In this document: piece by piece, positions 1-64,000 of the stretch | Layout: each line of letters opens with the position of its first letter | How positions within the stretch are numbered: position 1 is the stretch's first letter | DNA from: Microbacterium sp. PM5 | Lineage (GTDB): Bacteria > Actinomycetota > Actinomycetes > Actinomycetales > Microbacteriaceae | Assembly: GCF_003293595.1 (NCBI RefSeq) | Contig: NZ_CP022162.1 | Location: 342,346-406,345, forward strand | DNA: 64,000 nucleotides | Direction: 5' to 3' | The notes under the pieces: generated by a model | Databases searched by the model: none | What the model saw: only the letters and a program-made list of their open reading frames with translations | Told to the model about the DNA's origin: nothing | Program-made: the position numbers and the translations under genes

Positions 1-9
1 TACGGGCTT

Positions 10-2184
10 ATGGCCTCTAGCGGCTCATACGAGTACAAGGCCCTCGAGCCCGTCACCAACGAGCAGGACGGTGTGCTGGAGAGGCTCGCAGCTGCCAAGT
101 GGGGTGATCTCAGCAAAGTCCCGTACCAGACGCCTGCCGAGGCTGCCGAGGACCTCCTTAGCGGCATGAATTACCAGCAGCGAGCCGACATGGTAACCGT
201 CGCCTTCCGGGAGTCTGATAGCCCGACGCGCTCCTCCAAGCGGTTGACGATCGTCTACAGGGATCAAGGCTGTGGGATGGAGCCAGGGGCTATTCCTGGA
301 ACTATCTTCGCTCTCGGTTCGAGCCACAAGATCGACACTAGGTGGCACCAAGGCGCGTTCGGCATCGGTGGCGCAAGCACCTATCGGAATGCGAAGGCCG
401 TCGTGCTGGTGACTCGACGCGCGCCCGAGATGGAGCCGGCCGACGACCGCATCGCGGTGGCGGTCGTGTTGTGGGACGCCCATGGAAAGGGCCAGACAGC
501 CTCCTACCTCGTCACCACTGACTGGGAAACGAACTCGGCGGCGCAGCCGTGGTCGGCGCCGGCCAGCGCCTACCCTCAGTTCGAGCCCGGCACCCATCTG
601 GCGCTGGTGTCCTACGGTGTCGAGGGTTTCCACCGTGCCCGGTCCGGTGACGAGCGCTCGTTCGACATGGTGCTCAACACGCGCCTGTTGTCGCCCATCA
701 TGCCCGTTCGTTTCACTAACGAGATTACGCGGGGGAAGAACGAGTACCTCCGCGGCCTCAGCAGACGGCTCGCCGACAACCCTAGCCCCGAGCGACTCGA
801 GGACGACGAGGAGATGCTCTACACCTTCGGCGGCGTCAGCTACAAGCTGCCGGTGAGGTACTGCGTTTTTCCGACTGGGGACAAGGGGACTCGCCGCCGG
901 TTCGTCGCCAAGGGCCATGCGCTCGTCTTCACGTCCAACGGTCAGGTCCACCACCATTGGACTCCGGCGGATTTCCGCCTGCGTACCTCGCTGAACAAGC
1001 TCTACGAGCGGATCTTCGTAGTCGTCGAGACCGACGACCTGCCCATCGAGCACAGGACGGCGTTGTTCACGCCGGACCGGTCACAGTTGCTGTCGAATGA
1101 GGCGGCGCTTCAACTCGAGGACCAGGTGGCGGACTTCCTGGATAACTGGCACAAGCTGCGCGAGCTCAACAACCAATTGGTCCGGGAGGCGATCTCGTCC
1201 GCGAGCGGGGGACGCTCCGCGCTCGACGTCGGCCGACGCATTGCCACGGCGCTGAAGGTCAAGGGTTTCAATCTCGGGGGATCCGGTGGATCCGCGGGAG
1301 GCGGGGCGACGGGCACCGGCGGCCCGCGGGTCCGGAAGAAGGTTGAGACCTACCCCGACCCGACCACCCTCGAGGGCCCAGACAAGCTCATCGTGGAGGA
1401 CGGCAAGGTGCGCTATCTCGAGTACATGCTGAACGCCGTCGACGACTTTCTCGACAGTGGGCGCGGCGCGCTGTCGTTCACGACCGACCATCCGGACATT
1501 AAGCCCTTGAAGCACATCGTGGTCGGTCGGCTTCGCGACGGCTACGTCCGTGTGCAGTTGCAAGTGCCCGAGGGAGCCACCGAGGGCGAGTTCACCCTGA
1601 CGGCTTCGCTTGACGGCTGGCACCGGGCGTCCGGCGGCATCGGATCGACGATGTCCTACACGACCGCTCTCGTAGTCGTCGACGAGATGCCTGGGAGGTC
1701 TGGCGGCGGCAACGGCCATGGCAGTGGCGGCGCCGGCGAGGGTGGTCAAGTGGCGGTGCTCTGGCAGACACCCGAGGAATACGGCAACGGCTGGAATAAC
1801 TCTGTTCCCGGAGGCGTGGACGAGATCGAGGCCGCAACACTCGCGTCGGAACGGGAGGAGTACAAGGAGCTGGCTAAGCTCGGCCAGCAGCGCATCCCGA
1901 CGATCGTGCTCAACAGCACTTATTCACCGTACAAGGGCTACATCCAGATGCGCGCCAAGGAGCTCACCGATACCGGCGCCCAGGAGGCGTCAGACCGCTA
2001 CGCTGTCGGCACCGGTCTGGGTCTGTTGCTGCTGCATGAGGACCTCAAGGCGCGGCAGCAGAAGAGCAAGAAGCCCGTAGACCCCGAACAGGCGGCGGCT
2101 GCAAGGCAGGCGGTCGCGCGATCGGTCCTGCTCATGATGCCCGCCTTCGACACCCTCGCTCGCGCGGCGGGTATCGAGGATTAG
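10..2184 (+). CDS. HSP90/GHKL-type ATPase domain protein (5' end uncertain)
   Basis: Seen: a 724-residue frame with two GHKL ATP-binding signatures, DQGCGM at residues 85-90 (the D-x-G-x-G motif) and GAFGIGGAS at 115-123 (the glycine-rich lid loop). The N-box helix (about residues 42-55) lacks the usual Asn, so ATPase activity cannot be assumed. A Gly-rich linker at about 417-442 separates the N-terminal ATPase half from a C-terminal half that I do not recognise. The frame is open to the window edge and no ribosome site is visible in the nine bases before the ATG, so the true start may lie upstream. Known: HSP90-like ATPase genes occur in bacterial defence islands. Inferred: an accessory or defence role, from the neighbouring NERD, nuclease, glycosylase and SIR2 genes. 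The specific function is unknown. Confidence 0.75.
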   Translation: MASSGSYEYKALEPVTNEQDGVLERLAAAKWGDLSKVPYQTPAEAAEDLLSGMNYQQRADMVTVAFRESDSPTRSSKRLTIVYRDQGCGMEPGAIPGTIFALGSSHKIDTRWHQGAFGIGGASTYRNAKAVVLVTRRAPEMEPADDRIAVAVVLWDAHGKGQTASYLVTTDWETNSAAQPWSAPASAYPQFEPGTHLALVSYGVEGFHRARSGDERSFDMVLNTRLLSPIMPVRFTNEITRGKNEYLRGLSRRLADNPSPERLEDDEEMLYTFGGVSYKLPVRYCVFPTGDKGTRRRFVAKGHALVFTSNGQVHHHWTPADFRLRTSLNKLYERIFVVVETDDLPIEHRTALFTPDRSQLLSNEAALQLEDQVADFLDNWHKLRELNNQLVREAISSASGGRSALDVGRRIATALKVKGFNLGGSGGSAGGGATGTGGPRVRKKVETYPDPTTLEGPDKLIVEDGKVRYLEYMLNAVDDFLDSGRGALSFTTDHPDIKPLKHIVVGRLRDGYVRVQLQVPEGATEGEFTLTASLDGWHRASGGIGSTMSYTTALVVVDEMPGRSGGGNGHGSGGAGEGGQVAVLWQTPEEYGNGWNNSVPGGVDEIEAATLASEREEYKELAKLGQQRIPTIVLNSTYSPYKGYIQMRAKELTDTGAQEASDRYAVGTGLGLLLLHEDLKARQQKSKKPVDPEQAAAARQAVARSVLLMMPAFDTLARAAGIED

Positions 2185-2217
2185 GTGTAGATCGCGACTG
2201 AGCAGTGAGCCGCGATG

Positions 2218-2247
2218 AGGGGGCCCGGGCTCAAGTCCGGGCGCCCT
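2218..2247 (+). terminator. hairpin after the GHKL ATPase gene
   Basis: Two 11-base arms (2218-2228 and 2237-2247) pair with a single mismatch around an 8-base loop, 34 bases after the stop codon. No T-run follows, as is common for actinobacterial terminators. It could act on either strand. Confidence 0.5.
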
Positions 2248-2631
2248 CTCCCTGCCGCCTCGCGCAGACGAACGGGCAGCGGCGTCGCCGAACACTCAGT
2301 GCCGCCACCCGACTTACCAGGTGAATCGAGTGGCGTTTCCCGCGGCGTCACCCGTGTGGATGCTAGGCGGCGAGGCGTTGAATCGGCCCACGAGAGATTC
2401 CGCCCAGGCCGCTTCCACCATGCGATGGCGGAACGGCCACAGTACAGACCGACCGACCTAGTCGAGCCGCCCAGCAATAGAACAACCGAGGCGACTCGGT
2501 GGAAAACTGCTGGCCCACGAACAATCAAGTACAAAAGCAATGCACGCAGGCATCCATGATGGTCGGCGGCATCTAAAGCTATCCGGCTCCACTTACCTGC
2601 ATCCAAGAAAAATACCTGGATAGGGGACAAA
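2248..2631. other. intergenic stretch without a recognisable gene
   Basis: About 380 bases between the ATPase hairpin and the NERD pseudogene. Short frames exist on both strands, but they show no motif, no ribosome site and no codon bias typical of the neighbours. Nothing else is recognised here. Confidence 0.5.
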
Positions 2632-3294
2632 TCACGGCTCGTTCGACCAGGTCACCTCGGCGCGAACGGCCGCCACCACTACCGCCAGCTGAGTGGGCTC
2701 GAGAATCGGCTTCTGCTTCTTCAACCACCGCACGAGCTGGGGCGCCGTCAGCACCGCGATGTCGTCCGGCTGCTCGCGAATGGTGATCTCTTTGGCGCCG
2801 ACGATCACGATCGCGCCGCGCACAGGGACGCTCGAGCCGATCACGGCTTCGAGCAGTTTTTGGGTTCTCGCGACATCGTAGCGCGTGTTCCGCAAGTGGT
2901 CTGTCTTCTGACCACTGACGAGCAGCCGGCGACTTCCGACCCAGATGCGCGCGCCTTCGTGGAACTTCGAGTTGATGGTGAACACACCGGCCGCGCCGAC
3001 GACCACGTGGTCGATGTCGCTCCCGCGCGTGCCGGCCGGCACCGGATGAAGCACCGTCTAGCCGCCGTCGAGCGACTCAAGACGCGCTGCCACGTCCAAC
3101 TCACCAAGCGCGCCGAGATACCACGGACGCGAATCCTCGGAGAGCGGCGATCGGCCGAGGAACCGCGCGAATCCTGAACGCGGGAGGACGTCTGCTTGAA
3201 CGCGGAGGCACTCGGCCATGACGGACGCCGCGGCGACCGACCCGAAGGCGTGCGTAGCGTCGGTGGGCAGATGAGGGGGGATTTCAGTTGTCAT
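2632..3294 (-). pseudogene. NERD-domain protein gene split by an in-frame TAG
   Basis: Seen: two fragments of 78 and 140 residues lie in one reading frame, separated only by TAG at 3060-3058. Joined, they give a 220-codon NERD (nuclease-related) protein: GALGELDVA near residue 65, then DIDHVVVG at 93-100 and GVFTINSK at 103-110. The core pattern I-D-H-x(n)-G-V-x-x-I-x-x-K is intact. Known: NERD proteins normally have an aromatic residue, commonly Trp, just before the V-L-H strand, where this stop falls, so a TGG-to-TAG change is the simplest explanation. NERD domains are related to restriction-type nucleases. Inferred: recently inactivated, since both halves remain clean. A GTG after the stop could initiate the second half, but that product would lack the first helix and its Glu. 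Sequencing error or readthrough are alternatives. Confidence 0.75.
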
Positions 3295-3440
3295 CGCGCT
3301 GATTCTATGGACACGCGCTTCGCATGCTCAGCTCGTATGGCGCCCGCGCGTCGGGCATCTGTGCCGGGTATGCGACACGGAGACCGGTGCGACGGGGCAT
3401 CGCGCAGCCAGGTGCGGATGGTGTCGCAGAGGCCGACCGC

Positions 3441-4142
3441 TCACTGACGATCTCGGTAGTCGCGAAGCAAGCGATGGACGTAGCTGCGGAGACTTTGCTC
3501 GCCCGCTAAGGCTGGCAATACACCGTCGTCGTACTCAACCCCCGGCGACCCAGCGAGAAGTGCAATCGCCGAGGACTTGGCGACGGTGCAGACGAACGCT
3601 TGCGCTTTCGCGGACGAGTCTCGTCTTAGACCGAGAAACTCCCGTCCGGTGCCGAGCTTCACCGCTTTCGTCCAATACTTGGCTTCAATGACCAGGAAGG
3701 CCGCCTTGCTTTGGGGGTCGACACCGACCGTGCGACACCGGTTCGCGTCCTTCTCCGGAATGACTAATACGTCTGCTTCGTGGAGCACTCTAGACCTCCC
3801 CACGAAACGTACACCCGTGTGCACCTCTAGTGGAGGGCGGTTTCCGACTGTTAGGCGTGCGTGGGTGAAGTGGGCGCCGGGCGCACCCGTACTGAAGATC
3901 CGTCCAGGACTGCGTCGGAGGTGCAGTTGGCTGGCGGCCCCGCTGCCATCTCGTAGCTCGACGAGGTAGCCAGCTATCTTCGCTGCCTCGAGCACTAGTC
4001 CGAATAGGTAGGCCTCGTAGAGGTCGTTCCCAGGGGTAGCGGTCGCGGACATGGTTGTGGGGAATGCTTGGGGCAGTTGAGCGCGTAGCTGAGCCAGAAG
4101 TTGGCTCGGGGTGGAGGCCGTAGGGATCGCGGAGGCCATCAC
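3441..4142 (-). CDS. PD-(D/E)XK nuclease-like protein
   Basis: Seen: 233 residues. Glu43 in a helix (NDLYEAYLFG), Asp124 in HEADVLVIPE, and E-A-K at 153-155 in FLVIEAKYW form the helix-E, D, E-x-K pattern of the PD-(D/E)XK fold. The order and spacing suit a compact restriction-endonuclease-like domain. It overlaps the upstream 191-aa gene by four bases (ATGA, 4139-4142), so the two are probably translated together. Inferred: a DNA- or RNA-cleaving effector or a restriction-type enzyme. No methyltransferase is visible nearby, which argues against a classical type II system within this window. The family within the superfamily is not recognised. Confidence 0.6.
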   Translation of the reverse strand: MMASAIPTASTPSQLLAQLRAQLPQAFPTTMSATATPGNDLYEAYLFGLVLEAAKIAGYLVELRDGSGAASQLHLRRSPGRIFSTGAPGAHFTHARLTVGNRPPLEVHTGVRFVGRSRVLHEADVLVIPEKDANRCRTVGVDPQSKAAFLVIEAKYWTKAVKLGTGREFLGLRRDSSAKAQAFVCTVAKSSAIALLAGSPGVEYDDGVLPALAGEQSLRSYVHRLLRDYRDRQ

Positions 4143-4714
4143 GAGTTTCTCCAGTTTGGTCGGGTCGAGTTGAGCCTTTCCTCTTGTGGTTCCAGCCAGT
4201 CTGCGCGCGACACCCCAGTTACCTCGCGCAGCTGTCGCAACGTGTCGAGAATTCCCTTGGCCGCGTCCATCCTGCCTGCGCTGGGCGCAGTCACGGCTCT
4301 CGGCTCGTTCTCGAATGGATGCGACCGACGAGGACTGGCTTCTTCAGCGAGGTTCGCAGGGTCGCTGCTGAACAGAATCTTCAGGGCCGCGTTCTCCGGC
4401 AGAAACTCGCGAGCCATCTCTACGGTGCGTTCTTCGACGTCGATTGTTCCGGCGACGGCCACTTCGATTAGGTCAATCAGGCCGGATAGTTGTTCCGTCA
4501 CGGTGAGATGCCGGTGACGGACATCGCTCGGCAGAAGCTTTCGCGAGTCTGCCCTGCCTGACTTCTTCGGAGTGTTCTCCCCAACGTTCTCGACGACGCG
4601 ACCGTTAGCTACGGCGTCGAGATGCTGTTCGACGAGCTCGTTCAACCCAATCTCTGGGGAGCGAAGGAGTTGCACGATGTCGTCGACAACCTGGCGGGCG
4701 TCTTCGTCGCGCAC
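4139..4714 (-). CDS. hypothetical protein, upstream partner of the nuclease-like gene
   Basis: I do not recognise this 191-residue protein. It starts with GTG, has no signal peptide or membrane segment, and is rich in charged residues with long stretches likely to be helical. Its last four bases overlap the start of the PD-(D/E)XK gene, so translational coupling is likely. By position it could be the sensor, inhibitor or specificity partner of that nuclease. That is inference from gene arrangement only. Confidence 0.55.
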   Translation of the reverse strand: MRDEDARQVVDDIVQLLRSPEIGLNELVEQHLDAVANGRVVENVGENTPKKSGRADSRKLLPSDVRHRHLTVTEQLSGLIDLIEVAVAGTIDVEERTVEMAREFLPENAALKILFSSDPANLAEEASPRRSHPFENEPRAVTAPSAGRMDAAKGILDTLRQLREVTGVSRADWLEPQEERLNSTRPNWRNS

Positions 4715-4915
4715 CGCTAACCCCCTAAAATGGCGGACCTAGAAGGTCACCTTTGCTTCTGGCACGCGAACTATTCGCTGGATTGCGATCGTCGCACAAT
4801 GTCGACCGTAACGCGCGATGACACGACGGACCGGCTTGACCTATCCGCCTGCAGGTCGCGCGAGGGGACCGGCTTGCGGGCCGCTGCAAGCACCATTGAC
4901 ATCTCTACGCCGGAG

Positions 4916-5611
4916 TCAGTTCGACCAATCAAGGAGCGGGTTCGTCCCCAAGAACATGCTGGCCTTTGTGAATGGAGGATCCTGCCCGAGCAGCGGGCGG
5001 TTGGCGCGACTAGCCCGGGGGTGGGCGTTCTCGAATCGCCGGTGTCTGGTATTCGAGACTTGAACGCTGTCTGCGAGATCAACAGCGAACTCACCCCAAA
5101 GGAGCCATGCCACGCGGTCGCTCTTCGCCGCGACCAACTCCAGGACCGCGCGCGTGAAGTCCTCCCACATCGACGTGTCAGGAGTCTTCGCCCCAATGCG
5201 ATGGGTCAATGCGGCATTCAGGAGGAGAACTCCACGGTCAGCCCAGGGAGACAGATCGTTGCTTAGAGGGCTCAGATTCAGATCACGACGGAGCGATCCG
5301 AAGATCTTCCCAAGAGACTGCGGTCGGCCAACGCGACCAACGGACGGCATCGAGAACGCAAGCCCGTGCGCGTGGGCCGGATCTGGATAGGGGTCCTGAC
5401 CAAGGATCACGACACGCACTGAAGCGAGGGGCGTGAGATGGAATGCACGGAACACGTCCGTGCGTCGCAGTGGAGAGACTGCTCCCGGCCTGGCCGAATA
5501 GAGAGCGTCGACCACTGCATAGAGGCTATCTAGGTCGAGCGTCCGGGGCAGTGCGTCCGCCCATGACGCCGGCAATCTTGAGTAGTCCGCGACCTGCACG
5601 GCAACGCTCAT
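4916..5611 (-). CDS. divergent family-1 uracil-DNA glycosylase
   Basis: Seen: 231 residues, normal length for Ung. The water-activating motif is GQDPYPDP (71-78): Asp73 and Tyr75 are kept, but the usual His after Tyr is Pro. The base-recognition strand LLLNAALTH keeps Asn132. The C-terminal loop normally reads HPSPLS; here it is HPRASR with His197 kept, so the Leu that intercalates into DNA in Ung is missing. Known: Ung excises uracil from DNA, and DNA glycosylases that remove modified phage bases (Brig1) have been described as antiviral. Inferred: given the changed loops and the defence-type neighbours, it may act on another base or serve a defence role. Ordinary uracil repair is still possible. 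It is transcribed away from the SIR2 gene, with about 210 bases between them. Confidence 0.8.
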   Translation of the reverse strand: MSVAVQVADYSRLPASWADALPRTLDLDSLYAVVDALYSARPGAVSPLRRTDVFRAFHLTPLASVRVVILGQDPYPDPAHAHGLAFSMPSVGRVGRPQSLGKIFGSLRRDLNLSPLSNDLSPWADRGVLLLNAALTHRIGAKTPDTSMWEDFTRAVLELVAAKSDRVAWLLWGEFAVDLADSVQVSNTRHRRFENAHPRASRANRPLLGQDPPFTKASMFLGTNPLLDWSN

Positions 5612-5820
5612 CGCCTCGCGCTCCTCACCGCCTCAACCTATCTCGACGCCGACACCACGTAGCAACTCAAGGACCGACCTATGCGCCCAGATGGGGCCGG
5701 CCCGATCGTTCATGTCGGAAACCTGCACTCCCATCTAGTGCCCCGCCGGGACGGACGGTTGCGCCAGCGGCCGGAGCATCAAGGAGGATTGAGCGGAAAA
5801 GCCGTGAGAGATTCTACGGG

Positions 5821-8800
5821 GTGAGGCTTACCAACGATATCGACGTCCCAAACGACCCGTTGGCAGCCGCACGTAACGTCCGACTGGTCTTGTTCGTCGG
5901 TGCGGGCGTATCTATCAACGCACCGTCTAGCCTGCCGCTCTACGACGGCCTGGCTCGCACAATCGCTCAAACTCTCGGCGAGGAGTACGACGCTACTCTC
6001 ACCCCGGACCGGTTCCTGGGTCAGCTAATGCAGGCGCATCCGCTCGTCAAGGATCAGGTGCGCGCGATCACCGGGAGTGCTCAGTCGCTTCTCAACGCCA
6101 ATCACCGAGCACTCGCTCGCCTCGCGACCGCAGCCGGTGCGCCGATCGTTACGACGAACTACGACCTACACATTGAAGCCGCAGCCTCCGAGACAGCCCT
6201 GAGTCTCGGCGAAGAGTACTCCGGGCCTGCTCTGCCACTGGGGAGAGAGGTTCGGGGGCTCGTCCACCTACATGGCTCCGCGTCTCGTCCAGCGTCGGAG
6301 CTCGTGGTCACCGACGACGACTTCGGGCGGGGCTATCTCACCGACGGGTGGGCTCGACGATTCGTGCAGGATCTCTTCGAGCACTGGACAGTGCTCTTCG
6401 TCGGCTACAGCCACAGCGATGTAGCCATGACGTACTTGGCCCGTGGGCTTCCGCCGAGCGCGCAGCCTCGGTTCGTGCTCACCGACGAGCCGAGCAGCCC
6501 CCGGTGGGAGAACCTCCGGATCACACCGGTGGCATATCCAAGCGACGACGAACACGCGGCCCTTCCCCTGGCGTTGGACGCATGGGCGTCGTTGATGAAC
6601 ATGGGTGTCTTGGACCACCACGCGCGCGCGAAGGAACTCGCGGCCGGGGCTCCTCCGTCAGTGCCGGAGGAAGCGGACTACCTCGCCGATGTGCTGAACA
6701 CACCGTCGGGGGCACGGGGCTTTGTAGCCGCGGCGACGGGCTACGAGTGGCTCCGGTGGGCTGAGGAACAACCGGCATTCGCGGTGCTTTTCAGTATGGG
6801 ACGAGTCGAGAACGAGGCGTCTCGGGTTCTGGCAGGGTGGTTCGTCGATGAGTACGTCTCGGTTCCCGAGCGTTCGGCGCTCGCGCTTGGCATTGCCGCT
6901 CGGCTCGGACCGGTCATATCGACCGAACTCCAGTGGGAGATATCCCGCGCCGCGCGCGCGTTGCGAGCCACGGCGCCCGAAGATGCGCGTCGCTGGATGA
7001 CCATTCTGATCGCCGCGTTGCGAACAGACCCCGCAGAGTCAGGCCTGACCTGGTTCGTTGGCTAGGGCAACCCGCTATCGGGAGTCGATGCGCTCCCGTT
7101 GCTTCGCCGCGCGCTTGTACCCCGCCTCGTGCTGAAGGAAGACCACCCATGGTTCCCAACCGACGAAGACGAGACGCAGCCGCGTCGCGTATCGGCAGCG
7201 ATCGAGTGGGCGACCTCAGACAAAATCCTGAAGAAGTTGTGGGAGCAGATCGCCGAGGAAGCGGATGAGAGCGCTGACCGGGTGCTTCAGATCGCGGAAC
7301 AGGCACTGACGGACGCCTATGAACTGTTGCGTGCGTTCGATCCGGAGCGCACTTTCGATCCTTGGTCCTTTCGCCGCTCCGCAATCGAACCGCATGAACA
7401 GGACCGGTTCGGCGATGAGGAGAGCACCGTCATTGACATGCTCCGCGACAGCGCCGCGCTCACCACGTCGAACAGCGCTGACCTATCGGCCAGATGGCTC
7501 ACGAGTCCCCACGCTCTCTTCCGAAGGCTCGGACTGCACCTGGCCATCGAGTCTCCACACCTGAGCGGCGACGAGAAGTGCGTGACCGTGCTCGGCGGTC
7601 TACTTTACGACCCTGAAGCGAAGCACGAACTCTTCCGTCTACTTCAGGTCGTCGCACCTGACCTGAGCCCTGACTCCCGGCAACAGTTACTCGCAGCCGT
7701 TCTCGCTGGCCCCCCGCGTGATGACCCGGTGGAGGGGGTCGAATCACGATTCCGCCGCAGAGCGATCTTCGACCGAGCCGAGTGGCTCAGCAGGTACGCC
7801 ACGCCCTGGCCGGAACTGGACGCCGCCATCTCTGAGATCCGCGAAGAAGAGCCAGAGATGGGGATTCGTCCTCACCCGGACCTCGATCACTACATGACAT
7901 CGGGCACGTGGGGCGGAAAGATGCCGCACACCGTCGATGACTTTCTTGCGCGCGTATGTGAGAACGGGGCACGCTTCAGCGTCCAGTCGCTGCTCGACCT
8001 CGACTATTCGGAACGAAACTTCGACGAACCAACGTGGGATGACACCTGCAAACTCATACTAGAGGCCGCGGCGGCGCAGCCCGCAATCGGTCTTGAGCTG
8101 CTGCCGGAAGTCGCGCTCGGGCCCGTCGCGCAGCACCATGATCTCCTCGGGGCGATTCTGCACGGATGGAGCCAAAGCGCGCTCCTCGTGGAGCGGATCG
8201 ACGACCTCGTCGGCGCGTTAGGAATGCTGAGCGCCAGACCCGAGCTCACTCGAGCCGTGAGTGAGGTGCTGAAGTCAGTCTCGAAACCATCGGAGGGTGC
8301 AGTAGATCCTCCAGTGCTGGAACGGCTCGACACGATTGCGTCCGAGCTGTGGGTGAAGAACGCGCCTGGGTTCGATCCCGGGAAATGGAGCGATTCCCTC
8401 ATGCGCGGCTTGAACGCGTGGCCTGGCATCGTGGCGCAGTATTGGCTGAATCGCATCGCGTCAAGGTGGCAGGCGGCACCTGAACGATGGGCGGGACTTG
8501 ATGCGGCCGAAGCCACCGCGCTGAAATCTATGCTGTACTCGCCAACGCCCGCACAGTCCGCTGCCGCCAGCCTGCTGACCGGGAAGCTCCATTTCCTGTT
8601 CGCCGCTGCCTCGGTGTTCACCGCAGCGCACGTGTTCCCGCTGTTCGACCCGGACCCGTCTGAGTTTGCACCTGACGCTTGGTTCAGCTTCCTCCACGAG
8701 CCGAGAACTCCACCAGATCTCCTCGACGCGGGCTTCTGGCAGCTCCTTCTTCGTTCCGCGGATGCCGGCACGAGCCGTGAAGGCCATATGTCCAACCGAT

Positions 8801-9445
8801 ACTGGAGGACAATGGCGTCCGTCGCGACGTTCTCCGCCGCGACATCCGTGGATCGCCCCGCCTTGATCGATCTTCTGGCGGCGCCGGAGCGCGCGGGCCA
8901 ACTCACGGAGTTCATCCGAGCGCTAAGCGAAACCGTGGGTGAGCTCGACGACGCTGGCCGTGAGGCGCTTTGGTCATCCTGGCTGAAGAAGGCGATCGAG
9001 ACGCGCCAAGCCGCTGCTCCAGGCGTCCAACCCTCGACGGAGAAGACGGCCTGGGGGGGACCTCGCCCTCGAACTCGGAACCGCCGACGCACTGACGCTC
9101 ACGGCGGCGTGCCCCGGTGCCATGGGCGACCGCACGAGATTCCATCACCTTGAGGCACCGGTCGCGCAGCCGATCGGGGACTTGCTGGTCAGGATCGCCA
9201 CCACTCGATTGCGCTTGACGGAAAGTATCGACTGGCACTTGAGATACGAGTTGGAGGAGCTCGCTGAGCGCGTGAAGCCTGCCGCTAACTCCGCGTCACT
9301 TCGTGCGCTCGCCGAACTCGCCGTCGCACGCGGCGTTCACGAAGCTCTCTCCTGGATCAGTTCCTCGGTCCGGCGGCGATCAGACCCGCACCGACCACTA
9401 GGCGTAACCATCGTCAACCCGCTCGAAAGTGCGATTGGGCGGTGA
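5821..9445 (+). pseudogene. large SIR2-domain gene (DSR-like) broken by TAG and a frameshift
   Basis: Seen: a GTG start at 5821 is chosen because upstream codons are antisense to the glycosylase or lack family sequence. An AAGGAGG at 5781-5787 fits no close in-frame start. The SIR2 NAD-binding core has GAGVS at 27-31, TTNYD at 111-115, LHG at 150-152 and FVGYSHSD at 194-201. The frame stops at TAG 7063-7065 (codon 415) and then continues in the same frame to about 9052, where a run of seven G (9053-9059) shifts it by one base. The +1 frame carries coherent protein to 9445. Removing one G and reading the TAG as sense gives about 1,207 residues with a long C-terminal part of no known motif. Known: long SIR2 proteins such as DSR1 and DSR2 kill infected cells by NAD+ depletion. 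Inferred: an inactivated or truncated relative. A shorter SIR2-only product of 414 residues could still be made. Confidence 0.75.
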
Positions 9446-9810
9446 CCCCGAACTGTACGCCCACTCTCACTGAGCCAGCGCTGCGCGAAGAGAACGCCGA
9501 TGAGTGAGGCGACACCCACCGCCGCAATCGCAAGAACCAGGCCTCGCCTTCGGTAACCGCGCCATCCGAAGATCAATAGCACGCCGAGACCGATGAGGTG
9601 AGCTAGGACAAGCGGAAGCCCTCCGACGACTTCGGCGAACCCCGCCATAGAGGTCTCCGCCGCGACCGCCTTGCCCTGCTCGCTCTGCGCTTCCTCCTGC
9701 GCCAGGCCGTACCAGGCCCATGCGATCGCTGAGGCGACCACGCCGAAACCAGCGATCACCCAGAAGGCGATGCGGGCGCCCTCGGGTTCGGACAGTGGCT
9801 GTGGTTCCAC
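9337..9810 (-). CDS. small membrane protein with three predicted helices
   Basis: 157 residues, unknown family. Three hydrophobic segments are visible: IAFWVIAGFGVVASAIAWAW (about 14-33), a second at about 60-82 ending in LLIFGW, and a third at about 89-108 ending in VLFAQRW. The last ~45 residues are hydrophilic, look unlike a membrane-protein tail, and run antisense over the end of the SIR2 gene (9337-9445). This suggests the original C-terminus was replaced when the accessory segment joined the core here. Function unknown. Confidence 0.5.
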   Translation of the reverse strand: MEPQPLSEPEGARIAFWVIAGFGVVASAIAWAWYGLAQEEAQSEQGKAVAAETSMAGFAEVVGGLPLVLAHLIGLGVLLIFGWRGYRRRGLVLAIAAVGVASLIGVLFAQRWLSESGRTVRGHRPIALSSGLTMVTPSGRCGSDRRRTEELIQERAS

Positions 9811-9951
9811 TCATTGAGCCTACGAGCATGTGGCTCGCGGGGCGGGTGATCACAGACTTCGACAACCGCACTCGAATCACATCTCCGCGACGACGTGGGT
9901 GGCCCAGATCGCACCACCCTGCACCGGCCGTCCGACGCTAGGTTCGGTCTC

Positions 9952-10905
9952 GTGAGTGATAACCGCCGTGTGCCCATTTCGCCGCAGAGTGTCGATGCTC
10001 CGCTGACGACGTCGGCGGTCTTCCTGGTCATGACGGTGGGCGACGACGCCGACGAGATCGCCACCGCGCGCTCGGTGTTGGGGGACCTCTCGGGACTGCT
10101 CAAGACCGTCGGCATCCGAGACCTCGATGCCGCGCTCGCCTGCACGGTCGGCATCGGCGCGCGTGTCTGGTCGGCGCTCACCGGACGCTCGATGCCGGCA
10201 GAGCTCCACCCCTTCCGGCCTATCGACGGCGCGGTGCATCGCGCCCCGAGCACGCCGGGAGATCTGCTCTTCCACATCCGCGCGAACCGCCGCGACCTGT
10301 GTTTCGAGTTCGAGAGGCTGTTGCTCGAAGCGCTGGGCTCGAGCGCTGTCGTCGTCGACGAGACCGAGGGCTTCCGCTATTTCGACATCCGCGACCTGCT
10401 CGGTTTCATCGACGGCACGGCCAACCCGGTGGGCGCCGACCTGCCCGAGTCCACCCTCGTCGGCGACGAGGACCCCGCCGGACGCGGCGGAAGCTACGTC
10501 GTCGTGCAGAAGTACGTGCACCCGCTCGACCGGTGGAACGCGCTCTCCGCAGAGCAGCAGGAAGCAGTCATCGGGCGACGCAAGTTCGACGGCGTCGAAC
10601 TGGACGATGCGGAGTCGGGCCAGAAGGCGCACAAGACCCTCGCGACCATCGTCGACGACGATGGCGTCGAGCACGACATCCTCCGCGACAACATGCCGTT
10701 CGGCAGCCCGGCGACCCAGTTCGGCACTTACTTCATCGGCTACTCGCGTCGACTCTGGGTGATCGAGAAGATGCTGGAGCGGATGTTCATCGGTGACCCT
10801 CCGGGACTCCACGACCGACTGCTCGACTTCTCCACTCCGCTCACCGGCTCCACCTTCTTCGTACCGTCGGCCGACGTCCTCGATGGCCTGGGCGACTCCG
10901 CCTAG
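9952..10905 (+). CDS. DyP-type haem peroxidase
   Basis: About 317 residues from a GTG at 9952. An earlier in-frame ATG at 9895 would add a tail not typical of the family. The DyP signature GFIDG lies at 151-155 with the distal Asp. Further on, HDILRDNMPFG holds the probable proximal His region and GTYFIGYSRR the conserved Arg. The pattern and length fit the bacterial type-B dye-decolourising peroxidases, which use hydrogen peroxide to oxidise dyes, phenolics or Mn(II). There is no signal peptide, so it is cytosolic or carried in an encapsulin; no encapsulin gene is adjacent. It ends in a four-base overlap with the convergent kinase-like gene. Confidence 0.88.
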   Translation: MSDNRRVPISPQSVDAPLTTSAVFLVMTVGDDADEIATARSVLGDLSGLLKTVGIRDLDAALACTVGIGARVWSALTGRSMPAELHPFRPIDGAVHRAPSTPGDLLFHIRANRRDLCFEFERLLLEALGSSAVVVDETEGFRYFDIRDLLGFIDGTANPVGADLPESTLVGDEDPAGRGGSYVVVQKYVHPLDRWNALSAEQQEAVIGRRKFDGVELDDAESGQKAHKTLATIVDDDGVEHDILRDNMPFGSPATQFGTYFIGYSRRLWVIEKMLERMFIGDPPGLHDRLLDFSTPLTGSTFFVPSADVLDGLGDSA

Positions 10906-11465
10906 GCCCGCTCGGAACTCCGCGGCTCAGCGATCAGTGTCTCGATCGTGGCGAGGCGCTCTGCGGGCGATCCCGTGACCTCCGTCACCGTCAGCTTCGC
11001 CGGGATGACGTCAGAGTCGTCCAGAAGGTCCAGCAGCACGTCGTTCATGGCCTCGCGCAGCGCGGCATCCTCGTCGTCGCCGACGTTGATCGGATGAGCA
11101 GCCGTCAGCGGGAGCACCACGAGGTGATCGACTGTCTCCAGCGCCGCGCGCGTGCGGACAATCGCACTCGAGAGCGTCGAGCGGTCGAGCGCCGTGCGCC
11201 CGAGCTCATCCAGTGCCAGCAGATAGGCCAAGAAGTCGAGCGGGCCGCGCTCGGCGATGAGGTTCTCACCCGATTCTCGCTCGATCAGCCGGCCCGCTGC
11301 GAGTCGCAGCTGCGAGGCGAACATCGCCGCGGCCGGTCGATCGTCCGACTCGTCGATGAGCTCGAACGGGTCGGCGAACACGGCGTACTCCGGATGCCGC
11401 CGCGCAAAGTCGGCGATGAGCGTGCTCTTGCCACTGGCATGAGTTCCCGAGACGACGATGCGCAC
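10902..11465 (-). CDS. AAA/P-loop NTPase, kinase-like
   Basis: 187 residues with a Walker A loop at the extreme N-terminus (SGTHASGKST, about 6-15), then an E-R-G-P-L-D-F segment near 74 resembling the lid or substrate region of small nucleoside-kinase-like ATPases (AAA_28 type). A single compact domain with no membrane segment. It is a probable ATP-dependent kinase of a small substrate, which I cannot identify. It lies 43 bases downstream of the lipoprotein gene on the same strand. Confidence 0.65.
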   Translation of the reverse strand: MRIVVSGTHASGKSTLIADFARRHPEYAVFADPFELIDESDDRPAAAMFASQLRLAAGRLIERESGENLIAERGPLDFLAYLLALDELGRTALDRSTLSSAIVRTRAALETVDHLVVLPLTAAHPINVGDDEDAALREAMNDVLLDLLDDSDVIPAKLTVTEVTGSPAERLATIETLIAEPRSSERA

Positions 11466-11508
11466 GAGCTGACACTACGCGACGAGCTGAAACCGCCGGG
11501 CCGGCACC

Positions 11509-12282
11509 TCAGCCGCCGAACTCCGCCTTGAGGAAGTACGGCGTCTGGTTCGCATTGCACGCGGCGCCGATCTGCGCCACATCATCCGCAATGCCCGCCT
11601 GTGCGGTGCCGGGCTCGGTGGCCGTCGACACCGTGTGCGACATCGATGTGAGCGGCCCCTTCAGGCTCGACGTGGAGGCGGCTGCGAGGGCAGCGAGCTG
11701 GGATGATGCCGCGGTGACCCGCGCCGTCCAGGTCGCGGCATCGAACGCCTTGTACTGGGAGTACCCCTGATCGGCGTTGATGAGGGCGCTGTAGATGTCG
11801 ACGAAGGCGGCGCAGTCCGCGGTCACCGCGGCATCCCGAACGAACTCCGCGGTGGAGAACAGCGGCGTTGCCGTCCACGCGACGTCGTCGTCCACCGTCA
11901 CCGCGATGGAGGGTTGGGTCTTCGCATCCACCGGCCACGCGAGCGTCGCCGGCGCGCCGCACGTTCCGCTGATCGGGGACGTGTTCTCCGCCATCGCATC
12001 TCCGAACTCGACGACGTAGTGCCCGATGCCCTCGCAGGTGAAGTCGATCGACACCGAGCGGGCGCCCGCGGGAACGGGGGAGTTCAGCCCCGGCCATCCC
12101 GTCGCACCGGTTCCCGTCACGGTGGCACCCGCCGTCGATGTGGCTGTGGCCTCGTCGCTGGCGGAAGAGCTCGGTGACGGTGCTGCGCCGATCGTTGTCG
12201 CGCAGCCCGACAGGACGATGGTCGCAGCGACGAGAGCGGCGAGGAACGTAGTCGTGTGGGTCGTCGTTCGCGAGGGCGTCAT
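11509..12282 (-). CDS. putative secreted lipoprotein
   Basis: 257 residues. An N-terminal hydrophobic segment ends in a lipobox (VLSGC, Cys27), followed by a Ser/Thr/Ala-rich linker to about residue 60. The mature part contains at least three further Cys and a beta-rich then helical composition. It is probably anchored to the outer face of the membrane. No catalytic motif or family is recognised. Confidence 0.75.
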   Translation of the reverse strand: MTPSRTTTHTTTFLAALVAATIVLSGCATTIGAAPSPSSSASDEATATSTAGATVTGTGATGWPGLNSPVPAGARSVSIDFTCEGIGHYVVEFGDAMAENTSPISGTCGAPATLAWPVDAKTQPSIAVTVDDDVAWTATPLFSTAEFVRDAAVTADCAAFVDIYSALINADQGYSQYKAFDAATWTARVTAASSQLAALAAASTSSLKGPLTSMSHTVSTATEPGTAQAGIADDVAQIGAACNANQTPYFLKAEFGG

Positions 12283-12387
12283 CTCTGATGTCTATCAGCG
12301 GCGGTCGCGGAACGCACGGGAGACGCCGCGCCACCGCATTCGCGAAGCGCAGTAAGTCCGAGAAGAAATTCTGAACACTGGCACCTC

Positions 12388-12403
12388 GTTCACGAATATG
12401 AAC
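12388..12403. promoter_or_regulatory. operator-like inverted repeat before the IclR gene
   Basis: GTTCACGAATATGAAC, with GTTCA/TGAAC arms, lies 12 bases before the regulator ATG. A near-identical 16-mer lies before the sugar operon at 13247-13262. The pairing of the two sites points to the IclR protein binding both and regulating itself. Confidence 0.6.
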
Positions 12404-12415
12404 TAGAGTCGCGGT

Positions 12416-13183
12416 ATGAGTGACGCCGTGGTCAAGTCAGCCGATCGGGCGCTCGTTGTCCTCGAGTTCGTCGCCGAGCGCAGTGCCGCGACCTTCAGCG
12501 AGATCGCCGGCGGTCTCGCCCTTCCGCGCTCCAGTGCACACGGGCTGCTCAACACCCTCGCCTCGAGCGGCTGGCTCGTGTTCGACCCCGCGACCAAGCT
12601 CTACTCGCTCGGGCTCCGCGCATGGCAGGTGGGTCAGCGTTACGAGGGTCACCGCGACATCGTCGCGGCCGCGCAGCCGCGCATGGATGCCCTCGCGGCT
12701 CAGCTGGGGGAGACCGTCCAGCTCGCGCGACTCGACGGCCTCGAGAACGTCTACATCGCCATCAGCGATTCGCCGAATCCCATGCGGCTGGCCTCGTCGG
12801 TCGGCATGCGCCTGCCTTCCTATGCCACGGGAATCGGGAAGGCCCTGCTGTCCATGCTCGATCCGGCCGACGCGGGCCATCGCCTGCGCGCCATCGAACG
12901 GCGCGCGTATACGGCGCACACGGTGACCGGCGCCGACGAGCTGCTCGCGGTACTGGGTGCGGCGCGAGCGCAGCGCTTCGCCGTCGACGATGAGGAATTC
13001 ACCGAAGGATGCCGCTGCGTCGCCGTGCCGCTGACGCGGATGGACGCCGCCGGCCTCTACACCGCGATGTCGGTCACCATGCCCACCTTCCGCACCACCG
13101 AGGCGTGGCCCCGCGACGTTCTCGGGCCTCTTCGCGACACCGCCGCGGCCATCCAGGACAGCCTCGGGATCGCTGCGCCCTGA
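12416..13183 (+). CDS. IclR-family regulator of the L-rhamnose locus
   Basis: 255 residues. The N-terminal winged helix-turn-helix (about 7-65) contains TFSEIAGGLALPRSSAHGLL. The C-terminal effector-binding domain (about 80-250) has the IclR-type G-M-R-L-P-S-Y-A-T-G-I-G-K-A-L segment and a conserved Cys near 202. It reads toward the rhamnose operon, which begins 93 bases after its stop, and matching operators flank it. Inferred role: controls import and breakdown of L-rhamnose, sensing the sugar or a pathway intermediate. Whether it represses or activates is open. The operon operator starts right after the -10 box, which favours repression. Confidence 0.88.
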   Translation: MSDAVVKSADRALVVLEFVAERSAATFSEIAGGLALPRSSAHGLLNTLASSGWLVFDPATKLYSLGLRAWQVGQRYEGHRDIVAAAQPRMDALAAQLGETVQLARLDGLENVYIAISDSPNPMRLASSVGMRLPSYATGIGKALLSMLDPADAGHRLRAIERRAYTAHTVTGADELLAVLGAARAQRFAVDDEEFTEGCRCVAVPLTRMDAAGLYTAMSVTMPTFRTTEAWPRDVLGPLRDTAAAIQDSLGIAAP

Positions 13184-13197
13184 GGGTCAACTCTTGC

Positions 13198-13226
13198 TTG
13201 ACAAGCGGGTTATTCACGCCCACTAT
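13198..13226 (+). promoter_or_regulatory. promoter of the L-rhamnose operon
   Basis: A consensus -35 box TTGACA (13198-13203) is followed by a 17-base spacer and a -10-like CACTAT (13221-13226). The operator region starts at the very next base, so bound regulator would cover the transcription start. Confidence 0.6.
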
Positions 13227-13262
13227 GTTCATATACGTACATCAAGGTTCACGTATATGAAC
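13227..13262. promoter_or_regulatory. double operator of the L-rhamnose operon
   Basis: GTTCACGTATATGAAC at 13247-13262 repeats the element before the IclR gene, differing only in the centre. A second copy, inverted and imperfect at one end, is GTTCATATACGT at 13227-13238. Together they fill the space from the -10 box to the ribosome site (AGGAG, 13267-13271). Confidence 0.6.
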
Positions 13263-13276
13263 ACAAAGGAGTGATC

Positions 13277-14257
13277 GTGAGCTGGAAGAAGAGGCTGGTC
13301 GCGCTGGGGGCGACCGCTGTGATTGCGAGCCTGGCGTTGTCCGGGTGCAGCAAGGCAGGAGACTCCGCGGGCGCCGCAACGGCGAGCGCGGGGCAGAAGA
13401 TCACCATCGGCGTGGTGATCACGGGTATCTCGATGTACCCCTACTACCAGGCCCAGGCCGCCGGCATCGAAGCCGCCGCGAAGGCCGAAGGCAGCGACGT
13501 CGACGTCGTCGTGCTCGACAGCCAGGCGAGTGACCAGACCGAGCAGTCGAACGTCGAGCAGATGATCAACCGCAAGGTCAACGCGCTGATCTTCACGCCC
13601 GGCTCCGCCGAGGCCGGCGCGGCCCTCGCCACCCAGGCCAAGAACGCCGGCATCCCCGTCGTCGCCGTCGACCGCAAGGCAGGCGACGACACGGCCGCCT
13701 ACGTCGGCTACGACAACGTCAAGCTCGGCGAGGCCATGGCCACCTATGCCGTGAAGCAGCTGGGTGGCAAGGGCAACATCGGCGGAGAGATCGGTGTCGC
13801 CGGTGTCGTCAACGTCATCAACCGGGCCAAGGGCTGGCAGAACGTGATCTCCCAGAACCCCGGCATCACGTATGTCGGCGAGGTCGAGACCGGGTTCGAC
13901 CCCGCACAGGCCTACACCGTGACGCAGAACCTGCTCACCGGTCACCCCGAGACGCAGTACCTGCTCGTCATGGACGACAACACCGCACTCGGCACCATCC
14001 GCGCCGTCAAGGAGTCCGGCAAGGACGTGAAGGTCGTAGGCCTCGGCGCGCAGACTGCGGGCCTGAAGGCCGTGCAGGACGGTGACATGGCCGCAACGGT
14101 GCTCATGAAGCCCTACGAGCTCGGCTACGTCGGCCTGCAGACCGCCGTGAAGATCGCGCGCGGCGAGAAATACGACCCGGCACCCACCTTCGACAACCCC
14201 GTCATCACGAAGGACAACGTCGCCGACTTCATCGGCAAGGAGGGCGTGGGCTGGTGA
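13277..14257 (+). CDS. sugar ABC transporter substrate-binding lipoprotein
   Basis: 326 residues from GTG 13277. This start is preferred to the GTG at 13271 because AGGAG then sits five bases upstream. A lipoprotein signal ends in LSGC with Cys24. The rest is an RbsB-like type-1 periplasmic-binding fold: ITIGVVITGISMYPYYQ at the start of lobe 1, then a ligand-site NALIFTPG, and a hinge region ending in PVITKDNVADF. It captures the sugar outside the cell for the ATPase and permease encoded next. L-rhamnose, or a derivative, is inferred as ligand from the downstream catabolic genes. Confidence 0.9.
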   Translation: MSWKKRLVALGATAVIASLALSGCSKAGDSAGAATASAGQKITIGVVITGISMYPYYQAQAAGIEAAAKAEGSDVDVVVLDSQASDQTEQSNVEQMINRKVNALIFTPGSAEAGAALATQAKNAGIPVVAVDRKAGDDTAAYVGYDNVKLGEAMATYAVKQLGGKGNIGGEIGVAGVVNVINRAKGWQNVISQNPGITYVGEVETGFDPAQAYTVTQNLLTGHPETQYLLVMDDNTALGTIRAVKESGKDVKVVGLGAQTAGLKAVQDGDMAATVLMKPYELGYVGLQTAVKIARGEKYDPAPTFDNPVITKDNVADFIGKEGVGW

Positions 14258-15777
14258 ACACCCCCACGGCAGCCGCCGCCTCCGGCACTCCGGTGCTGGA
14301 GGCGCGCGGCCTCACCAAGAGCTTCGGCACCGCTCGCGTGGTCGACGGCATCCACCTGAGCCTGCTGCCCGGACGCGTGCACGCGCTCGTCGGCGAGAAC
14401 GGCGCCGGCAAGTCGACGATCATCAAGATGCTGTGCGGGGTGGAGCAGCCTGACGAGGGCGAGTTGCTGCTCGACGGCGAGGCCATCACTCTGCACGCAC
14501 CGGCGGATGCCGCGTCGGCGCGCATCGCGACCGTCTACCAGGAGCTCGACGTCATCGACGAGCTGACCGTCGCCCAGAACGTCATGCTGGGGCGCGAAGT
14601 GCGCCGGGGTCCGTTCCTCGACGACCGCGCCTCGGCGCGCCTCGCCGCCGCCGCGCTGGCCCGAGCCGGCTCGACCGTCGACACGCAGGCCTACCCGCGC
14701 GACCTGTCGCTCGCGCAGCAGCAGCGCATCGTCATCGCCCGCTGCCTGCTCGCCGAAGCGCGCGTGCTGATCCTCGATGAGCCCACGGCTGCCCTCGGCC
14801 CCCACGAGGTCGACGACCTCGCCGTGCTCGTGCGGGAGCTCACCGCCTCCGGCGTGAGCGTGCTGTTCGTCTCCCACCGTCTCGAGGAGGTCATGGAGAT
14901 AGCCGACGAGGTCACCGTGCTCCGCGACGGTCGCGTCGTGTCGCACCGGCCGGTGGCCGAGACCGACCCCGCCCGGATCATCCAGGAGATGACCGGCCGT
15001 GAACTCGACCTCACGGCCGTGCGCTCGCCGGCCGCCGCGGCCGCATCGGCCGAACGGCCCGTCGTGCTCGAACTGCGGGGCCTGCCGATGCGTGAGAGCA
15101 CGCTCGACCTTGCGGTGCACGCCGGGGAGATCGTCGGCATCGCCGGGCTCGCCGGCTCTGGACGCACGCGTCTCATCTCGCACATCATCGGCGATCCCTG
15201 GCACGGGGGACAGGTGATCATCGACGGCACCGACGTCGGACGACTCGATCCCGCCCGAGCGCTCGCCGCCGGCATCGCGTTCCTGCCCGAAGACCGCAAG
15301 CGCGACGGCCTCGTGCTCGAACAGTCCGCGCCCTTCAACGTGTCGCTGTCGGGGCTCATCCGCGCCGGCCGGCGATGGACGAGCCGCCGCGACGACACCC
15401 GCCGTTTCGACGACGCGATGCAGCGGATGTCGCTGCGCGGCAACCCGCGCGGACCCGTCGGGCGCCTCTCCGGCGGCAACCAGCAGAAGGTGCTCCTCGC
15501 ACGCCTGCTGGCGACCGATCCGCGAGTGATCATCCTCGACGAGCCCACGCGCGGCGTCGACATCGGCGCCAAGAAGGAGATCTGGGAGCTGCTGGAGGCG
15601 CTGGCCGACAGCGGACTGGCCATCGTCATGGTCTCGTCCGAGCTTCCCGAGATCCTCCGCCTCAGCGACCGCATCCTCGTCGTCGCCGAGGGTCAGGTGA
15701 CGGGCGAGTTCCCGGCATCCACACCTCAGCACGTGCTGCTGCGCGCCGCCCTGCCGGCGCGCGAGCGCGTGGCCTGA
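14254..15777 (+). CDS. sugar ABC transporter ATP-binding protein, two domains
   Basis: 507 residues with the duplicated nucleotide-binding domains of the RbsA/XylG class. Domain 1 has Walker A GENGAGKST (47-55), a signature in LSLAQQQRIVIARC and Walker B VLILDEPTAAL. Domain 2 has the degenerate loop GLAGSGRT usual for this class, LSGGNQQKVLLARLL, and VIILDEPTRGVD. Its GTG start overlaps the stop of the binding-protein gene (14254-14257), so the two are translationally coupled. It powers uptake of the sugar, with L-rhamnose inferred. Confidence 0.93.
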   Translation: MNTPTAAAASGTPVLEARGLTKSFGTARVVDGIHLSLLPGRVHALVGENGAGKSTIIKMLCGVEQPDEGELLLDGEAITLHAPADAASARIATVYQELDVIDELTVAQNVMLGREVRRGPFLDDRASARLAAAALARAGSTVDTQAYPRDLSLAQQQRIVIARCLLAEARVLILDEPTAALGPHEVDDLAVLVRELTASGVSVLFVSHRLEEVMEIADEVTVLRDGRVVSHRPVAETDPARIIQEMTGRELDLTAVRSPAAAAASAERPVVLELRGLPMRESTLDLAVHAGEIVGIAGLAGSGRTRLISHIIGDPWHGGQVIIDGTDVGRLDPARALAAGIAFLPEDRKRDGLVLEQSAPFNVSLSGLIRAGRRWTSRRDDTRRFDDAMQRMSLRGNPRGPVGRLSGGNQQKVLLARLLATDPRVIILDEPTRGVDIGAKKEIWELLEALADSGLAIVMVSSELPEILRLSDRILVVAEGQVTGEFPASTPQHVLLRAALPARERVA

Positions 15778-15807
15778 TCCGTCTTCCACAGAAAGGTCCA
15801 CGTCGTC

Positions 15808-16815
15808 GTGACCACCACTCTGCCCGCCACCGCCGCGGAACCGCGCCCGACCGGCTCGCGCCGCCGTCTCACGCTCTCGACGCTGCGGGGAAGCACCCTC
15901 CTGCTCGTGCTCGCCGCCCTCGTCGTCGTCTTCTCGCTGCAGTCGCCGCTGTTCTTCACCTACGGCAACTTCGTCTCGATCCTGCAGGCCTGTGTCGTCG
16001 TCGGCCTGCTCGCGCTCGGGCTGACCGTCGTCGTGCTCACCGGAGGCATCGATCTCTCGTTCGCCTCGGTGATGGCACTGACGAGCGTGACCGCGGGAGC
16101 CATCAACGTCTCGCTCGGCATGCCCGCGGTCGTTGCCGTCATCGTCGCCCTCGTCGTCGGGGCCGCCTTCGGCGCGCTCAACGGGCTGCTCGTTGCCATC
16201 ACACGGCTGCAGCCGTTCGTCGTGACCCTCGGGACGTACTCGATCGCGCTGTCGCTCTCGCTCGCCGTCTCCGGTGGCGGCCCCATCCAGGGCCTGAGCG
16301 AGGACTTCACCGACCTCACCGCGTTCCGTGTCGCCGGCATCCCGACCGCCGTGTTCGTCTTGGCGCTCATCGTCGCGGTGCTGTGGGTCGCGACCCGCAA
16401 GACCCGGTGGGGACGCTTCGTGTACGCGACGGGCGGCAACGAGAGCGCTGCGCGCCTGGCCGGCGTGCGCATCAAGCGCATCAAGTTCAGCGCCTACGTC
16501 CTCTGCGGACTGACCGCCGCCGTCGCCGGCGTGCTCAACACCAGCACCCTTCAGGTCGCCCAGCCCCAGCCCGGGTTCAACCTGCTGCTGACCGGCGTCG
16601 CCGCCGTCGTCGTCGGGGGCGCCTCGCTGACCGGCGGTGTCGGCAGCATCGGCGGCACGGTCGTCGGCGTCGTCCTGCTCGCCGTGCTGTCCAACGGGCT
16701 CAACGTGCTGACCGTGGCACCCTTCTGGCAGAACCTGGTGCTCGGCGTCGTCATCATCGGCGCGGTGCTCCTGAACGAGACGGTGCGCGCCCGCTCGGCG
16801 GAGTCGGGCTCGTGA
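15808..16815 (+). CDS. sugar ABC transporter permease (RbsC type)
   Basis: 335 residues with about nine or ten hydrophobic segments, starting with LLLVLAALVVVFSL. It carries the RbsC-family GGIDLSFASVMAL motif and the inner-membrane loop GGNESAARLAGVRI, where the ATPase couples. There is no separate second permease gene, so a homodimer is expected. The GTG start lies 30 bases after the ATPase gene. It forms the membrane channel of the importer. Confidence 0.92.
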   Translation: MTTTLPATAAEPRPTGSRRRLTLSTLRGSTLLLVLAALVVVFSLQSPLFFTYGNFVSILQACVVVGLLALGLTVVVLTGGIDLSFASVMALTSVTAGAINVSLGMPAVVAVIVALVVGAAFGALNGLLVAITRLQPFVVTLGTYSIALSLSLAVSGGGPIQGLSEDFTDLTAFRVAGIPTAVFVLALIVAVLWVATRKTRWGRFVYATGGNESAARLAGVRIKRIKFSAYVLCGLTAAVAGVLNTSTLQVAQPQPGFNLLLTGVAAVVVGGASLTGGVGSIGGTVVGVVLLAVLSNGLNVLTVAPFWQNLVLGVVIIGAVLLNETVRARSAESGS

Positions 16816-17753
16816 TCGACGTCGTCGACGCGCACCACCACCTCTGGGTGCTCGGCACGCCCGGCCAGCGCTACGCGTGGCTCGAAGACGCGCCGGTCGA
16901 GCGCTTCCACGGGCCCGACGCGCCGCTGCGCACCGACTACGAGCTCGACGACTTCCGCGCCGACGCAGAGGGGCTCCGCGAGATCGGCATGCGTCTGGTC
17001 GGCTCGGTGCACGTCGATGCGGGCGCGTCCGACGGCGTCGCCGAGGCGCGCTGGATCTCGCAGCTGCGCGAGTCGGAGGGGATGCCGCAGGCCATCGTCG
17101 CCGGCGCCGATCTCCTCGCCGCCGACGCCGAGGAGCGTCTCCGCGCGCTCACCGGCATCCCGGGTGTCGTCGGCGTGCGCCACATCCTCAACTGGCACCC
17201 CGATCCGCGCTTCACCTACACCGCACGCGCCGACATCATCAGCGACCCCGTGTGGCTCGCGAACTTCGCCGCGCTCGTACAGGCGGACCTGTCGTTCGAC
17301 GCGCAGGTCTACCCGGATCAGTACGCCGACCTCGCGCGGCTCGCACGGCAGCATCCCGAGGCGCAGATCATCCTCAACCACACCGGCATGCCGATCGGAC
17401 GCAGCGACGACGACATCGCGCACTGGCGGGTGCAGCTGCGCGCTCTCGCCGCCGAACCGAACGTGTCGATCAAGATCTCCGGCCTCGGCATGGTCGATCA
17501 CCGGTGGGATGCCGCGTCGCTCCGTCCCTTCGTCCGTGAGGCGATCGAGGCCTTCGGCGCCGAGCGCGCCATGTTCGCCAGCAATTTCCCGGTCGACAAG
17601 CTCTACTCCTCCTACGCACAGCTCTACACGGCGTTCGACGAGCTGACCCGCGATGCCTCGGCATCCGAGCGGGGCGCCCTTTTCGGGCTGACGGCCCGAC
17701 GCATCTACCGCATGGGTCCCCTCGGCCCGTCCAGACAGGAGACGACACGATGA
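16812..17753 (+). CDS. amidohydrolase-family lactonase, probable L-rhamnonolactonase
   Basis: 313 residues from a GTG that overlaps the permease stop (16812-16815). The Amidohydrolase_2 metal site begins with DAHHHLW at residues 6-12. VRHILNWHPD follows near 120, IILNHTGMPIG near 190 and MFASNFPVDKLY near 255, the usual ligand-bearing strands of the TIM barrel. Known: LRA2-type lactonases of this family open L-rhamnono-1,4-lactone to L-rhamnonate. Inferred: that step here, since the dehydratase for L-rhamnonate is two genes downstream. The closely related L-fuconolactonases cannot be excluded by motif alone. Confidence 0.82.
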   Translation: MIDVVDAHHHLWVLGTPGQRYAWLEDAPVERFHGPDAPLRTDYELDDFRADAEGLREIGMRLVGSVHVDAGASDGVAEARWISQLRESEGMPQAIVAGADLLAADAEERLRALTGIPGVVGVRHILNWHPDPRFTYTARADIISDPVWLANFAALVQADLSFDAQVYPDQYADLARLARQHPEAQIILNHTGMPIGRSDDDIAHWRVQLRALAAEPNVSIKISGLGMVDHRWDAASLRPFVREAIEAFGAERAMFASNFPVDKLYSSYAQLYTAFDELTRDASASERGALFGLTARRIYRMGPLGPSRQETTR

Positions 17754-18790
17754 AGGCGCTGACTCTGCAGGAGTTCGGCCGTATGGCGGTCGTCGAGCAT
17801 CCCGACCCGCGCGCTGAGGACGGGACTGTCGTCATCGCGGTCATCGCGACCGGCATCTGCGGCTCGGACATCCACGGTTACACGGGGGAGAACGGCCGGC
17901 GCTTCCCGGGGCAGATCATGGGTCATGAGACGGTCGGACGCATCATCGAGGTCGGTGGAGGTGTCGACGGCCTCGCGGTGGGCGACCTCGTCACCGTGAA
18001 CCCGGTCGTCATCCCGGCCACCGATGCGGATGAGTACCGGGGACGCGAACAGCACCACCCCGATCGATACGTCATCGGTGTGCGCGCGGATCTGCCCGCC
18101 GCCTTCGCCGAGCGGCTGTGCGTTCCGGCGCGCAATGTCGTCCGCCTTGCCGACGACCTGCCTCCCGACTACGGCGCGCTGATCGAGCCGCTCGCGGTCG
18201 CCGTGCACGCCGTGCGCCGGGTCGGCATCGCACCCGGACACAAGGTGCTCGTGCTCGGCGGCGGACCGATCGGGCAGTCCGTCGTGCTCGCGCTCATCAT
18301 GGCCGGGGTCACCGACATCGTCGTGAGCGAACTGGATGCCGGGCGGCGCGACCTCATCTCTCGCCTCGGCGCGACAGCGGTCGACCCGACGAGCTCCCCG
18401 CTGGTCGCGTCGGTCGAAGGCGTGTTCGGTTCGCTCGCCGACGTCACGATCGATGCGGTGGGCATCAGCCGCACGCTCGAGCAGGCGCTCACCGCAACGC
18501 GGTTCGGCGGTTCGATCTCCCTCGTCGGGATGGGGGCGCCGACGGTGGAGCTCTCGGCGTTCCGAGTGAGCACCGAGGAGCGCACGATCGTCGGCAGCTT
18601 CACGTATTCGTCGGAGGACTTCGACGACGCGGCGCACTGGATGTCGACGGCGCCCGCCGCGGCTTCCGCCCTCATCAGCGAGGTGGTGTCGCTCGATGAC
18701 GCCCCCGCGGCATTCGCGCGCCTCGCGCACTCCACGACCACGCCGGGCAAGGTGCTCGTGCGCTTCAACGAAGGGAACGGCGATGTCTGA
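17750..18790 (+). CDS. zinc-type alcohol dehydrogenase, probable pathway dehydrogenase
   Basis: 346 residues, medium-chain dehydrogenase fold. Catalytic zinc residues Cys37 (GICGSD) and His59-Glu60 (MGHE) are present, and the Rossmann loop is LGGGPIGQ near 165-172. The lobe that holds the structural zinc (about 84-110) has no Cys at all, so the usual four-Cys site is absent. The start overlaps the lactonase stop by four bases. Inferred: it oxidises L-rhamnose to the lactone, or 2-keto-3-deoxy-L-rhamnonate at C4. The operon has only one dehydrogenase for these two steps, so the other enzyme must lie elsewhere or this one is used for both. Confidence 0.8.
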
Positions 18791-19961
18791 GCTGCGGATC
18801 GCGCAGGTGCGCGCCTACACGCTGCGCGGCGGCGGGGCCGATTATCACGACCAGCCGGAAGGGCACTGGATCGACGACCACATCGCCACGCCGATGTCGG
18901 TTTATCCGGAGTTCCGGCAGTCGCGGCAGAGCTTCGGCATCAACGTCCTCGGAACTCTCGTCGTCGAGATCGAAGCCGAAGACGGCACGGTGGGCTTCTC
19001 GGTCACGACCGCCGGTGAAGTGGGCGCGTTCATCGTCGAGCGCCACCTCGCGCGGTTCGGCGAAGGTGCACGCGTCACCGACATCGAGCGCATCTGGGAC
19101 CAGATGTACAAGTCGACGCTGTTCTACGGCCGTCGCGGTGTCGTGCTGAACGCCATCAGCGGCGTCGATCTGGCGCTGTACGACCTGCTCGGCAAGATCC
19201 GTCAGGAGCCGGTGTTCGCGCTTCTGGGCGGCGCCGTCCGCGACGAGCTGGTCTTCTACGCCACCGGTGCGCGACCCGATCGGGCGAAGGAGCTCGGCTT
19301 CATCGGCGGCAAGATGCCGCTGCACCACGGGCCGGCCGAAGGTGAAGAGGGCATGCGCAAGAACCTCGAGATGATCCGCGACATGCGTGAGCGCGTCGGC
19401 GACGACTTCTGGCTGATGCTCGACTGCTGGATGTCACTCGACCTCGACTACGCCACCCGGCTGGCGCACGGAGCCGCCGAATACGGCCTGAAGTGGATCG
19501 AGGAGGCGCTGCCACCGGACGACTACTGGGGTTATGCGCAGCTGCGTGCCCAGGTTCCGCCCACGATGCTCGTTACGACCGGTGAGCACGAAGCGACGCG
19601 CTGGGGCTTCCGTCACCTGCTGGAGATGAAAGCGGCCGACATCATCCAGCCCGACGTGGGGTGGTGCGGAGGAATCACCGAGCTGGCCAAGATCTCCGCC
19701 CTCGCCGACGCGCACGGCGTCATGGTCGTGCCGCACGGCTCGTCGGTGTACTCGTACCACTTCGTCGTCACCCGGACCAACAGCCCGTTCGCCGAGTTCC
19801 TGATGATGCACCCCACTGCGGAGGAAGTGGTTCCCATGTTCTCGCCGATCCTCGACGGTGAGCCGGTGCCCGTCAACGGACGACTGAAGGTGCCCGAGAC
19901 GCCGGGATTCGGCGTGTCGCTGAACCCCGACATCCCGACATTCCGTCCCTACACCCACTGA
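18783..19961 (+). CDS. rhmD: L-rhamnonate dehydratase
   Basis: 392 residues, enolase superfamily. The N-terminal capping domain holds the RhmD-specific [12 protein letters not shown] and [14 protein letters not shown] stretches. The barrel carries metal ligands Asp214 (LMLDCWMS), Glu240 (WIEEALPP) and Glu268 (TGEHE), with Asp291 (QPDVGWCGG) and His318 (VPHGSSVYS) as the catalytic pair. Overall agreement with enterobacterial RhmD (YfaW) is close throughout, so this is a confident call. It dehydrates L-rhamnonate to 2-keto-3-deoxy-L-rhamnonate with Mg2+. The ATG overlaps the dehydrogenase gene by eight bases. Confidence 0.94.
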
Positions 19962-19992
19962 TCCGGCATCCAGAGATCCGGCATCCACTGAT

Positions 19993-20007
19993 CTCGCCGA
20001 CGGCGAG
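19993..20007 (+). promoter_or_regulatory. small hairpin next to the ribosome site of the hydrolase gene
   Basis: CTCGCC-GAC-GGCGAG forms a six-pair stem immediately before and partly over the GAGGAGAG ribosome site. It may tune translation of the last gene. Just upstream, a short direct repeat of GATCCGGCATCCA fills the gap after the dehydratase. Confidence 0.35.
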
Positions 20008-20022
20008 GAGAGAGAGCACATC

Positions 20023-20886
20023 ATGAAGCTGCGTCGACTCGGGCCCCAGGGCACGGAGATCCCCGTGGTGGAAGACGGCGGTCGCTACCTGCGCATCGAC
20101 GCGCTGACCGCCGACATCGACGGCGTGTTTTTCGCCGGTGGTGGCCTGGAGCGCGTGCGCGCCGCGCTCGCCGCCGGAACGCTGCCCGAACTCGACGGTG
20201 CGGCGCAGTTGCGTGTCGGAGCACCGATCGCTCGGCCGACCGCGGTGCTGTGCATCGGGCAGAACTACGCTGCACACGCCGCCGAGTCCGGCGATGCGCC
20301 GCCAACGGTGCCGATCCTGTTCTACAAGCACCCGAACACGGTCGTCGGCCCCTTCGACGACGTCGCCATTCCCCCCGGTGCGGTCAAGGTCGACTGGGAG
20401 GTGGAGCTGGGTGTGGTCATCGGGCGCCGCGCGCGCTATCTCTCTTCGCCCGCAGAGGCCTTGGACTACGTCGCGGGCTACGTCGTCAGCAACGACGTCT
20501 CCGAACGCGCGTATCAGGTCGAACACTCGGGCGGGCAGTGGTCGAAGGGCAAGAGCGCCGAGACGTTCAATCCGCTCGGGCCGGCGCTCGTCACAGCCGA
20601 CGAGGTCGGCGACCCGCAGAACCTGCGGCTGTGGTCGCTCGTGAACGGGCAGCCTCGACAGGACTCCCACACCGGCGACATGATCTTCTCCGTCGCCGAG
20701 ATCGTCCACCACCTCAGCCAGTACGTCGTGCTCGAGCCGGGCGATCTCATCAACACGGGCACGCCGCAGGGTGTCGCGCTTTCGGGACGCTTTCCCTATC
20801 TCTCGGAGGGCGACGTCATGGAGGTCGGCATCGAAAGGCTCGGCGCCGCACAGCAGCGACTGGTGGCCGCGTCGGTGCCCGCCTGA
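20023..20886 (+). CDS. FAH-family hydrolase, probable 2,4-diketo-3-deoxy-L-rhamnonate hydrolase
   Basis: 287 residues. The fumarylacetoacetate-hydrolase fold shows CIGQNYAAHAAES near 85, then DWEVELGVVIGRRA with the acidic metal ligands near 125-135, a DVSERAYQ segment near 158, and GDLINTGTPQGVALS near 245. Known: LRA6-type members of this family cleave L-2,4-diketo-3-deoxyrhamnonate to pyruvate and L-lactate. Inferred: the final step of the pathway here, from its place at the end of the operon 61 bases after rhmD. Related FAH enzymes act on other diketo acids. Confidence 0.86.
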   Translation: MKLRRLGPQGTEIPVVEDGGRYLRIDALTADIDGVFFAGGGLERVRAALAAGTLPELDGAAQLRVGAPIARPTAVLCIGQNYAAHAAESGDAPPTVPILFYKHPNTVVGPFDDVAIPPGAVKVDWEVELGVVIGRRARYLSSPAEALDYVAGYVVSNDVSERAYQVEHSGGQWSKGKSAETFNPLGPALVTADEVGDPQNLRLWSLVNGQPRQDSHTGDMIFSVAEIVHHLSQYVVLEPGDLINTGTPQGVALSGRFPYLSEGDVMEVGIERLGAAQQRLVAASVPA

Positions 20887-21021
20887 ATGGCTACCGCTCA
20901 CCCGTCGCACTGAGCACGGAAATCAACTGTGTCAGGACATGGGGCATTGTCCTCAACGTCCTGACGATGCTGCTGATGATCCTGCTGTTGTTCTGGATCC
21001 CGATATACGGATAGGGCTCGC

Positions 21022-21291
21022 TCAGCCGCCCTGCGCCGCGAGCGATCCGATGATGACGGGCGCTCTATTCTCCTCGCACGCATCTGTGATGGCGCGCACG
21101 GCTTGACGGAACGTCTCGCTGGCGGGCATCTCTCCGGCATCTTCCAACGACTCGACGGCGCGGATCGTGGGGGTCACCGGCGAGGCGCCGCGGGGAATCA
21201 CCGACCACACCTGCTGCAGTGCGACTTGGCGTGCGTCGTCGTCGGCCTGGTCGATCGTCCCTTTGGATAGCAGCGCTCTGTCGCCACGCAC
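21022..21291 (-). CDS. small hypothetical protein
   Basis: 89 residues from a GTG, no recognised family. It is mostly helical and acidic with no signal or membrane segment. It lies convergent to the rhamnose operon and just downstream of the acetyltransferase gene on the same strand. Codon use resembles the neighbours, but there is no motif, so it may not be real. Confidence 0.35.
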   Translation of the reverse strand: MRGDRALLSKGTIDQADDDARQVALQQVWSVIPRGASPVTPTIRAVESLEDAGEMPASETFRQAVRAITDACEENRAPVIIGSLAAQGG

Positions 21292-21344
21292 TACTGGTCG
21301 TCGCGATCACCGCGGATGCATGGTGCAGAGGGGGCGCTGCGCGG

Positions 21345-22082
21345 CTACTGCGGCGCGCGCACCGAGCTGAAACGCGTGCGGCGACGCAGCGCGAAGCCGA
21401 GACGCTCGTAGGCGGCGATCGCGCCGGTGTTGGATGCCGCGGCATGCATCAGCGCCCGGTCGCCGCGCTGCTGGATGTGGAAGGCCACATCCAGCACGAG
21501 CCGCGAAGCGAACCCCTGACGGCGGTGGTCCTCATCGACCGCGACGGCGCTGATCTCGGTCCAGCCTGCGGGATGCAGGCGCTCGCCCGCCATCGCCACG
21601 AGGCGCCCGCCCCGGCGGATGCCGACGTAGCGCCCGAGTTCGTGGGTGCGCGGGCGGAACGGACCGGGTTGGTTGCGGGCAACGATCGCGAGCATGTCCT
21701 CCACATCGTCGGCACCGAGCTCCACAGCCTCTTCGTCCGGGCGCGTCGATAACGCTGGCGTCTCGATCAGCTGCACACCGTCGCCGCCGCCGACGAACTC
21801 CCACCCGTCCGGCAGCTCGCCGTCGAAGCCCGACAGACCGAACTGCTCCCCGGCATCCACGATCTCGCGCAGCGCGTCCCAGACCGCGGGGTCGTCCCAC
21901 GTGCGCACGGCGACGAAGGGCGCGACATCGTCCGGGTAGCGGCGGGCGAGCTCGCCGCCGATGGCGAACGCGGCGTGCGGCCCCGTCAGCGACGACCACG
22001 CCGCGTTGTCGAGCACGGCGTTCCGCGCAGCGGCGTCGTCGGAGAGGGTGGAAGCGAGAAGATCGATCGAGACATCGGGCAC
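21345..22082 (-). CDS. GNAT-family N-acetyltransferase
   Basis: About 245 residues from a GTG near 22082. An ATG further out at 22184 would run into the divergent VOC gene start and adds a basic tail foreign to the family. The acetyl-CoA site is visible: ISAVAVDEDHRRQGFASRLV (motif A, R-x-x-G-x-A), followed by MHAAASNTGAIAAYERLGFA. The N-terminal half (about 1-120) is a separate region, as in FR47-like acetyltransferases. Substrate unknown. Confidence 0.8.
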   Translation of the reverse strand: MPDVSIDLLASTLSDDAAARNAVLDNAAWSSLTGPHAAFAIGGELARRYPDDVAPFVAVRTWDDPAVWDALREIVDAGEQFGLSGFDGELPDGWEFVGGGDGVQLIETPALSTRPDEEAVELGADDVEDMLAIVARNQPGPFRPRTHELGRYVGIRRGGRLVAMAGERLHPAGWTEISAVAVDEDHRRQGFASRLVLDVAFHIQQRGDRALMHAAASNTGAIAAYERLGFALRRRTRFSSVRAPQ

Positions 22083-22185
22083 CACACCACTGTCCGCCGC
22101 AACGCGCGAACACGCAAACCGACGCGATACCGCCACCACGCCGAGGCGCCGTCCACGCACGCGCAAGCCTGCAAGACTGGCCATC

Positions 22186-22578
22186 GTGCCGGGATTTCAT
22201 CACGTCGAGCTGTGGGTCGCCGACCTGTCAGAGGCTCGCCTCGAGTGGGGCTGGCTGCTTGCGCAACTCGGCTTCGAACGCGACAGCTCGTGGTCCGAGG
22301 GGGAGTCGTGGAGCGCCGGAGGGGCGTACTTTACGCTCACGACGTCGCCGAACCTCTCCCGCGCCGCGCACGATCGCCGGGCGCCTGGCGTGAACCACCT
22401 GGCCTTCCACGGAGGAACCCGCACGCGCGTCGACGCCATCATGGCCGCCGCGCCCGCGCAGGGGTGGACGCCGCTGTACCACGACCGCTATCCACACGCG
22501 GGCGGTCCGGATCACTACGCCGGCTGGCTGGAGAACTCGGCGGGCGCCAAAGCCGAGATCGTCGCCGACGGCTCCTGA
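22186..22578 (+). CDS. VOC-family (glyoxalase/bleomycin-resistance fold) protein
   Basis: 130 residues from a GTG. The first beta-alpha-beta-beta-beta module starts FHHVELWVADL and the second starts with VNHLAFHGG, giving the paired His and Glu positions usual for metal binding, with the last strand ending in AEIVAD. It is a single-domain protein of typical length, transcribed divergently from the acetyltransferase gene about 100 bases away. Substrate unknown. Confidence 0.8.
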   Translation: MPGFHHVELWVADLSEARLEWGWLLAQLGFERDSSWSEGESWSAGGAYFTLTTSPNLSRAAHDRRAPGVNHLAFHGGTRTRVDAIMAAAPAQGWTPLYHDRYPHAGGPDHYAGWLENSAGAKAEIVADGS

Positions 22579-22604
22579 TCGCGCGCGGCTGCGAGGATCG
22601 ACGC

Positions 22605-23057
22605 ATGGCGAGCTCCTTCACGGTCACCACCCGCGCGCGCGTCCCCGGTGAGCGGCTGTTCGATCTGTCGCTCGACATCGATTCGCATCTGGCGTCGATG
22701 TCGGCATCCGAGGAGCGCGCGATCGATGGCGTGACCGCCGGCGGGATCGGGCTGGGGGAGACGGTCACCTGGCGGGCTCGCCACGTCGGCATCTGGTTCA
22801 CGATGACCGTACGCATCGCGGAGCTCGACCGACCCCGGCGGTTCGTCGACGAGCAGACCCACGGCCCGTTCCGGTCGTTCCGGCACGAGCACGTGTTCGA
22901 CGACGACGGCGACGGTGGCACGATCATGACGGACACGATCACGCTCTCCTCGCCCATCTTCGGGGCGCTCGCAGAGCGGCTGATCCTCGTGCCCTACCTG
23001 CGGAGGGTGATCGTCGAGCGCAACCGGCACCTCGTCGACGCGCTCGACGCGCGGTGA
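22605..23057 (+). CDS. SRPBCC-superfamily ligand-binding protein
   Basis: 150 residues. The start FTVTTRARVPGERLFDLSLDID, a central WRARHVGIWFTMTVRIAEL and the segment GPFRSFRHEHVF, then MTDTITLSSP and a long C-terminal helix, match the START/polyketide-cyclase-like fold. It follows the VOC gene by 26 bases and may be co-transcribed. Such proteins bind hydrophobic ligands; no ligand can be proposed. Confidence 0.75.
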   Translation: MASSFTVTTRARVPGERLFDLSLDIDSHLASMSASEERAIDGVTAGGIGLGETVTWRARHVGIWFTMTVRIAELDRPRRFVDEQTHGPFRSFRHEHVFDDDGDGGTIMTDTITLSSPIFGALAERLILVPYLRRVIVERNRHLVDALDAR

Positions 23058-23070
23058 GCGGCCGCCCTCG

Positions 23071-23730
23071 TCAGAGCACGGCGAGAACGAGCCAGGCAAA
23101 CAGGATGCCGATGATCAGCGCTCCCGCCCACGACATCGCGGCGGCGGCGTACCAGTTCTGCCGCAGCTGCAGGTCGAGGTAGCGAGGGTCTTCGCGGGGA
23201 GTGCGGCCGAGCGCGCGGCCGGTGACCAGCATCGCGGGAAGGAGCAGCACGACGCCCAGCACGAATGCCACCAGCTGCAGGAGAGCGGCCGACGAGGCGT
23301 ACCCCGGGGCGGCGACGTTGCGCAGCGATGAGAGGGCGCCGGCGATGTCCTGCGGACCGCAGATCGCGATCAGCGCCACCGTGCCGATCACGCGCACGAC
23401 TACCCGCGCCGCGGCATCCATCGGTGTCGGACGCCTCTGGGGCAGAGGTTCGCCATGCTCGGCCCGCCACGACTCGCGCGCGGTGCGCCGCTGCAGCAGC
23501 GGCCACAGGACCAGCGCGACCATGCCGGCGAGAATCCAGGCGAACACCTGGTTGGCCGAGACGGCGATGCCGAGCTCGCGCGCCCCGAGGATGCCGCCGA
23601 TCCACAAGGCGATGACGAGAGGCACCGACAGACAGATCACGGCGATCACGACGACCGTGCGGACGACGCCGCGGCGACGAGTCGGGCCAGCGGGCGGCGC
23701 CGTCTCACCAGACGACGGCGGAGCACTCAC
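23071..23730 (-). CDS. integral membrane protein, unknown function
   Basis: 219 residues with about five hydrophobic segments: VVVIAVICLSVPLVIALWI, VFAWILAGMVALVLWPLL, VVVRVIGTVALIAICG, LLQLVAFVLGVVLLLPAML and a C-terminal one ending in FAWLVLAVL. The N-terminus is Pro-rich and basic. No family recognised. It is convergent to the SRPBCC gene. Confidence 0.65.
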   Translation of the reverse strand: MSAPPSSGETAPPAGPTRRRGVVRTVVVIAVICLSVPLVIALWIGGILGARELGIAVSANQVFAWILAGMVALVLWPLLQRRTARESWRAEHGEPLPQRRPTPMDAAARVVVRVIGTVALIAICGPQDIAGALSSLRNVAAPGYASSAALLQLVAFVLGVVLLLPAMLVTGRALGRTPREDPRYLDLQLRQNWYAAAAMSWAGALIIGILFAWLVLAVL

Positions 23731-23757
23731 ACGGTCAGTTTACGAGCGGAGCCGTGC

Positions 23758-24303
23758 TCATGCCGCCGCGAGATCGCCGCGGACGATCGCCCACACCTGC
23801 TTGTCGTGGAAGACGCCGCCGTTGAGCCACGCTCCGCGCAGCGTGCCATCGAGGGTCATCCCCAGTCGGCGGGCGACGGCGGCGCTGCGCTCGTTGTCGG
23901 CCCGGCAGCGCCATTCAGCCCGGTTCAGGCCGCGCTCGCGGAGGGCATAGTCGACGAGCATCCGGGATGCCGAGGTCACCAGCCCCCGCCCCTCGGCGGC
24001 CGGTTCGAGCCAGCATCCGATCTCGCACTGGCCCGCGGCGGCGCTGAAGCTCACGAACATCACGCCGCCGACCAGCTGACCGTCGTTCCAGATGCCGAAG
24101 AGGCGCCCTCCGTCGTCGGCCGCGCTCTGCGCGTACCGCTGCAGCGTGGCGCGGGCGCCGTCGACGGTGTCGGTGACGAAGGAGGCACCGACCCACGGAC
24201 GGATGTGCTCACGCGCCCGGTCGAGGTGTGCGGCGAACTCGTCGGCATGCCAGACCTCGAGCGGTCGCAGCGTGGAGGTGGGGGAGAGGTCTCGGTGGAA
24301 CAT
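23758..24303 (-). CDS. RimJ/RimL-type GNAT acetyltransferase
   Basis: 181 residues from the ATG at 24303 with GGAAGG just upstream. It contains CEIGCWLEPAAEGRGLVTSA (acetyl-CoA loop), then NRAEWRCRADNERSAAVARRLGM, the signature of the RimJ/RimL group that acetylates protein N-termini or small amines. It is divergent from the TetR gene and shares the operator at 24313-24328 with it, so it is the likely target of that regulator. Confidence 0.82.
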   Translation of the reverse strand: MFHRDLSPTSTLRPLEVWHADEFAAHLDRAREHIRPWVGASFVTDTVDGARATLQRYAQSAADDGGRLFGIWNDGQLVGGVMFVSFSAAAGQCEIGCWLEPAAEGRGLVTSASRMLVDYALRERGLNRAEWRCRADNERSAAVARRLGMTLDGTLRGAWLNGGVFHDKQVWAIVRGDLAAA

Positions 24304-24312
24304 GGCACCTTC

Positions 24313-24328
24313 CATAACGATCGTTATG
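24313..24328. promoter_or_regulatory. TetR operator, perfect palindrome
   Basis: CATAACGATCGTTATG is a perfect 16-base palindrome between the divergent acetyltransferase and TetR genes, 17 bases before the TetR ATG. It is an AT-rich island in GC-rich DNA, as expected of a TetR-family operator serving both genes. Confidence 0.7.
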
Positions 24329-24345
24329 TGAGGCAGTCTAGACCC

Positions 24346-24945
24346 ATGTCCCCCTCCGAGCGCTCGCGCAGCGACCGTCAGGCCGAGGTGGCCGAGGCGG
24401 TGTGGCGCGTGCTCGACCGCGACGGCTTCGTCGGGCTGTCGCTCCGTGTCGTCGCGGCCGAGATGGGCGCGACCACCGGAACGGTCACGCACTACTTCCG
24501 TTCCAAGGCCGCACTGGTTGGCTACGCGCTCGAGTTGCTCGCGCAGCGGCGCGATGAGGGAGAGCGCGCCGCGCCGGACGAACCCGTCGAGGCCCTGCGG
24601 GCAGCGCTTCTCGGGATGCTGCCACTCGACCCGACATCGCGATCGGCGACGCGCATCTGGGTGAGCTCGTGGGACGCGGCGCTGCCCAGCGCCGACCGTT
24701 CCGCCGATCACGCAGGTCGCTATCGGCGCAGTCGCGACACGCTTGCCGGCATCGTCGCGGCCGCTCTCAGTGGTGCTCAGAAGGAGGCTGATGCGATCGT
24801 GATCGCCGAGCAGCTGCAGGCGACGATGCTCGGTCTTGCGACGCAAGCCGTTCTCGATCCCGACGCGTATCCCGCCGACGTCCTGAGCCGGCTGGTCGAT
24901 GCGGCCATCGCCAGGTGGATCGGACCGAGACTCGTCAGGGCATGA
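24346..24945 (+). CDS. TetR-family transcriptional regulator
   Basis: 199 residues. The N-terminal helix-turn-helix (about 10-55) holds GFVGLSLRVVAAEMGATTGTVTHYF, and the rest is an all-helical ligand domain (TetR_C-like). It is divergently paired with an acetyltransferase gene across a perfect palindrome, so it probably represses itself and that gene. Its end overlaps the convergent MarR gene by 11 bases. Ligand unknown. Confidence 0.87.
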   Translation: MSPSERSRSDRQAEVAEAVWRVLDRDGFVGLSLRVVAAEMGATTGTVTHYFRSKAALVGYALELLAQRRDEGERAAPDEPVEALRAALLGMLPLDPTSRSATRIWVSSWDAALPSADRSADHAGRYRRSRDTLAGIVAAALSGAQKEADAIVIAEQLQATMLGLATQAVLDPDAYPADVLSRLVDAAIARWIGPRLVRA

Positions 24946-25429
24946 CGGGAAGCGTCGCGGACACGCTCTTGCTCAGGGCGCGCACGCCGGCTTCGAAGGA
25001 CTTCTCGCTGCCCGGCGGCAGCGCGCTGAGCAGCTGGCGCTCGATGTTTCGCGCGTGAATCGCCGAGGCCTCCAGGAGTACGCGGGTCCCCGCCGGCGTC
25101 AGGCGCACGAGTTGCACGCGCCCGTCGACGGTGGAGGCGCGTCTGTCGACGAGCCCCTGCTCCACAGCGCGGCTGACCAGGCGCGTCGCGCCACCGGAGG
25201 TGACCACCTTCGCCTGCGCGATGTCCTTCACCGAGACGCCGTCCTCGCCCGCGCGAGCGACGATCAGCAGCATCTCGAACAGCGAGTGGCTGAGCCCCGT
25301 GCTGTCCTCGAGTTCCTGCGACAGGAGGTACTCGAACCCCTTGGCGGCGGCCAGGAGGCGGCCGAAGATGAGGATGCGGTGGTCGTAGGCGGCCTCTGCC
25401 GGTGACGTGAAGGTGGGCTCGTGGGCCAT
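24935..25429 (-). CDS. MarR-family transcriptional regulator
   Basis: 164 residues with the winged helix of MarR proteins: LFEMLLIVARAGEDGVSVKDIA, the recognition helix TSGGATRLVSRAVEQGLV, and a wing with the D-G-R motif. Flanking helices form the dimer interface. It is divergent from the metallo-hydrolase operon, and a perfect 18-base palindrome lies between them, so it is the likely repressor of both units. Ligand unknown. Confidence 0.87.
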   Translation of the reverse strand: MAHEPTFTSPAEAAYDHRILIFGRLLAAAKGFEYLLSQELEDSTGLSHSLFEMLLIVARAGEDGVSVKDIAQAKVVTSGGATRLVSRAVEQGLVDRRASTVDGRVQLVRLTPAGTRVLLEASAIHARNIERQLLSALPPGSEKSFEAGVRALSKSVSATLPVMP

Positions 25430-25479
25430 GCGTCACACAGTAGGGCAGGGAAGGCGAACTTCTTTGCGGTACACGGGAA

Positions 25480-25497
25480 TAGCTGACTAGTCAGCTA
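25480..25497. promoter_or_regulatory. MarR operator, perfect palindrome
   Basis: TAGCTGACTAGTCAGCTA is a perfect 18-base palindrome in the 140-base gap between the marR-like gene and the metallo-hydrolase operon. Size and location fit a MarR dimer site. Confidence 0.7.
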
Positions 25498-25569
25498 AGT
25501 TGACGTCAGTGTGCCGCGCGGGCGGCCGTCGCTCAGAGGGTCTGAGCTTTCGCAGGAAGGAAACACATC

Positions 25570-26376
25570 ATGGCTCTGGATTTCATGGTTCTCGATCTCG
25601 ACTTTCCGGTCGGCTCGAAGAACAAGACCGCCACACTGGTGACGGGCGACACGGAGGCTGTTCTCGTCGACGCGGGCTTCACGCGTGCCGACGGTCATCG
25701 TCTCGTCGCCGCGGTGCTGGATGCGGGCAAGACTCTCACGACGGTCGTCGTCAGCCACGCCGACCCCGACTTCTACTTCGGACTCGAGGTCGTCGCCGAT
25801 GCGTTCCCCGACGCGAAGATCGTCGCGACGCCGATCGTGATCGAGCACATCCGCGCCTCGTTCGAAGGCAAGCTGAAGGCGTGGAGCACGCTGGGCGCGA
25901 ACCTGCCGACGCGCCTGGTCGAGATCTCGCCGCTGACGGCGGACGCCGTGACGGTCGACGGTGAGCGTCTGGAGCTGCGCGGCGGCTCGGCGACCCTGCC
26001 CGACCGTCAGTACCTGTGGAACGAGTCGCACCGGGCCGTGCTGGGTGGGGTGCTCGTCTTCCAGCAGGAGCACGTCTGGACCGCCGACACGGCGACCCCC
26101 GAGCAGCGGCAGGCCTGGATCGCCCTCCTGGACGAGATGCAGGCGCTGCAGCCCCAGCTCGTCGTCCCCGGACACCGACTGCCCGGCACGGCAACCGACG
26201 TGACGGCGATCGAGTACACGCGCAGCTACCTGCAGACGTTCGAGGAGATTCTCGCCTCGTCCGCCGACGGCGCTGCCGTGACTGCGGCTCTCACCGAGCG
26301 CTACCCGACCTCCGGCATGCTCATCGCCGCGCAGATCGGTCCGAAGGTCGCGAAGGGAGAGATGTCATGGGGCTGA
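25570..26376 (+). CDS. metallo-beta-lactamase-fold hydrolase
   Basis: 268 residues. The MBL start is recognisable (TATLVTGDTEAVLVDAGF), but the metal motif usually written H-x-H-x-D-H reads SHADPDFYFG, so the second and last His are replaced and one metal site is probably altered. A late VVPGHRLPG supplies a further His. Such variant MBL proteins occur widely in actinobacteria next to NTF2-like proteins, as here. Role unknown, perhaps hydrolysis of a small ester or lactone. Probably MarR-controlled. Confidence 0.8.
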   Translation: MALDFMVLDLDFPVGSKNKTATLVTGDTEAVLVDAGFTRADGHRLVAAVLDAGKTLTTVVVSHADPDFYFGLEVVADAFPDAKIVATPIVIEHIRASFEGKLKAWSTLGANLPTRLVEISPLTADAVTVDGERLELRGGSATLPDRQYLWNESHRAVLGGVLVFQQEHVWTADTATPEQRQAWIALLDEMQALQPQLVVPGHRLPGTATDVTAIEYTRSYLQTFEEILASSADGAAVTAALTERYPTSGMLIAAQIGPKVAKGEMSWG

Positions 26377-26780
26377 ACGACGCCACCGTCTCCAACGCGC
26401 CGCGCGACGTGGTCCGGCGCCAGTACCTCGCCTCCGCAGCCGGTGATCTTGACGCGCTGCGTGCCACGCTCGCCCCAGACGTCGAGTGGACCGAGATGGC
26501 GGGCTTCCCTCTTGCCGGCACCTACCGGACCCCTGAGGGAGTGACCTCCCACGTGATGGAGCGCCTCGGCCAGGACTGGGACGGCTGGACCGCCCACGAC
26601 GACACCTACGTCGTCGACGGCGAGAACGTCGTCGTGCTGGCCCGCTACACAGCGACCCACCGCGCGACGGGCAACGCCCTCGACGTGCGGGTGGCCCACC
26701 ACTTCGTCGTCCGCGGCGGCCTGATCGTCCGCTTCGAGCAGTTCGTCGACACGGCGAAGGTCCGCGACGCGAGCGTCTGA
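26367..26780 (+). CDS. SnoaL/NTF2-like protein
   Basis: 137 residues, ATG overlapping the end of the MBL gene by ten bases. The helical start VVRRQYLASAAGDLDALRATLAPDVEWTE and the closing sheet VAHHFVVRGGLIVRFEQFVD are typical of the SnoaL-like cone fold, which houses isomerases, cyclases and binding proteins. It is co-transcribed with the MBL gene. Ligand unknown. Confidence 0.82.
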   Translation: MGLNDATVSNAPRDVVRRQYLASAAGDLDALRATLAPDVEWTEMAGFPLAGTYRTPEGVTSHVMERLGQDWDGWTAHDDTYVVDGENVVVLARYTATHRATGNALDVRVAHHFVVRGGLIVRFEQFVDTAKVRDASV

Positions 26781-26874
26781 GCGGCATCCGCCCACCCCTC
26801 GTCAGAGCGCGGCGAGGATGACAAACTACGGTCGAGCGCGACGCTCGCCGGAGAACACGAGAGAGAAGAGATCG

Positions 26875-27255
26875 ATGTCCACCACCGACAACACCCAGTT
26901 GGTCGTCTCGTTCTACGAGCAGGCATTCAACGCGGGTCAACCCGAAGAGGCCGCCGCCCGTGCCCTCGGCGAGAACTACACGCAGCACAACCCCGAGGCG
27001 CAGGACGGACCGGCCGCGTTCATCGGCTACACCCACTGGCTGCGGGGAATGTTCCCCGAGCTGCACCTCGACATCAAGCGCACCATCGCCGAGGGCGACC
27101 TCGTGGTCACCCACAGCAACCTCCATCTCACGCCCGGCGACCGCGGTAAGGCCGTCGCCGACTTCTGGCGCGTGGTCGACGGCAAGATCGTCGAGCACTG
27201 GGATGTCATCCAGGACGTGCCCGAGAAGGCGTCCAACGACAACACGATGTTCTGA
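26875..27255 (+). CDS. SnoaL-like (predicted ester-cyclase type) protein
   Basis: 126 residues from the ATG at 26875, chosen because the purine-rich GAGAGAAGAG precedes it. An ATG at 26818 would add a basic stretch. It shows YTQHNPEAQDGPAAFIGY and FWRVVDGKIVEHWDVIQDVP, the pattern of the SnoaL-like subgroup often annotated as predicted SnoaL-like aldol condensation-catalysing enzymes. It follows the first NTF2-like gene by 94 bases on the same strand. Confidence 0.82.
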   Translation: MSTTDNTQLVVSFYEQAFNAGQPEEAAARALGENYTQHNPEAQDGPAAFIGYTHWLRGMFPELHLDIKRTIAEGDLVVTHSNLHLTPGDRGKAVADFWRVVDGKIVEHWDVIQDVPEKASNDNTMF

Positions 27256-27264
27256 CCCTCCACA

Positions 27265-27299
27265 GCGAGGGCCACGCCGCGGTTCGGGGTGGCCCTCGC
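27265..27299. terminator. bidirectional terminator between convergent genes
   Basis: Eleven-base arms GCGAGGGCCAC and GTGGCCCTCGC pair perfectly. The hairpin lies ten bases after the SnoaL-like stop and can also serve the convergent MerR gene. Confidence 0.75.
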
Positions 27300-27328
27300 G
27301 TTATCGGGCGCCTCTGCTGCCGTCCGGC

Positions 27329-28156
27329 TCAGGCGAGCGGTTCGTAGACCTCCGTGACCAGCTCGTCGGCGCTGACGTCGGCGGGCGTGTTGAGGTAGAT
27401 GTTGAAGGCACGCGCGGCGACCGTGTCGTCGCTGCGCACGTGCAGTCCATCCTTCGCGATCCGCTCATTGATCAGGTCGTGGGCCGCGGTGATCTGGTCG
27501 TACGGCCCGACGACGCGTGCGACGAGGCAATCGCGTTCGGGAAGCTCGACGATCTCGAGGGGAGCGTCGACGGTGGTACCAGGCGCGACCGGAACGAAGA
27601 TCGACAGGTCGACGTCACGTTCGGTGTACTGATCATCGTGCTCGATGACGCCGCAGGGGCCGATCGGCGTGATCGACTGGGCGCTGAGCGCGGGCATCAT
27701 CCGTCCCCAGAGCTGACCCTCGTCGGCGTAGGTGGGGACGATGCCGCGGAGGCTGGCGAGGGTCATCGCGGGGACGGTCGTGCGGCTGACGGTGATGGAC
27801 ATGGTGGCTTCTCCTTGGTCGAGCAGTCGGTTGATGAGAGAGACACGTCCCTGGGCCGCGCGCTGTTCCTCAAGCAGGGTCTCGCGCTGCAGGCGCAGGG
27901 CGCGGGTCCACTCGCGGGTGTGGCGGGCGGCGAGGAGGATGCCGATGGCGGAGACGCCGAATCCGATGTCGCGCAGGTTGCGGATGTCCGCGGCATCCTG
28001 CAGCTGTCGCGCCGCATACCGCCGATACCCGCTCGCGGGCTCGACGTGTGCGGGGACGAGAACCCCGTGGAGGTCGTAGTGGCGCAGCATGCGCACGGAC
28101 AGGCGGCTCAGCGAGCTGAACTGTCCGATCGTCATGAGATCCGTGGTCTCGGTCAT
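27329..28156 (-). CDS. MerR-family regulator with GyrI-like ligand domain
   Basis: 275 residues. The N-terminal MerR helix-turn-helix is TIGQFSSLSRLSVRMLRHYD, followed by GYRRYAARQL and a coiled dimer helix (about 75-115). The C-terminal ~150 residues resemble the GyrI-like effector-binding domain (BmrR type), which senses bulky cationic or aromatic compounds. The start at 28156 is chosen because a MerR-type promoter upstream would begin transcription at or next to that ATG. Regulates at least itself; no divergent target gene is adjacent. Confidence 0.82.
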   Translation of the reverse strand: MTETTDLMTIGQFSSLSRLSVRMLRHYDLHGVLVPAHVEPASGYRRYAARQLQDAADIRNLRDIGFGVSAIGILLAARHTREWTRALRLQRETLLEEQRAAQGRVSLINRLLDQGEATMSITVSRTTVPAMTLASLRGIVPTYADEGQLWGRMMPALSAQSITPIGPCGVIEHDDQYTERDVDLSIFVPVAPGTTVDAPLEIVELPERDCLVARVVGPYDQITAAHDLINERIAKDGLHVRSDDTVAARAFNIYLNTPADVSADELVTEVYEPLA

Positions 28157-28163
28157 GGATGTC

Positions 28164-28194
28164 ATCGTGGCGTCTGACACGGTGTGAGAGTCAA
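28164..28194 (-). promoter_or_regulatory. MerR-type promoter with 19-base spacer
   Basis: Read on the minus strand: TTGACT (28194-28189), a 19-base spacer holding the dyad CTCACAC-C-GTGTCAG, then CACGAT (28169-28164). The overlong spacer with a central dyad is typical of promoters untwisted by MerR proteins. The ATG at 28156 would make the mRNA leaderless. Confidence 0.55.
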
Positions 28195-28280
28195 GGCCGG
28201 GGATAAGTCGGGATGCTGCAGATCGTCGGCGCCGTCACGGACAGGCCCGAGCACGCGCATTCTCGGTGACCCCAAAGAAG

Positions 28281-28312
28281 GAGCCCGCCTCGACAGCAGT
28301 CGGGGCGGGCTC
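28281..28312 (-). terminator. terminator of the cold-shock gene
   Basis: Fourteen-base arms (28281-28294 and 28299-28312) pair with one mismatch around a four-base loop, 15 bases after the cspA stop on the minus strand, and are followed there by a T-rich stretch. Confidence 0.75.
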
Positions 28313-28327
28313 TTTCGTGACTCTGGA

Positions 28328-28531
28328 TCAGAGGGCGCGGATGTTCGCAGCCTGCATGCCCTTGGGGCCACGCTCGGCGTCGAATTCGACCTTCTGGTCT
28401 TCGCGCAGCTCCTTGAAGCCGTCGCTGACGATTGCGGAGAAGTGCGCGAACAGGTCGGCTGAGCCGTCATCCGGCGCGATGAAGCCGTAGCCCTTCTCGG
28501 AGTTGAACCATTTCACGGTGCCAGTGGCCAT
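28328..28531 (-). CDS. cspA: cold-shock protein (CspA family)
   Basis: 67 residues, the usual size. RNP1 is [10 protein letters not shown] and RNP2 is DLFAHFSAI, with the opening [12 protein letters not shown]. It binds single-stranded RNA and DNA and acts as an RNA chaperone. The start is fixed by AGAAGGA nine bases upstream. A further frame runs in phase upstream without a stop (see 28532-28825), so a longer fusion is formally possible. A strong terminator follows. Confidence 0.93.
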
Positions 28532-28825
28532 CGTGTCTTTCCTTCTGTTTTTCGGGCCGCCGGAGCGACCGGGTGTGCCGCGTCGACGAATGCGACGCGG
28601 ACGTGTGTGGGTCGATGCGGAGGCGGCGAGCGCTGCGGTGACAGCTGCGCGCGCGGCATCCAGGTCGACGTGGATGCCGAGGTCTTGCCCCTGAGCGCCG
28701 CAGGCGCGCGCGCCGGCATCCGTCTCGTGGACGAACCCGGCGTACTCGCCGAGAACCGTCGCGACGTACACGTCGTGATCGGCCTGGCGCCAAGTGACCT
28801 CGTGTGAGGTGAGGAGAATCATCAA
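28532..28825 (-). other. coding-like frame fused in phase to cspA
   Basis: 98 codons from an ATG at 28825 run into the cspA ATG with no stop. The first ~45 residues look like genuine protein ([23 protein letters not shown]), while the last 30 are basic and low-complexity. Either a small unknown protein that reads into CspA as a 165-residue fusion, or a cold-shock leader that happens to be open. The cspA ribosome site lies within it. Not decidable from the sequence. Confidence 0.35.
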
Positions 28826-29030
28826 TCGTTTCTGTGCACGTCGTCACAGGACGTGCAGGCGGCGAACAGATACCGCGGGTAGAAGGTGGTGGTCCGAGTG
28901 GTGAGCTCTCGACGTCGAGAGGGGTGGGACGGACCCGCGCCCGAGATGCGGACACACCAGCCTAGCACGTGCCCCCGCTCGTCGCTGGGCTCCGCCTCGC
29001 ATCGACGGAGGGAGGGGTATAACTGCAGGA

Positions 29031-30386
29031 ATGCGTCGTCCTTTTCCCGCGCCCTTCGTGACGGCGCTGTTGTGGGGCACGTCGCTGAACCCCCTCAACT
29101 CCTCGATCATTGCGACCTCGCTCGTCGCGATCGCCGCCGCCTTCCAGGTCGGCGCGGGACAGACGGCCGCTCTCGTCGCTGCGGTGTACGTCGCCAGCGC
29201 CGTCGGGCAGCCCGCCATGGGGCGCCTCGCGGGCGAGTTCGGACCACGTCGCATGCTCGTCGTCGGGTTGGGCATCGTGACGCTGGCCGGCATCATCGGC
29301 GTCCTCGCCCCCACCTTCGCCTGGCTCGTCGTCTCACGGGCGCTCGTGGGCATCGGCACCGCTGCCGGGTACCCCTGTGCCATGGCGATCATCCGCACCC
29401 GTGCGGACGCGGCGCGCACCGGCATCCCCGGATCGGTGCTCGGAGGCATCTCCATCGCCAGTCAGGTGACGGCCGCGCTGGGTCTGCCGGTCGGCGGCTG
29501 GCTCACGGCGGCGTGGGGGTGGCCCGCGGTGTTCGCCGTGAACGTGCCGCTCGGCCTCATCGGTGTCGGCCTCGTGCTGCGGTGGGTGCCTCGAGATCCG
29601 CCGCGCACCACGAGTGGCGGGGGCTCGCTCGCACAGGCGCTGGACCCGGCGGGTATGGCCTTGTTCGCCGCCGCCGTGATTTCGCTCATCGCCGCGATCT
29701 CCGACATCCGGCACGTGTCGTGGATCGCGCTCGTCGTCTTCGTGTTGTCGACGACGGCCCTCGTCGTGTGGGAGCTTCGCGCGTTCGCTCCGTTCATCGA
29801 TGTGCGGATGCTGCGACGCAACGGACCGCTCGTGCGGACGTACGTGAGGCAGGCTCTCGCGTTGATGGCGGCATACGCCGTGCTGTACGGATACGTGCAG
29901 TGGCTCGAGCAGGGGCGTGGTCTGGATGCGACCGCGAGCGGCCTGATCATGCTGCCGATGAGTGCCGTGGCGGCGGTCGGCGCCGCCGTCATCTCGCGCG
30001 ACGCCCTCATCCGCGCTCCGCTCGTCATCAGCGGTGTGGCCATGCTGGTCGGCGGTGTCGGCATCGTTCTGCTCAACGCGACAACGGACGTCATCGCCCT
30101 CGTTGCACTCAGCATCGTGTTCGGGGTGGTTCTGGGGATGACCACCACGAGCAACCAGGCCGCGCTGTACACCCAGACGACCGCCGATCAGATCGCCGTC
30201 GCGTCGGGCCTCGCACGCACCGCGGGGTATCTCGGCGCCATCTTCGCTTCGGCGCTGATCGCGCTGGCCTTCCCGCAGGCCGCTTCGGATGCCGGCATGC
30301 ACACGATCGGCTGGGTCATCGTGGGCACGGCCGTCGCCGTCCTTCTTCTCGTCCTCGCCGATCCTCGCGTGCCGCGGCGGGGGTAG
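29031..30386 (+). CDS. MFS transporter, drug-exporter type
   Basis: 451 residues with about 12-14 hydrophobic helices. The MFS motif between helices 2 and 3 is GRLAGEFGPRRMLVVG, and motif C follows in helix 5 as GLPVGGWLTAAWGWPAVFAVN, characteristic of DHA (drug:H+ antiporter) families. It is probably a proton-driven exporter in the cytoplasmic membrane. Substrate unknown and no adjacent regulator. Confidence 0.87.
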   Translation: MRRPFPAPFVTALLWGTSLNPLNSSIIATSLVAIAAAFQVGAGQTAALVAAVYVASAVGQPAMGRLAGEFGPRRMLVVGLGIVTLAGIIGVLAPTFAWLVVSRALVGIGTAAGYPCAMAIIRTRADAARTGIPGSVLGGISIASQVTAALGLPVGGWLTAAWGWPAVFAVNVPLGLIGVGLVLRWVPRDPPRTTSGGGSLAQALDPAGMALFAAAVISLIAAISDIRHVSWIALVVFVLSTTALVVWELRAFAPFIDVRMLRRNGPLVRTYVRQALALMAAYAVLYGYVQWLEQGRGLDATASGLIMLPMSAVAAVGAAVISRDALIRAPLVISGVAMLVGGVGIVLLNATTDVIALVALSIVFGVVLGMTTTSNQAALYTQTTADQIAVASGLARTAGYLGAIFASALIALAFPQAASDAGMHTIGWVIVGTAVAVLLLVLADPRVPRRG

Positions 30387-30434
30387 CGGCGGACGGTCCG
30401 GACGCAGCGACGACGGCTGTCATAGGCTCGACGC

Positions 30435-31229
30435 ATGCGACGATCTCTGCCTGCCGCTCTGACGCTCGCCGTTCTCGCCTCCACGATGGCTCTGACGTCG
30501 TGCGCCGCGGGCGGGCCTGCGCCCGCTGCCTCGACGACGGCCGCCGTCGCGAGCCCCACGCCGTCCGCGGCGACGAACGGGCCCGCCACCATCGCCGCGC
30601 CGAGCGTCTGCGACGCCGTCGATCTGACGGCGGATGCCGCTGTCGCAGGCGCCGACCTCGCCGCCTGCGTCGTGGGCTTTTCGAAGGCGGCGGGCAGCGG
30701 CCATGAGACCTTCTCGGCAACCGACGGCACGACGGGGACGGCGGACTTCGTCTTCGGCGATGCTCCTGCCCTGTCCGGAACGGTCACGAGCAGCGGCGGC
30801 ACGACGTCGTTCGTGCTCACCCCTGATGCCTCCTGGGTCACGATCGACGGCGCCTGGGTGCAGGGAGACGCGACCAGCTCGGATCCGAAGAAGATGCTGG
30901 CGGGCACCATCGGGCAGGCCTACCGGGCGTTCGCCGACCCGTCGGCCACCGCATCGCTCATCTCGTCCGCGCCGACCTGGACGGTGCAGAAGGACCAGGA
31001 TGTCGTCGACCTCCCCGACGGCACCCAGGCGCGCGCCTGGCGTGTGCAGGCCGACGCGCCTTTCAGCGCCGTCGGCGCCGACGTGCAGGAGATGACGCTC
31101 TGGCTGACCTCCGGGCACGTGCCCGCCGGTGTTCAGGCCACGGTGTCGGTGGCCGGCACGCAGACGACGACCACGCAGCACTTCTCGGGCTGGGGGATGC
31201 CGGTCAGCATCGCCACGCCGCAGCCGTGA
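30435..31229 (+). CDS. putative lipoprotein, LppX/LprG-like
   Basis: 264 residues. A signal peptide ends in LTSC (Cys23) and a long Ala/Ser/Thr/Pro linker reaches about residue 60. The mature part is a single domain with DASWVTIDGAWVQGD and a beta-rich C-terminal half, resembling actinobacterial lipoproteins that carry lipids (LppX_LprAFG group), though the match is loose. Anchored outside the membrane. Co-transcribed with the next gene by overlap. Confidence 0.65.
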   Translation: MRRSLPAALTLAVLASTMALTSCAAGGPAPAASTTAAVASPTPSAATNGPATIAAPSVCDAVDLTADAAVAGADLAACVVGFSKAAGSGHETFSATDGTTGTADFVFGDAPALSGTVTSSGGTTSFVLTPDASWVTIDGAWVQGDATSSDPKKMLAGTIGQAYRAFADPSATASLISSAPTWTVQKDQDVVDLPDGTQARAWRVQADAPFSAVGADVQEMTLWLTSGHVPAGVQATVSVAGTQTTTTQHFSGWGMPVSIATPQP

Positions 31230-31708
31230 ACGTCGCGGACGGCGCCGCCGCCCCCCTCGTGCTCGAACCCTGCGGGGCGGATGCCGTGGCCGATCTCACC
31301 GCGTTCCTCCGCGAGGTCGACCTGACTCTCAGCGGGCTCGACGAGCCGGACGTGCGCCTGTGGATCGAGCGCGACGCCGAGGGCCGGATCGTCGGGAGCA
31401 CGGGCTACGAGTTGAACGCCGCCGGGGATGCCGTTCTCGTCCGCAGCGTCGCCGTCCACCCGCGCCAGCGCGCCGCCGGTCGCGGAACGGCTCTCGCCCG
31501 CTTTGCCCTGGCCCGTGCGGCCGACGAGGGGGCCACGACGGCGTGGCTGTTCAGCCGCCGATCCGGCGGGTTCTGGCAGACGCTCGGCTTCGCGCCCGCA
31601 GACCGCGACGAACTCGCCGCGCTGTTCGCCGAGACCCACCAGGTGCGGATGTTCCAAGAGAGCGGTCGGCTGAGCATCGAGGTGGCCTGGTCGATGCCCC
31701 TGGCGTGA
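31226..31708 (+). CDS. GNAT-family N-acetyltransferase
   Basis: 160 residues, GTG start overlapping the lipoprotein stop by four bases. It shows VRSVAVHPRQRAAGRGTALARFAL (acetyl-CoA loop), then TTAWLFSRRSGGFWQTLGFAP. The short form and the F-W-Q-T-L-G-F segment resemble the small-molecule acetyltransferases of the ArsN group, but no arsenic genes are near, so the substrate is open. Confidence 0.8.
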   Translation: MNVADGAAAPLVLEPCGADAVADLTAFLREVDLTLSGLDEPDVRLWIERDAEGRIVGSTGYELNAAGDAVLVRSVAVHPRQRAAGRGTALARFALARAADEGATTAWLFSRRSGGFWQTLGFAPADRDELAALFAETHQVRMFQESGRLSIEVAWSMPLA

Positions 31709-31733
31709 GTCGACGCCGCGGCGTCCTGCGCGC

Positions 31734-32453
31734 TCACCAGGGGATGGGCTCGCCGTGGCGGTCGAGGTACCGCAGTCCCGGGATGCCGCGCTGATGCTCC
31801 ACGGTCGCGACGAGTGCGGGGATGCTCTCGCTCACGTTCAGCGGGGCGCCGGTGCCGCCCATGTCCGTCTGCACCCAACCCGGCGCCATCAGCAACAGGG
31901 GCCGGTCGGCGCCGCGCCGAGCGGCATAGCTGCGCGTGAGCTGGTTGAGCGCGGCCTTGCTTGCCCGGTAGACCTCGAAACCGCCGGTCTCGTTGCGACC
32001 GATGCTTCCCTGGCCGGAGGACATCACCGCGATCGTCGCGTCGGGACCGACGAGATCGTCGAGGCCCTCGATGACGCGCAGCGGCGCGATCGCGTTCGTG
32101 AGCATCGTCGTGACGATATCGGTATCCGACATGTCGATCGCCCGCGCCTCCTGCGGGGCGAGCGACACCCCGGCGACCACGAACAGCACGTCGATCGTGC
32201 GGCCTCGCAGCTGCGCAGCGAGACGGTCGTGCAGCGCCGCGATCTCGCCGGTCGACGTCACGTCGACGCGCTCGATGTGGAGGGCATCGCTCCCGGCTTC
32301 GCGGAGGTCGTGAAGCGGTGTGTGAGCGTCGCTACGTACGGTGCCGTACACCTCGTAGCCGAGGCGGAGGTACTCCGTCGCGACCGCGAAGCCGAGGCCG
32401 CGGGAGGCACCGACGATCAGCGCGATCGGTCGGTCGGGGGTGGAGTTCTTCAT
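31734..32453 (-). CDS. short-chain dehydrogenase/reductase
   Basis: 239 residues. The Rossmann loop GASRGLGFA is at about 15-23, the VVAG motif replaces the usual NNAG, a catalytic Ser lies in MSSGQGS and the Tyr-Lys pair in YRASK. It is NAD(P)-dependent, substrate unknown. It is divergent from a TetR gene with two operator-like dyads between them, so it is the probable target of that regulator. Confidence 0.85.
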   Translation of the reverse strand: MKNSTPDRPIALIVGASRGLGFAVATEYLRLGYEVYGTVRSDAHTPLHDLREAGSDALHIERVDVTSTGEIAALHDRLAAQLRGRTIDVLFVVAGVSLAPQEARAIDMSDTDIVTTMLTNAIAPLRVIEGLDDLVGPDATIAVMSSGQGSIGRNETGGFEVYRASKAALNQLTRSYAARRGADRPLLLMAPGWVQTDMGGTGAPLNVSESIPALVATVEHQRGIPGLRYLDRHGEPIPW

Positions 32454-32469
32454 CGTCTACGTCCTTTCG

Positions 32470-32518
32470 CTCAACGGTTGTTGAGTCGAGGCTATCACTT
32501 CGCTCAACGTGTGTAGAG
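32470..32518. promoter_or_regulatory. two TetR operator-like dyads
   Basis: CTCAACGGTTGTTGAG (32470-32485, perfect arms) and CTCAACGTGTGTAGAG (32503-32518, one mismatch) lie 33 bases apart centre to centre, close to three helical turns, between the divergent SDR and TetR genes. Two dimers could bind on one DNA face. Confidence 0.65.
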
Positions 32519-32525
32519 TGAAAAC

Positions 32526-33164
32526 ATGAATGAGCAGCGATCGCGCGCCGACCAGCGTGCCGAGACGAGTGCGCGCATCGTGGCCGCTGCCCAGGAGGAG
32601 TTCGCGGCGGGCGGATGGGCCAAGGCGACGATCCGCGGCATTGCGCGCCGCGCCGGAGTCGACCCCGCGCTCGTCATGCAGCGTTACGGCTCGAAGGAGA
32701 AGCTGTTCGCGGCGGCGGTCCTGCCGGCCGTTGCGCTCGATGATGCGGATACGACGGGCCACCTGGCCGAGGTTCTCGAGGCCCGGATGCGTGCGTTGTC
32801 GCCGGCGACCGAGGCGCTGTTGCGATCCGCTCCTGCCGCGCCGGAGGCCGCCGACGCCCTCCGCGAATATCTGTCTGAACGTGCCGACGGTCTCGTGCGG
32901 GCGTGGCGCGACGATGCGGAGGGGCCGGAGAACGCGGACGATGAGCTGCGCGCAGCCATGATCGTCTCCAGCATCCTCGGCATGACGATCGCGCGGCACC
33001 TCCTCGGACTCGATGCGCTGGCGCGACTCGATCGGGACGCGGTGGACCGGATCGCCGCGCCCTGGTTTGCGGCGCTCACGCCTCCCGACGCGGTGACGAC
33101 GCCGGCGTCCGGGCCCGGTCAGACCGACGCGGAGCCGCCCCGCCGCAGCCGCAGCGCCCGATAG
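32526..33164 (+). CDS. TetR-family transcriptional regulator
   Basis: 212 residues. The helix-turn-helix (about 12-58) includes GWAKATIRGIARRAGVDPALVMQRYGSKEKLF; the rest is a helical ligand domain ending in a basic tail. The tail overlaps the convergent permease gene by 46 bases. Probably represses itself and the divergent SDR gene through the dyads at 32470-32518. Confidence 0.87.
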   Translation: MNEQRSRADQRAETSARIVAAAQEEFAAGGWAKATIRGIARRAGVDPALVMQRYGSKEKLFAAAVLPAVALDDADTTGHLAEVLEARMRALSPATEALLRSAPAAPEAADALREYLSERADGLVRAWRDDAEGPENADDELRAAMIVSSILGMTIARHLLGLDALARLDRDAVDRIAAPWFAALTPPDAVTTPASGPGQTDAEPPRRSRSAR

Positions 33165-34381
33165 CCGACGCCGACGCCCGCGACCACGATGCCCCCGATG
33201 ATCGAGGGCCACGGCAGGGTCGCGACCAGTGCCACGCAGCCGATCATGCCCACGAGCTGCAGCGCGCGGGGGAAGCGGCGGTCCGCGGCATCCTGTCGGA
33301 ACGCCGCGATGTTGGCGATCAGGTAGTACAGCAGCACGCCGAACGACGAGAATCCGATCGCGGATCGCAGGTCGGTCGTTACGATCAGAAGACTCACGAT
33401 GACCGCGAGCACCAGCTCCGCACGGTGGGGAACGGCGTAGCGCGGGTGCACCGCCGAGAGCCAGTGGGGCAGATCTCCCGCGCGGGCCATGGCGAGGCTC
33501 GTGCGGCCGATGCCGGCGACGAGAGCCAGCAGCGCCCCGAGGGATGCCGCCGCCGCGCCGACCCGCACCACCGGCGCGGTCCACGTCCACCCGCCCGCCG
33601 CCGCCACGTCGGCTAGCGGTGCCGACGAGGCCGCGAGTCGGTCAGGGCCGAGGGTGGCGAGCGCGGCGAGGGCGATCGCGACGTAGACGATGAGGGCGAG
33701 GCTCAGCGCGAGGACGATCGCGCGGGGGATCGTGCGGCGCGGATCGCGCACCTCCTCGCCCATCGTGGCGATGCGGGCGTACCCCGCGAAGGCGAAGAAC
33801 AGCAGCCCGGCCGACTGGAGCACGCCGTACCAGCCGTGAGGGCCGGCGGAGATGGCCAGGTTGTCGGCGGAGCCGGCGCCGGATGCCGAGGCGGCCACGA
33901 CGACGAGCGCGAGCGCGGCGAGCACGACCACCACGATCACCTTCGTGAGGGCCGCGGTACGGGTGACCCCGACCGTGTTGACCGCCGCGAGCACCAGCAC
34001 CGCGATGACGGCGACGGGCTTCTCCCACCCCGCGGGGGCGGCGTACGAGGCGAACGTCAACGCCATGGCCGCGCAGCTGGCGGTCTTGCCGATGACGAAC
34101 GACCACCCGGCGAAGAACCCCGACCACGGGCCGATCATCTCCCGGCCGTAGACGTACGTCCCCCCGGACGTCGGAAGCTGCGCCGCCAGCTGCGCGGACG
34201 ACGTCGCATTGGCGTAGGCGACGACGGCGGCGATCGCGAGGCCGATCAACAGTCCCGAGCCGGCCGCCGCGGCAGCGGGCGCGAACGCCGCGAACACGCC
34301 GGCGCCGATCATCGAGCCCACGCCGATCGCGATCGCATCGACGAGGCCCAGCCGGCGGGCCAGCGCCGCGGGGGCGCTCAT
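33119..34381 (-). CDS. APC-family amino acid permease
   Basis: 420 residues and about 12 hydrophobic helices. The APC signature GVGSMIGAGVFAAFAPAAAAAGSG in helix 1 unwinds around the substrate, and FAFAGYARIATMGEEVRDPRRTIPRAI follows helix 6. It imports amino acids or amines by proton or sodium symport. Same strand as the aldehyde dehydrogenase gene 87 bases upstream, so it may import a precursor for that pathway, for instance an amine. That link is inference. Confidence 0.88.
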   Translation of the reverse strand: MSAPAALARRLGLVDAIAIGVGSMIGAGVFAAFAPAAAAAGSGLLIGLAIAAVVAYANATSSAQLAAQLPTSGGTYVYGREMIGPWSGFFAGWSFVIGKTASCAAMALTFASYAAPAGWEKPVAVIAVLVLAAVNTVGVTRTAALTKVIVVVVLAALALVVVAASASGAGSADNLAISAGPHGWYGVLQSAGLLFFAFAGYARIATMGEEVRDPRRTIPRAIVLALSLALIVYVAIALAALATLGPDRLAASSAPLADVAAAGGWTWTAPVVRVGAAAASLGALLALVAGIGRTSLAMARAGDLPHWLSAVHPRYAVPHRAELVLAVIVSLLIVTTDLRSAIGFSSFGVLLYYLIANIAAFRQDAADRRFPRALQLVGMIGCVALVATLPWPSIIGGIVVAGVGVGYRALRLRRGGSASV

Positions 34382-34468
34382 CGCTCTCGCGACGACGTAC
34401 GAGGAGGAATCACGCCGCGATTGTAGTGCGCGCCCCGAACGCGTCGGTGAACGGGCCGCGGCCCGCTC

Positions 34469-35878
34469 TCACGGCCGGTGACGAATCCAGATGCTCTTCT
34501 CGCGCGTCCACTGCTCGAAGGCGCGCAACGACTTCTCCACACCGCCGAAACCGGACTGCTTCCATCCGCCGAAGGGCACCGCGAGGTCGCCCTCGCTGTA
34601 CGTCCCGACCGAGACCAGCCCCGCCTCCACGCCGCGAGCGAGCGCCAGAGCGTCATCGAGCCGCGTCGTCCACACCGAGGCTGCGAGCCCGTAGGGAATG
34701 TCGTTCGCGAGAGCGATCGCCTCGTCGCGCGTGTCGAACGCCTGCACGGTGACGATCGGTCCGAACAGCTCCTGGCGGGTGATGTCCGATCCGGCGGCGA
34801 CGCCGGTCACCACCGTCGGTGCGACGTAGTGGCCACCGGGCACGACGTCGATCTCGGTGCCGCCGGTGACGATCGTCGCCCCCTCGCGATGCGCCTGCGC
34901 CACGGCATCCGTCATCCGTCGCGCCGCGGCCGCGGTGAGAACGGGACCGAGCTGCGTCGCGGGGTCGGCGGGGTGGCCGAGGCGCAGCGCCGCTGCCGCG
35001 GCGGCGAACCGGGTCACCACCTCGTCGTGGATCGAGCGGTGCACGAGGATGCGCGAGCCGGCTGTGCAGTTCTGCCCCGAGGTGAGAAAAGCAGCCTCGA
35101 CCATCCCCTCGATCAGCTCGTCGCCGAAGGAGAGCGCGTCGTCCATCAGGATCTGTGGGCTCTTGCCGCCCATCTCCAGACTCACGCGCTTGAGGTTGCT
35201 CGCGGCGGCAGCGGCGAGGATCGTGCGGCCCGTCGCGGTCGAGCCGGTGAAGGAGAGCGCACCGATGATGGGGTCATCGGCCAGCGCCGCCCCGGTCGTC
35301 GGCCCGTCGCCGGGCAGCACCTGCAGCACGCCGTCGGGAAGGCCGGCCTCGGACGCCAGGGCGGCGAGGTGCTGCACCGAACGCGGCGTCGCGTCGGCGG
35401 GCTTGAGGATGAGGCTGTTGCCCGCCGCGAGCGCCGGGCCCACCTTCCACGCGGCCATCGCGAGGGGGTAGTTCCAGGGAAGGATCGCCGCGACCACACC
35501 GAACGGCTCGCGTTCGGTGAAGGCGAGAACGTCGGGTCCGGATGCCGTCGTCGTGCCGTGCTGCTTGTCGACGGCTTCGGCGAACCATCTGATGGACTCG
35601 ATCGCCGACGGCACATCGTTCTCGCGACACTCGGTGATCGGCTTTCCCGCGTCTTCGCAGTCGAGGCGGGCCAGCGTCTCGGCGTCGCGCACCATGAGAT
35701 CGGCGAGGCGCAGCAGTACGGTGGCGCGCTCTCGCGGCGTTCGCCCCGACCACACCCGTGAGCGGAAGACCTCGTCGGCGCGACGGGCCGCGGCGTGCAC
35801 CTCGGCCGCCGAGGTGATCGGCGTCTCGCCGAGGACGGTCCCGTCGGCGGGGGAGCGGAGGGTAAGGGTGGCGGTCAC
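34469..35878 (-). CDS. NAD(P)-dependent aldehyde dehydrogenase
   Basis: 469 residues, normal ALDH length. NAD loop FTGSTATGR, general base Glu in LEMGGKSP, catalytic Cys in SGQNCTAGS and the late EXFGP motif (QELFGPIV) are all present. It oxidises an aldehyde to the acid. The start overlaps the SDR stop (35875-35878), so it belongs to the FMO-SDR-ALDH operon, probably as the last oxidation of a ketone, alcohol or amine route. Confidence 0.92.
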   Translation of the reverse strand: MTATLTLRSPADGTVLGETPITSAAEVHAAARRADEVFRSRVWSGRTPRERATVLLRLADLMVRDAETLARLDCEDAGKPITECRENDVPSAIESIRWFAEAVDKQHGTTTASGPDVLAFTEREPFGVVAAILPWNYPLAMAAWKVGPALAAGNSLILKPADATPRSVQHLAALASEAGLPDGVLQVLPGDGPTTGAALADDPIIGALSFTGSTATGRTILAAAAASNLKRVSLEMGGKSPQILMDDALSFGDELIEGMVEAAFLTSGQNCTAGSRILVHRSIHDEVVTRFAAAAAALRLGHPADPATQLGPVLTAAAARRMTDAVAQAHREGATIVTGGTEIDVVPGGHYVAPTVVTGVAAGSDITRQELFGPIVTVQAFDTRDEAIALANDIPYGLAASVWTTRLDDALALARGVEAGLVSVGTYSEGDLAVPFGGWKQSGFGGVEKSLRAFEQWTREKSIWIRHRP

Positions 35879-36750
35879 GCGGTCTCCTTCAGAACGAGCT
35901 CGTCGCCGTCACGCACGACGTGGCCGTCGCGCTCCAGCTGTGCGAGGTAGCGGGCCATGCCGCGCTCGCCGCGACGACGGAAGCCGCGCATCAGCTGCGG
36001 CAGGGCGTTGGGTACGAGCATGGCGAGGCGGATCAGCACCGACTCCGACGGCTTCGGGTAGATCTCCAGACGCGGCCGGTCGAGCATGCGCATCATGGCG
36101 CGGGCGACCGCCGCGGGCGGCTGCGGCGGATCCTGGAACTGCAGGGAGTTGCCGCCGTCGATCGCCTCCTGCCGCAACATGCGGGTGTCGGTCGCCGACG
36201 GCAGCACGGAGCCGGCGATGATCCCCTTCTGACGCAGATCGAGCCCGATCGAGAGCATCGCACCGCGCAACCCGAATTTCGACGCCGTGTAGATCGGCGT
36301 CTCCCCGAGAGGGAAGATGCCCCCGAGCGAGACGGTCGTGATCACGCGTGGGTCGCGCGAGCGGTGCAGCAACGGCAGGGCCAGGCGCGTGAGCACCAGC
36401 GGCGACAGGAGGTTCACCTCGGTTTCGAGTCGGATGCTCGCCACCGACCGGGCGTCGAAGCGCTCCGCGCTCGTCATGCCGACGTTGTTGATGAGCACGT
36501 CGATGCGGCCGTAGGCGGCTCCGATCTCGCCGAGCACACGGTCCACCTGCTCGTCGTCGGTGAGGTCACCGGCGAACCCTCGATGGCCCTCACCGGGCAG
36601 CGCGGCAGCCGCGCGTTTTGCGGCCTCGGTGCGGATGTCGACCAGAGCGAGGATCGCGCCGCGTGCGGCGGCCTCGCCCGCGAACGCACGCGCGATGCCC
36701 CCGGCGCCGCCCGTGACGACGATCACCTTGTCGCGGTAGTCGAAGCTCAT
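35875..36750 (-). CDS. SDR-family oxidoreductase
   Basis: 291 residues. Rossmann loop TGGAGGIA, NNVG motif, and YTASK with the catalytic Tyr and Lys, preceded by a Ser in TTVSLGG. The long C-terminal tail (about 215-291) with RLAMLVPNALPQLMRGF resembles the extended SDRs that stand beside flavin monooxygenases in actinobacteria (SadH-like). Both ends overlap neighbours by four bases, so it is tightly coupled in the operon. Confidence 0.88.
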   Translation of the reverse strand: MSFDYRDKVIVVTGGAGGIARAFAGEAAARGAILALVDIRTEAAKRAAAALPGEGHRGFAGDLTDDEQVDRVLGEIGAAYGRIDVLINNVGMTSAERFDARSVASIRLETEVNLLSPLVLTRLALPLLHRSRDPRVITTVSLGGIFPLGETPIYTASKFGLRGAMLSIGLDLRQKGIIAGSVLPSATDTRMLRQEAIDGGNSLQFQDPPQPPAAVARAMMRMLDRPRLEIYPKPSESVLIRLAMLVPNALPQLMRGFRRRGERGMARYLAQLERDGHVVRDGDELVLKETA

Positions 36751-38138
36751 GCCGCGACCTCCGCTGCCCGCGCGGTGCGGCGCGACGCGGCATCCGGAGC
36801 CTGGCCCTCCAGCGCCCAGCCGAGGCGGCGAGCCAGCTTCTTCACGTACTTCACATACGCATCGGCGTCGACGTAGCCGCGATGGCGCGGCGAGGAGTCG
36901 AAGTGCAGGCCGCCGGACAGGTCGGGCGCGTCGGCGATGCGCAGGCGCCCGAACTCGGCCGCTGCCGGGTCGCCGGTCCGGGCGCCGGCGATGAACGACG
37001 CCAGCAGGTGGGCCTGCTGGTCGAACAGTCCGTACGCGCCGCTGTTGGTCTCGATGAAGCCGACGCCGTAGAGGCCGGCGTGGTCGCGGGAGACGCAGTT
37101 GAGGTAGAGGTCGGGGTGCTGTTCGTCGCCGAAGTAGCGCTGCGCGACCGGCACGCGGTGCCGGTACCCGGTGGCCATGAGGATGAGGTCGAACTCCTCC
37201 CGTGTGCCGTCGGTGAACTCCACCGACAGCTCGTCGGCGCGGCGGATGCCGGGACGCGCGACGATGTCGCCGTGCTGGAGGTAGTGGAACAGCTGCGAGT
37301 TGAGCACCGGGTGGGTCTCGAACAGCTTGTGGTCGGGCTTCTGCAGGCCGAGCCGCGTGGGGTCTCCCGTGAGCAGCTTCAGCACCGGCTGCAGGATCGC
37401 CCGCTCCAGCGGCTTCGGCAGGAACGACCCCTTGCCGCCGACGATGTCGGACGGAAGCCCGAACACGTGCTTCGGGATGAACCAGTAGCCGCGGCGCATG
37501 CTGATCGCGGCGCGCTGGGCCGAGCGGGCCGCATCGCACGCGATGTCGCAGGCCGAGTTGCCGCCGCCGACGATCAGCACCCGCTTGCCGGCGAACTCCG
37601 AGGGCGAACGGTACTCGAGGCTGTGGCGCACCTCGCCGGCGTATGACCCCGGGATCTCGGGAACGAAGGGATGCCACTGGCTGCCGGTGCAGACGATGAC
37701 GCGCTCGTGCTCGGTCGCAGTGCCGTCGGCGAGGGTGACACGCCAACGCGGGGCGCCCGATGTCGACGAGGAGAGGTCGTCGACCGCGGTGACGGTGGAG
37801 TCGAAGCGGATGCGGGGCGTGAGGCCGTAGGCGTCGGCGAACGATCGCAGGTAGGCGAGGATCTGCGCGTGACCCGGGTAGTCGGGGTAGTCCTCGGGCA
37901 TGGGGAAGCCGGAGAAACCCGACACGGTGCGGCTGGAGATGAAGTGCGCCGACTCGTACATCGGGGTGCCCGGGTTCTCGATGTCCCACAGACCTCCCGC
38001 CTGCGAGTGGCGTTCGAGGTGCGTGTAGTCGATGCCCTTCTCGCTGAGTGCGCGAGCGACGGCGAGCCCGGCGGGGCCGGCGCCGATGACGCAGACCGTG
38101 GAGTCGACGGGGCGGGCAGCAGTGGGCGACGTGTTCAT
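36747..38138 (-). CDS. flavin-containing monooxygenase (class B)
   Basis: 463 residues. FAD loop GAGPAGLA near 20, NADPH loop GGGNSACD near 190, and the FMO/BVMO fingerprint YAGEVRHSLEY (F-x-G-x-x-x-H-x-x-x-Y form) just before it. A further ATGYRHRVP near 330 is the usual ATG motif. It inserts oxygen into ketones, amines or sulfides using NADPH. First gene of the FMO-SDR-ALDH operon. The adjacent esterase and AraC regulator suggest a Baeyer-Villiger route (ketone to ester to acid plus alcohol), which is inference. Confidence 0.88.
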   Translation of the reverse strand: MNTSPTAARPVDSTVCVIGAGPAGLAVARALSEKGIDYTHLERHSQAGGLWDIENPGTPMYESAHFISSRTVSGFSGFPMPEDYPDYPGHAQILAYLRSFADAYGLTPRIRFDSTVTAVDDLSSSTSGAPRWRVTLADGTATEHERVIVCTGSQWHPFVPEIPGSYAGEVRHSLEYRSPSEFAGKRVLIVGGGNSACDIACDAARSAQRAAISMRRGYWFIPKHVFGLPSDIVGGKGSFLPKPLERAILQPVLKLLTGDPTRLGLQKPDHKLFETHPVLNSQLFHYLQHGDIVARPGIRRADELSVEFTDGTREEFDLILMATGYRHRVPVAQRYFGDEQHPDLYLNCVSRDHAGLYGVGFIETNSGAYGLFDQQAHLLASFIAGARTGDPAAAEFGRLRIADAPDLSGGLHFDSSPRHRGYVDADAYVKYVKKLARRLGWALEGQAPDAASRRTARAAEVAA

Positions 38139-38217
38139 CAGCGCTCCTTCGTGCGGGTGAGGTGATCACGGTACGGCGGAGCACACGGCGGACAGCGGAC
38201 TCGCGGCATCCAGGAAT

Positions 38218-38233
38218 CGGACATGATCGGCCA
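38218..38233 (-). promoter_or_regulatory. candidate AraC binding site before the monooxygenase operon
   Basis: On the minus strand the site reads TGGCCGATCATGTCCG, 80 bases before the monooxygenase ATG. The same 16-mer with one change occurs between the AraC and esterase genes (39324-39339). CTGG follows four bases later in both. Confidence 0.55.
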
Positions 38234-38264
38234 CACAACATGACCTGATCCATCCCTGGCGCGA

Positions 38265-39317
38265 TCAGTGGACGATCGGCGGGCGTCGCGCCTCGGCGTG
38301 CAGCGCCGCGGGGGAGGCGCCGAACCACCGCAGGGTGCTGCGCCGCAGCGAGCGGTCGTCGCCATAGCCGAGGCGGAAGGCGATCTCGGCCGTCGTCAGC
38401 ACGGGGGAGGCGAACAGCTCGGCGGCGAGGCGCTTGCGCACGTCGTCGAGCACGCCCGAGTAGCTCGCTCCCACCTCGATCAGTCGCCGCCGGAGCGTCC
38501 GCTCGCTCGTCGCGAGTGCACGAGCGTGCGCCGCGAGCGGGAGCACGTCGGGCAGGGCGTCTTCGACCTGCGTCGCGAGCACGGCGACGAGTTCCTGGCG
38601 CTCGATGATGCTCTCGGTCTGCGTCTCCAGCAGTGCGACCGTCTCGCGGTGCGTCCAGGCGTCGGCGCTGGGAAGCGCGGCGTGCGCGGCGGCGAGGGGC
38701 ACATGCCAGGCGTTGCGCGCCGCGGAGAACCGCACGGCGCCGCCGAAGTAGTCGCGGTACACCGCCGGCTCGGCGCCGGCCGCGTGTGCCAGCTCGACCA
38801 GCTGGGGCGCCGCGAGACCGGCGACGTCGCGAGCCATCCTCGTGATGTTCGCAAACCCCTCTTCGACGAGGAACGTGCCCACCGCTGAGGCCTGTTCCTG
38901 CAGCGCGGCGGTCACCACCAGTCCGCCGGCCTCCTCCGCTGAACTCCAGCGCACCATCGAGCCCGCGAGATTCTGAAACCGCAGACCGACCCGCACGGCA
39001 TCGCGCAAGGTCGCGCTCGACATCATCGCGAGACCGAGCAGCCCCGAGGCCGTGATCGGCTGGCGGCGGCCCACCTCGAGCCCGAGCGCCGGCACGGGCA
39101 GCAGCAGGAGCGCCCGTTCGATGATCACGCGCCCCTGCCGGTACGACACGCGCAGAGCGGGGGAGTCGATCGCGCTCCGGGTCAGGGATGCCGCGCGCAG
39201 GGCGCGCTCGAGGGAGACGCCGTGCTCATCGGCCACCTGCAACAGGTAGCGGATGATGTTCGGGGTGATGACGGCCGAAGACGGCGTGACGGCGCGGCGC
39301 TCGGACATGCGCGCCAT
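38265..39317 (-). CDS. AraC-family regulator with arabinose-binding-like domain
   Basis: 350 residues. The N-terminal domain (about 20-210) matches the Arabinose_bd region of the VirS/OruR group, and the C-terminal AraC helix-turn-helix (about 245-345) contains TSERTLRRRLIEVGASYSGVLDDVR and TAEIAFRLGYGDDRSLRRSTLRWFG. It lies between the monooxygenase operon and the divergent esterase gene and has a candidate site before each, so it probably activates both in response to the substrate. Confidence 0.88.
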   Translation of the reverse strand: MARMSERRAVTPSSAVITPNIIRYLLQVADEHGVSLERALRAASLTRSAIDSPALRVSYRQGRVIIERALLLLPVPALGLEVGRRQPITASGLLGLAMMSSATLRDAVRVGLRFQNLAGSMVRWSSAEEAGGLVVTAALQEQASAVGTFLVEEGFANITRMARDVAGLAAPQLVELAHAAGAEPAVYRDYFGGAVRFSAARNAWHVPLAAAHAALPSADAWTHRETVALLETQTESIIERQELVAVLATQVEDALPDVLPLAAHARALATSERTLRRRLIEVGASYSGVLDDVRKRLAAELFASPVLTTAEIAFRLGYGDDRSLRRSTLRWFGASPAALHAEARRPPIVH

Positions 39318-39323
39318 TGTATT

Positions 39324-39339
39324 TGGCCGATGATGTCCG
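39324..39339 (+). promoter_or_regulatory. candidate AraC binding site between the regulator and the esterase
   Basis: TGGCCGATGATGTCCG, 15 of 16 bases identical to the site before the monooxygenase operon. It sits seven bases upstream of the AraC start and about 120 before the esterase ATG, so it could serve both divergent genes. Confidence 0.55.
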
Positions 39340-39460
39340 CGCGCTGGCGGAGACGGACCGTGACAAAGTCCCGTCGGTCGCTATCGTCGAGCGCATCCCG
39401 TCCCGACGGGCCCACCGCTCGCCCGCGAATCGTCGATGCCGCCGACCCCGAGGAGCCACC

Positions 39461-40543
39461 ATGCCCGACACTCCTGCCGCCTCCGAACGCGTGATGCGCG
39501 CGGTCATCCGCACCCTCGGCGCGCTTCCCGAGCCGATCCAACGGGTCATCGCCGGTCGGCCCGTCGTCGTGGACGGCCAGCGCCTCGCCACCGAGGTGCA
39601 GATGGCGCTGCGGCTGCTCAATGCACTGCCCGGCTCCGACTTCTCCGACCTGCCGTTGGATCGCGCGCGGGCCCAGATCGATGCCGAAGCCCGCATCTTC
39701 GGCGGCTCGCTGCCTGTCGCGAGCGTCGAGGACATCGAGATCCCGACGCGTGCGGGGGCTGCTCCGGCGCGCCGCTATCAGAACGTGCCCGAGGCCGAAG
39801 GCACCGTCGTGTACTTCCACGGCGGCGGGTGGGTGGTCGGCAGCCTCGATTCGGCCGACTCGGTGTGCCGGTTCATCGCCGCCACCAGTGGCCTGGAAGT
39901 CATCTCGGTCGACTACCGCCTGGCACCCGAGCACCCGTTCCCCGCGGGCGTCGAGGACGCGATCGACAGCTACCGCTGGGTGCGCGAGCACCGGCCCGGC
40001 CGCCCGATCGCGGTCGCGGGCGACAGCGCCGGCGGCAATCTGAGCGCGGTGGTGAGCCTTGCCACCGTGGGAGATGCGGCAGGCGCGCCCGACTTCCAGC
40101 TGCTGTTCTTCCCGGTCACGGATCTGTCCGGCAAGCACCGCTCCTACCGACTGTTCTCCGACGGCTACTTCCTCACGGAGAAGCAGATGGACTGGTACCG
40201 CGGGCACTACCTGCCGACGCCCGCGCATGCGCTCGAGCCGTTCGCCTCGCCGCTACGGGCCGAGGCGTCCGCGCTCACGAAGCTGCCGCCCGCGCACGTG
40301 GCCGTCTCGGGCTTCGACGTGCTGCGTGACGAGGGCATCGCCTACGCCGAAAGACTGAGGGATGCCGGGGTGCCGACGACGCTGCAGGTCGTCGAGGGGC
40401 ACATCCACGCGTTCGTCAATGCCACCGGCGTGGGCCGGCTGAGCTCCCGCGCGCTCGCCGAGTCGGTCGGCGTGCTCGTTCGCGGACTCGGCGGGCGCAC
40501 CGGCGTCACCGACGCAGACGCGTCCGCACCGTCGGAGCGATGA
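39461..40543 (+). CDS. alpha/beta-hydrolase of the HSL (hormone-sensitive lipase) family
   Basis: 360 residues from the ATG at 39461, which has GAGGAG just upstream. The oxyanion motif YFHGGGWVVGS is near 110, the nucleophile Ser lies in AGDSAGGN near 188, a catalytic Asp follows in SGFDVLRDEG and His in EGHIHAF. It hydrolyses short-chain or medium-chain esters in the cytoplasm. Divergent from the AraC gene. With the monooxygenase operon it would cleave Baeyer-Villiger esters, paralleling LipR beside MymA in mycobacteria. Inference. Confidence 0.9.
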   Translation: MPDTPAASERVMRAVIRTLGALPEPIQRVIAGRPVVVDGQRLATEVQMALRLLNALPGSDFSDLPLDRARAQIDAEARIFGGSLPVASVEDIEIPTRAGAAPARRYQNVPEAEGTVVYFHGGGWVVGSLDSADSVCRFIAATSGLEVISVDYRLAPEHPFPAGVEDAIDSYRWVREHRPGRPIAVAGDSAGGNLSAVVSLATVGDAAGAPDFQLLFFPVTDLSGKHRSYRLFSDGYFLTEKQMDWYRGHYLPTPAHALEPFASPLRAEASALTKLPPAHVAVSGFDVLRDEGIAYAERLRDAGVPTTLQVVEGHIHAFVNATGVGRLSSRALAESVGVLVRGLGGRTGVTDADASAPSER

Positions 40544-40595
40544 GGTCCTTCCGCTAGCCTGGGGGTCCGACCGCGGCTGAGAGGGAGGACCGCCG

Positions 40596-40889
40596 ATGAC
40601 CGACGCGTTCGTCCTCGTGCTGCGCGCGATCGGCGTCGCCGTCGGCGTCGTGCCCGCGGGAGCCTCACCGCTCACCTCGCTGGCGGTCGTCGCCGCGGGC
40701 ATCGCGGCGGCTGCCGCCGCGGCCGTGGTCATGGCCGCGGTGTCGGCGACCGCGCGCGAGCGCACCTCCCGCGATCGCATTCGGTCGGCGCGCAGCGACG
40801 TGCGGCGCGCCCCCGTGGCCCAGAGCGATCCCGACGCACCCGGTCACATCCTCCGCAGAGGTCCGAGCGCGGCTCTCCCGGCCGCGTAG
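40596..40889 (+). CDS. DUF6412-type small membrane protein
   Basis: 97 residues. One or two hydrophobic segments (about 8-22 and 26-50, Ala/Val-rich) precede a basic cytoplasmic tail that ends with the family-typical SDPDAPGHILRRGPS. Known: DUF6412 genes commonly precede a YidC/Oxa1 paralogue in actinobacteria, exactly as here (82 bases apart). Function unknown; a role with the insertase is inferred from that pairing. Confidence 0.7.
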   Translation: MTDAFVLVLRAIGVAVGVVPAGASPLTSLAVVAAGIAAAAAAAVVMAAVSATARERTSRDRIRSARSDVRRAPVAQSDPDAPGHILRRGPSAALPAA

Positions 40890-40970
40890 TCACCCCGTCC
40901 GGACGCCACTCACGGCATCCCTTCGCGGCCGAACAGCTCACCCTGATCGCCTCGTCGGAATGGACAACTC

Positions 40971-41705
40971 GTGGACCTCTTCACCCTGCCGCCCCTGGCG
41001 GCTCTGCTCGACCTCTCGGCACGCGGGCTCATGGCCCTCACCGCCCTTCTCGCCCCCGTCGCCGGCCCGGCGGCCGCCGCCGCGGCCGTCGTGCTCGTCA
41101 CCCTCCTCGTGCGGACGGCGCTCGTCCCGGCCGGTGTCGCCCAGGCGAAAGCCGATCAGGCGCGCTCGCGCCTGGCGCCGCGGCTGCGCGCCCTGCAGCA
41201 GCGGTGGCGCGCGCACCCCGAGCGGCTGCAGCGCGAGACCCTCGCGCTCTACCGCGCCGAAGGCGTCTCGCCGGCGGCCGGGTGTCTTCCGCTTCTGATT
41301 CAGGCGCCGATCGTCGGGCTCGTGTACGCCGTCTTCCTGCACGGATCGATCGCCGGGCACGCGAATCCGCTGCTGGCCGAACACCTCTTCGGTGTGTCGC
41401 TGGGTCAGAGCGCCGTCGCCGCGGTGTCGAGCGGCGTCGTTCCGGCGGCCGCTGCGGTGTTCGGTGTCATCGTGCTGCTCATCGCGTTCGTCGGTGAACT
41501 CACGCGGCGTCTGCTGCGACCGACAGCCGCGGCGACGCTGCCGGCATGGCAGCGCACGCTGACCGCGTCGGCGCCGTTCCTCACTGCCGTCGCGGCCCTG
41601 TTCGTTCCCCTCGCGGCAGCGGTCTACCTGCTGACGACCGTCACCTGGACCCTCGGCCAGCGACTCGTGCTGCGACGGCTGTACCCGCCGCAGCAGGCGT
41701 CATGA
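40971..41705 (+). CDS. YidC/Oxa1-family membrane insertase paralogue
   Basis: 244 residues from a GTG. A first transmembrane hairpin is followed by the cytoplasmic coiled hairpin (AKADQARSRLAPRLRALQQRW... with LALYRAEGVSPAAGCLPLLIQAPI), then further helices ending in a basic tail. This is the core of YidC without the large periplasmic domain. A second insertase beside the essential one near dnaA/rpmH is usual in this group. It may insert a special subset of membrane proteins. Its end overlaps the convergent exporter gene by six bases. Confidence 0.85.
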   Translation: MDLFTLPPLAALLDLSARGLMALTALLAPVAGPAAAAAAVVLVTLLVRTALVPAGVAQAKADQARSRLAPRLRALQQRWRAHPERLQRETLALYRAEGVSPAAGCLPLLIQAPIVGLVYAVFLHGSIAGHANPLLAEHLFGVSLGQSAVAAVSSGVVPAAAAVFGVIVLLIAFVGELTRRLLRPTAAATLPAWQRTLTASAPFLTAVAALFVPLAAAVYLLTTVTWTLGQRLVLRRLYPPQQAS

Positions 41706-43241
41706 CGGTGCGCCACCGCTACCGGAGGTCGGCACGGCCCGCGACGCGCGAGCGATCAGGGCCGCGCCGACGATGCTCGCCGCCAGCGCGACGACAGCCA
41801 TGCCGACCATCAGTGCGCCAAACCCGTCGCGGTAGGCGGCCACCGCGGCATCGAACACCTGCGCGTCGGGGCGCGTGCCGTCCTTCGCGTAGGTGCCGAC
41901 GCCGACAAGAGCGGTGTGCACCGCGGCATCCGTCAGTCCCGCCGCCGACAGGCGGGCGGTGATCCCCGAGATCGTGAGCTGGGTGATCACGGCGGTCGAC
42001 AGTGCGGTACCGAGGGAGGAGAAGAGCTGCCCGAAGGTCGTGCGCGAACTGGTCACCGGTCCGTAGAAGTCGGCCGGAGCCTCACTGAGCACGAGCGTCC
42101 CGTACGGAAGCGCCGCGGCGGTGATACCGAAGGCGATGAGGATGCCGGCGGGTACGAACGCCAGCGGCGTGGAGGCGTCTCGGGCGAGGAAGGCCGCCCC
42201 GAAGCCCGCGGCGGAGAGGATGCCGCCGACCAGCAGGGAGGTCTGCGGGCTCATGCCGCGGGTCATCAGGCGCCCCAGCACGATCGCCCCGACGATCGAG
42301 GCGAGCGACACCGGCAGCTGCCACACCGCGACGCTGCTGGGGGTCAGAGCCAGCACGTACTGCCACACGTTCGACAGCTGCAAGAAGGCGACGGCGCCGC
42401 CGGCGTTGAAGACGAAGCCTGCGCAGAGCGCCGCGAGGAAAAGGGGTCGGCGAAAGAGCGCGACCGGGAAGAACGGGTTCGCGACCCGCGTCTGCGACCA
42501 GACGAAGACGCCGAGAAGCACGACGCCGAGCGCCATGGCTCCCCACGTCAGCGGGCTGGTCAGCGACGAGGCGAGCTGTGAGACGCCGAACAGGAACACG
42601 ACCATGCCGGTGATGAGCGCAACCTGTCCGCCCACGTCGCGCTTCTCCGTGACGGTGGGGGCGACCGACGGCAGAAGCACGAGGACGGCGGGGACGCACA
42701 GTGCCGACAGCACGGGAACGAGCACGAACGCGAGGCGCCAGTCGACTCCGGCGAGCAGGCCCCCCGAGAAGGTGAACAGCACTCCGGCCGCGCCCGAACA
42801 CGCAGCGAACGTCGCGACGGCCGCAGGGAGCCGGCCCGGCGCGGCCAGCACCTGGATGTAGGCGAACGAGGCGGCGTACACGGCGCCCAGGCCGACGCCC
42901 GTCACCGCCTGACCGAGGATGTAGACGAGCGCCATCGGCGCGGCGGCCACGATCAGCTGGCCGACGAGACCTGTCACGAGGGCGGCGACGAGCATGCGGC
43001 GGCGGCCGATCCGGTCGGCGAGCAGGCCTGTGGTGATGACCGAGGCGGCGATCGCGAGGGTTTGCATGGATGCCGCGAGCGCCTGATCGCCGCCGACCAT
43101 GTCGAGGCCGCGGCTCGCGCCCACGAGTGCGGTGGCGGCGATGTTCGGGGCGGAGCCCTGAACTGCGGCGAGCACGCCGAGCAGGGGGATCGCGAGGGTG
43201 TGCGCGGAGCGCACGACGGATGTCGGTGGTGTCGTTGTCAT
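41700..43241 (-). CDS. MFS transporter, DHA2 (EmrB/QacA) type
   Basis: 513 residues with about 14 predicted helices, typical of the DHA2 family. Motif A is LLADRIGRRRMLVAALV after helix 2, and helix 5 starts VTGVGLGAVYAASFAYIQ. Probably a proton-driven exporter. It is the last of six co-directional genes starting at the response regulator, following the amidohydrolase gene by 37 bases, so it may export the product or the toxic substrate of those hydrolases. Confidence 0.88.
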   Translation of the reverse strand: MTTTPPTSVVRSAHTLAIPLLGVLAAVQGSAPNIAATALVGASRGLDMVGGDQALAASMQTLAIAASVITTGLLADRIGRRRMLVAALVTGLVGQLIVAAAPMALVYILGQAVTGVGLGAVYAASFAYIQVLAAPGRLPAAVATFAACSGAAGVLFTFSGGLLAGVDWRLAFVLVPVLSALCVPAVLVLLPSVAPTVTEKRDVGGQVALITGMVVFLFGVSQLASSLTSPLTWGAMALGVVLLGVFVWSQTRVANPFFPVALFRRPLFLAALCAGFVFNAGGAVAFLQLSNVWQYVLALTPSSVAVWQLPVSLASIVGAIVLGRLMTRGMSPQTSLLVGGILSAAGFGAAFLARDASTPLAFVPAGILIAFGITAAALPYGTLVLSEAPADFYGPVTSSRTTFGQLFSSLGTALSTAVITQLTISGITARLSAAGLTDAAVHTALVGVGTYAKDGTRPDAQVFDAAVAAYRDGFGALMVGMAVVALAASIVGAALIARASRAVPTSGSGGAPS

Positions 43242-43278
43242 GGGGGCTTTCGAGTGAGAGAGACGTGCGGAGAATCGT

Positions 43279-45030
43279 TCAGGCGGTGAAGGCGGGGACG
43301 CCGTCGATGTAGGTGGCGTTCACGGCGATGCGATCCCAGCTCTCGGGATCGCTCGTCCACGGATCGGCGTCGACGACCGCGAAGTCGGCGCGGCGTCCGG
43401 CCGTGAGCGTGCCGCGATCGTCGGCGTGGATCTGCCAGGCGGCATCCGCGGTGATCGCCGACAGCGCCTCGGCCGCGCTGACGCGCTCGTCCGGCGCGAG
43501 CACCGTGCCGTCGGCCTCCAGACGGCGCAGCACCGCGGTGCGGGCGCTGCGCAACGGCTGCACCGTCGTCACGTTGTAGTCGGAGTGCAGACTGGGGCGC
43601 AGCCCCGCGCGGAGGGCCGACGCGACGCGGTCCAGTCGCGCGGCGCGCGCGGGGCCGAGGATCGTGTCGCGGAACGCCGCACCCCAGTAGTAGACGTGGT
43701 CCATCAGGAAGCTCGGCGACACTCCCACCGCGGCCATCCGCGCGAGCTGGTCGTCGGTGGTCACTGAGGCGTGCTCGAAGCGGTGCCGGAGAGCGTCGCG
43801 CCCCGGCAGCAGCTCTTCGGCGGCCTGGAGGGCGAACTCGACCGCCGCGTCGCCGTTCGTGTGGATCATCAGCTGCCAACCGTCGTCGAGACCGGCGCGC
43901 ATCACTTCGCGCAGGCTCTCCGGCGTCCAGTTCGCGTGGCCTCCCGAGGTCTCGCCGAGATACGGCTGCAGGAAGTATCCGGAACGACCCTGGTTCGAGC
44001 CGTCCGCCACGATCTTCCACGCGTCGGCGCGCACCATCGCATCTCCGCTGAACGGCGTGACGCCGGCCGCCTTCCACGCCTGGGCGACCTCGGCGGGCGT
44101 CGCGCACCCCGCCAGGGAGGAGAACTGCGCCGTCGACACTCGCACCGGCAAGCGTTCGGCCCCGTTGAGCTGGTGCAGCATCGCGATCTCGCTCACGCCG
44201 GCCAGCGTGCCGGTCATCGCTTCGCGCATCGAGGTCACGCCGGCACCAGCGAACTCGTTCAACACGTGACGGATGCCGCGGCCCACCTCCGCCGCTGTCG
44301 GACGCGGCAGGTGCGCGAGCAGCATCGTCACCGCGGGCGACTCGCCGACCACGCCGGTGAGCCTGCCTTCGCGCTTCTCCAGCGTGCCCCCGCTCGGCTG
44401 CGGTGTGGCGTCGGTGATGCCGGCGGCATCCAGGGCTGCGCTGTTGGCGTAGGCGAAGTGCATCGACGCATTCAGCACGACCACGGGACGGTCGGTCGCG
44501 ACCCGGTCGAGGATGTCGCGGGTGAGGGCCGGCTCACCGGGGTACAGGCTCGGGTCGAACAGCTTCGCCAGCACGTACTGACCGGCGGGTGTCGCGTGCG
44601 CAGCCGTCTTCAGGACGGCGATGACGTCGTCGAAGCGCGGACAGGTGGCGTGCGAGACGTCGACCCACTCGAGTGTGAGCAGCGACACCCAGATGTGCGC
44701 GTGCGGCTCGATGAGACCGGGGATCACCACGCCGTCGGGGGACAGGATCTTCGTCGCCGGGCCGGTCAGCCCGTCCAGCTCCGCCGCCGATCCCAGTGCG
44801 ACGATGCGGCCGTCGCGCACCGCCATCGCCTCCGCGCTCGGAGCCGCGGGGTCGCCGGTCGCGATCCGGCCGACGACCAGGAGGTCCGCTGTGGCGGTCG
44901 GGGCGCTCCGCTCGCCCGATTCTGCGGGCGCGCCGTAGTGCGCGGGGCTGACGGTGGCGCCGGCCGCGGCGATGGCGGGCGCGAGGCGGTCGCGGCTGAG
45001 GGGAGTCGCGGCGCTGCAGGTGTCGGACAT
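43279..45030 (-). CDS. YtcJ-like metal-dependent amidohydrolase
   Basis: 583 residues from the ATG at 45030, fixed by AAGGAG six bases upstream. The amidohydrolase_3 metal site starts with VVIPGLIEPHAHIW. The His in MIHTNGDAAVEFAL, the R-F-E-H in LRHRFEHASV and the Asp in SLHSDYNVTT complete the ligand set. The late ALSAITADAAWQIHADDRGTL closes the small beta domain. It hydrolyses amide or cyclic amide bonds of an unknown small molecule. Between an esterase and an exporter gene in one likely operon. Confidence 0.87.
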   Translation of the reverse strand: MSDTCSAATPLSRDRLAPAIAAAGATVSPAHYGAPAESGERSAPTATADLLVVGRIATGDPAAPSAEAMAVRDGRIVALGSAAELDGLTGPATKILSPDGVVIPGLIEPHAHIWVSLLTLEWVDVSHATCPRFDDVIAVLKTAAHATPAGQYVLAKLFDPSLYPGEPALTRDILDRVATDRPVVVLNASMHFAYANSAALDAAGITDATPQPSGGTLEKREGRLTGVVGESPAVTMLLAHLPRPTAAEVGRGIRHVLNEFAGAGVTSMREAMTGTLAGVSEIAMLHQLNGAERLPVRVSTAQFSSLAGCATPAEVAQAWKAAGVTPFSGDAMVRADAWKIVADGSNQGRSGYFLQPYLGETSGGHANWTPESLREVMRAGLDDGWQLMIHTNGDAAVEFALQAAEELLPGRDALRHRFEHASVTTDDQLARMAAVGVSPSFLMDHVYYWGAAFRDTILGPARAARLDRVASALRAGLRPSLHSDYNVTTVQPLRSARTAVLRRLEADGTVLAPDERVSAAEALSAITADAAWQIHADDRGTLTAGRRADFAVVDADPWTSDPESWDRIAVNATYIDGVPAFTA

Positions 45031-45068
45031 GAGGAGCTCCTTCGAAAGCGTGTGACGGCCGCGTGGGT

Positions 45069-46658
45069 TCAGTGGAAGTCGAGGACCTGATCGCCCCACG
45101 CAGCGCGCAGAGCCGCATCCAGGTCATCGACGACGGTGTCGTGGCGCTCGATGACCAGGGTCGCGCGGGTGGCGGCGGGGTCGTAGGCCGGCCAGTGCGG
45201 AGCGCCGGCGACGCCGTCCGCATCGGGTGTGCGCCCGTGCGCGAAGGCGGCCCACCGCTCCTGCATGCGGGCGGAGATCACCTCGCCCGCGCGCTTGCCG
45301 CCGAGGCGGAACGTGGGGTCCTTGGGGCCGCTCGCGAAGACGCCCCACAGGTAGGCCAGCTCGCTGCCGTGCGTCGCGCCGAGACCGATCAATCGCAGGA
45401 AGGGTGTCGCGTGATCGAAGCGGTACAGCCACACCGGGGCCGCCGCGGCGTGCCCCTCGGCGATCCACACGGTGGGCATGCGGAAGCCGATGTCGCGGGC
45501 GACCCCGAGCCCCACCGCGTTCTTGCGCACGTTCTCGTACGCCGTCTGCACCTGGGCGACCGAGGGCAGCTCGACAGTGGGGTTATCGGCGGCCATGTCG
45601 GAGAACATCGCCATGATGCGCTCTTCGGTGATCGGGATGAGGGGCGACTTCATGAACTTGAACAGCGACGCCTCATCCTTGTTGGTGCCGATCATGAGGG
45701 GAACCGGTAGTCCGCGACCCTCGTGCAGCACCGTGGCCGGTGCCTCCGGCAGCAGGTCGCCGTCGACGATCGGCGCGAACGCCAACGTTCCGGGTGCCTC
45801 GTCGGGCACCTGCGCGTACACCGTCATCCCGGCGGTCACGAGCTCGTCGGCGGATGCCGCGCGCAGCGCCGCGGCGGTGGACGCGGCATCCGTCTGGTCG
45901 ATGCCGAGCTCGCGCACGAAGCGCTCCGCGACGTCGCGCGCCCGATCGATGCCGTACATGCTCGACGCGGGGGAGGACTGCGCGATCGCGCGGTGGAAGA
46001 GCCCCTCGGCCGACGGCGTCGCCAGCAGCGTCGTGACCAGGCCGCCGCCGGCGGACTCGCCGAACACGGTCACCCGGTCGGGGTCGCCGCCGAACGCGGC
46101 GATGTTCTCCCGTACCCAACGCAGGGCGAGCAGCACGTCCTTCAGCGCCAGGTTGCGATCGAAGCCGCCGTCGGGCAGAAGACCCGACAGATCGAGGAAG
46201 CCGAAAGCGGCCAGGCGATAGTTGATGGTCACCACGACCACGTCGCCCCGTGTGACCAGCGAGGTCGCATCGTACGTGCGCTGGCTGGACGCCCCGAAGG
46301 TGTACGCGCCGCCGTGCAGCCACACCATCACCGGTCGTGCGCCCGCCGCAGCGTCGGCGCCGGGTGCCCAGACGTTGAGCATCAGGCAGTCCTCGTCGAG
46401 CACGGCGTCCTCGCCCAGGGCGATCGCGGGCGTGCGCACCTGGGGACAGGCCGGCCCGAACGCGGTGGCGTCGACCTCTCCGGTCGCGGCGGCTGCCGGC
46501 ACCGGGTCGCGCCAGCGGCGCTCGCCGACCGGGGCTTCGGCGTAGCGGATGCCGCGCCACGAACGGACGTCGTTGCGGACGGCGCCGCGGAAGGTGCCCG
46601 CCGGGGCGGTGACGATGCAGGGGGTCAGGGTGTCAGGGGTCTGGGTGGTGTTCGACAT
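45069..46658 (-). CDS. type-B carboxylesterase
   Basis: 529 residues. The N-terminal pattern WRGIRYAEAPVGERRW and EDCLMLNVWAP are family hallmarks. The nucleophile elbow is FGESAGGG near 200, with a catalytic acid region near NKDEASLF and a His in THGSELAYLWG. It lacks a signal peptide, so it is probably cytoplasmic. It hydrolyses carboxylic esters (PnbA-like). Follows the GAP-family gene by 46 bases and has AAAGGA as ribosome site. Confidence 0.9.
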   Translation of the reverse strand: MSNTTQTPDTLTPCIVTAPAGTFRGAVRNDVRSWRGIRYAEAPVGERRWRDPVPAAAATGEVDATAFGPACPQVRTPAIALGEDAVLDEDCLMLNVWAPGADAAAGARPVMVWLHGGAYTFGASSQRTYDATSLVTRGDVVVVTINYRLAAFGFLDLSGLLPDGGFDRNLALKDVLLALRWVRENIAAFGGDPDRVTVFGESAGGGLVTTLLATPSAEGLFHRAIAQSSPASSMYGIDRARDVAERFVRELGIDQTDAASTAAALRAASADELVTAGMTVYAQVPDEAPGTLAFAPIVDGDLLPEAPATVLHEGRGLPVPLMIGTNKDEASLFKFMKSPLIPITEERIMAMFSDMAADNPTVELPSVAQVQTAYENVRKNAVGLGVARDIGFRMPTVWIAEGHAAAAPVWLYRFDHATPFLRLIGLGATHGSELAYLWGVFASGPKDPTFRLGGKRAGEVISARMQERWAAFAHGRTPDADGVAGAPHWPAYDPAATRATLVIERHDTVVDDLDAALRAAWGDQVLDFH

Positions 46659-46704
46659 GTGAGGTCCTTTCGGAACGAGAGGCGGAGAAGGCGAGGTGGG
46701 GCGC

Positions 46705-47379
46705 TCAGGCGGCCAGGCGATGGATGACCTGTGCCAGCTCGTTCGCCGCGAGGATCGCGAACAGTACCGTCATCATGGCGGCGTTGTGCATGATCAGCTG
46801 CGATTTCAGCGCCTGCAGGGCGGAGTGCACGCGGGCCGTGCCGGTCAGCTGGACGAGGGCCGGAATCACGAGCAGCAGTGAACCGGCCAGCGCGATGGCA
46901 AGGCACAGCCCGACGGCGGCGAGCGGCGCGAGGTGCGCTTCGCCGATGAGCGCGCCGGCCTTGAGCTCGAGGGGGATGTTCTTGGTGTTGGTCGCCGCCA
47001 TCACGAGTCCGAGGCCGGCGGCCGAGAGCGGGGTGACGCTGTCGATCGCCGCGAGCCACTTCGGCGCCGTCGCGGGCGTGCCGTTCTTCGGACGCGACAT
47101 CCAGCTGGCGACGGCGAACACGGTGAAGCCGAGGGCGAGGACGATCGCCAGGATCAGTGAGACCGTCTGCGCTGCGGGGCTGCTCGATGCCGACGCGCGG
47201 GCCGCGCCGAGTGCGCCCAGCCCCGTGACGGCGAACGCGACGAGCGTGTAGACCGCGGTGTAGGCGGGAGCGCACGAGCGTCCACGCGGGGCGAGCACGA
47301 TCGCCACGATCGCCACGATGGGCAGCGGGGACAGCAGCATGCCCACCGCGAGGGGAAGAAGGTTGTGCAGGTCGTTCAC
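46705..47379 (-). CDS. GAP-family (sulfolipid-addressing-like) membrane protein
   Basis: 224 residues, GTG start. Six hydrophobic segments, the first LLPLAVGMLLSPLPIVAIVAIVL and a LysE-like internal organisation. The mid-region NTKNIPLELKAGALI is typical of the actinobacterial GAP/Sap family (PF11139), related to proteins that help send glycolipids across the membrane in mycobacteria. Substrate here unknown. Within the six-gene cluster between the sensor kinase and the carboxylesterase. Confidence 0.78.
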   Translation of the reverse strand: MNDLHNLLPLAVGMLLSPLPIVAIVAIVLAPRGRSCAPAYTAVYTLVAFAVTGLGALGAARASASSSPAAQTVSLILAIVLALGFTVFAVASWMSRPKNGTPATAPKWLAAIDSVTPLSAAGLGLVMAATNTKNIPLELKAGALIGEAHLAPLAAVGLCLAIALAGSLLLVIPALVQLTGTARVHSALQALKSQLIMHNAAMMTVLFAILAANELAQVIHRLAA

Positions 47380-47436
47380 GTCGGTTCCGTTTCATCGCTG
47401 TCCCCGGGCCGGGTGTCCGGGGGTGCGATGACGACG

Positions 47437-49179
47437 TTATGACGGGGGTGCGGCCTGGTTTTCGGGATGTTCGGCTGACACGACAGCAGCGCCGGTCGGC
47501 AGCGTGAAGCTCGCCTCGAGCACCGTGTCGCGACCGTCCGCATGCAGTCGCGCGCCGAGGTCGCGCACGTGCGATGCCGGCCGCAGCTCGGCATCCGGCG
47601 TCGTTCGTCCTCGCGACCGTACGCGTGCGCGCAGTCGGCTGCCCGCCCCCGTCGCGACGATATCGAGGGCCACGTCCGCGCGCTTCTCGTCGCTGTGCTT
47701 GACGGCGTTCAGCAGCCCCTCGGCGATGACGTCGTACACATCGCGGGCGAGCCGGGGGTGCGCATCGAGCGCGTCCAGCGCCCGCGGGTCGAGCGTCGTG
47801 CGCAGCGCGATCACCCGCCCCCATGTCGCCAGCAGCGCCCGTAACGCCGCGGCATCGGCGCCGGGGTCGGCATCGGTATAGGTCGAAGCAAGACGATGTA
47901 CGAGAGCGATCAAGTCGTCGCGCAGCGCGGCGGACTCGGCGGCGGACGGCTGCGGGTGGGTGAGTGCGAACTGCACGCACGCTCCCTGCCCGTCGCGGTG
48001 CAGCAGTTCGGCCGTGCGACGCAGGCCCTCCCTGACGGGGCCGATGCCCTCGCGGGACGCGCGCTGGGCGCGGGTGATCGTGCCCGAGAGTCGTCGCTGT
48101 TCTCGTCGCAGTCTCTGCACGGCGCCGGCGCACAGCCCGGCCGCGAGTGCGAAGGCGACGTAGTCGACGGCCGGCAGAAGCGTGATGAGACCGCGATGTC
48201 CGGAGATCGTCGTCAGCGCCGACAACGCGACTCCGCCGATCGCCGCGCCCAGGAGATAGACCGTGGCGGCGCGGCGGGCGCTGCGCGCGAACGCTCGGCG
48301 GCGCGCGACATGGTCGACAAGGCCGGTCACGACGACGACGGCGACGAGGCCCGCGATCAGTGCGCCGGGGCCTGTCGTCCGCAGCGCGTAGGGAAGTGTG
48401 CAGGCGATGTAGACGATCGCGACCGCACCGCGTGGCGGGAGACGGAAGGGCGGCAGCGTCAGGGAGTGACGGCGGGTCGGGATGCCAGCGGTGGTGGCAG
48501 TCACCTGCGGCGCCGGGCTCGTCGGCGCATCATCGGCCATCCGCTGCAGGCGGTGGCTCCACGTGCGGAAGTCCTCCGCACCGAGCGCGCGCACGCCGCC
48601 CGGCCCCGCCGCGGGATCCCATCGTTCGATCGCTCGGCCGAGAGCGGATGCCGCGGCATCCACCTCGCGGCGCGCATACCGGTCGATGACGACGGCGCGG
48701 TCGGGTGCGGCGGCCAACTCTGCCGCCACCTCGCGCAGCAGCGCGTTGGTGCGACGGAGTGTGTGCACGGCGTTCTCGAGCACGGCGATCATCGCGAGGA
48801 CGACCGGCCAGACGACGACATTCGTCGCGATACGAAACGGTAGTTGCGCCGCCGCAGGAACCGGCAGCGACCATAGCGCGGCCCATCCGTCCTGCACGAG
48901 CGGACGCAGTGCAGCGCACGCGACGACGCCGACGACCACCACCACGGCTCGCACGAGCGGGGCGGTCAGACGCCGCTCGAGCAGCGCGAGGGCCCCGAGT
49001 GCGAGGACGAAGCATGCCGTCGTGGCGAGCGTTGCCGGAACCAGCGCCGCGACATCCACGCCCGCGCCCACGGGCGCCATGATGGTCATCGACAACGGGA
49101 ACGTCGCCGCGAGCGACCACGGGCTCAGAAACCGGCCGTCGGCCACGACACGGCCGATCGACGCGGAGAACCGTCTCAC
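47437..49179 (-). CDS. atypical membrane sensor histidine kinase
   Basis: 580 residues from the GTG at 49179, ten bases after the response regulator stop. The N-terminal half has several hydrophobic segments, a cytoplasmic stretch and a second membrane block (about 265-375). The C-terminal ATPase half has an N-box DVIAEGLLNAVKHSDEK, but the G-box D-x-G-x-G is not recognisable (RSRGRTTPD at its place), and I see no clear H-box. It may bind ATP poorly or work as a signal-relay partner. It pairs with the LuxR-type regulator upstream. Signal unknown. Confidence 0.7.
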   Translation of the reverse strand: MRRFSASIGRVVADGRFLSPWSLAATFPLSMTIMAPVGAGVDVAALVPATLATTACFVLALGALALLERRLTAPLVRAVVVVVGVVACAALRPLVQDGWAALWSLPVPAAAQLPFRIATNVVVWPVVLAMIAVLENAVHTLRRTNALLREVAAELAAAPDRAVVIDRYARREVDAAASALGRAIERWDPAAGPGGVRALGAEDFRTWSHRLQRMADDAPTSPAPQVTATTAGIPTRRHSLTLPPFRLPPRGAVAIVYIACTLPYALRTTGPGALIAGLVAVVVVTGLVDHVARRRAFARSARRAATVYLLGAAIGGVALSALTTISGHRGLITLLPAVDYVAFALAAGLCAGAVQRLRREQRRLSGTITRAQRASREGIGPVREGLRRTAELLHRDGQGACVQFALTHPQPSAAESAALRDDLIALVHRLASTYTDADPGADAAALRALLATWGRVIALRTTLDPRALDALDAHPRLARDVYDVIAEGLLNAVKHSDEKRADVALDIVATGAGSRLRARVRSRGRTTPDAELRPASHVRDLGARLHADGRDTVLEASFTLPTGAAVVSAEHPENQAAPPS

Positions 49180-49189
49180 GCGCGAACCC

Positions 49190-49840
49190 TCACCGGGCGG
49201 GGCCGAACGCGGCGAGGTACATCGCCGCAGCGGCGACACGGGGGCTGACGGTCGGGTCGCCCGTGACGTCCAAACGGTCGAACAGGCGGCTGATCGAGCG
49301 TTCCACGGCGCGCACGCTGGACGCGGTCTCTTCCGCGATGCGCTCGTTCGACCAGCCGCGGGCGACCATCGCCAGGATCTCGAGCTGATGGCGCGTCAGG
49401 GCTCCGAGCCCGTCGCGTGCGTCGGGTGCGGGCGGCGTCGTCGCCGCCGGGGCCCGCCGCGTCGACAGTGCCTGCTCCAGCGCCGACACGAGGCCGTCCG
49501 CGGAGTCGAGGTCCTGCTTGGAGACGAAGACCGCGTGGGCGATGCCCATCGCCGTCGCGCCGGCCGCTGCGCGCGGATAACTGCTCAGGAAGACGATCGC
49601 CAGATGTGGTGCGAGCTCGGACAGCATGGCGGCCAGCTCGGCGCCGGAGGGGCGACTGCCGAGGTCGATGTCGGTGAGGAGCGCGTCGGGGTCGAACTCG
49701 GTGAACAGGCGCGTCGCCGTCGCCGCGTCCCCCGCGGCGGCCGTCTCGAACCCGTGACGCTCGAGCAGCTCGCACACGAGCATGCGCAGCGCGGCCTGGT
49801 CTTCGACCACGAGCACGCGACGGGTCCAGTCCGAGGCCAC
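49190..49840 (-). CDS. response regulator, receiver plus LuxR-type DNA-binding domain
   Basis: 216 residues. Receiver domain 5-125: the acidic pair in VVEDQ, phospho-acceptor Asp in LLTDIDLG near 57, conserved Ser in VFLSSYP and Lys in VFVSKQD. The helix-turn-helix (about 147-195) is LTRHQLEILAMVARGWSNERIAEETASSVRAVERSISRL, NarL/LuxR type. First gene of the cluster that runs through kinase, membrane protein, esterase, amidohydrolase and exporter, so it probably governs it. Confidence 0.87.
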   Translation of the reverse strand: MASDWTRRVLVVEDQAALRMLVCELLERHGFETAAAGDAATATRLFTEFDPDALLTDIDLGSRPSGAELAAMLSELAPHLAIVFLSSYPRAAAGATAMGIAHAVFVSKQDLDSADGLVSALEQALSTRRAPAATTPPAPDARDGLGALTRHQLEILAMVARGWSNERIAEETASSVRAVERSISRLFDRLDVTGDPTVSPRVAAAAMYLAAFGPAR

Positions 49841-49879
49841 GAGATCACCCTAGCGCTCGCGCGGCTGGCGCCGTGATGG

Positions 49880-49897
49880 CGCCGACGAGCGTCGGCG
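49880..49897 (-). terminator. hairpin downstream of lsr2
   Basis: Seven-pair stem CGCCGAC/GTCGGCG with a four-base loop, 17 bases after the lsr2 stop on the minus strand. A second inverted repeat (GGCGCC twice) lies beside it. No T-run. Confidence 0.45.
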
Positions 49898-49913
49898 TGG
49901 GTGCCGCGGGCCG

Positions 49914-50264
49914 TCAGTGCGCGGCGTCGTAGGCCTCGAGGACCGAGGCGGGGACGCGTCCGCGCTCCGACACCGTGAAACCGTTCTTGGCGGCCCACTC
50001 GCGGATGGGACCGTAATCGCGCTGCTGAGAGCGGCGCTGTCCGCGGGCGCCGGCGCGGCGCGGCGCGGCCGCGCGCGACGAGACGCTGCGCGCCGCGGCG
50101 ACGTAGGGCGCCAGCGCGTCGCGAAGCGCGGCGGCGTTGTCGGTCGTGAGGTCGATCTCATACGCGGTGCCGTCCAGCGAGAACAGGACGGTCTCACCGT
50201 CACCGACTTCGAGAACGGTGCCGTCCAGGTCATCGACGAGCTGGTGAACGATTTTGCGGGCCAT
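49914..50264 (-). CDS. lsr2: Lsr2 nucleoid-associated protein
   Basis: 116 residues. The N-terminal dimerisation sheet (KIVHQLVDDLDGT, LFSLDGTAYEIDLT) joins through an Ala/Arg-rich linker to the C-terminal DNA-binding domain, with the AT-hook-like RGR in SERGRVPASVLEAYD. Known: Lsr2 is the actinobacterial counterpart of H-NS and silences AT-rich, horizontally acquired DNA. That matters here because both accessory ends of the window are lower in GC and could be its targets. Confidence 0.94.
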   Translation of the reverse strand: MARKIVHQLVDDLDGTVLEVGDGETVLFSLDGTAYEIDLTTDNAAALRDALAPYVAAARSVSSRAAAPRRAGARGQRRSQQRDYGPIREWAAKNGFTVSERGRVPASVLEAYDAAH

Positions 50265-50293
50265 GGGCAGAGCCTACTGATACCGACGGCTGA

Positions 50294-51142
50294 TCAGGGG
50301 AGCAATCCCGCGCGTCGCGCCCGTGTCACCGCGGCGTGGCGCGTGCCCGTGTCGAGTTTGGCCATCGCCGACTGCAGATACGACTTGACGGTGCCCTCCC
50401 GCAAGCCGAGTGCGACAGCGATCTCGGCGTTGGTCTGGCCCAGTGCCGCGCACGCGAGCACATCGATCTCACGCGGCGACAGCTTCACGTCGAGCGTCTC
50501 CGTGCTCGCACCGTCGTCGCGGGTCAGATCGGCGAGGCGCTGTTCGATCTCGGCGAGACGGCGCCGGATGGCGGCATCGGGAACGTCGGCGGCGATGCGA
50601 CGCAACTGTGCGTACGTGTCGCGCAGGTGCTCGCGCAGCACGGGGTCGACACCGGGCGTGGATGCCGGGGCGACGGCGAGCCGGCGCTGCACCTCTTCTC
50701 TGACCCGCAACTCCGTCGCCAGATCGCTCGCGACCTGGAGCGCCATGCGCGCGGTGGCCTCCCCGAAAGGTGACGGCGACCAGGAACCGCAGTAGAGCAC
50801 GCCGCGTGCGCGCCCGGCGACGAGCACGGGCACAGCGAACAGCGTCGAGATCCCCTCGCCGAGGATCGCGCGATCGTAATCGTGGGTGATGTTGCGCGAG
50901 GACCGGTAGTCGAGAGCGAGTCGCGGGCGCCGCTCGACGAGGGCGCGTCCGCCGAGCCCACGGCTGGCGTGCACGACCAGCCCCGACAGGTGGGGCGTGC
51001 GGTTTCCGACGATCGAGGTGACCTCGACCGCGTTCGCTCTCTCGAAACCGCCGAAGGCGACGGGAAGGCCTGTCCGCGTGGCCAGATCCTCGACGGCATG
51101 GGCCAGCAGATCACTGTCAGTGAGCGGGGTCGGCGTCGCCAT
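50294..51142 (-). CDS. GAF-domain LuxR-type transcriptional regulator
   Basis: 282 residues. The GAF-like sensor domain (about 10-150) holds the GLGGRALVERRPRLALDY and GISTLFAVPVLV segments usual in these regulators. A helical linker is followed by a LuxR helix-turn-helix (about 222-275): LSPREIDVLACAALGQTNAEIAVALGLREGTVKSYLQSAMAKL. It resembles the helix-turn-helix regulators that sense short aromatic acids and control their breakdown. No obvious target gene is adjacent. Confidence 0.82.
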   Translation of the reverse strand: MATPTPLTDSDLLAHAVEDLATRTGLPVAFGGFERANAVEVTSIVGNRTPHLSGLVVHASRGLGGRALVERRPRLALDYRSSRNITHDYDRAILGEGISTLFAVPVLVAGRARGVLYCGSWSPSPFGEATARMALQVASDLATELRVREEVQRRLAVAPASTPGVDPVLREHLRDTYAQLRRIAADVPDAAIRRRLAEIEQRLADLTRDDGASTETLDVKLSPREIDVLACAALGQTNAEIAVALGLREGTVKSYLQSAMAKLDTGTRHAAVTRARRAGLLP

Positions 51143-51222
51143 CTCGCCTCCCTGACATCGAGGGCGACGACCGCGTCACCCGTGGGCTCGAGAATATCAC
51201 CGGCCGCTGTCACCGGCTCCGT

Positions 51223-51252
51223 CGGGCTCCCACTCGGCGCTGTGGGAGCCCG
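51223..51252 (-). terminator. terminator of the alkyltransferase-like gene
   Basis: Eleven-base perfect arms CGGGCTCCCAC and GTGGGAGCCCG with an eight-base loop, 13 bases after the stop of the gene to the right on the minus strand. Confidence 0.75.
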
Positions 51253-51265
51253 CGCCGCGACCGGC

Positions 51266-51814
51266 CTACACGGCGGCGGACCGAGGGAAGCCGTCGCGGA
51301 CGACGCGGGCTTCGAGATCGAGGAGAAACCGTTTGCGTTCGGGGTGTCCGCCGTACTCGCCGATGGACCCATCGGCGCGCACGACGCGATGCGCCGGGAT
51401 CACGATCGAGATGGGGGTGCGGGCGCACGCCGATCCCGCCGCGCGGTGGGCTCCCGGGGAGCCGGCGAGGATGGCCAGCTCGCCGTACGACGCCGTCTCG
51501 CCGTAGGGGATCTCGTCCATCGCCTCGAGCGCGCGGCGCGCGAAACCATCGACTCCGCGCAGGTCGAGATCGAGAGTGAAGCGTCGACGCGTGCCCGCGA
51601 AGTATTCGTCGAGCTGGGCGGCCACGTCGGCGGTGGCCACGGCATCCGGCACGATGGCGCCGTTGCGGCGAGCGCTGATCGCTTCGAGGTGGCGGTCGGC
51701 CGCGGTCAGCGACACGTCCAGCACGTCGAGGGCGACGAGGCCCCCATCGGCGACGACGATGAGGGCCTCGCCGATCGGTGTCGGGTGCACCGAGTATGCG
51801 GCGGTCGAGGTCAT
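51266..51814 (-). CDS. O6-alkylguanine-DNA alkyltransferase homologue lacking the active Cys
   Basis: 182 residues, the normal two-domain Ogt length. The DNA-binding domain is well kept: Tyr110 in PYGETASYGELA, the arginine finger at Arg124 and the wing EYGGHPERKRFLL. The active loop, normally P-C-H-R-V, reads P-A-H-R-V at 140-144 with a GCG Ala codon at 141. Without Cys it cannot accept an alkyl group. Known: alkyltransferase-like proteins with Trp or Ala here (Ala in Thermus TTHA1564) bind alkylguanine and recruit nucleotide excision repair. Inferred: the same role, though most such proteins lack the N-terminal domain kept here. Confidence 0.88.
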   Translation of the reverse strand: MTSTAAYSVHPTPIGEALIVVADGGLVALDVLDVSLTAADRHLEAISARRNGAIVPDAVATADVAAQLDEYFAGTRRRFTLDLDLRGVDGFARRALEAMDEIPYGETASYGELAILAGSPGAHRAAGSACARTPISIVIPAHRVVRADGSIGEYGGHPERKRFLLDLEARVVRDGFPRSAAV

Positions 51815-51990
51815 GACTCCATGATGCTCGCGCCGGTCGACATCGTCGCCGCGCGATCCCGTTCTGTGGAGGGGGGAGGCTCCGCCCTGGGTGGGGAGGA
51901 GGCTCGACGCGATGTCTCACCCGTCACACCAGCCCCAAAACCGCGAAAACCCGCCGCGCTAACCGGGAACGCCGCGATCGGGACTTTAGG

Positions 51991-54900
51991 GTGTCGAGTG
52001 TGTGGAGAGCAGACGATGGCGCCGTGCGAGGCGTGGACGACGCCGACCACGGTCACGCGGTGAGCCCGGCGGACCTCGACCTGTCCGAGCCGGGTGTCGT
52101 CGTGACCCACGTCGCCGCCGGCGAGCGTGCGCGCCTGCGCGAGGAGTCGGGGTGGCTCGGCGGCAGGTCCACACTGCTGCACTACACCGACGCCGGCGAC
52201 GCAGGCATCGACATCACGAAAGCCCATCCCGGCAGCCTGCCCCAGTTCATCACCGGGCGCTCGACGCTGCTGTCCAACCTCTTCCGCGACGAGGTCGCCC
52301 TGCGCACGGCACGGTTGGCGGCCGAGCGCATCGCCGCGAAGGACGTCGAGATGCGCACGACGCGCGGCCTCGACACGGTGCATCTGGCGGTCGGCATCGC
52401 CGGCTGGCGCATCGGCGGTGTCGCCTACGCCGCCCCGGTGCTGCTGCGCCCGCTCGCCATCCGCCGTCACCATTCCGATTTCGACCTCAAACTGCACGGC
52501 ACCTTCACGATCAATCCCGAGCTCGTCGTCGCTGCCCGCACTCACTTCGGTCTCGTGATCGACGGACGCGCGCTCGCCGAGCTCGCCTACGACGGCGGCG
52601 TCTTCAAGCCGCAGCCGGTCATCGACCACCTGCGGGCGCTCACCGCGCACGTCGACACCTTCACGGTGCAGCCGCGACTGGTCGTGTCGACGTTCGCCGA
52701 TGCCGCCTCGCCGATGAGCCGCGATGCGGAGAGCCTCGACCACCCGATCCTGAACGCTCTCGCTGGCCATGAATCCGACCGTGAGGACCTGTCGATCGTC
52801 CGGGCGGTGGCTGCGCCCGTCAGCTCCGACGAGCGCCCGCCCGCCGCCGACCGGCTTCTGCTCGATGCGGATGCCGAGCAGGAGGCGGTGCTCGCGCGCA
52901 TCGCCGCCGGACAGTCCCTCGCCGTGCACACGCTGCCGGGCACCGGCGGCACGCAGACCGTGATCAACGCGGTCGGCGAGCTCGTGCGCGCCGGCAAGCG
53001 GGTGCTGGTCGTCAGCGCGCGCCGCTCCACCCTCGAAGGCGTCCGCCACCGCCTCGCCGGCATCGGACTGCCCGGACTCGCCGTCTCGCCGCGCCACCTG
53101 CACCGCGATCTCATCCGCGCGATCACGCGCAACGAGAAGGCGGAGCAGCCCAAGGTGGCCGACGTCGACGACGCTCTGGTGCGCCTGCGCACCGTGCTGC
53201 GTGACTATCGCGATTCGCTCACCCAGCGGCATCCGCGCGTCGAGGTCTCCCCGCTCGAAGCGCTCCGCACGCTGGCCACGATCGCATCGATGACGCCGCA
53301 GCCCTCCGCGGCAACCCGATTCGATATCGCCACGCTGCAGTCACTCGGCACCCGCCGTGCCGAGGCGGCGCAGGCCCTGGCAACGGCGGCCCGGCTCGGT
53401 GAGTTCCGCTTCGGCCCCGACGATTCGCCGTGGTACGGCGTGGCCTTCGCCTCTACTCAAGAGGCCCGCGACACCCACGCGCTCGCCGGTCGGCTGCACC
53501 GCACCGAGGTGCCCGCGATGCTCGAGCGCGGTTACGAGCTCATCGCGCAGACCCGCATGCGTCCGTTCTCGACCCTCGCCGAACTCGGTGCCTACGTTCA
53601 GTTGCTGCAGGGCATTCGGGCCTCGCTCGACCGCTTCAGCACCACCGTCTTCGAGCGCCCGCTGGCAGAGCTGATCCAGGCGCACGCCCCGCGCCGCGAC
53701 GCCCCCGCGATGACATCGCCGCAGCGCCGGCGCCTGAAGAACCTGTCGCGCGAATACGTGCGCCCGGGGATGCACATCACCGACATGCACGAGTCGCTGC
53801 TGCGGGTGCAGCAGCAGCGCGCGCAGTGGCAGCAGCTGGTCGATCCGGGCGTCATGCCCGAGATCCCCCTGGGCCTGGACGACGTCGCCACGGCGTGGCA
53901 GCGTGTGGCCGCCGACCTGGGGGCGCTCGACCGGGCACTGGGGCGAACCGAACCGCTCGCGTCCCTGCCGATTCCGTACCTGCTGCGCACTCTCGCCGGG
54001 TTGGCGGCGACGTCCGACGTCTTCGACAACCTGGTCGAACGTGCCACCCTGCGCGGCGAGCTGGCCGACATGGGACTGGAAGAGCTGCTCACCGAGCTGT
54101 CCGTCCGCCACGTCCCCGAAGAGCACGTCGCCGCCGAGTTCGAGTTCGCGTGGTGGCAGTCCGCTCTCGAAGCGATGCTGCGCTCGGACCGGGCGCTGCT
54201 GGGTGCGAACACATCGGTCGTCGACCGGCTCGAACGCGATTACCGACTGGTCGATGAGGCGCACGCGGCCTCGGCGGGTCCGCTGCTGGCCGCGGAACTG
54301 GCGACGACGTGGAAGATCGCCGTCGTCGACGAGGCCGGCGAAGCTGCGACCCTGAAGCAGCTGCTGCGCAGCGGCGGAGCGTCTGCGACGGAGCTGGTCG
54401 CGGCCGCGCCGAAGCTCGTGCGCACGCTGGCCCCCGTGTGGCTCGCGTCGCCCTATGAAGTGCCCTCGATTCCCGAGTCGCCGCTGTTCGACGTGGTCAT
54501 CGTCGCGGATGCCGCGGCGCTGTGCCTTGCCGAGGCGGCGCCCGCGCTGCGACGTGCGCGACAGGTGGTCGCCTTCGGCGACCCGGTGACGCAGCGGCCC
54601 ACGCCGTTCCGCGTGGGCGCCGGCCATGCGACGGCGGAGGACGAGCCCGATGTGCCCTTCGACGGTGTCAGCGTGTTCGAGCGGCTCACCGAACTCGTTC
54701 CGGTCGAGACGCTGACCCGCAGCTATCGCGCGGGCGGTGAGGACCTCGCCGAGCTCGTCAACGGCGCGTTCTACGAAGGTCGACTCGTCTCTTACCCCTG
54801 GGCCGGCTCTTACCTCGGGCGCGGGAGCCTCAGCGTCGACTACGTCGAAGGCGGCACCGGCGCACCCGATCCGATCACCGGCGCCGTCGAGAGTCCGGAT

Positions 54901-55716
54901 GCCGAGGTCGCCCGCGTCGTCACTCTCGTGGTCGAGCACGCGGTCAACCGTCCCACCGAGACCCTCATGGTCGTCACGGCATCCGTGCGACACGCCGAGC
55001 GCGTGCGCGCCGCCGTCGCCGCCGCGTTCGCGGGCCGATCCGACGTCGCCGAGTTCGTCGGCCGCGACACGGCCGAGCCGTTCGCGGTGCTCGGACTCGA
55101 GGAATCGGTGGCGGAGAGTCGCGACCGGGTCGTCTTCTCCCTCGGATTCGGGCTGACCAAGCACGGCCGGGTGCTGAGCGACTTCGGCGATCTGTCGGGT
55201 CCCGACGGAGAACGCCTCCTCACGGTCGGCATGACCCGCGCACGTCGCTCGATGGTCATCGTCTCGTCGATCCGTCCCTCGGCCTTCGACGAGGGACGCC
55301 TGGAGTCCGGTGCGGCGACGCTCATGTCGATCCTCGGCGGCATCGCCGCCCGCGCCCGTGAGTCCCGGCTCGAAGACCTCGCCGATCCGCTCACGCTGGC
55401 CCTCGCCGGTCACCTGCGGGCACTCGGCATCGCCGTGGACGTCAACTACCGGGGCATCCTTCCCCTGGTCGCGCAGCACCGCGGCAAGGCGGTCGTCGTG
55501 GAGAGCGACGCCGACAGCATGGGGGAGACCCTGCGTGAGAGCCTGCGACTGCGCCCCCAGGTGCTGCGCCGTCTCGGATGGCACTACGTGCGCGTGCACG
55601 CCTTCGACCTGTACAGCGACCCGGCCGGGGTCGCGGGACGGATCGCGGCCATCCTCGGCGCCTCGCCCGAGACGCCACGCGCCGACACCGTGACCGAACC
55701 GCTCGATCTGCGCTGA
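51991..55716 (+). CDS. SF1-type helicase-like protein with degenerate ATPase motifs and C-terminal nuclease-like domain
   Basis: 1,241 residues if it starts at GTG 51991. GTG 52060 is an alternative. The order of SF1 (UPF1-like AAA_11/AAA_12) motifs is visible, but the Walker A reads LPGTGGTQT, with Gly where Lys is essential, and the Walker B region reads VVIVADAAA, where D-E is expected. Motifs near LTRSYRAGGEDLAELVNGAFYEG and VGMTRARRSMVIVSS are well kept. The last ~95 residues (LALAGHLRALGIAVDVNY... KAVVVESD) match the MTES_1575 restriction-endonuclease-like domain. Inferred: a former helicase that now has a structural or DNA-binding role. Its length and clean frame argue for a maintained function. 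Confidence 0.75.
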   Translation: MSSVWRADDGAVRGVDDADHGHAVSPADLDLSEPGVVVTHVAAGERARLREESGWLGGRSTLLHYTDAGDAGIDITKAHPGSLPQFITGRSTLLSNLFRDEVALRTARLAAERIAAKDVEMRTTRGLDTVHLAVGIAGWRIGGVAYAAPVLLRPLAIRRHHSDFDLKLHGTFTINPELVVAARTHFGLVIDGRALAELAYDGGVFKPQPVIDHLRALTAHVDTFTVQPRLVVSTFADAASPMSRDAESLDHPILNALAGHESDREDLSIVRAVAAPVSSDERPPAADRLLLDADAEQEAVLARIAAGQSLAVHTLPGTGGTQTVINAVGELVRAGKRVLVVSARRSTLEGVRHRLAGIGLPGLAVSPRHLHRDLIRAITRNEKAEQPKVADVDDALVRLRTVLRDYRDSLTQRHPRVEVSPLEALRTLATIASMTPQPSAATRFDIATLQSLGTRRAEAAQALATAARLGEFRFGPDDSPWYGVAFASTQEARDTHALAGRLHRTEVPAMLERGYELIAQTRMRPFSTLAELGAYVQLLQGIRASLDRFSTTVFERPLAELIQAHAPRRDAPAMTSPQRRRLKNLSREYVRPGMHITDMHESLLRVQQQRAQWQQLVDPGVMPEIPLGLDDVATAWQRVAADLGALDRALGRTEPLASLPIPYLLRTLAGLAATSDVFDNLVERATLRGELADMGLEELLTELSVRHVPEEHVAAEFEFAWWQSALEAMLRSDRALLGANTSVVDRLERDYRLVDEAHAASAGPLLAAELATTWKIAVVDEAGEAATLKQLLRSGGASATELVAAAPKLVRTLAPVWLASPYEVPSIPESPLFDVVIVADAAALCLAEAAPALRRARQVVAFGDPVTQRPTPFRVGAGHATAEDEPDVPFDGVSVFERLTELVPVETLTRSYRAGGEDLAELVNGAFYEGRLVSYPWAGSYLGRGSLSVDYVEGGTGAPDPITGAVESPDAEVARVVTLVVEHAVNRPTETLMVVTASVRHAERVRAAVAAAFAGRSDVAEFVGRDTAEPFAVLGLEESVAESRDRVVFSLGFGLTKHGRVLSDFGDLSGPDGERLLTVGMTRARRSMVIVSSIRPSAFDEGRLESGAATLMSILGGIAARARESRLEDLADPLTLALAGHLRALGIAVDVNYRGILPLVAQHRGKAVVVESDADSMGETLRESLRLRPQVLRRLGWHYVRVHAFDLYSDPAGVAGRIAAILGASPETPRADTVTEPLDLR

Positions 55717-55721
55717 TCCCC

Positions 55722-55913
55722 GTGGCAGACGAGAGCCGCCAGCGCGTCGAGCGCGTGCGCGGATCGCGCCGCGCGCGACTGACTCCCGCGCCGGGCACCG
55801 ACCCCGCGCCCGAGGTCCCCGTCATCCGTGACGATGCCCCGCCCCTCACCGGGGACGGGGCATCGGGGCCGAACGATGACCGCCTGCGGCGGGACGTGCC
55901 GCCGCACTACTAG
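55722..55913 (+). CDS. small hypothetical protein after the helicase gene
   Basis: 63 residues from a GTG six bases after the helicase stop. It is charged and Pro-rich, with a basic start and an acidic middle, probably disordered. The end (DRLRRDVPPHY) resembles short proteins often encoded after this helicase in Microbacteriaceae, though that is from memory only. Likely co-translated. Function unknown. Confidence 0.5.
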   Translation: MADESRQRVERVRGSRRARLTPAPGTDPAPEVPVIRDDAPPLTGDGASGPNDDRLRRDVPPHY

Positions 55914-55972
55914 GTGTGTTTCGACTCGCTGCGCTCGCTCGACGACCGGAAGAGCGACGACGCGAAACGCGC

Positions 55973-56389
55973 TCAGCGCGGGGCGGAGTTCTTCTCCAGC
56001 AGGTCGCGGATCTGGATGAGCAGCTCCTGCTCGGTCGGCAGCTTCTCCTCTTTGTCTTCGGGGACGCCGGCCTTGGCGGCCTGACGCTCCTTCCACGCGT
56101 TCATCGGGAACACGAACACGAAGTAGACCACGATCGCCACCGCGAGGAAGCTGATGAGCGCGCTGACCAGGTCGCCGATCGGGAAGGTGACCGTTCCGCC
56201 CCAGACCGCGGGAACCGGGATGCCGGGAACACCGTTGTCGCCCGGCTTCCAGAACACCTCGATGAGCGGGGTGATGATGGACGCCACGATCGCGTTCACG
56301 ACGGCGGTGAACGCGGCACCGATCACGACAGCGACCGCGAGGTCGATGACGTTGCCGCGCATGATGAAGTCTTTGAAGCCCTTGATCAC
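55973..56389 (-). CDS. mscL: large-conductance mechanosensitive channel
   Basis: 138 residues from the GTG at 56389 preceded by GGAGGA. The pore helix FIMRGNVIDLAVAVVIGAAFTAVVNAIV is characteristic. A periplasmic loop (about 45-70) and second helix ISFLAVAIVVYFVFVFPMNAW follow, then a cytoplasmic helix rich in Glu and Lys. Releases solutes during hypo-osmotic shock from the plasma membrane. Confidence 0.95.
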   Translation of the reverse strand: MIKGFKDFIMRGNVIDLAVAVVIGAAFTAVVNAIVASIITPLIEVFWKPGDNGVPGIPVPAVWGGTVTFPIGDLVSALISFLAVAIVVYFVFVFPMNAWKERQAAKAGVPEDKEEKLPTEQELLIQIRDLLEKNSAPR

Positions 56390-56418
56390 GGTTCCTCCGA
56401 TTCTCCGGCGTGCGCCGG

Positions 56419-56688
56419 TCACGACCCCGACGAAGCGGGCGAGGACTTCGCCTCGGACTTCGATGATGTCGAAGTCGATGCGCCGGCGCCAGCGCCCCCG
56501 CCGGAGGTGGACGAACGCGAGTCGGTGCGGTAGAAGCCGGAACCGTTGAAGGTGACCCCGACGGATCCGTACTGTTTGCGCAGCGCACCGCCGCACTCGG
56601 GACACTGCGTCAATGCGGCATCCGAGAAGGACTGCACGGCATCGAAGCGGTGTCCGCACTGCGTGCAGGCATAGGCGTAGGTGGGCAT
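56419..56688 (-). CDS. FmdB-family zinc-ribbon protein
   Basis: 89 residues. The zinc ribbon has two C-x-x-C knuckles, in YACTQCGHRFD and TQCPECGGALRK, followed by FNGSGFYRTD. The tail after residue 55 is Ser/Gly/Ala-rich and disordered. Such small regulatory-type zinc ribbons are commonly encoded next to mscL and the cyclo-ligase in actinobacteria, as here. Function unknown. Confidence 0.88.
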   Translation of the reverse strand: MPTYAYACTQCGHRFDAVQSFSDAALTQCPECGGALRKQYGSVGVTFNGSGFYRTDSRSSTSGGGAGAGASTSTSSKSEAKSSPASSGS

Positions 56689-56707
56689 GGTCTCCTCCGG
56701 GAAGGGC

Positions 56708-57304
56708 TCAGCGTTGCGGCGACGCGAGGTCGACGGTGCGGGTGGGGGTCACGACACCGGTGACCGGCTGGTCGTGGAGGTCGCGGGGAACCTCGTCCAG
56801 CAGTTCGGTGTCGAAGACGACGGCATAGACGGGCGGGCAGTGCTGCATCGAACCGAGGGTCTTGTCGAAGTAGCCCCGTCCCCATCCCAGGCGCATGCCG
56901 GAACGGTCGACGGCAGCGGCGGGGATCACGAGCAGATCGACATCGTTGACGGCCAGCGGACTCAGCACGTCGCCGACCGGTTCGGGCATGCCGAACAGGC
57001 CCTCCGCAATGTCGGCGCCGGGCTCGGCGACCACCCAGTCCAGCAGTCCGTCGGCGCGGGTGATCGGCAGCAGCACCCGGATGCCGCGCGCGACGGCGTC
57101 GGCGACGAACTCGTGCGTGCCCGGCTCGGTCGGAGCAGAAAGGAAGCAGGAGATCGAGCGTGCGCCGGTGCGGGCGATCAGCGCGTCGAGCTGAGTCTTG
57201 ACGCCGGCGGCGTCGGCGGAGCGCATCGCTTCGGAACGCTGCTGACGGCGCTCGCGGAGGTCGGCGCGCAGTGCGCGTTTCGCATCGTCGATGCCGTCGG
57301 TCAT
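56708..57304 (-). CDS. 5-formyltetrahydrofolate cyclo-ligase
   Basis: 198 residues. The family pattern LRADLRERRQQRS near the start and the ATP-site loop RLGWGRGYFDKTL near 145 are clear. It converts 5-formyl-THF to 5,10-methenyl-THF with ATP. Divergent from galU, sharing an ~80-base promoter region. Confidence 0.92.
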   Translation of the reverse strand: MTDGIDDAKRALRADLRERRQQRSEAMRSADAAGVKTQLDALIARTGARSISCFLSAPTEPGTHEFVADAVARGIRVLLPITRADGLLDWVVAEPGADIAEGLFGMPEPVGDVLSPLAVNDVDLLVIPAAAVDRSGMRLGWGRGYFDKTLGSMQHCPPVYAVVFDTELLDEVPRDLHDQPVTGVVTPTRTVDLASPQR

Positions 57305-57385
57305 GGTCCGATTGTAGGCGGCGCACCGACATGCACGACCGCGACGGTCACGGGCGCGGTGGTGCGCGCCGGTAGGGTGTGGGTC

Positions 57386-58264
57386 ATGTCAGCTCCTGCG
57401 ATCAAGGCCGTCATTCCCGCTGCGGGTCTCGGCACGAGGTTCCTTCCCGCCACCAAGGCGATGCCGAAGGAGATGCTGCCCGTCGTCGACAAGCCGGCCA
57501 TCCAGTACGTCGTCGAAGAGGCGGTGGCGGCGGGTATCGATGACGTGCTGATCATCCTGGGCCGCAACAAGAACAACATCTCGAACCACTTCGACTCCGT
57601 GCCCGAGCTCGAGTCGAACCTGCTCACCAAGGGCGCGCACGACAAGCTTCTCAGTGTGCAGCGCTCGACGGAGCTCGCCGACATCCACTTCGTCCGCCAG
57701 GGCGAGCCGAAGGGTCTCGGCCACGCCGTGCTGCGCGCCCGTCACCACGTCGGAGACGCGACCTTCGCGGTGATGCTCGGCGATGACCTGATCGACGAGC
57801 GCGACGAGCTGCTGTCGAAGATGCTGGCGGAGAACGCGGCGTCCGGCCTCACGGTCATCGCCCTCATGGAGGTCGACCCCGACCACATCCACCTCTACGG
57901 GGCCGCCGCCGTCGAGTCCACCGACGATCCCGATGTGGTCCGCGTCACGGGCCTCGTCGAGAAGCCGAAGAAGGAGGATGCCCCCTCCAACTACGCCGTC
58001 ATCGGTCGGTACGTCCTCACACCGGGCGTGTTCGACATCCTCGAGCGCACCGAGCCGGGCAAGGGCGGCGAGATCCAGCTCACCGACGCCCTCCAGGAGC
58101 TGGCCGTGACCGACGGCGTGTTGGGCGTCGTGTTCCGCGGTCGCCGCTACGACACCGGCGATAGGGTGGACTACATCAAGGCCATCGTGCAGCTGGCCGC
58201 CGACCGCGACGATCTCGGTCCGGAGCTGCGGCCCTGGTTGAAGGACTTTGCGGAGAAGCTCTGA
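57386..58264 (+). CDS. galU: UTP-glucose-1-phosphate uridylyltransferase
   Basis: 292 residues. The nucleotide-binding start KAVIPAAGLGTRFLPATKAMPKEMLPVVDKP is fully conserved, with GLGHAVLRAR, a Mg-binding Asp in MLGDDLID, and EKPKKEDAPSN further on. It makes UDP-glucose for cell-wall glycans and trehalose. The divergent cyclo-ligase and downstream acetyltransferase are typical neighbours. Confidence 0.95.
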   Translation: MSAPAIKAVIPAAGLGTRFLPATKAMPKEMLPVVDKPAIQYVVEEAVAAGIDDVLIILGRNKNNISNHFDSVPELESNLLTKGAHDKLLSVQRSTELADIHFVRQGEPKGLGHAVLRARHHVGDATFAVMLGDDLIDERDELLSKMLAENAASGLTVIALMEVDPDHIHLYGAAAVESTDDPDVVRVTGLVEKPKKEDAPSNYAVIGRYVLTPGVFDILERTEPGKGGEIQLTDALQELAVTDGVLGVVFRGRRYDTGDRVDYIKAIVQLAADRDDLGPELRPWLKDFAEKL

Positions 58265-58298
58265 CGCTGATCCTGAGCGGCCGAGGTGAGGGGTGCCG

Positions 58299-58928
58299 AT
58301 GGAACTGACGGCTCCCCGTGAGCACGGTCCGATCGCGATCCGACTCATCAAGCAGCGCGACGCGCGCGTGCTGCAGTCGGAGTTGATGAGCAACCGTTCG
58401 TGGCTGCGGCCGTGGGAGGCGACCAGCCCCGACGGTCCCGTCTCGTTCGATATGCGCCTCGGCATCCGTCGCCTGCTGCAGCAGTACCGCGACGGTGGCG
58501 GCGTGCCTTTCGTGATGGAGTACGACGGCGAGCTCGCCGGACAGCTGAACGTCTGGGGAATCGCCCGCGGGTCGCTGTCGTCGGCGACGATCGGGTACTG
58601 GGTGAGCGAGCGGTTCGCCGGCCGGGGCATCACGCCGACCGCGGTCGCCCTGGCGACCGACGTGTGCTTCCGTGAGCTCGGGCTGCACCGCATGGAGATC
58701 TGCATCCGTCCGGAGAATCGGGCGAGTCTGCGGGTCGTCGAGAAGCTGGGCTTCCGTTACGAGGGGCTGCGGCGGCGATTCATCCATATCGCGGGCGATT
58801 GGCGCGACCACTACGCGTTCGCGCTGGTGCGCGAGGAGGTTCCCGAAGGCGTGCTGCAGCGGTGGTTGCAGGGTCGCGCGCCCGAGAGCGCGGCGACCGT
58901 GCCGCTCACCGACCGCCCCGCCGGCTGA
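58299..58928 (+). CDS. RimJ-type GNAT acetyltransferase
   Basis: 209 residues from ATG 58299 with GTGAGGGG upstream. Key segments are TIGYWVSERFAGRGITPTAVAL (acetyl-CoA loop) and HRMEICIRPENRASLRVVEKLGF. This is the group that acetylates ribosomal-protein N-termini. It follows galU by 34 bases and is probably co-transcribed with it. Confidence 0.88.
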   Translation: MELTAPREHGPIAIRLIKQRDARVLQSELMSNRSWLRPWEATSPDGPVSFDMRLGIRRLLQQYRDGGGVPFVMEYDGELAGQLNVWGIARGSLSSATIGYWVSERFAGRGITPTAVALATDVCFRELGLHRMEICIRPENRASLRVVEKLGFRYEGLRRRFIHIAGDWRDHYAFALVREEVPEGVLQRWLQGRAPESAATVPLTDRPAG

Positions 58929-59036
58929 CCCGTCGCAGCGCGGCAGGAGGCCGCGAAACCTTCAGGTTCGACATGAAGGTCAGACACGCGGTCGGATGTC
59001 GCCCGATCGCGTCGCCTCGGCCCTACCGTGGGGGAC

Positions 59037-59957
59037 ATGGGTGGACAGGTTCTCGGCGGCGGCGTGGTCGTCCTCGTCGCCGTGGCGCTGTGGATGATCT
59101 ACCTTCTGCCGTCGTGGCACGGCCGACACCAGTTCAATGCCGCTGAGCGCAACGCGGTGCGGTTGAATCAGGCGCTGCGTGTACTCGCCGAGACCAGTGA
59201 GACCCCGCAGGAAGTGCGGCTCGAGCTCAACGCGCGCACGGCGATGGCCCAGCAGCGACTGGCCCGTCAGGCCCAGACCGAGCGCGAGCAGGCCGAGCTC
59301 GCCCGCGTACGCGCCGAGCTCGAAGTCACCAAACTGCAGGCGCGCGCCGAGGCCGCGGCCGCCCGCGAGGCCGCCGCGCGTGCGGCCGCTCGCGAGCGCG
59401 CGCGTCCCGAGATCCGTCGTGCCCAGGCTCGTCGGCGGGCACGCCTCGTCGTCACTCTCGTCGCCGTCGCCGCTCTCGCGCTGGGCGCGTGGGGCGGCGT
59501 GCAGCTGGCCACGACCGGCGCGCAGCTGATGCTCTGGCTGGCCGGGGTGCTGTTCGTGGGCTGCGCCCTGCTGCTGCAGCGGATGTCGCGCGTGCAGCGT
59601 CGCCTGGTCGTCCGTGAGGCGGTCGCGCCGATCGAACGCGTCGCAGCCGACGTGCAGGATGTCGCTCTGGAAGCCGAGCGCAGCTCGTGGGTGCCGCGAG
59701 AGCTTCCGCGGCCGCTCACCGTGTCGGCCGGCTCACGTGCCGCCGCAGTGCTCGACGAGGCCGACGCGCGCGAAGCGCTGCGTCGCGGCGCCGTCGAGGA
59801 AGCGATGCGCGCGCGCGCCGAGCGTCAGCGTCCCGTCACGCTGCAGCCGCGGCCTGCAGCCCACGACGACGAGCTCGTCGGCGGAGCGGCCGCGGGCGAC
59901 GCCGCCATCGAGGCCCATGTGCGCCGCCTGCTGGAACGCCGCGCCTCCGGTCAGTAG
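59037..59957 (+). CDS. membrane-anchored coiled-coil protein, unknown function
   Basis: 306 residues from ATG 59037. An in-frame GTG at 59028 is possible. An N-terminal membrane helix (VVVLVAVALWMIYLLPSW) is followed by a long Ala/Arg/Glu-rich coiled coil (about 45-140), two adjacent membrane helices (VVTLVAVAALALGAW and LMLWLAGVLFVGCALLL) and an Arg-rich cytoplasmic tail. Conserved next to galU in this group by my recollection. Possibly linked to cell-envelope or division scaffolding, without direct evidence. Confidence 0.7.
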   Translation: MGGQVLGGGVVVLVAVALWMIYLLPSWHGRHQFNAAERNAVRLNQALRVLAETSETPQEVRLELNARTAMAQQRLARQAQTEREQAELARVRAELEVTKLQARAEAAAAREAAARAAARERARPEIRRAQARRRARLVVTLVAVAALALGAWGGVQLATTGAQLMLWLAGVLFVGCALLLQRMSRVQRRLVVREAVAPIERVAADVQDVALEAERSSWVPRELPRPLTVSAGSRAAAVLDEADAREALRRGAVEEAMRARAERQRPVTLQPRPAAHDDELVGGAAAGDAAIEAHVRRLLERRASGQ

Positions 59958-59984
59958 CACCGGCTGATGACACGACCGGTCGGC

Positions 59985-61184
59985 TCAGCCGACCAGGAGT
60001 CGTCCGCGGCCGATGACGACCTCGCGTCGCGGGGTGCGAACGAGGGCGTCCATGGCGTTCTCGGCATCCACGAGCACGATGTCGGCGCGGTCTCCTGCCT
60101 GCAGTCGATTCGTCGCCAGGCCGGCGAAGGAGGCGGAGGCGCCCGTCGCGATCTCGACGACACGGAGGAGGTCGTCGTCGCGCACGATGCTCGATGCGCG
60201 CGCGTACTGCCAGGCGATACCGAGGAGGTCTCCGGTGCCGTAGGGGCTCCACAGGTCACGGATGCCGTCGGTGCCGAACCCGAAGGCGACGCCGGCCCCG
60301 TCGAGCTCGTGCAACGGCAGCTGGGGGAGTCGGAGCGGGGCGACGGTCGTCATGGTGACTGCCAGACCGCCCATCCGTGCGAGCAGGTCACGGCGGCGGG
60401 AGGCATCGAGTTGGGCGACGGCGAAGCCGTGCGCGATGTTGACGCGGCCCTGCAGCGCCAACCGTTCGACGCGCTCGAGGATGAGTTCGATCTGGAAGGC
60501 CCCCAGCTCGGCGGGATCGTGCAGGTGGATGTCGATGCCCACGCCATGGTCGGCCGACAGGGCGAGCAGGGCGTCGATCTGCCCCACCGGGTCGCGGTCG
60601 ATGGTGGCCGGGTCGAGCCCGCCGATGTACTCGACGCCCTCGCGCGCGGCGCGGTCGAGAAGCGCGAGCACGCCAGGACGGCGAAGGACACCGTCTTGCG
60701 GGAAGGCCACGATCTCGACGGCCAGCGCACCGTCGTAGGCGGCGACGGCCTCACGCACGGCCTCGATGCCGCGCAGCTCGAGCCCCAGATCGACGTCGAC
60801 GTGCGTGCGGATCGCGGTGGTGCCGTGGCTCACGAGCTGCTCGAGGACGTTGCCGGTGATCTCTGTCGACGGCATCCCGATCTCGTCGCGGTGGGCCCGC
60901 TCGTGACGGATGCGGCCCTCGGTCGTCCCCTCACCGCCGTAGGACTGCCATGGCAGTCCCCACCACGACTTGTCGATGTGCGCGTGCGCGTTGACGAGAC
61001 CGGGCAGGGCGAGCAGTCCGCGTCCATTGACGACGTTCCCGGCGGTGTCCACGGCGGTGTCGTCGGACGTCGGCGTGACCGCGCCGATCATCCCGCCGGC
61101 GATACGGAGATCGACCGCGTGGCTCGGGTGCGACCACAGCCGGACGTTGCGAACGACATCGATGTCAGCAGGGGTGGGGCTCAT
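59985..61184 (-). CDS. cytosine-deaminase-like amidohydrolase
   Basis: 399 residues from the ATG at 61184. The metal site H-x-H is in LPGLVNAHAHIDKSWW near 65. HLHDPAELG, NIAHGFAVAQL and FGTDGIRDLWSPYG hold the later His and Asp ligands in the CodA order, with the closing beta domain ALVRTPRREVVIGRGRL. It deaminates cytosine, isocytosine, creatinine or a related ring; the exact substrate is not readable. Lies beside the tRNA-Ala gene on the opposite strand. Confidence 0.85.
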   Translation of the reverse strand: MSPTPADIDVVRNVRLWSHPSHAVDLRIAGGMIGAVTPTSDDTAVDTAGNVVNGRGLLALPGLVNAHAHIDKSWWGLPWQSYGGEGTTEGRIRHERAHRDEIGMPSTEITGNVLEQLVSHGTTAIRTHVDVDLGLELRGIEAVREAVAAYDGALAVEIVAFPQDGVLRRPGVLALLDRAAREGVEYIGGLDPATIDRDPVGQIDALLALSADHGVGIDIHLHDPAELGAFQIELILERVERLALQGRVNIAHGFAVAQLDASRRRDLLARMGGLAVTMTTVAPLRLPQLPLHELDGAGVAFGFGTDGIRDLWSPYGTGDLLGIAWQYARASSIVRDDDLLRVVEIATGASASFAGLATNRLQAGDRADIVLVDAENAMDALVRTPRREVVIGRGRLLVG

Positions 61185-61242
61185 GCCTCCATCCTGCCGG
61201 TGCAAGCGGGGCCCGAGACGCGTGATAATGTTGAGGACGTAA

Positions 61243-61318
61243 GGGCCTATGGCGCAGTTGGTAGCGCGCCTCGTTCGCATCGAGGAGGTCAGGAGTTCGA
61301 ATCTCCTTAGGTCCACCA
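61243..61318 (+). tRNA. tRNA-Ala (anticodon CGC)
   Basis: A 76-base cloverleaf with encoded CCA. The acceptor stem GGGCCTA/TAGGTCC includes the G3-U70 pair that marks alanine tRNAs. The anticodon loop TTCGCAT gives CGC, reading GCG. The T-loop TTCGAAT is normal. Accessory DNA starts directly after it, so the 3' end is a probable phage or island attachment site. Confidence 0.95.
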
Positions 61319-61376
61319 CAGAACGCTTACTCCAAACATTGACATCGTCAACGGAGGAGTTCGCGCCCGACATCAC

Positions 61377-61407
61377 CGCCCGCTCCGCCCTTGTAGGCGG
61401 GCGGGCG
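61377..61407. terminator. GC-rich hairpin after the tRNA
   Basis: Arms 61377-61389 and 61396-61407 pair with one bulged base around a six-base loop. It can end tRNA transcription and also serve the transposase remnant that reads toward it. Confidence 0.6.
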
Positions 61408-61469
61408 TTGTCGTTCGCGGGGGTCGTGTCGGGGCTTACAGGCCAGAAATAGTGGATGGGTCGGGCGTG

Positions 61470-61904
61470 TCATGTACGTCCTGCCGAGCCGGTTCTGAGC
61501 CAGAGGCCTTCGGAGGCGTCGAGGTCCGGGTCGTAGAGGACCGGGGCGAGGTCGTCGGGGTGGTCTGCGTCGGCGTTGGGGGCGGTCGGTGCTGCGGGGC
61601 TGTGGGCGTATCGGCGGGCGTGGTCGATGGGGATCTCGTGCAGGAGCAGGAGCTATTCGATGGCGCGGCGTCGATGCTCGATGGGCATGCCTCGGTGGTG
61701 GCGCAGGAGGTGTCTGATCTGGGAATTGAGCCCTTCCAGGCGTGAGGTGGTGCGTGGGGCTGTGTGGCGGACGAAGGTGAAGACGTGTCCGTTCTCGGCG
61801 ACGCGGTGAAGGATCGCCCAGGCTTTGCGGAGCGGTCTGTGGGTGTAGCCGAAGTGGCCGTTGTCGTAGAGGGTGCGCTCGCGTAGAAGGTGCCCGTGGG
61901 TCAT
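61470..61904 (-). pseudogene. IS1249-type transposase C-terminal remnant
   Basis: Seen: about 140 codons matching the C-terminus of IS1249-group (IS256-like) transposases in order: HGHLLRERTLY, GYTHRPLRKAWAILHR, ENGHVFTF, TTSRLEGLNSQIRHLLRHHRG, LLLLHEIPIDHARRY, PVLYDPDLDASEGLWLRTG, then TGA at 61470-61472. An in-frame TAG at 61655-61653 replaces the Trp of the family's R-A-V-E-W. The first two thirds of the transposase, including the catalytic Asp residues, are missing, and the sequence upstream switches to a hexapeptide-repeat gene on the other strand. The element is dead. No terminal inverted repeats were identified. Confidence 0.82.
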
Positions 61905-62165
61905 GTGACAAATCAAGCTGAAGTGTATGGGCGGGCGCAGGTACGCGAAGCTGCCCGCATCTTCGACGACGCACGAGTGTTTGACGACGCGCGCGTTCTC
62001 GGCCGTGCGCTCATATACGAGAATGCTTGGGTCTACGGCGAGTCTCGGGTCCACGGGCTGGCTCTTGGCGGCACGACCCGCTTCGCTGGCGCTGGCATCA
62101 CACCTCACAAAGAGACAGCCCGCACCATCGCGGTACGAAAAAGCCCCGACGAGCGATCGTCGTAG
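61905..62165 (+). pseudogene. hexapeptide-repeat protein fragment
   Basis: About 85 codons with a tandem six-residue repeat: QAEVYG, RAQVRE, AARIFD, DARVFD, DARVLG, RALIYE, NAWVYG, ESRVHG. Ala or Ser is at position 2 and a beta-branched or Leu residue two further on. This is the left-handed beta-helix pattern of polymer-forming hexapeptide proteins, often phage- or island-borne. The 5' part is cut off at the transposase remnant. The TAG stop lies inside the first copy of the ~130-base repeat. Confidence 0.55.
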
Positions 62166-62247
62166 AGCCACTCGTCACCGGATGTGCGGGCTCTTTCATG
62201 CCCGAACGCCGTTTGTGCTTGCAACTCCAGACCAAGTCGTTCATAAC
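62117..62247 (+). repeat. ~130-base structured repeat, copy 1
   Basis: About 90 percent identical to 62693-62825. It contains a stem CGACGA-gcga-TCGTCG (62147-62162), a long-range arm AGCCCGCAC (62117-62125) and its complement GTGCGGGCT (62184-62192). The tail CTCTTTCATG continues the identity. It overlaps the last codons of the hexapeptide fragment, as a 3' terminator-like element would. Confidence 0.75.
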
Positions 62248-62532
62248 TAAGGCCGGTAGACGCTGGGGGTATGACACCGTCCGCCTTCAGGTCGCCGCCG
62301 CGCGCTCGCTTTGCTCGTGAGCTCGTGGCGGCTCCCTGAATCGGATGAGGGGGTCCCGCTTGCTCTCGGAATGGAGCTGAGAGGAACTATCTACGGAAGA
62401 TGACTTTGAAACGCGCGATGGTTTCCTGCGCGAACACCGAGCGCCAGACCTGACCGCCGAAGTGGAAGACGACGGATTCGAGTTCCCACAAGGGTTGGTG
62501 TTCCCTACCGCGATTTCGCAGCACTGGTGAAG
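62248..62532 (+). other. decayed coding fragment with an in-frame TGA
   Basis: A frame from ATG 62345 meets TGA at 62378-62380, then stays open to TGA 62528-62530. The 49-codon second part (FETRDGFLREHR, then VEDDGFEFPQGLVFPTAISQHW) reads like real protein but has no start of its own and no recognised family. Two bases later the next small ORF begins, an operon-like arrangement. Probably a gene remnant. Confidence 0.35.
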
Positions 62533-62694
62533 ATGTCGCTCATCGAGGAGGAGTCGATCTTGAACCTCATCAGGATTGCGATCCGAGAGATGATCGATGA
62601 TCGGTTCAGCCAACCGGACTATCAGGAGCGGATACGCACAGCTATCGCACGGCTTCACGACGCGGATCGTCCGAATCCGCGCACTGACAACTAG
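62533..62694 (+). CDS. 53-residue hypothetical protein or gene remnant
   Basis: ATG 62533 to TAG 62692-62694. An acidic, helical N-terminus (MSLIEEESILNLIRIAIREM) and a basic, Pro-containing tail. It starts two bases after the end of the previous fragment, and its stop codon is part of the second ~130-base repeat. No family recognised. It could be the intact end of a decayed gene pair. Confidence 0.35.
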   Translation: MSLIEEESILNLIRIAIREMIDDRFSQPDYQERIRTAIARLHDADRPNPRTDN

Positions 62695-62825
62695 CCCGCA
62701 CCATCGCGGTACGAAAGAGCCCCGACGAGTTCATCGTCGTAGAGCCACTCGTCACCGGATGTGCGGGCTCTTTCATGCCCGAACGTCGTTTGTGGCTTGC
62801 AATTCTTCGTCGAACCGTTCATAAC
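62693..62825 (+). repeat. ~130-base structured repeat, copy 2
   Basis: Direct copy of 62117-62247, 576 bases downstream. The stem CGACGA-gttca-TCGTCG (62723-62739) keeps both arms while the loop differs from copy 1 in sequence and length. AGCCCGCAC (62693-62701) pairs with GTGCGGGCT (62761-62769), and GAAAGAGCCC nearby pairs with the overlapping GGGCTCTTTC (62765-62774), so the two pairings are mutually exclusive. It begins within the stop codon of the 53-residue ORF. Confidence 0.75.
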
Positions 62826-63182
62826 CAGAGCCAGTCGGCGGCGTCTTGATGAACGGCGTCGTCGGCGATACGGGAGTCATCGTGTGCTCGGCGCTGTTCT
62901 AGCTTGGGCGCGGGGTGTCGTCCGTGAGCTCGACCATCGCCGGTGGCGGGAGTGACCTCGCGAGAATCTAGGTGAGCGCCAGCTTCAGATGCTGTCCGTG
63001 ACCGCTGCGATTCAGCCTCGATGCGTCACAAGCGACCACTACAGTCGGGCGTAGTCGCTGGGGTGAGGTTGCGGCACAAGCCGGTATCCGGGCAACTGTC
63101 TGGGCGGTGCGACCGGGAAATGATAGAATATATGTACGAGTTCGATGAGGAAACTCGCTAGAGCTCTTTTGGGGGATTGAGC
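62826..63182. other. gene-poor stretch upstream of the KAP NTPase gene
   Basis: No convincing gene. A -10-like TAGAAT at 63124-63129 in an AT-rich patch and a GGGGGA ribosome site at 63173-63178 could serve the KAP gene. I see no good -35 box. The left 100 bases hold short open codons without motif. Confidence 0.4.
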
Positions 63183-64000
63183 ATGACAGAGACAGAAGAA
63201 AGTAGTACCGACTCGAAGCGTTACCCGCTTCTGCTGGACGAGCCAACTGAAGTTGACCTGCTTTCTTTTGATGCTGTCGCGTCGACTGTGGTGGACGCAG
63301 TCCTCGATCCTCGCCTCGACCCAATCGCCCTTGGGCTCTCGGGTAGCTGGGGGAGTGGCAAGACTTCGGTACTTCGTCTCATCGGACGCCAATTGCGCGA
63401 GTCCGAAGGGCAGTCGGCGTCTCGTATCGTGATCGAAACCGACCCCTGGCGCTACGACCCGCAGCTCGGCATAAAGGAATCGCTCATCGGCGAAATCCTC
63501 GCGGGGATCGAGGCGGCCTTGCCAGAGGACGGGCTCGGCCAAAAGTCAAAGTCGCTTCTCAGGCGACTCGTCAAGCGCGTCGACTGGACAAAGGCGATGA
63601 AGCTTGCAGCCACGTCGGCGATCACGGTCACCCTCCCATCGGTGCAGAGCGTGCTCGATCTCGTGAAGCCGAAGAGCGACGTCGAGGGCGAGGAGCAACC
63701 AGAGCCGATCACCGACATGGTGCAGTTCCGAGCCGAGTTTGAGAAGCTGCTAGAGTCCGAGGGTCTCTCCTTGATCGAGAACGTCGTTGTGCTCGTCGAT
63801 GACCTCGACCGGTGTCTCCCGGAGACCGTGGTCGAGACGCTCGAGACGATTCGCCTCTTCCTGTCGGTACCGAAGATGTCGTTCGTCATCGCCGCCGACG
63901 AAGAACGTGTCGCGGAAGCGATCGCGACCCGGTTCTCCGACGACGGCGAGATCGGTGAGGAGTCTCCTGCTCGGCTGTATCTCCACAAGATCGTGCAGAC
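63183..64000 (+). CDS. KAP-family P-loop NTPase, 3' end beyond the window
   Basis: 272 residues visible from ATG 63183. Walker A GSWGSGKTS lies at about 54-62, followed by the KAP-typical ETDPWRYDP. The Walker B VVVLVDDLDRC at 201-211, with its double Asp and D-R, is the family hallmark. SFVIAADEERV (sensor-like) follows. The usual membrane-hairpin insertion is not obvious in this part; LAATSAITVTLPSV near 140-155 is weakly hydrophobic. Known: KAP NTPases include the phage-exclusion protein PifA and QatA of the Qat defence system. Inferred: a defence role, from the accessory context. The remaining domains and partner genes lie outside the window. Confidence 0.88.
   Translation, partial: MTETEESSTDSKRYPLLLDEPTEVDLLSFDAVASTVVDAVLDPRLDPIALGLSGSWGSGKTSVLRLIGRQLRESEGQSASRIVIETDPWRYDPQLGIKESLIGEILAGIEAALPEDGLGQKSKSLLRRLVKRVDWTKAMKLAATSAITVTLPSVQSVLDLVKPKSDVEGEEQPEPITDMVQFRAEFEKLLESEGLSLIENVVVLVDDLDRCLPETVVETLETIRLFLSVPKMSFVIAADEERVAEAIATRFSDDGEIGEESPARLYLHKIVQ

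What the first reader, a model, noticed from the sequence alone, without database searches (positions are those of the whole stretch)
5821..9445. A ~1,207-codon SIR2 defence-type gene interrupted by one amber and one homopolymer frameshift
Seen: SIR2 motifs at the N-terminus, an in-frame TAG at codon 415, unbroken continuation, then a one-base shift in a G7 run that restores coherent protein to 9445. Known: long SIR2 proteins (DSR1/DSR2 class) cause NAD+ depletion on phage infection. Inference: either a recently inactivated abortive-infection gene, a toxin silenced because its expression is costly, or a strain in which the SIR2 domain is made alone as a 414-residue protein. The C-terminal ~790 residues match no family I know and may be a new sensor module.
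Basis: partly seen in the sequence, partly recalled or inferred. Interest (0 to 1): 0.72.

Follow-up and report, generated by a model that had tools for sequence, protein, structure and literature searches.

The report
Recently broken DSR1-type phage-defence gene
A Microbacterium strain carries a known kind of anti-phage defence gene that appears to have been knocked out recently by two small mutations, while related bacteria still carry it intact.

Summary
In detail: an in-frame TAG (7063-7065) and a one-base frame change at a G7 run (9053-9059) interrupt one coding sequence starting at GTG 5821. The C-terminal part is not a new sensor: both halves match Dsr1 models, a profile of relatives aligns end to end with an annotated Dsr1 (1127 columns), and an intact relative's model resembles DSR2. 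It belongs to a divergent actinobacterial DSR1-like clade below NCBI's Dsr1 cut-off (264 vs 1400 bits). Twelve other genomes of the genus have it in one open frame; none of 8 examined has the predicted Trp. Against the nearest relative only one other frame-broken gene, an integrase-like ORF, and no nonsense change turned up in 105,650 aligned bases, so two assembly errors here are unlikely. Selection is not relaxed: the loss is young. Beside the same right flank the nearest relative carries type III restriction and PD-Lambda-1 genes. By analogy with DSR2 the 414-residue product is probably inert. An ordinary pseudogene of a known kind.

The parts
5821..7065 (+). 5' piece of the interrupted DSR1-like gene: GTG start, SIR2 NADase domain plus first helical block, 414 aa, ending at TAG
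   Evidence: all 8 relatives examined have GTG or ATG at the aligned start
5899..5913 (+). GAGVS motif (aa 27-31)
   Evidence: motif named in a PMC12931631 passage
6151..6165 (+). TTNYD motif with catalytic-type Asn113; His151 lies at 6271-6273
   Evidence: invariant columns; Asn/His pair named in a PMC11087589 passage
7063..7065 (+). premature TAG, codon 415; the column falls in a low-confidence loop (residues 405-418 of the model of relative P0001) between helical blocks
7066..9052 (+). continuation of the same reading frame: helical-solenoid part of the DSR1-like protein
9053..9059 (+). run of seven G where the reading frame changes by one base
9059..9445 (+). C-terminal piece in the shifted frame; homologous to about 9364, then a ~26-residue tail without counterpart, to TGA
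4916..5611 (-). upstream divergent neighbour, uracil-DNA-glycosylase superfamily ORF
   Evidence: UDG 7e-11
2530..2640 (+). conserved ~100-bp element that elsewhere lies just before a long ORF (TrwC relaxase in the two scanned); left of the variable region
9882..12306 (+). right flank where synteny with nearest relative G080 resumes (93% nt identity)

Best explanation
This is a young pseudogene of a DSR1-like anti-phage NADase. The intact form (1,179-1,189 aa in 8 relatives) has an N-terminal SIR2 NADase and a C-terminal alpha-helical solenoid. By analogy with DSR2, the solenoid is taken to sense a phage protein during infection and open the SIR2 active site, so that NAD+ is depleted and phage growth stops (inferred). 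It was probably acquired horizontally into a defence-gene locus beside relics of mobile elements (inferred). In this strain a premature stop at codon 415 and a one-base frame change at a G run prevent a full-length product. At most a 414-residue SIR2 fragment is made, probably inactive without the solenoid. The absence of relaxed selection points to recent loss.
For: Both lesions are in the sequence. Both pieces match Dsr1 models; profile-profile alignment to an annotated Dsr1 covers 1127 columns at 24% identity, probability 100%. One-frame copies in 12 of the 15 other genus genomes with a match. dN/dS against three relatives is 0.09-0.14 in the first two pieces and about 0.23 in the short last piece; intact-versus-intact controls give 0.10-0.13 and 0.15-0.22. 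Amino-acid changes unique to the window versus unique to G138: 10 vs 12, 24 vs 26, 0 vs 5. TAG ends 23 of 104 called genes. Against G080 the only other coding frame break found in the own genome is an integrase-like ORF, and no nonsense change was found. Third-position GC about 0.73 against a median of 0.88 for called genes, a set that was itself selected for GC3 above 0.75; defence genes beside the same right flank in G080. DSR2's SIR2-only protein is monomeric and inactive even with its trigger (PMC10973363, passages).
Against: No reads were available, so an assembly error at one site, above all the G7 run, is not excluded. The assembly has at least one other frame break in alignable genes. 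No strain of the same species with the gene could be compared. Loss of function is inferred from sequence only. Unrelaxed selection is also what an intact gene with assembly errors would show. Synonymous sites are near saturation in the comparisons (dS 0.67-2.0).
Confidence: 0.8

Rival explanations
1. Assembly or sequencing error: the strain carries an intact DSR1-like gene and one or both lesions are artefacts.
For: A homopolymer length change is a classic long-read error (recalled); selection looks unrelaxed; one other frame break exists in the compared stretch.
Against: In 105,650 aligned G080 bases, 59 frameshifting indel clusters gave 4 candidates at 2 places: one lies between two intact minus-strand genes (window 45034; genes scanned), the other is an integrase-like ORF left of the window that is disturbed in G080 too. 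Of 21 nonsense candidates 20 were antisense to an open frame by rule and the last by inspection. Own arithmetic: with an upper bound of 4.7 events per 105,650 bases about 0.16 would be expected in this gene, so about 1% for two or more.
Confidence: 0.12
2. The 414-residue SIR2 piece is retained as a functional product (solo NADase, split system with the downstream piece, or dominant-negative).
For: The stop falls in a low-confidence loop just after a folded block, so the fragment could fold; SIR2 motifs intact.
Against: The position is a post-hoc coincidence (34 of 1166 residues lie in the listed low-confidence segments). DSR2's SIR2-only protein is inactive (PMC10973363, passages). None of the 12 one-frame relatives is split there. 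The downstream piece carries its own frame break.
Confidence: 0.05
3. Selection against a costly, self-toxic defence gene drove inactivation, rather than drift (not exclusive of the best explanation).
For: Other broken copies exist: G066 (frame break), G654 (one TAG), G220 (decayed); with the window 4 of 22 genomes with a copy in two samplings.
Against: Against HsdR in the same genus (73 copies over cut-off in 290 genomes, none with a stop inside, three with a frame under 900 aa) the genus figure of 3 of 16 gives Fisher p = 0.07, and 2 of 15, dropping the decayed copy that the HsdR threshold would miss, gives p = 0.20; not significant.
Confidence: 0.25

Closest known systems
DSR1 (defense-associated sirtuin 1; PADLOC Dsr1, NCBIfam NF041818)
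   Same: N-terminal SIR2 NADase with the conserved motifs; homology over the whole length including the C-terminal part; apparently a single gene, as no gene was common to the 5.5-kb flanks of 11 copies.
   Different: Shorter (1,179-1,189 aa in 8 relatives, against 1,268 for an annotated Dsr1); intact relative scores 264 bits against the 1400-bit equivalog cut-off; 24% identity to an annotated Dsr1; the window copy is broken.
DSR2 (Bacillus subtilis; cryo-EM structures)
SIR2-DUF4020 proteins
   Same: Distant relatives carry Pfam DUF4020 in the C-terminal part.
   Different: DUF4020 not detected in the window pieces or in the close relatives scanned.

Membership tests
DSR1 | N-terminal SIR2 domain with GAGxS, TTNxD and catalytic Asn/His | tested here: met
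   motif definitions from passages of PMC12931631 and PMC11087589
DSR1 | Match to PADLOC Dsr1 models in both N- and C-terminal parts | tested here: met
   (3.6e-37 and 2e-21); 8 relatives scanned
DSR1 | Score above the NCBIfam NF041818 equivalog cut-off (1400 bits) | tested here: not met
   P0001 264, P0014 182, P0026 189 bits; annotated Dsr1 2088, four other relatives 202-272
DSR1 | Full-length homology to an annotated Dsr1 | tested here: met
   1127 columns, 7-1268 of 1268, probability 100% (alignment of relatives, not the window copy)
DSR1 | Phage-triggered NAD+ depletion and phage resistance | not testable with these tools
   no experiment; the window copy is interrupted
DSR2 | Sequence membership | tested here: inconclusive
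   no chain named DSR2 in sequence searches of solved structures at E up to 1; structural similarity only

The most novel reading that the evidence does not exclude
An actinobacterial DSR1-like subfamily, distinct enough to miss the curated Dsr1 cut-off and probably with its own trigger, is repeatedly acquired and repeatedly broken because it is costly. In this strain the break at the linker leaves a self-contained 414-residue SIR2 block that may keep a reduced role.
Probability: 0.07. Interest if true: 0.5.

Novelty: new member of a known kind. Interest (0 to 1): 0.2.

Why it matters
It documents a divergent Microbacterium branch of DSR1-type defence genes with natural intact copies that could be tested, one young knockout, and a locus where unrelated defence systems sit beside relics of mobile elements. 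If broken copies prove commoner than in other defence genes, the fitness cost of NADase defence becomes measurable from genomes. The finding itself is an ordinary pseudogene.

Tried and rejected
Recoded TAG: rejected, because TAG is a normal stop (23 of 104 called genes) and no coding frame with a new in-frame stop was found against G080. Programmed or phase-variable frameshift at the G run: rejected; none of 8 relatives has a seven-G run there, and the upstream TAG would block translation anyway. Natural two-gene arrangement: rejected by 12 one-frame relatives. A conserved partner gene: no gene common to the flanks of 11 copies; a metallophosphoesterase ORF lies near three copies (G138, G203, G149) but was not seen among the window ORFs scanned. 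Structured RNA: no Rfam match near the gene, only a tRNA at 61243 in the window. Phage records: no match at 1e-10. Plasmids: two records at 1e-20, one a Rhodococcus ruber megaplasmid with a 1182-aa relative. Excess of broken DSR1-like copies over HsdR: suggestive only.

First assembly control: of 107 G080 ORFs called, 74 were comparable (33 dropped for identity or coverage) and 7 were flagged; none held up as a break in the own genome. Its choice of the longest ORF often took antisense frames, so I replaced it, when checking this report, by indel and nonsense scans of the aligned DNA. They found one true break that the first control had missed (the integrase-like ORF); I lowered the main confidence from 0.82 to 0.80 and raised the error rival from 0.10 to 0.12 for that. 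Six ORFs flagged in the reverse direction were not followed up; the scans give two candidate breaks in G080. Windows with too few substitutions could not be judged, and the scans cover 180 kb around the gene, not the whole genome. The closest intact relatives (P0001, P0002) are known only from metagenome proteins, so dN/dS used G138, G097 and G203.

Full report
What is there. The window is positions 342346-406345 of a single 3,158,683-bp contig. The genus is Microbacterium: two same-genus genomes have contigs of the same length as records named Microbacterium (G097 and P0003, G203 and L063). From GTG 5821 a frame runs 414 codons to TAG 7063-7065, resumes without a stop to the run of seven G at 9053-9059, and homology continues in the next frame. 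All 8 relatives examined have GTG or ATG at the aligned start. Relatives end near the equivalent of 9364; the last ~26 residues to 9445 have no counterpart.

What family. The 5' piece matches Pfam SIR2_2 (5e-18) and PADLOC Dsr1 (4e-37; ThsA and other SIR2 models follow with weaker scores). The middle piece alone matches PADLOC Dsr1 (2e-21) and NCBIfam Dsr1 (3e-30). A profile of 29 relatives (A2) aligns with the annotated Dsr1 of Nitrosococcus halophilus over 1127 columns at 24% identity and 100% probability. The NCBIfam equivalog cut-off is 1400 bits; P0001 scores 264, P0014 182 and P0026 189 and four others 202-272, so this is a divergent DSR1-like clade and not a Dsr1 equivalog. Distant relatives carry DUF4020. 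GAGVS, TTNYD and His151 are intact, matching motifs and an Asn/His pair described in passages of PMC12931631 and PMC11087589.

Intact and other broken copies. In 295 genus genomes (own included) 16 have a match to the middle piece at E up to 0.001. Of the 15 others, 12 are in one open frame of 1103 aa or more (G048 cut at its 5' end by a contig edge), one is cut by a contig end (G044) and two are broken (G066, G220). In 398 family genomes 8 have a match to P0003 at E up to 1e-30: the own genome, G066 and six new genomes, of which G654 has one TAG inside. Together 4 of 22 genomes hold a broken copy; queries and thresholds differed. HsdR in 290 genus genomes gave 73 copies over cut-off with no stop inside and three with frames under 900 aa. 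The difference is not significant (3/16 vs 3/73, p = 0.07; 2/15 vs 3/73, p = 0.20). None of 8 relatives has Trp in the TAG column, and none has a seven-G run at the frame break.

Is the break real, and how old. The nearest relative found, G080, aligns at 91% over 28 kb. A first ORF-based control flagged 7 of 74 comparable ORFs, none of which held up as a break in the own genome, but its ORF choice was poor. Scans of the aligned DNA replaced it. For frame: 59 frameshifting indel clusters in 105,650 aligned G080 bases gave 4 candidates at 2 places. One (window 45034) lies between two minus-strand genes that are intact; the other is an integrase-like ORF about 5.7 kb left of the window, whose own copy is in two frames and whose G080 copy also departs locally. 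For stops: 21 candidates, 20 antisense to an open frame by rule and one by inspection. So one other broken gene was found, a mobile-element gene, and two lesions in one 3.6-kb gene are unlikely to be errors (own arithmetic, about 1%). dN/dS of the pieces is 0.09 to 0.24, close to intact-versus-intact values of 0.10 to 0.22. The window lineage has no excess of amino-acid changes (10 vs 12, 24 vs 26, 0 vs 5), and 5 of 218 otherwise invariant positions are changed against 4 of 217 for G138. The inactivation is too young to have left a trace, or a lesion is an error after all.

Surroundings. Third-position GC of the gene is about 0.73 against a median of 0.88 for called genes, a set selected for GC3 above 0.75. 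Synteny with G080 resumes on the right at 9645-9707 and from 9882. On the left only the 97-bp element at 2540-2636 matches the G080 stretch compared, so the left edge of the variable region is not fixed. Next to the same right flank G080 holds type III methyltransferase and weakly matching type III restriction ORFs and PD-Lambda-1, and an integrase-core ORF. The element recurs in 12 of 12 fetched genus regions, which were chosen for having it, and in G080; it lies just before a long ORF in most, and the two such ORFs scanned, in G049 and G045, are TrwC relaxases. In G080 that relaxase is in fragments; in G097, which has an intact DSR1-like gene, a relaxase fragment lies about 1.4 kb upstream of it. 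Neighbours of other copies include an FRG-domain ORF (G097), HsdR (G149) and an ORF with weak, sub-threshold AAA/NACHT matches (G203). The gene thus sits in a defence locus marked by relics of mobile elements.

How it works. Shown: domain make-up, homology, interruption, lack of relaxed selection. Inferred: the intact form depletes NAD+ when its solenoid senses a phage protein. For DSR2 the trigger is a tail tube protein, and the SIR2-only protein is monomeric and inactive even with the trigger (PMC10973363, passages). DSR1 is said in a review to inhibit phage without killing the cell (PMC10952713, passages). The 414-residue product here is therefore probably inert and the system off.

Verdict. 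Text searches with DSR1, defense-associated sirtuin, DUF4020 and Microbacterium returned no paper whose listing concerns this clade; the library is open-access only, and apart from passages of four papers I saw listings only.

Noticed in passing
window 2530-2640; L037, L075-L086: A ~100-bp non-coding element conserved across Microbacterium lies just before a long ORF, a TrwC relaxase in the two scanned (possible oriT or leader), with type I restriction genes near some; in the window the element remains but tblastn found no relaxase.
   Followed up: partly
L037 (G080:C1:1872001-1892000) 6515-18007: Beside the flank shared with the window the nearest relative carries type III restriction-modification and PD-Lambda-1 genes plus fragments of the TrwC relaxase.
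   Followed up: partly
L052 13919-15023 (left of the window), minus strand: An integrase-like ORF (tyrosine-recombinase motifs by eye, no family search) is frame-broken in the own genome and disturbed in G080 too; perhaps the relic of the element that brought the island.
   Followed up: partly
L046/L066 (G066), L068 (G654), L049 (G220): Three further broken DSR1-like copies: one frame break, one in-frame TAG, one decayed copy lacking the SIR2 part; the excess over HsdR is not significant.
   Followed up: partly
L041 3538-4329, L043 11071-11913, L047 10588-11556: A calcineurin-like metallophosphoesterase ORF lies near the DSR1-like gene in three genomes; possible partner or chance of defence islands.
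   Followed up: no
P0006 (metagenome protein, 592 aa): A close relative (86% to the middle piece) covering only residues 541-1117 of P0001 with a divergent C-terminus; perhaps another broken copy or a contig artefact.
   Followed up: no
window 9365-9445: The C-terminal piece runs ~26 residues beyond the end of its relatives, perhaps marking the right junction of the acquired segment.
   Followed up: no
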